A model generated the notes under the pieces. It worked only from the letters and a program-made list of their open reading frames with translations, ran no database searches and had not been told where the DNA came from. From the NCBI GenBank assembly GCA_013816275.1, contig JACDER010000023.1, positions 1-10,382 of the forward strand: a stretch of DNA of 10,382 nucleotides. Reading direction: 5' to 3'. Origin of the DNA: Actinomycetota bacterium (GTDB lineage: Bacteria > Actinomycetota > Thermoleophilia > Gaiellales > Gaiellaceae). Below, in pieces: positions 1 to 10,382 of the stretch (positions are counted from its first letter, which is position 1; each line of letters begins with the position of its first letter). Both the position numbers and the translations under genes were made by a program.

Positions 1-177
1 GACGCCGAAGATGCTGTCCTGCGTCACGGCGATCGGATGCGGATCGTCGGGGTTGTAGAGGGTCTGGACGGTGTAGAGCGGGCTCGTGCCGATGTCCCCG
101 AAGACGACGCCGAGCGCGCCCAGCGCGAGCGCTCCTCGCGCAAGCGCGCGCCGGTCTGATTTGCCGCTGTCAGGCAT
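1..177 (-). CDS. kup: Kup-type potassium uptake transporter, N-terminal part (cut by left edge)
   Basis: This is the first 59 codons of a Kup/HAK/KUP-family transporter, an integral membrane protein that takes up K+ together with protons. The rest lies beyond the left edge. After a short polar start (MPDSGKSDRRALARG) comes the first membrane segment with the family signature ALGVVFGDIGTSPLYT at about residues 20-36, followed by VQTL and a loop that continues as DSIFGV. The FGDIGTSPLYT motif is highly characteristic of the family. I chose the ATG at 175-177 because the signature then sits at its usual distance from the N terminus. No good Shine-Dalgarno sequence precedes it. A -10-like TAGGGT on the minus strand (190-195) lies 12 nt upstream, so the transcript may be almost leaderless. 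Confidence 0.93.
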   Translation of the reverse strand, partial: MPDSGKSDRRALARGALALGALGVVFGDIGTSPLYTVQTLYNPDDPHPIAVTQDSIFGV

Positions 178-192
178 GGAGATTGTCTGACC

Positions 193-220
193 CTAAAGCC
201 TGGGGGACTCCCCCGTTTAG
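193..220. repeat. GC-rich inverted repeat in the kup/hypothetical divergent gap
   Basis: A dyad with two layers: outer arms CTAAA (193-197) and TTTAG (216-220), inner arms GGGGG (202-206) and CCCCC (210-214) around ACT. The gap between the layers is unequal (4 nt on the left, 1 nt on the right), so a folded hairpin would carry a small bulge. On the minus strand the TAGGGT hexamer (190-195) overlaps the CTAAA arm, so a protein bound here, or a cruciform, could affect kup transcription. It could also be a coincidental GC-rich dyad. I do not recognise it as a known riboswitch; the space is too small for a c-di-AMP (ydaO) riboswitch before kup. Confidence 0.45.
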
Positions 221-258
221 CGGTGCATCGCAACGAGCAAAATCAGGCTCGCGTCGCC

Positions 259-606
259 ATGTTTCTCCTACTGATCATCATCGCCGTCTTCTTCCTGATC
301 GCCGTCAGCGCAGCATCGCGTGCCGCTCGCCGGCGGCGCGAGTACGCGGAGCAGTTGGAGGCCGGCCGGGAGCAGGACAGCGACGCAGGCGTCGCCGGAA
401 ACGGCGCCTCGGTCTCGCCGTTCGGCTCGATCCTCGACGCGACGGGATGTCGCCGGCCGACCTCTAAGTCGCTGGCCCAGGAGGCGGCGCTCGCAGCGAT
501 GACGCGCGGCGCGGGCCACGAGGTCGAGTCGGTCACCCAACAGGACTTCGACGAAGCGTTGCGGCGAATCCGCACCAGTACCGAAGCACAGGCATCCTAC
601 GTCTAG
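259..606 (+). CDS. Single-pass membrane protein of unknown function
   Basis: I do not recognise a family. From the ATG at 259 the protein has 115 residues. It opens with a strongly hydrophobic stretch at residues 2-19 (MFLLLIIIAVFFLIAVSAAS), followed at once by RAARRRR, which by the positive-inside rule puts the C-terminal part in the cytoplasm. The middle is acidic, polar and low in complexity. The last 45 residues (SLAQEAALAAMTRGAGHE, then TQQDFDEALRRIR) look like two or three amphipathic helices. An upstream in-frame GTG at 223 would add 12 polar residues; neither start has a clear ribosome-binding site, and I prefer the ATG because it starts directly at the membrane segment. It is the first of three tightly spaced plus-strand genes; the next starts 13 nt after its stop. 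Confidence 0.7.
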   Translation: MFLLLIIIAVFFLIAVSAASRAARRRREYAEQLEAGREQDSDAGVAGNGASVSPFGSILDATGCRRPTSKSLAQEAALAAMTRGAGHEVESVTQQDFDEALRRIRTSTEAQASYV

Positions 607-619
607 AAGGAGGAGAGAC

Positions 620-1111
620 ATGGCAGAGCTAACAACTCTGGAATCGAAGCTGGGAGAGGTCGTCGGCCTCGCGATGGCTGCGCAGGAGGCGACACAGAAG
701 GTCATGAAGCTGCCCGAGCTCGAAGAGGAGCTTGCGCAGAAGCTCGAGCGGATGAACGAAGAGGCTGCCGAGGCGGAGCGCCGCGGCACGGAACTCGCCG
801 GCAGCTTCGAGGGCAAGAAGACCGCGATCCTCGAGGAGGCTCGCGAGACCAAGAGCAAGGCGAAGGAGATGCTGTCGACCTACCTCGACGATGAGTCGGA
901 CGCGCTCGACGGCTTCGAGTTCCTGACCATGGCCGAGGCCGGCGAGGTCGGCCACTGGTCGGTGCTGGAAACGCTCAACCAGCGCGCCCGCGACGCCGCG
1001 ATCGGCGAGTACGTCGAGTGGGGGCTGCCGATCCAGGAGCGGCACCTGGAGGACGTCAAGCAGGCGTCCGAGCAGCTGGCGAGCGAGAAAAACCCGTCGG
1101 AGCCGGCCTGA
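620..1111 (+). CDS. Helical protein of unknown function, possibly ferritin-like
   Basis: A 163-residue, soluble, almost entirely helical protein, with a very strong ribosome-binding site (AAGGAGGAG at 607-615) before the ATG. Residues 32-58 are rich in E, K, L and A with heptad character (coiled coil), and 64-86 continue as a charged helix. From about 95 the composition changes: AEAGEVGHWSVLETLNQRA (105-123), then ARDAAIGEYVEWGLPIQERH (123-142). This part, with E109/H112 and E130/E140/H142, resembles the helices of ferritin-like and DUF892-like four-helix bundles, where Glu and His bind iron, but I cannot confirm a complete metal site, so the fold assignment is an inference. The neighbours are small membrane proteins of stress-associated character, which would suit an oxidative or envelope stress role. 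Its TGA overlaps the next ATG by one base. Confidence 0.82.
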   Translation: MAELTTLESKLGEVVGLAMAAQEATQKVMKLPELEEELAQKLERMNEEAAEAERRGTELAGSFEGKKTAILEEARETKSKAKEMLSTYLDDESDALDGFEFLTMAEAGEVGHWSVLETLNQRARDAAIGEYVEWGLPIQERHLEDVKQASEQLASEKNPSEPA

Positions 1112-1356
1112 TGCACTGGATCTGGTTCCTACTCGTAGGCGCGCTGGTCGGCATCCTCGGACGCGCCCTCCATCCCGGACGCGATCCGATGGGCTGGCTG
1201 CTGACGATCGCGATCGGCGTGGGCTCGCTCGCGATCGCCGCCGCGATCTCGGACGGCTGGCTCGCGTTCGCCATCGGGATCGCGATTGCGATCGTGCTGG
1301 TTGCGCTCGTCGCCCGGATGTTCGGCCGGGACCGCACAGCTCCCCGGCGCACGTAG
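1111..1356 (+). CDS. GlsB/YeaQ/YmgE family small membrane protein
   Basis: An 81-residue integral membrane protein of the family once called transglycosylase-associated protein. The N-terminal third matches the family pattern closely: a first membrane helix FLLVGALVGILGRAL (6-20), then HPGRDPMGWLLTIAIGVGSL (21-40) with the GRDPMGW turn and a glycine-rich second helix, then a third helix at 51-69 and a short basic tail ending in RR. Family members are small, often stress-induced membrane proteins without a firmly known reaction. The start ATG overlaps the stop of the preceding gene (TGATG), so translation is probably coupled; a weak CGGAG at 1098-1102 may assist. The gene ends 16 nt before the end of the convergent TetR gene, with no obvious hairpin between them. 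Confidence 0.87.
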   Translation: MHWIWFLLVGALVGILGRALHPGRDPMGWLLTIAIGVGSLAIAAAISDGWLAFAIGIAIAIVLVALVARMFGRDRTAPRRT

Positions 1357-1372
1357 CGATGGCCGCGTAGCG

Positions 1373-2047
1373 TCAGTCTGCGTCTCGGAGCCGCTCGAGA
1401 CCGTCGAGGAGCAGGTCGAGCCCGAGCTCGTACGCGTTCACGTCGTCGTGTGCGAGCTCGGGCTCCATGTGTTGCCGAACGTGCTCGGTGAAGTGGGGGT
1501 ACTCGGCCAGGAACTCCCCCCGCATAAAGCTCGCCGCGATGTCCGTGAACTGTTCCATGTCGACGTTCTGGTAGCTCAGCACCTGGAACGTGAACCCCAG
1601 GATGTAGCTCTCGATGATGTGGTAGGCGTGATACGTCAGGTCCTTCGAGAAGCCCGCGTTCCGGAAGCATCCGAGCAGCGCGTCGCCGTACCTCAGGCGC
1701 GCAAGGCCGGGTCTCTGACGCATCTGGAGGCCGGACGCCCACGGGTGGCGCAACAGCGCCTCGTGCGCCGAAATCGCAATTTCGCGGATCTGGATCTTCC
1801 AATCGGCGTCGGCGCTCGGTACGACGATCTCGCCATACGCGGCATCGACGATGCCGTCCAGAAGGTCGTCCTTGTTGGCAACGTGGTTGTACAAGGACAT
1901 GGCCTTGACCCCGAGTTCGTCGGCGAGCCTGCGCATGCTGAGCGCCTCGATCCCTTCTTCGTCGGCAAGCGCGACGGCCGCCTTGAGCACGCGCTCCTTG
2001 CTCAGCGGGATGCGGGGCCTTGCGTCCGATTCGATTTGCCTAGCCAT
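1373..2047 (-). CDS. TetR/AcrR family transcriptional repressor
   Basis: A 224-residue TetR-type regulator. Residues 16-63 hold the DNA-binding domain: KERVLKAAVALADEEGIEAL, then the helix-turn-helix LSMRRLADELGVKAMSLYNH (36-55) and NKDDLLDGI. The ligand and dimer domain (about 75-220) looks like the TetR_C_1 type found in TetR itself, with conserved-looking HPWASGLQMRQRPG (101-114) and HIIESYILGFTFQ. Such proteins bind an operator as a dimer and let go when a small hydrophobic ligand binds; the ligand here is unknown. The ATG at 2045-2047 has a good ribosome-binding site (AAGGTGGAGG, minus strand, 2051-2060). It is divergent from an MDR oxidoreductase, and the gap carries a repeated TACNNNGTA motif near both genes, so I infer that it represses that gene and itself. 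Confidence 0.93.
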   Translation of the reverse strand: MARQIESDARPRIPLSKERVLKAAVALADEEGIEALSMRRLADELGVKAMSLYNHVANKDDLLDGIVDAAYGEIVVPSADADWKIQIREIAISAHEALLRHPWASGLQMRQRPGLARLRYGDALLGCFRNAGFSKDLTYHAYHIIESYILGFTFQVLSYQNVDMEQFTDIAASFMRGEFLAEYPHFTEHVRQHMEPELAHDDVNAYELGLDLLLDGLERLRDAD

Positions 2048-2075
2048 CTGCCTCCACCTTCCCTACAGCCTAACG

Positions 2076-2084
2076 TACAGAGTA
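2076..2084. promoter_or_regulatory. Putative TetR operator half near the repressor start
   Basis: TACAGAGTA on the plus strand. In the repressor's direction it reads TTACTCTGTACG, matching the TTACNNNGTACG elements in front of the oxidoreductase. It lies about 30 bp from the repressor start and just upstream of a -10-like TAGGCT (minus strand, 2067-2072), which is where an autorepression site would be expected. A 9-bp pattern with six fixed bases is short, so the case rests on the cluster as a whole. Confidence 0.5.
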
Positions 2085-2085
2085 A

Positions 2086-2291
2086 GTTTGGCGTAGGCCC
2101 CGTGTCCTCCTCCCACGAGGCCGAGCACCACTGGCCGGCACGGATCGCGCGAGCAGCCTGGTTGCGAGCGCAACGGCGTCAGCCGCGAACCGTCGACGTC
2201 CGTCCGGACACCCGCTTGTGGCCGGAGGGAAGCTTCGCCGCCATGGCCTGGGCGGCCCATCGGCTGGCCCCGAGGGTCTAACTCTCGGACC
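2086..2291. other. Middle of the TetR/MDR divergent gap, no gene seen
   Basis: The gap between the repressor and the oxidoreductase is 312 bp (2048-2359). Apart from the operator-like motifs at both ends and the MDR promoter, I see nothing convincing in this middle stretch: open frames through it have no ribosome-binding site and no recognisable protein, and there is no strong hairpin. It may be unused spacer or may hold sites for another regulator. Confidence 0.4.
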
Positions 2292-2346
2292 TTGACAACC
2301 TTACGTTGTACGTTGTAGGCTTACGCCGTACGCTTACACCGTAAAG
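2292..2346 (+). promoter_or_regulatory. MDR oxidoreductase promoter overlapped by a TACNNNGTA operator cluster
   Basis: A -35 hexamer TTGACA (2292-2297) and a -10-like TAGGCT (2316-2321) are separated by 18 bp; transcription would start near 2328, about 30 nt before the ATG. On top lie four TACNNNGTA units: TACGTTGTA at 2302-2310 and again at 2309-2317 (sharing two bases), TACGCCGTA at 2322-2330, and TACACCGTA at 2335-2343. The last is flanked to give the perfect dyad TTAC-ACC-GTAA (2334-2344). TTACGTTGTACG (2301) and TTACGCCGTACG (2321) are exactly 20 bp apart, about two helical turns, so bound proteins would share one face of the DNA. A protein bound here would block RNA polymerase, fitting repression by the divergent TetR protein. 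Confidence 0.65.
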
Positions 2347-2359
2347 AATCGGAGGAGAC

Positions 2360-3385
2360 ATGATCACGATGGAGGAAAGGAACGTGGACGCGCCCGAGGC
2401 AAAGCAAAAGGCGACCAGGATGAGGGCGGTCGTCCACGAGCGGTACGGCCGGCCCGACGTGCTCGAGCTCCGCGACGTCGACGTGCCGGAGATCGAGGAC
2501 GATCAGGTGCTCGTGCGCGTATGCGCGGCATCCGTCAACCCGGTCGAGTGGTACGGGGTGACCGGACCGATCTTCGCGCGTATCGGGGGCGGGCTGCGGC
2601 GGCCCAAGATCACGTCCGTGGGAGCCGATCTGGCGGGGCGTGTCGAAGCCGTCGGCAGAGACGTCAAGGACCTCCGGCCCGGTGACGAGGTCTTCGGCAC
2701 CGGCAGCGGCGCGTGGGCCGAATACGCGCCCGCCCGCGAGGCTCGTCTGGCGGTGAAGCCGGCCGGCGTCTCGTTCGAGGACGCGGCGGCCGTGCCGGTT
2801 GCGGGGCTCACCGCCCTCCAGGGCCTGCGCGACCACGGCGAGGTCCAGCCCGGGCAGAAGGTTCTGATCAACGGCGCGTCCGGGGGCGTCGGCACCTTCG
2901 CCGTGCAGCTCGCAAAGTGGTTCGGAGCCGACGTGACCGCCGTCTGCAGCACGAGGAACGTGGAGCTCGCCTGGTCGCTCGGCGCCGACCGCGTCGTCGA
3001 CTACACGCAGGAGGACTTCACGAAGCGCGGCGAGCGTCACGACCTGATGCTCGACATCGTCGGGAGCCGCTCGTTCTTCCAGTGCAGACGAGTATTGACG
3101 CCCGAGGCGACCGTCGTGCCGATCGGCGGGCCGATGACATATCGAGGGCTCGGGCCTCTGCCTCACCTCGCCGGAACGATCTTGAAGTCGAAGGGCCGGA
3201 GCCAACGGGTGAAGTTCTTCGTCGCCAAGATCGGGACAGAGGATCTCGGCTTGCTCGCGGAGCTACTCGAGGCCGGAACCGTGAAGTCCGTGATCGACAG
3301 GCGCTACGAGCTGAGCCGGGCTGGCGAGGCCCTCGCGTATCTCGGAGAAGGGCACGCACGGGGGAAGATCATCATCACCCCGTGA
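2360..3385 (+). CDS. Zinc-free MDR family NAD(P)-dependent oxidoreductase (quinone oxidoreductase type)
   Basis: A 341-residue medium-chain dehydrogenase/reductase. The N-terminal GroES-like domain runs from about residue 21 (MRAVVHERYGRPDVLELRDV) through VRVCAASVNPVEWYGVTGP and GADLAGRVEAVGRDVKDLRP to GDEVFG. The nucleotide-binding domain has INGASGGVGTFAVQLAK (170-186), the glycine-rich Rossmann loop, and later LGADRVVDYTQEDF. The catalytic-zinc ligands and structural-zinc cysteine cluster of true alcohol dehydrogenases are absent, so a quinone or enone reductase of the QOR type is the likely chemistry; the substrate is unknown. The ATG at 2360 follows GGAGGAG (2351-2357). Homologs usually begin near Met21, so the first 20 residues are an extra charged extension, or translation starts later. 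It is divergent from the TetR gene and probably controlled by it. Confidence 0.92.
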   Translation: MITMEERNVDAPEAKQKATRMRAVVHERYGRPDVLELRDVDVPEIEDDQVLVRVCAASVNPVEWYGVTGPIFARIGGGLRRPKITSVGADLAGRVEAVGRDVKDLRPGDEVFGTGSGAWAEYAPAREARLAVKPAGVSFEDAAAVPVAGLTALQGLRDHGEVQPGQKVLINGASGGVGTFAVQLAKWFGADVTAVCSTRNVELAWSLGADRVVDYTQEDFTKRGERHDLMLDIVGSRSFFQCRRVLTPEATVVPIGGPMTYRGLGPLPHLAGTILKSKGRSQRVKFFVAKIGTEDLGLLAELLEAGTVKSVIDRRYELSRAGEALAYLGEGHARGKIIITP

Positions 3386-3398
3386 GCGCTATGGCGAG

Positions 3399-4793
3399 CT
3401 AGAAAACGCCCCAGTTCGCCTTCGCGGATGCTGACGGGATAACAACCCAAACGTCGCTCCCGCCGCCGGGTCGATTCGCGATGTGGGCGCTCCCGCCGTG
3501 TGCCTCGGCGACGGTCTTGGCGATCGACAGGCCGAGCCCGGAGCCCGAACCGGAGCGCCCTCGGTCGAGGCGTGCGAACCGGTCGAAGGCCTGCTCGGCG
3601 AAGCCGGGCGGAAACCCGGAGCCGTCGTCTCGGACGTGCAGCTCCACGGCTCCGTCGGTGGCGGCGGCCGAGAGCTCGACGCGCCCCGCCCCGTGCCGGA
3701 GGGCGTTGTCCACGAGGTTTCCGAGGGCCTGCTCCACTCGCAGGCGGTCGGCCTGCACCCTGAGCCCGCCGGCGGCCTCGATGACGATCGGCCGGCCCGC
3801 CTCTTCCGCGCGCCAGCCGAATCGCGCGGCGACCTCGCCGAGCAGCGACCCCACGTCGATGCTCTCGAGGTTCAGCGGCAGCCGCCCGCGGTCCGTGCGC
3901 GCGATCAGCAAGAGGCCCTCGGCGAGCTGCGCGAGCCGGTCCACCTCCTGTGAAGCCAGTCGAATCGCCTCCCTGAGCTCCTCGGGTGAGCCGCCGTGGC
4001 GCAGCGCGAGCTCGAGCTCGGTGCGAAGCAGAGCGAGCGGCGTTCGCAGCTCGTGGCCGGCATCGGCGACGAACTCCCGCTCGCGGCTGAGAACCTCCTC
4101 GATCCGCCCGAGCATCTCGTTCAGGGTCTCTGCGAGCCGCTCGATCTCGTCGTGCGTCCTCGGCACCGGCAGCCGGCGCTCGATGCTCTCCCCCGAGATC
4201 GCAGCGGCGCGCCGGCGCATCCATTCGACCGGCCGGAGGGACAAGCCCGCGAGGAAGTAGCCGGCGAGGGAGGCGAGAGCGAGTGCGGTCGGCCCCACGA
4301 TCAGCAGCAGATCGCGCAGGCTCGCCTGCGTCTCCTGGTTGTTGCCGAGCGTCGCGCCGACGGCGAGCACCTCCGTCTTTCCGCCGATCCGGAGCGGCGT
4401 CGCGAGCAGCCTCGATGCCTCGTCCAGGCCGGGAACCGTGGGCTTGTCGACGGAGGTCTCCCTGGTGAGCGCGCGGCGAACCTGCTCGGTTGTCAGCAGC
4501 GGCGCCCGGCCGATGGGCTGCGTCCACTGGAGCACGCGACCCCGGGAATCGAGGAGCTGGGCGTAGGACTCCCCGCGCTCGACCAGCCGGCCGCCGCTCG
4601 CAGCCGTCAGCGACCCGCCGTGGCGGACGAGCGCGGCCAGGTCCTGCGTGCGAAGCCTGAGGTCCTGCGCGAGTGAGCTGTCCAGATGCGAGCCCAGACG
4701 CGCGTACACGAACGCGCCACTGCCCGCGAGCACCACGGCCATCGCCAGCGCGAAGGCCGCCGCTACCCGCACCCGGATCGGAATCCGGGTCAT
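3399..4793 (-). CDS. Two-component sensor histidine kinase (HAMP, class I)
   Basis: A 464-residue membrane sensor kinase. Membrane helix 1 lies at about 11-33 and helix 2 at about 161-183; the roughly 125 residues between them form the extracytoplasmic sensor domain. A HAMP linker follows (184-238, starting LSLRPVEWMRRRAAAIS). The H-box is FVADAGHELRTPLALLRTEL with phospho-accepting His247. The ATPase domain shows the N-box NLVDNALRHG (359-368), the G1 box DDGSGFP (389-395) and the G2 box GSGSGLGLSI (415-424). It would phosphorylate the response regulator encoded just upstream. The genes overlap by four bases (ATGA), so they are translationally coupled. The signal is unknown; the PepSY and secreted proteins beside it suggest an envelope or extracellular cue. 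It ends 13 nt from the convergent MDR gene. Confidence 0.95.
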   Translation of the reverse strand: MTRIPIRVRVAAAFALAMAVVLAGSGAFVYARLGSHLDSSLAQDLRLRTQDLAALVRHGGSLTAASGGRLVERGESYAQLLDSRGRVLQWTQPIGRAPLLTTEQVRRALTRETSVDKPTVPGLDEASRLLATPLRIGGKTEVLAVGATLGNNQETQASLRDLLLIVGPTALALASLAGYFLAGLSLRPVEWMRRRAAAISGESIERRLPVPRTHDEIERLAETLNEMLGRIEEVLSREREFVADAGHELRTPLALLRTELELALRHGGSPEELREAIRLASQEVDRLAQLAEGLLLIARTDRGRLPLNLESIDVGSLLGEVAARFGWRAEEAGRPIVIEAAGGLRVQADRLRVEQALGNLVDNALRHGAGRVELSAAATDGAVELHVRDDGSGFPPGFAEQAFDRFARLDRGRSGSGSGLGLSIAKTVAEAHGGSAHIANRPGGGSDVWVVIPSASAKANWGVF

Positions 4794-5452
4794 GCGTCCG
4801 CCCGGAGCCGGTAGCCGGCGCCGCGCACCGTCTCGAGCGCCTCCCGTCCGATCTTCTGCCGGAGATGACGGATATAGACGTCCACGATGTTCGAGCGGTT
4901 CTCGTAGGCGAAGTCCCAGGCGTGCTCGAGCAGGTGCAGCCGTGAGAGAACCTCACCCGGCCTGCGCATGAAGGTCTCGAGCAGGGAGAACTCCTTGGCC
5001 GAGAGGCGGAGCTCCGCGCTGCCTCGCCAGGCTCGTCGCGTGGCGGGGTCGAGCCGGAGATCCCCGACCTCGAGGATGGCCGGCCGTTCCTGGTCTCCCC
5101 GGCGAACGAGCGCGCGCAGGCGCGCGAGCAACTCCGCGAAGGCGAACGGCTTGACGAGGTAGTCGTCCGCCCCGGCGTCCAGCCCTTCCACCCGGTCGCC
5201 GACCGAGTCGCGGGCGGTCAGCATGAGGATGGGAACCCAGATGCCCCGGTCGCGGAGGCTGCGGCTCGTCTCGAACCCGTTGATCCCTGGCAACATCACG
5301 TCGAGAACGACGGCGTCGTAGTCGTGCGCCTCGGCCATCCAGAGCGCGTCCTCGCCGCTCGAGGCCACGTCTGCGGCCAGCCCCTCCCTCGTGAGCCCTC
5401 TGCGGATCAGTCCCGCCATCCGCAGCTCGTCCTCGACGATCAGCACGCGCAC
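4790..5452 (-). CDS. OmpR/PhoB family response regulator
   Basis: A 220-residue DNA-binding response regulator. The receiver domain (1-115) has the acidic pair E7/D8 in VLIVEDE, phospho-acceptor Asp51 in AVVLDVMLPGINGFE, Thr79 in LMLTARD and Lys101 in DDYLVKPFAFAELLARLRAL. The C-terminal winged-helix domain (about 127-217) has LRLSAKEFSLLETFMRRPGE and the recognition helix region NRSNIVDVYIRHLRQKIG, ending ETVRGAGYRLRADA. OmpR-type regulators bind as head-to-tail dimers to direct repeats about 11 bp apart, which is what lies upstream of this gene and of two neighbours. The start is GTG (5450-5452) with no good ribosome-binding site; a -10-like hexamer at 5459-5464 would place transcription at the GTG itself, giving a leaderless message. 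Its stop overlaps the kinase start. Confidence 0.95.
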   Translation of the reverse strand: MRVLIVEDELRMAGLIRRGLTREGLAADVASSGEDALWMAEAHDYDAVVLDVMLPGINGFETSRSLRDRGIWVPILMLTARDSVGDRVEGLDAGADDYLVKPFAFAELLARLRALVRRGDQERPAILEVGDLRLDPATRRAWRGSAELRLSAKEFSLLETFMRRPGEVLSRLHLLEHAWDFAYENRSNIVDVYIRHLRQKIGREALETVRGAGYRLRADA

Positions 5453-5458
5453 GGCTGA

Positions 5459-5490
5459 ATCGTCTCACCAAAAGATGAACGTCGGATGAA
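5459..5490 (-). promoter_or_regulatory. Response regulator promoter with an 11-bp direct repeat
   Basis: Read on the minus strand, TTCATC (5485-5490) and TTCATC (5474-5479) form a direct repeat of 11-bp period, TTCATCCGACGTTCATC. Nine nucleotides further (5465-5473) comes the -10-like GACGAT (5459-5464), and six nucleotides later the GTG start of the regulator. No TTGACA-like -35 box is present; the proximal repeat lies in its place, as expected for an activator-dependent promoter. This implies positive autoregulation and a leaderless transcript. The -10 hexamer is the weakest of the three related promoters. Confidence 0.6.
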
Positions 5491-5492
5491 TT

Positions 5493-5522
5493 GTGGGTGG
5501 CGCCCGTCGAGGCGCCACCCAC
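5493..5522 (-). terminator. Perfect 12-bp stem hairpin after the PepSY gene
   Basis: Arms GTGGGTGGCGCC (5493-5504) and GGCGCCACCCAC (5511-5522) are perfectly complementary around a 6-nt loop. On the minus strand the hairpin begins 8 nt after the PepSY stop and ends 2 nt before the direct repeat of the response regulator promoter. There is no U-tract after it, so it is an I-shaped (U-less) terminator of the kind often proposed in actinobacteria, or an attenuator or mRNA 3' end stabiliser. It would separate abundant PepSY message from the two-component genes, which have their own promoter. Confidence 0.65.
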
Positions 5523-5530
5523 GCTTGGGA

Positions 5531-5833
5531 CTAGCCCTGCTCCGAGTCGATCTCGGATGTGATCGGCTTGAACGCGGAGTCCAGCCACACGTCCCGGACC
5601 GATCCGTCCGAGGCGTGCACCTCCACGTCGTAGGTCGCACCGTGCTCGCCGTCCGGCTCGACCGAGCCTGCGCGGCCGCCGCCGAGGTACTGGACGGCTG
5701 CCGACCGTGCCTGGTCGGCACTCGTTCCCTGAACCTGGGGATCCTCGCCGCCCGTGGCGAGGGCGGCTCCTCCGCCCGCGAGCGAGCCTGCGACGACGAG
5801 TCCTGCGATCACGTACAGCTTGCGCTTTCTCAT
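5531..5833 (-). CDS. Exported or membrane-anchored PepSY-domain protein
   Basis: A 100-residue protein with an N-terminal signal or anchor (RKRKLYVIAGLVVAGSLAGG, residues 2-21, running on to about 27) and one PepSY-like domain (about 37-92): TSADQARSAAVQYLGGGRAG, then TYDVEVHASDGSVRDVWLDS and the end FKPITSE. PepSY domains were first seen in propeptides of M4 peptidases; small free-standing PepSY proteins are often coded beside two-component systems and are thought to modulate peptidases or sensors outside the membrane. The ATG at 5831-5833 has a good ribosome-binding site (GGGAGG, minus strand), so I reject an upstream in-frame ATG that would add 23 residues and run through the promoter. It is upstream of and in line with the response regulator and kinase, and divergent from a secreted protein; the same regulator box appears on both sides of the gap. 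Confidence 0.88.
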   Translation of the reverse strand: MRKRKLYVIAGLVVAGSLAGGGAALATGGEDPQVQGTSADQARSAAVQYLGGGRAGSVEPDGEHGATYDVEVHASDGSVRDVWLDSAFKPITSEIDSEQG

Positions 5834-5858
5834 TCGTACCTCCCTATTGGTTGCCCCG

Positions 5859-5890
5859 ACGGTAGGAGGCGCAGATGAAATGACCGTGAA
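5859..5890 (-). promoter_or_regulatory. PepSY promoter with an 11-bp direct repeat
   Basis: On the minus strand TTCACG (5885-5890) and TTCATC (5874-5879) are 11 bp apart. Nine nucleotides later (5865-5873) comes the -10-like TACCGT (5859-5864), the same spacing as in front of the response regulator and the secreted protein. Transcription would start near 5852, giving a leader of about 19 nt that contains the GGGAGG ribosome-binding site. No consensus -35 is visible, consistent with activation by the response regulator bound over that position. Confidence 0.6.
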
Positions 5891-5897
5891 CGCCGTT

Positions 5898-5929
5898 TTC
5901 ATCAGGCGTTCATTTCAGGTGCCTAGCTT
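5898..5929 (+). promoter_or_regulatory. Secreted-protein promoter with an 11-bp direct repeat
   Basis: On the plus strand TTCATC (5898-5903) and TTCATT (5909-5914) form the 11-bp repeat, followed by 9 nt (5915-5923) and a -10-like TAGCTT (5924-5929). Transcription would start near 5936, about 20 nt before the ATG, leaving room for the GAAGGAG ribosome-binding site (5945-5951). It is arranged back to back with the PepSY promoter. An extra feature is the perfect inverted repeat TGAACGCC (5887-5894) and GGCGTTCA (5905-5912), which ties one box of each promoter together. Confidence 0.6.
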
Positions 5930-5956
5930 GGCTGCCCCAAAGACGAAGGAGCAGAC

Positions 5957-6649
5957 ATGAGACGAGTTCCAGGATTTGCAATCGCCATCCTCGCTGCCGC
6001 TGGGCTCGCGGCCGGCACGGCACAGAGCAGGCCGTCCAAGCTGCCGTTCGTTCCTGCCAATTCGAGCGCCAGGATCGACAACCGCTACTGGCCGATGAAA
6101 CCCGGAAGCCGCTGGGTCTACCGTGAGGGCGCCGCGCGTGTCGATGTCACCGTCCTCTCCCGGACCGAGAAGATCCTCGGGATCGAGACCAGAGTCGTGC
6201 ATGACGTCAAGAGCGAGAACGGAAGGGTGATCGAGGACACGTACGACTGGTACGCCGAGGACCGCAAGGGGAACGTCTGGTACATGGGCGAGGCGACGAA
6301 GGAGTACGGAAACGGCCGGATCGATACGGCGGGCTCCTGGCGAGCCGGCGTGCACGGCGCGCGGCCCGGAGTCATCGTCCCGGCCCACCCGAGGATCGGA
6401 GTCTCTTACCACCAGGAGTATCTGGAGGGCCAGGCCGAGGACAACGCGCGCAATTTGAGCGTCGACGAGCAGGTCGGGGTCCCTCAAGGGCACTACAACA
6501 AGGTGTTCATGACGAGGGAGACGACCCCGCTGGAGCCGAAGCTGCTCGAATACAAGTTCTACGCGCCGGACGTCGGGCCCGTCCTCGCCGTCGCGGTCTC
6601 GCCCAAGCCGGACACCGAGCAGCTCGTCAGCTTCAGGCGCGGTGGGTAG
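5957..6649 (+). CDS. Secreted protein of unknown function, divergent from PepSY and its two-component system
   Basis: A 230-residue protein with a clear signal peptide: MRRVPG, then the hydrophobic core FAIAILAAAGLAAG (7-20), with cleavage likely near TAQS (21-24). The mature part begins with aromatic-rich NRYWPMKPGSRWVYREG (42-58), then TEKILGIETRVVHDVKSENG (70-89) and DTYDWYAEDRKGNVWYMGE (94-112). The closing segment EPKLLEYKFYAPDVGPVLAV (193-212) resembles beta-strand-rich lipocalin-like or DUF3108-like envelope proteins. I know similar proteins only as unnamed exported ones and assign no reaction. There is no lipobox cysteine, so it is probably released or held by partners. The ATG has a strong ribosome-binding site (GAAGGAG at 5945-5951). 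A promoter of the same design as those of PepSY and the response regulator suggests it is a main output of this system. Confidence 0.88.
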   Translation: MRRVPGFAIAILAAAGLAAGTAQSRPSKLPFVPANSSARIDNRYWPMKPGSRWVYREGAARVDVTVLSRTEKILGIETRVVHDVKSENGRVIEDTYDWYAEDRKGNVWYMGEATKEYGNGRIDTAGSWRAGVHGARPGVIVPAHPRIGVSYHQEYLEGQAEDNARNLSVDEQVGVPQGHYNKVFMTRETTPLEPKLLEYKFYAPDVGPVLAVAVSPKPDTEQLVSFRRGG

Positions 6650-6669
6650 TCCCCCACCCGCGAGCGCCC

Positions 6670-6693
6670 GGTGCCAGGCACGTGCCTGGCACC
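6670..6693. repeat. 24-bp perfect palindrome made of two nested palindromes
   Basis: The sequence equals its own reverse complement over 24 bp. It is built from two adjacent 11-bp units, GTGCCAGGCAC (6671-6681) and GTGCCTGGCAC (6682-6692), each an odd palindrome around one central base, framed by G and C. It lies between the convergent ends of the secreted-protein gene (stop at 6647-6649) and the cupin gene, where a bidirectional terminator, a REP-like extragenic element or a protein binding site could sit. No T-tract follows on either strand. Confidence 0.7.
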
Positions 6694-6752
6694 GACTCTC
6701 TAGGCGTTGCCGCGACGGCCGCGCACGCCCCGGGGAACGGCGGGCCTGGAGG

Positions 6753-7142
6753 CTAAAGAGCGGAGTCCAGGAGCTCGGCGTGCTCGCTTTCGGGCGGGGT
6801 GCCGTAGGCGTAGACGACGAGCTCCTCGTTGCCATGGTTCACGGTCTGGAGCGAGGTGCCCGGCTCGACGTGGATGAGCCCGCCCATGGGCACGTCGTGG
6901 CGCTCCGGGGGGTCACCGAGATACATAGAAAGCGTGCCTGCGAGGCAGACGAACGTCTCCTCCTGGAGCGGGTGCCTGTGGCGCCGCCCCTTCGCGCCGG
7001 GCTCGTAGCGCCAGACGTTGGCGCGGGTGTGGGCGAACCCGGCTAGGTCGCTCAGTTCCGAGACATGGCGGGCCGGCTCGTCAGGCTCATGCGGCCGCGT
7101 TATCCACCTGAGCTCGGCGGGACGGATCACGCGAAAGCCCAC
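6753..7142 (-). CDS. Small cupin-domain protein
   Basis: A 129-residue single-domain cupin. Motif 1 is GAKGRRHRHPLQEETFVCLAG (49-69, usual pattern G-x5-HxH-x3,4-E-x6-G) with His55, His57 and Glu61 or Glu62 as metal ligands. Motif 2 is PGTSLQTVN (94-102), in which the usual metal-binding His is replaced by Leu98. The beta-strand ELVVYAYGTPP follows. The metal site would be incomplete, so it may be a sugar or small-molecule binding or isomerase-type cupin, or bind metal through three residues; no substrate can be named. The start is GTG (7140-7142); an -10-like TAGGCT on the minus strand (7149-7154) six nucleotides upstream suggests a leaderless transcript, in keeping with the missing ribosome-binding site. 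It is divergent from the PLP enzyme gene. Confidence 0.88.
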   Translation of the reverse strand: MGFRVIRPAELRWITRPHEPDEPARHVSELSDLAGFAHTRANVWRYEPGAKGRRHRHPLQEETFVCLAGTLSMYLGDPPERHDVPMGGLIHVEPGTSLQTVNHGNEELVVYAYGTPPESEHAELLDSAL

Positions 7143-7199
7143 GCCCGCAGCCTAATCAGTCCGAAGTGCCAAAGATCGAGAACAGTAGAATCGAGGGCG
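7143..7199. promoter_or_regulatory. 57-bp divergent promoter gap between cupin and PLP enzyme genes
   Basis: Two -10-like hexamers face outward: TAGGCT on the minus strand (7149-7154), with 6 nt to the cupin GTG, and TAGAAT on the plus strand (7186-7191), with 8 nt to the ATG at 7200. Both would give leaderless or nearly leaderless transcripts. No clear -35 boxes were found for either, so the assignments are tentative. Confidence 0.4.
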
Positions 7200-8351
7200 A
7201 TGGATTTCGAGACTCGCGCGATCCACGAGGGTCAGGAGCCCGATCCCGCAACCGGCGCGGTGACCGTGCCGATCTACCAGACCTCGACCTACGTCCAGGA
7301 CGCCGTCGGCGAGCACAAGGGCTACGACTACTCGCGCGTCGCCAATCCGACCAGGACGGCTCTGCAGATCTGCCTCGCCTCGCTCGAGGGGGCCGAGCAC
7401 GGAATCGCCTTCGGCTCGGGGATCGCCGCGACCACGACGGCCATGCACCTCGTCAACCCCGGCGACCGGATCGTGTGCGTCAACGACGTGTACGGCGGCG
7501 TCTACCGGATGTTCTCGCAGGTCTACTCACCGAAGGGCTACGAGTTCGAGTTCGTCTCGGCGGACGAGATCAATTCCAACTTCCGCGAGCACCTCGACGA
7601 GCGGACGCGGCTCGTCTGGCTGGAGAGCCCCACCAATCCGCTGCTGAACGTGATCGACATTCGCGCAGCCGCCGCGGCCGCGCACGAGGTCGGAGCGGTG
7701 GTCGTCGTCGACAACACCTTCGCGTCGCCGTACCTCCAGCAGCCGCTCGCGCTCGGCGCGGACATCGTCCTCCACTCGACGACCAAGTACCTGAGCGGTC
7801 ACTCCGACGTGGTCGGCGGCTTCCTGGCCACCAACGATCCGACGATCGCGGAGCGTCTCTACTTCCTCCAGAAGTCGCTCGGCGCGATTCCTGGGCCGTT
7901 CGACTGCTGGCTCGTGCTGCGCGGGATCAAGACGCTCGCGGTTCGGATGCGCCAGCACTGCGAGAACGCGCGCCGAGTCGCCGCGTTCCTCGAGTCGCAC
8001 GACTCGGTCGAGCGCGTCCTGTATCCAGGCCTCCCGTCCCATCCCGGCCACGAGCTCGCCTCCCGCCAGATGCGGGACTTCGGCGGGATGATCTCTTTCC
8101 TCGCGCACTCGGAGGAGGAGGCGGTCGAGCTGGTCGCGCGGACGGCGATCTGGAAGCTGGCCGAGAGCCTCGGCGGCGTCGAGAGCCTGATCGAGCACCC
8201 GGCCCGGATGACGCATGCCTCGACCGCGGATGCCCCCTTCGCGGCTCCGCGGAACCTCGTCCGGCTCTCGGTCGGGATCGAGTCGGTCGACGATTTGATC
8301 GCCGACCTCGAGACGGCGCTGGTCCGCTCGGCCGCCGCTACACCTTCCTGA
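7200..8351 (+). CDS. Cystathionine gamma-synthase / gamma-lyase family PLP enzyme
   Basis: A 383-residue member of the Cys/Met metabolism PLP family (fold type I), full length for the family. It begins with the typical FETRAIHEGQEPDPATGAV and VPIYQTSTYVQ, then YDYSRVANPTRTAL (42-55) whose Tyr44/Arg46 bind the phosphate of PLP in the neighbouring subunit, FGSGIAATTT (71-80), VNDVYGGVYRM, WLESPTNPLLNVIDI (140-154), Asp171 in VVVDNTF (holds the pyridine N), and Lys196 in LHSTTKYLSGHSDVVGG, which forms the Schiff base. The end has the usual LAESLGGVESLIEHPARMTH. Substrate choice (methionine biosynthesis by MetB, or trans-sulfuration breakdown to cysteine) cannot be read from sequence by eye, so I leave the symbol empty. 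The ATG at 7200 agrees with the family N terminus; GAGGG (7193-7197) is a close, weak ribosome-binding site. The 3' end overlaps the convergent YbjQ gene by 14 bp. Confidence 0.95.
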   Translation: MDFETRAIHEGQEPDPATGAVTVPIYQTSTYVQDAVGEHKGYDYSRVANPTRTALQICLASLEGAEHGIAFGSGIAATTTAMHLVNPGDRIVCVNDVYGGVYRMFSQVYSPKGYEFEFVSADEINSNFREHLDERTRLVWLESPTNPLLNVIDIRAAAAAAHEVGAVVVVDNTFASPYLQQPLALGADIVLHSTTKYLSGHSDVVGGFLATNDPTIAERLYFLQKSLGAIPGPFDCWLVLRGIKTLAVRMRQHCENARRVAAFLESHDSVERVLYPGLPSHPGHELASRQMRDFGGMISFLAHSEEEAVELVARTAIWKLAESLGGVESLIEHPARMTHASTADAPFAAPRNLVRLSVGIESVDDLIADLETALVRSAAATPS

Positions 8352-8658
8352 TCTTCACCGCTGTTCCGTAGGCGCAGATCTCGGTCCAGGTCTGGCCCAT
8401 CTCGGAGGTGTCGAAGCGCATCGCGACGATGGCGTTGCCGCCCTTCGCCTCAGCCTCGGCCACCATCCGCTCGATCACCTGCTGGCGGCTGTCATGCAGC
8501 GCCTGCGTCATCCCCTTCAGCTCTCCCCCGACCATCGACTTCAGGCCGGCGCCGAACTGCGAGAACATGTTGCGTGATCGGACGGTGAGGCCGAACACCT
8601 CGCCGTAAACCTCTTCGATCTCGTAGCCTGGAATCTCGTTCGTCGTGGCGATCAGCAT
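8338..8658 (-). CDS. YbjQ family (DUF74, PF01906) protein
   Basis: A 106-residue protein of the YbjQ family, also labelled heavy-metal-binding domain; its cellular role is not settled. Recognisable parts are TTNEIPGYEIEEVYGEVFGL (5-24), VRSRNMFSQFGAGLKSMVGG (26-45, the usual G-rich loop), LKGMTQALHDSRQQVIERM and the signature GGNAIVAMRFDTSEMG (73-88), ending TEICAYGTAVKIRKV. Length and layout are complete for the family, which forms ring-shaped pentamers in known structures. The ATG at 8656-8658 follows an excellent AAGGAG on the minus strand. A longer in-frame extension upstream is rejected because it would run antisense through the MBL-fold gene. It overlaps the end of the PLP enzyme gene by 14 bp tail to tail, and only 24 bp separate it from the divergent MBL-fold gene. 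Confidence 0.93.
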   Translation of the reverse strand: MLIATTNEIPGYEIEEVYGEVFGLTVRSRNMFSQFGAGLKSMVGGELKGMTQALHDSRQQVIERMVAEAEAKGGNAIVAMRFDTSEMGQTWTEICAYGTAVKIRKV

Positions 8659-8682
8659 TTCGTCTCCTTCTGTCGGATGTGA

Positions 8683-9543
8683 ATGATCGAACCTAGCGGT
8701 CAGCCGATCGATCTGCACCACCAGGGCGCCCAAGGCGTGATCGGCGTCTACCGGCTCGAGACCGACGACGGCTCGGCGCTCTTCGACTGCGGGCCCGCGA
8801 CCTGCTTCGATCGGCTGCGCGAGCAGGTGGACGTCGGCGAGCTCCGGCATCTGCTCCTCTCGCACATTCACCTCGACCACGCCGGGGCGGCCGGGCTGCT
8901 CGTGCGCGAGAACCCGCAGATCCAGGTTCACGTCAGCGAGATCGGCCTCCCTCACGTCGTCGACCCCTCCCGGCTGATCGCGAGCGCGCGCCGGCTCTAC
9001 GGCGACACGCTCGACACGCTCTTCGGCGAGCCGACGCCCGTTCCCGCGGAGAACGTCCACGTCGCCGGACACCGGGAAATCGGGCTCGTCTCCTTCCCGA
9101 CGCCGGGCCACGCCTCACATCACGTCTGCTACCTGGACGAGGAAGGGACGCTCTACGCCGGCGACGCTTGCGGTGTGCGGCTGCTCCCGGCGCGTCACGT
9201 CCTCCCCCACGCTCCGCCGCCGGACGTCGACCTCGACGCCTGGGAGCGGACGTTCGACGACATCCTCAAGCACCAGCCGGAGCGGCTGGCGCTGATCCAC
9301 TTCGGCGTGGTCGAGGATCTCGAGCAGGTCGCGGAGCACGTCGGGCGAGCGCGCGACTACCTCAGAGTGTGGTCCGGCCGCGTCAAGCGGGGAATGACGG
9401 AGGACGAGTTCATCGGCGCGGCGCGCCACGACTACGAGGGCGCGGAAGGTGCTTGCGACGAGCGGCTCCCGCTCGTTGCGCCGTTCGAGCAGTCGTACGC
9501 CGGGCTTGCCCGGTACTGGAGGAAGCGCCATGAGGTGGCCTGA
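8683..9543 (+). CDS. MBL-fold metallohydrolase
   Basis: A 286-residue metallo-beta-lactamase-fold hydrolase, cytoplasmic by lack of a signal peptide. The metal motif HIHLDHAG gives His61, His63, Asp65 and His66; further ligands are His143 (FPTPGHASHHVCYL), Asp161 (LYAGDACG) and His206 (LALIHFG), so a complete two-metal centre is present. The first strands (GVIGVYRLETDDGSALFDCG) match a common actinobacterial subgroup with a helical C-terminal tail (about 185-286) with residues such as WERTFDDILKHQPERL. The substrate is unknown; glyoxalase II-like thioester or lactone hydrolysis are possibilities. The ATG at 8683 lacks a clear ribosome-binding site. The gene leads a plus-strand group: the next start lies 14 nt inside its 3' end, with the ribosome-binding site GGAGGAAG (9518-9525) inside this gene. 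Confidence 0.92.
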   Translation: MIEPSGQPIDLHHQGAQGVIGVYRLETDDGSALFDCGPATCFDRLREQVDVGELRHLLLSHIHLDHAGAAGLLVRENPQIQVHVSEIGLPHVVDPSRLIASARRLYGDTLDTLFGEPTPVPAENVHVAGHREIGLVSFPTPGHASHHVCYLDEEGTLYAGDACGVRLLPARHVLPHAPPPDVDLDAWERTFDDILKHQPERLALIHFGVVEDLEQVAEHVGRARDYLRVWSGRVKRGMTEDEFIGAARHDYEGAEGACDERLPLVAPFEQSYAGLARYWRKRHEVA

Positions 9544-10236
9544 GCCGGCCGGGTCGACGCTCGAGGCCCTGGAGGCACGGCTGCGTGATCTCCTCGGCTC
9601 GAACCTGCACGGGTGTACGTCTACGGCTCGCTCGCGTTCGGATGCTACAACCCGGCGCGGAGCGACATCGACGTCCTCGTCGTCACCCGGCGGCGACTCG
9701 CCGCTGAGACGCGCGGGCCGCTGTCGACCCTCCTCCACGGTCTCCGGGCCCACCTCGAGATCAGCTTCCTCTCGCGCGCGGACCTGATCCCCTGGCGCCA
9801 TCCCTGTCCATTCGACTATCACTACTCGGAGATGGGCGAGGTGCACGACCGGACGAATGCCGACCTCGCCGGGGAGGTGGCGAACGCGCGGGCGCGCGGG
9901 GTCGCGGTGATCGGCCCGCCGCCGGACCAGGCCTTCCCGTCCGTTCCGGAAGAGGACTACCTCGACACGATCGTGCGCGACATCCGCTGGACGCGCGACC
10001 GAATCGACGAGCGTCCGGCCTACGCCGTTCTCAACTGCTGCCGTGGGCTTGCGTACTCGCGCGAGCGCGTCGTCATGTCCAAGGCCGAAGGCGCAGAGTG
10101 GGGCATGCGTGAGCTCCAGGCGGATTTCCGACCGCTCGCCGAAACCGCGCTCGCCGACTACCGGGGCGAGCCGCACGACGGCTTTCCCGCCGGCGAGGTC
10201 CTCCGGCTCAGTCTCTGGGTCGAGGCGAGCCTCTAG
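9530..10236 (+). CDS. Nucleotidyltransferase, aminoglycoside adenylyltransferase-like (DUF4111), with apparent N-terminal frameshift
   Basis: The catalytic part reads from 9613 and has YVYGSLAFGCYNPARSDIDV, the pol-beta-type GS-x(11)-DxD motif with the two acidic metal ligands, then a DUF4111-like helical C-terminal region with AVLNCCRGLAYSRERVVMSK and AEGAEWGMRELQADFRP. Family members transfer AMP to small molecules such as spectinomycin or streptomycin (AadA type), but many relatives have unknown substrates, so resistance should not be assumed. The only internal start for this frame is GTG 9613, exactly at the first catalytic strand and without a ribosome-binding site. In another frame the ATG at 9530, behind the strong GGAGGAAG, codes for MRWPEPAGSTLEALEARLRD and LLGSNLHG, the missing first helix. 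The two frames join at GGG/GTG (9611-9615) if one G is added. Joined length would be about 235 residues. Confidence 0.82.
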
Positions 10237-10382
10237 TGCCGAAGCCGCCCGTCCCGCCCGAGGTCGACGCGTTCCTCCGCAAGCCGAACCCGGCCGTGAT
10301 CGCGACGCTGCGCCCGGACGGCTCGCCGCACAGCGTCGCCACCTGGTACGACTGGGAGGACGGCCGCGTGCTCGTCAACATG
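10236..10382 (+). CDS. PPOX/F420-type split-barrel protein, N-terminal part (cut by right edge)
   Basis: The first 49 codons of a flavin/deazaflavin split-barrel protein (pyridoxamine 5'-phosphate oxidase-like; in actinobacteria often F420-dependent). The start of the fold is seen: VDAFLRKPNPAVIATLRPDG (10-29), SPHSVATWYDWEDGRVLVNM (30-49), with the typical PNPAVIATLRPDGSPH strand-turn-strand and the W-x-D-W-E turn. Such proteins reduce or bind small electron acceptors using F420 or FMN; the cofactor-deciding residues lie beyond the edge. The GTG start (10236-10238) overlaps the preceding TAG by one base (TAGTG), so translation is probably coupled to the nucleotidyltransferase gene. Confidence 0.88.
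   Translation, partial: MPKPPVPPEVDAFLRKPNPAVIATLRPDGSPHSVATWYDWEDGRVLVNM

Follow-up and report, generated by a model that had tools for sequence, protein, structure and literature searches.

Genes and promoter elements of the locus

The window (the whole stretch of 10,382 bases that was analysed) contains a two-component system, a gene coding for a small PepSY protein and, divergently oriented, a gene coding for an exported protein. The genes and promoter elements are listed below, the bit scores of the boxes being those of a matrix built with the window excluded.

3399..4793, minus strand: sensor histidine kinase (HAMP, HisKA, HATPase_c; two membrane segments)
4790..5452, minus strand: OmpR/PhoB-type response regulator (GTG start; Response_reg and Trans_reg_C)
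5459..5464, minus strand: weak -10-like element GACGAT of the regulator, 9 nt after the box and 6 nt before the GTG
5474..5490, minus strand: regulator-promoter box TTCATC-N5-TTCATC (half-sites 5490-5485 and 5479-5474; 21.7 bits)
5531..5833, minus strand: PepSY_MTB domain protein, 100 aa (N-terminal hydrophobic stretch; NCBIfam NF051432)
5859..5864, minus strand: -10-like element TACCGT of the PepSY gene, the identical word being found at the PepSY genes of relatives (e.g. L289, L297, L305)
5874..5890, minus strand: PepSY-promoter box TTCACG-N5-TTCATC (14.2 bits)
5898..5914, plus strand: exported-protein-promoter box TTCATC-N5-TTCATT (15.7 bits)
5924..5929, plus strand: -10-like element TAGCTT of the exported-protein gene (read from the sequence)
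5957..6649, plus strand: exported all-beta protein, 230 aa, without a Pfam or NCBIfam family

The original prediction placed an 11-bp direct repeat and, 9 nt further on, a -10-like hexamer at three promoters of this locus, and all of them are present. In full, the sites read TTCATC-CGACG-TTCATC-N9-GACGAT for the regulator (5490-5459, minus strand), TTCACG-GTCAT-TTCATC-N9-TACCGT for the PepSY gene (5890-5859, minus strand) and TTCATC-AGGCG-TTCATT-N9-TAGCTT for the exported protein (5898-5929, plus strand). Inspection by eye also agreed with the prediction in that none of the three window promoters has a TTGACA-like -35. The regulator mRNA would be leaderless or nearly so, because GACGAT lies only 6 nt before the GTG, while the PepSY gene starts at an ATG at 5833 preceded by a Shine-Dalgarno-like GGAGG.

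The regulator combines a receiver with a winged-helix Trans_reg_C domain (E 1.3e-28 and 1e-23), which is the architecture of the OmpR/PhoB family. Its best NCBIfam model is TIGR01387 (czcR/silR/copR), and since the score of 227.4 bits lies under the cut-off of 279.2, assignment to this heavy-metal subfamily was rejected, as were the PhoB equivalog (TIGR02154, 190.5 bits for a cut-off of 296.2) and the CreB equivalog (160.8 bits for a cut-off of 273). The kinase has hydrophobic segments at about residues 10-28 and 159-180, with the H-box at about residue 247.

The small protein had been proposed to belong to the PepSY proteins, and its score against PepSY_MTB (NF051432), 78.9 bits for a cut-off of 60, confirms this. 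The window protein by itself reaches E 0.002 with Pfam PepSY, which is below the cut-off, and all 12 members of its alignment match that family at E ≤0.1 (best 2.4e-9). A total of 36 homologs were found, and the gene adjoins the two-component system both in the window and in relatives such as L280, L284 and L292. When the profile was compared with solved structures, the best matches were 2lra/2kgy (E 6.9e-19 and 1.1e-18), and UipA (7ath) was matched with E 4.4e-6.

For the exported protein, no match was obtained up to E 10 in Pfam or up to 0.1 in NCBIfam, and 2239 homologs were found, the family being present in 61 of 299 genomes of the class and 43 of 296 genomes of the phylum. Its structure prediction was built from 58 of 120 listed homologs (of the 2239), and comparison of its profile with solved structures gave a single marginal match, 4kd5 (E 0.08). 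The best reading is that of a putative LolA/YmcC-like beta protein. The family is expanded in genome G065, where seven matches are found, several of them located after YTCATC-type boxes (L178, L183, L195).

Elsewhere in the window, the region 2281-2345, located before a quinone-oxidoreductase-like gene (2360-3385) and near a TetR-type regulator (1373-2047), contains repeats of the types TTACGTTGTACGTTGTAG and TTACGCCGTACGCTTACACCGTA, which by eye could represent a TetR operator.

Conservation of the repeat at regulator promoters

The regions surrounding 60 homologs of the exported protein were collected, and 28 of these regions contain a homolog of the regulator (47-82% identity). Promoters were compared for a set of 28 regulators with more than 50% identity, including the window and L034. 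A hexamer repeat of period 11 with at least five of six matching letters is found in 25 of these 28 promoters, and with all six in 17, while the other periods (6 to 21) are found in 1-7. Of the 23 pairs of YTCA, 22 have their members 11 apart. The matrix derived from 23 regulator boxes (window excluded) reads YTCATC-N5-YTCATC, of which the window carries the TTCATC variant. Some regulator promoters, such as those of L155 and L174, have no clear repeat. Arrays of 3-4 half-sites with the 11-bp period occur seven times in these loci, compared to 0 for the reversed-word control.

The sequences upstream of 118 regulators were then compared for the presence of TCA-N8-TCA, according to identity with the window regulator. 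The motif precedes the window regulator and 22 of the 27 others with at least 60% identity, 8 of the 9 with 53-60%, and 4 of the 81 with less than 53%, this distant class being drawn from the best 80 of at least 596 matches of a search with the regulator, most of which were distant. Among these 81 distant promoters, 20 match period 11, compared to 9-17 for other periods. Loss of the repeats or of their spacing in relatives had been named as what would refute the prediction; instead, the repeat precedes most of the orthologous regulators and many target genes. Box presence tracks the regulator clade, which points to the linked regulator as the probable reader of the boxes, in line with what had been proposed from the window alone.

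Three regulators with 56-58% identity (L223, L224 and L238) have TTCAGC half-sites in place of YTCATC, while others of this class (L173, L243 and L055) keep TTCATC, which indicates that the half-site can change with the regulator. The same three and the more distant L233 (49-58% identity for the group) have TTCAGC-N5-TTCAGC and adjoin a gene of the exported-protein family. The boxes at regulator promoters start 37-47 nt before the start codon, a distance which suggests leaderless or short-leader mRNAs.

Repeat and spacing at target genes

As the 23 boxes of the matrix had been picked by TCA-N8-TCA, the matrix was tested on other genes. Upstream of the exported-protein homologs, a site of at least 12 bits is present in 34 of 60 cases, compared to none of 60 with the reversed matrix; among 260-bp segments taken at random from these loci, with the true sites left in, 2.5% reach this score. 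Sorted by locus, boxes are found at 19 of the 28 exported-protein genes with a regulator and at 15 of the 32 without a regulator in the stretch examined. Of the 26 homologs without a 12-bit box, some follow the PepSY gene in one direction (L158, L163, L165).

For the PepSY genes, a profile of 12 members, chosen as lying behind a box, was searched against 249 genomes of the class, of which 73 matched. Thirty loci were returned, and the 21 that were not among the 9 already in the profile were tested. A box of at least 12 bits precedes 13 of these 21 genes (reversed matrix: 0/21), and the two genes known from exported-protein loci are both among the 8 lacking one.

The predicted step of 9 nt between the repeat and the -10 element stands as the dominant spacing at the target genes, but not as a fixed value at the regulator promoters, where it varies from 8 to 10 nt. 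After 31 exported-protein boxes, TA is found at 9 nt in 18 cases, and all the remaining offsets between 0 and 15 together account for two. After the 13 PepSY boxes, read by eye, it is found at 9 nt in 11 cases and at 10 nt in L307, L294 having TT. After 24 regulator boxes, xANNxT occurs at 9 nt in 13 cases, at 8 nt in 5, at 10 nt in 5 and at 3 other offsets; the resulting 23/24 for 8-10 nt counts offsets, of which one box can supply two. The sequences thus have the repeat in the place of the -35, at a step from the -10 for which 9 nt dominates at the targets and 8-10 nt is seen at the regulator.

Occurrence in the genome and across the class

Within the 10,382 bases of the window, TTCA-N7-TTCA occurs in three places, which are exactly these promoters, each with a -10 element 9 nt on. 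Among 400 sequences of equal length generated with a first-order Markov model, it occurs 0.04 times on average and once at most, and never with the -10 added. The observation at the three promoters is far beyond chance.

The assembly from which the window is taken has 1,785,353 bases in 342 contigs and is 64.55% complete. A search of this assembly for the repeat together with the -10 had been suggested as a check, and TTCA-N7-TTCA-N12-ANNNT returned these three sites only, to which the relaxed YTCAY-N6-YTCAY-N11-ANNNT adds none (reversed-pattern control 0 for both). When the -10 is omitted, YTCAY-N6-YTCAY gives 8 matches against 6 for the control, and none of the 5 extra ones in the assembly has a -10 at the right step. 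The repeat alone is therefore unspecific, while the combination of repeat and -10 is specific.

Across the class, TTCAY-N6-TTCAY-N11-ANNNT matches in 100 of 299 genomes, at no fewer than 150 places by hand count compared to 16 matches for the control. Among 249 genomes, 22 contain the strict pattern YTCATC-N5-YTCATC-N9-TA, at 27 places altogether, compared to 2 for the reversed control; the genome of the window has no strict match because its boxes are looser. According to our reading of the genes behind the 27 strict boxes, 7 belong to the exported family, 6 to the PepSY genes and 1 to the regulators, and 1 is a probable relative of the exported family (L276). The other 12 places precede genes for ABC ATPases, a sulfatase, membrane proteins, a glycosyltransferase or a small exported protein, or are at a contig end or unclear. 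Since strict boxes also precede other genes, the regulon may be wider in relatives, or the box may be common to related regulators. In L272 and L273 (genomes G081 and G098), a strict box precedes related genes for multi-span membrane proteins, a possible further target.

Some of the class-wide matches to the looser pattern lie outside this system: in three sister genomes (L212, L213 and L214, from G135, G009 and G141), TTCAY-N6-TTCACA boxes with the 9-nt step precede another OmpR-type regulator (L212 and L213) and genes which, by eye, code for a multicopper oxidase and for cupredoxin-like and DUF305-like proteins (L213 and L214). These boxes indicate that the grammar is common to several regulators, the half-site letters and the gene neighbourhood giving the specificity. 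With a CcdA-like gene, also assigned by eye, the three loci have a copper-linked look and form a candidate second regulon using the same grammar.

Proposed regulation and alternative explanations

We consider it probable, from the sequence comparisons, that the three repeats are operators of the linked regulator, which would activate its own gene, that of the PepSY protein and that of the exported protein. An envelope signal would lead the kinase to phosphorylate the regulator, molecules of which would line up head to tail on the half-sites and take the part of a -35 in recruiting RNA polymerase, as in PhoB-like class II activation. Via an mRNA with no leader or hardly any, this would amplify the regulator and the kinase, and it would also induce both the PepSY protein and the exported beta protein. 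Weighing against this reading are the target genes that lack a 12-bit box, the boxed genes in loci where no regulator was seen, the regulator promoters with no clear repeat, the variable spacing at the regulator and the similar boxes used by other OmpR-type regulators in sister genomes.

Other explanations can be considered for the same boxes. Two-copy short repeats commonly arise at random, and the repeat without its -10 is at control level in this assembly; the Markov, reversed-pattern and reversed-matrix controls and the conservation in relatives nevertheless contradict chance or a compositional artefact, which is hardly conceivable as an explanation. That the boxes are PHO boxes read by the phosphate regulator, which would place the locus in the phosphate regulon, is highly improbable. 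PHO boxes are likewise 11-nt direct repeats, with a unit GTTCACC in Streptomyces coelicolor, as given in PMC4415409, but the half-site here is YTCATC, which has a conserved T and C at the positions occupied by two C in GTTCACC. Box presence also follows the clade of this regulator, and within its own assembly, which may lack 35% of the genome, the composite pattern occurs only at this locus.

The boxes could also be read by a paralog among the OmpR-type regulators, such as the copper-linked one found in sister genomes. The boxes of L212-L214, which have the same spacing and precede another OmpR-type regulator and copper-like genes, point in this direction, as does the finding that, for 15 of the 34 exported-protein genes with a box, the region examined contains no regulator. 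However, the second half-site of L212-L214 differs (TTCACA), the window's assembly has no other such site, and most orthologs have the box at the linked regulator's own promoter, so we regard this alternative as unlikely. Finally, the regulator could repress the three promoters, with negative autoregulation, as RNA polymerase can likewise be blocked from sites that overlap the -35 and the sign of regulation is unreadable from sequence. No -35 is visible by eye, and a constant distance to the -10 is what an activator replacing the -35 requires, which makes repression very unlikely.

Beyond activation by the linked regulator, more speculative roles can be suggested for the two target proteins. 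By analogy with DbfQ and DbfS, the PepSY protein may act back on the outer domain of the kinase, and the exported protein might carry or bind an envelope ligand. It is possible, if rather doubtful, that a single actinobacterial envelope-sensing loop comprises the regulator and kinase together with the PepSY protein and its LolA/YmcC-like exported neighbour; in this loop, the exported protein would capture an envelope lipid or other ligand and set the kinase output together with the PepSY protein. If this were true, a two-component system would have as its sensor or effector arm a large exported family that has no name.

The analysis provides a precise and testable candidate operator for an actinobacterial module of two-component system and PepSY protein, to which it ties an exported family of 2239 homologs whose window member has no Pfam or NCBIfam match. 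The grammar, with its period of 11 bp and a last half-site 9 nt from the -10, permits the prediction of members in uncultured genomes, and half-sites that differ between regulators (YTCATC, TTCAGC) could help in studying specificity shifts among OmpR-type regulators.

Comparison with known systems

According to PMC4415409, a PHO box is made up of two units of 11 nt to which the regulator binds in head-to-tail fashion, with PhoB contacting sigma. The boxes of PhoB/PhoP and those described here share the 11-nt direct repeat units, and differ in the half-site, which is CTGTCAT or GTTCACC in that source and YTCATC in the 23 boxes of the matrix; on this ground and that of the PhoB score of the regulator, the locus was not assigned to the PHO regulon. 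The cre/blr tag of CreB/BlrA, TTCACnnnnnnTTCAC as given in PMC3660660, shares the period and, almost completely, the core. The exact TTCACN6TTCAC tag is however found in 0/3 window sites and the partner genes are others, and with 160.8 of the required 273 bits CreB/BlrA identity was rejected. The locus appears, as judged from sequence, to work like PhoB/PhoP and CreB promoters, and it is outside both families by the tests run.

The UipRS-UipA system of Microbacterium likewise has a two-component system beside a PepSY protein in actinobacteria, and its UipA is the 7ath structure matched by the PepSY profile (E 4.4e-6). According to PMC8963506, UipRS lies upstream of UipA, and its role in uranium sensing is not yet shown. 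UipA has tandem PepSY domains and binds uranyl, whereas the window protein has one PepSY domain; the descriptions of the system that were consulted name no operator. In DbfQRS of Vibrio cholerae, a small exported PepSY protein is located next to a positively autoregulated OmpR-type two-component system, and DbfQ binds the outer domain of the kinase directly, a property shown for DbfQ only (PMC12714742, in part). That system differs in being Gram-negative and in that dbfQ is co-operonic with dbfRS, while the PepSY gene of the window has its own promoter.

The module belongs with these PepSY-linked two-component systems (DbfQRS, UipRS-UipA). The best structural match of the window PepSY profile is a 'possible exported protein' of M. 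tuberculosis (2kgy/2lra), which we take to be Rv0603, beside TcrA, and whose locus was compared by description only. The sensor set of TcrA is named Rv0600c-Rv0603c in the section of PMC10743970 that mentions it. As far as the open-licence literature shows, the novelty lies in the proposed operator, in its being conserved at three genes and in the connection with the exported family.
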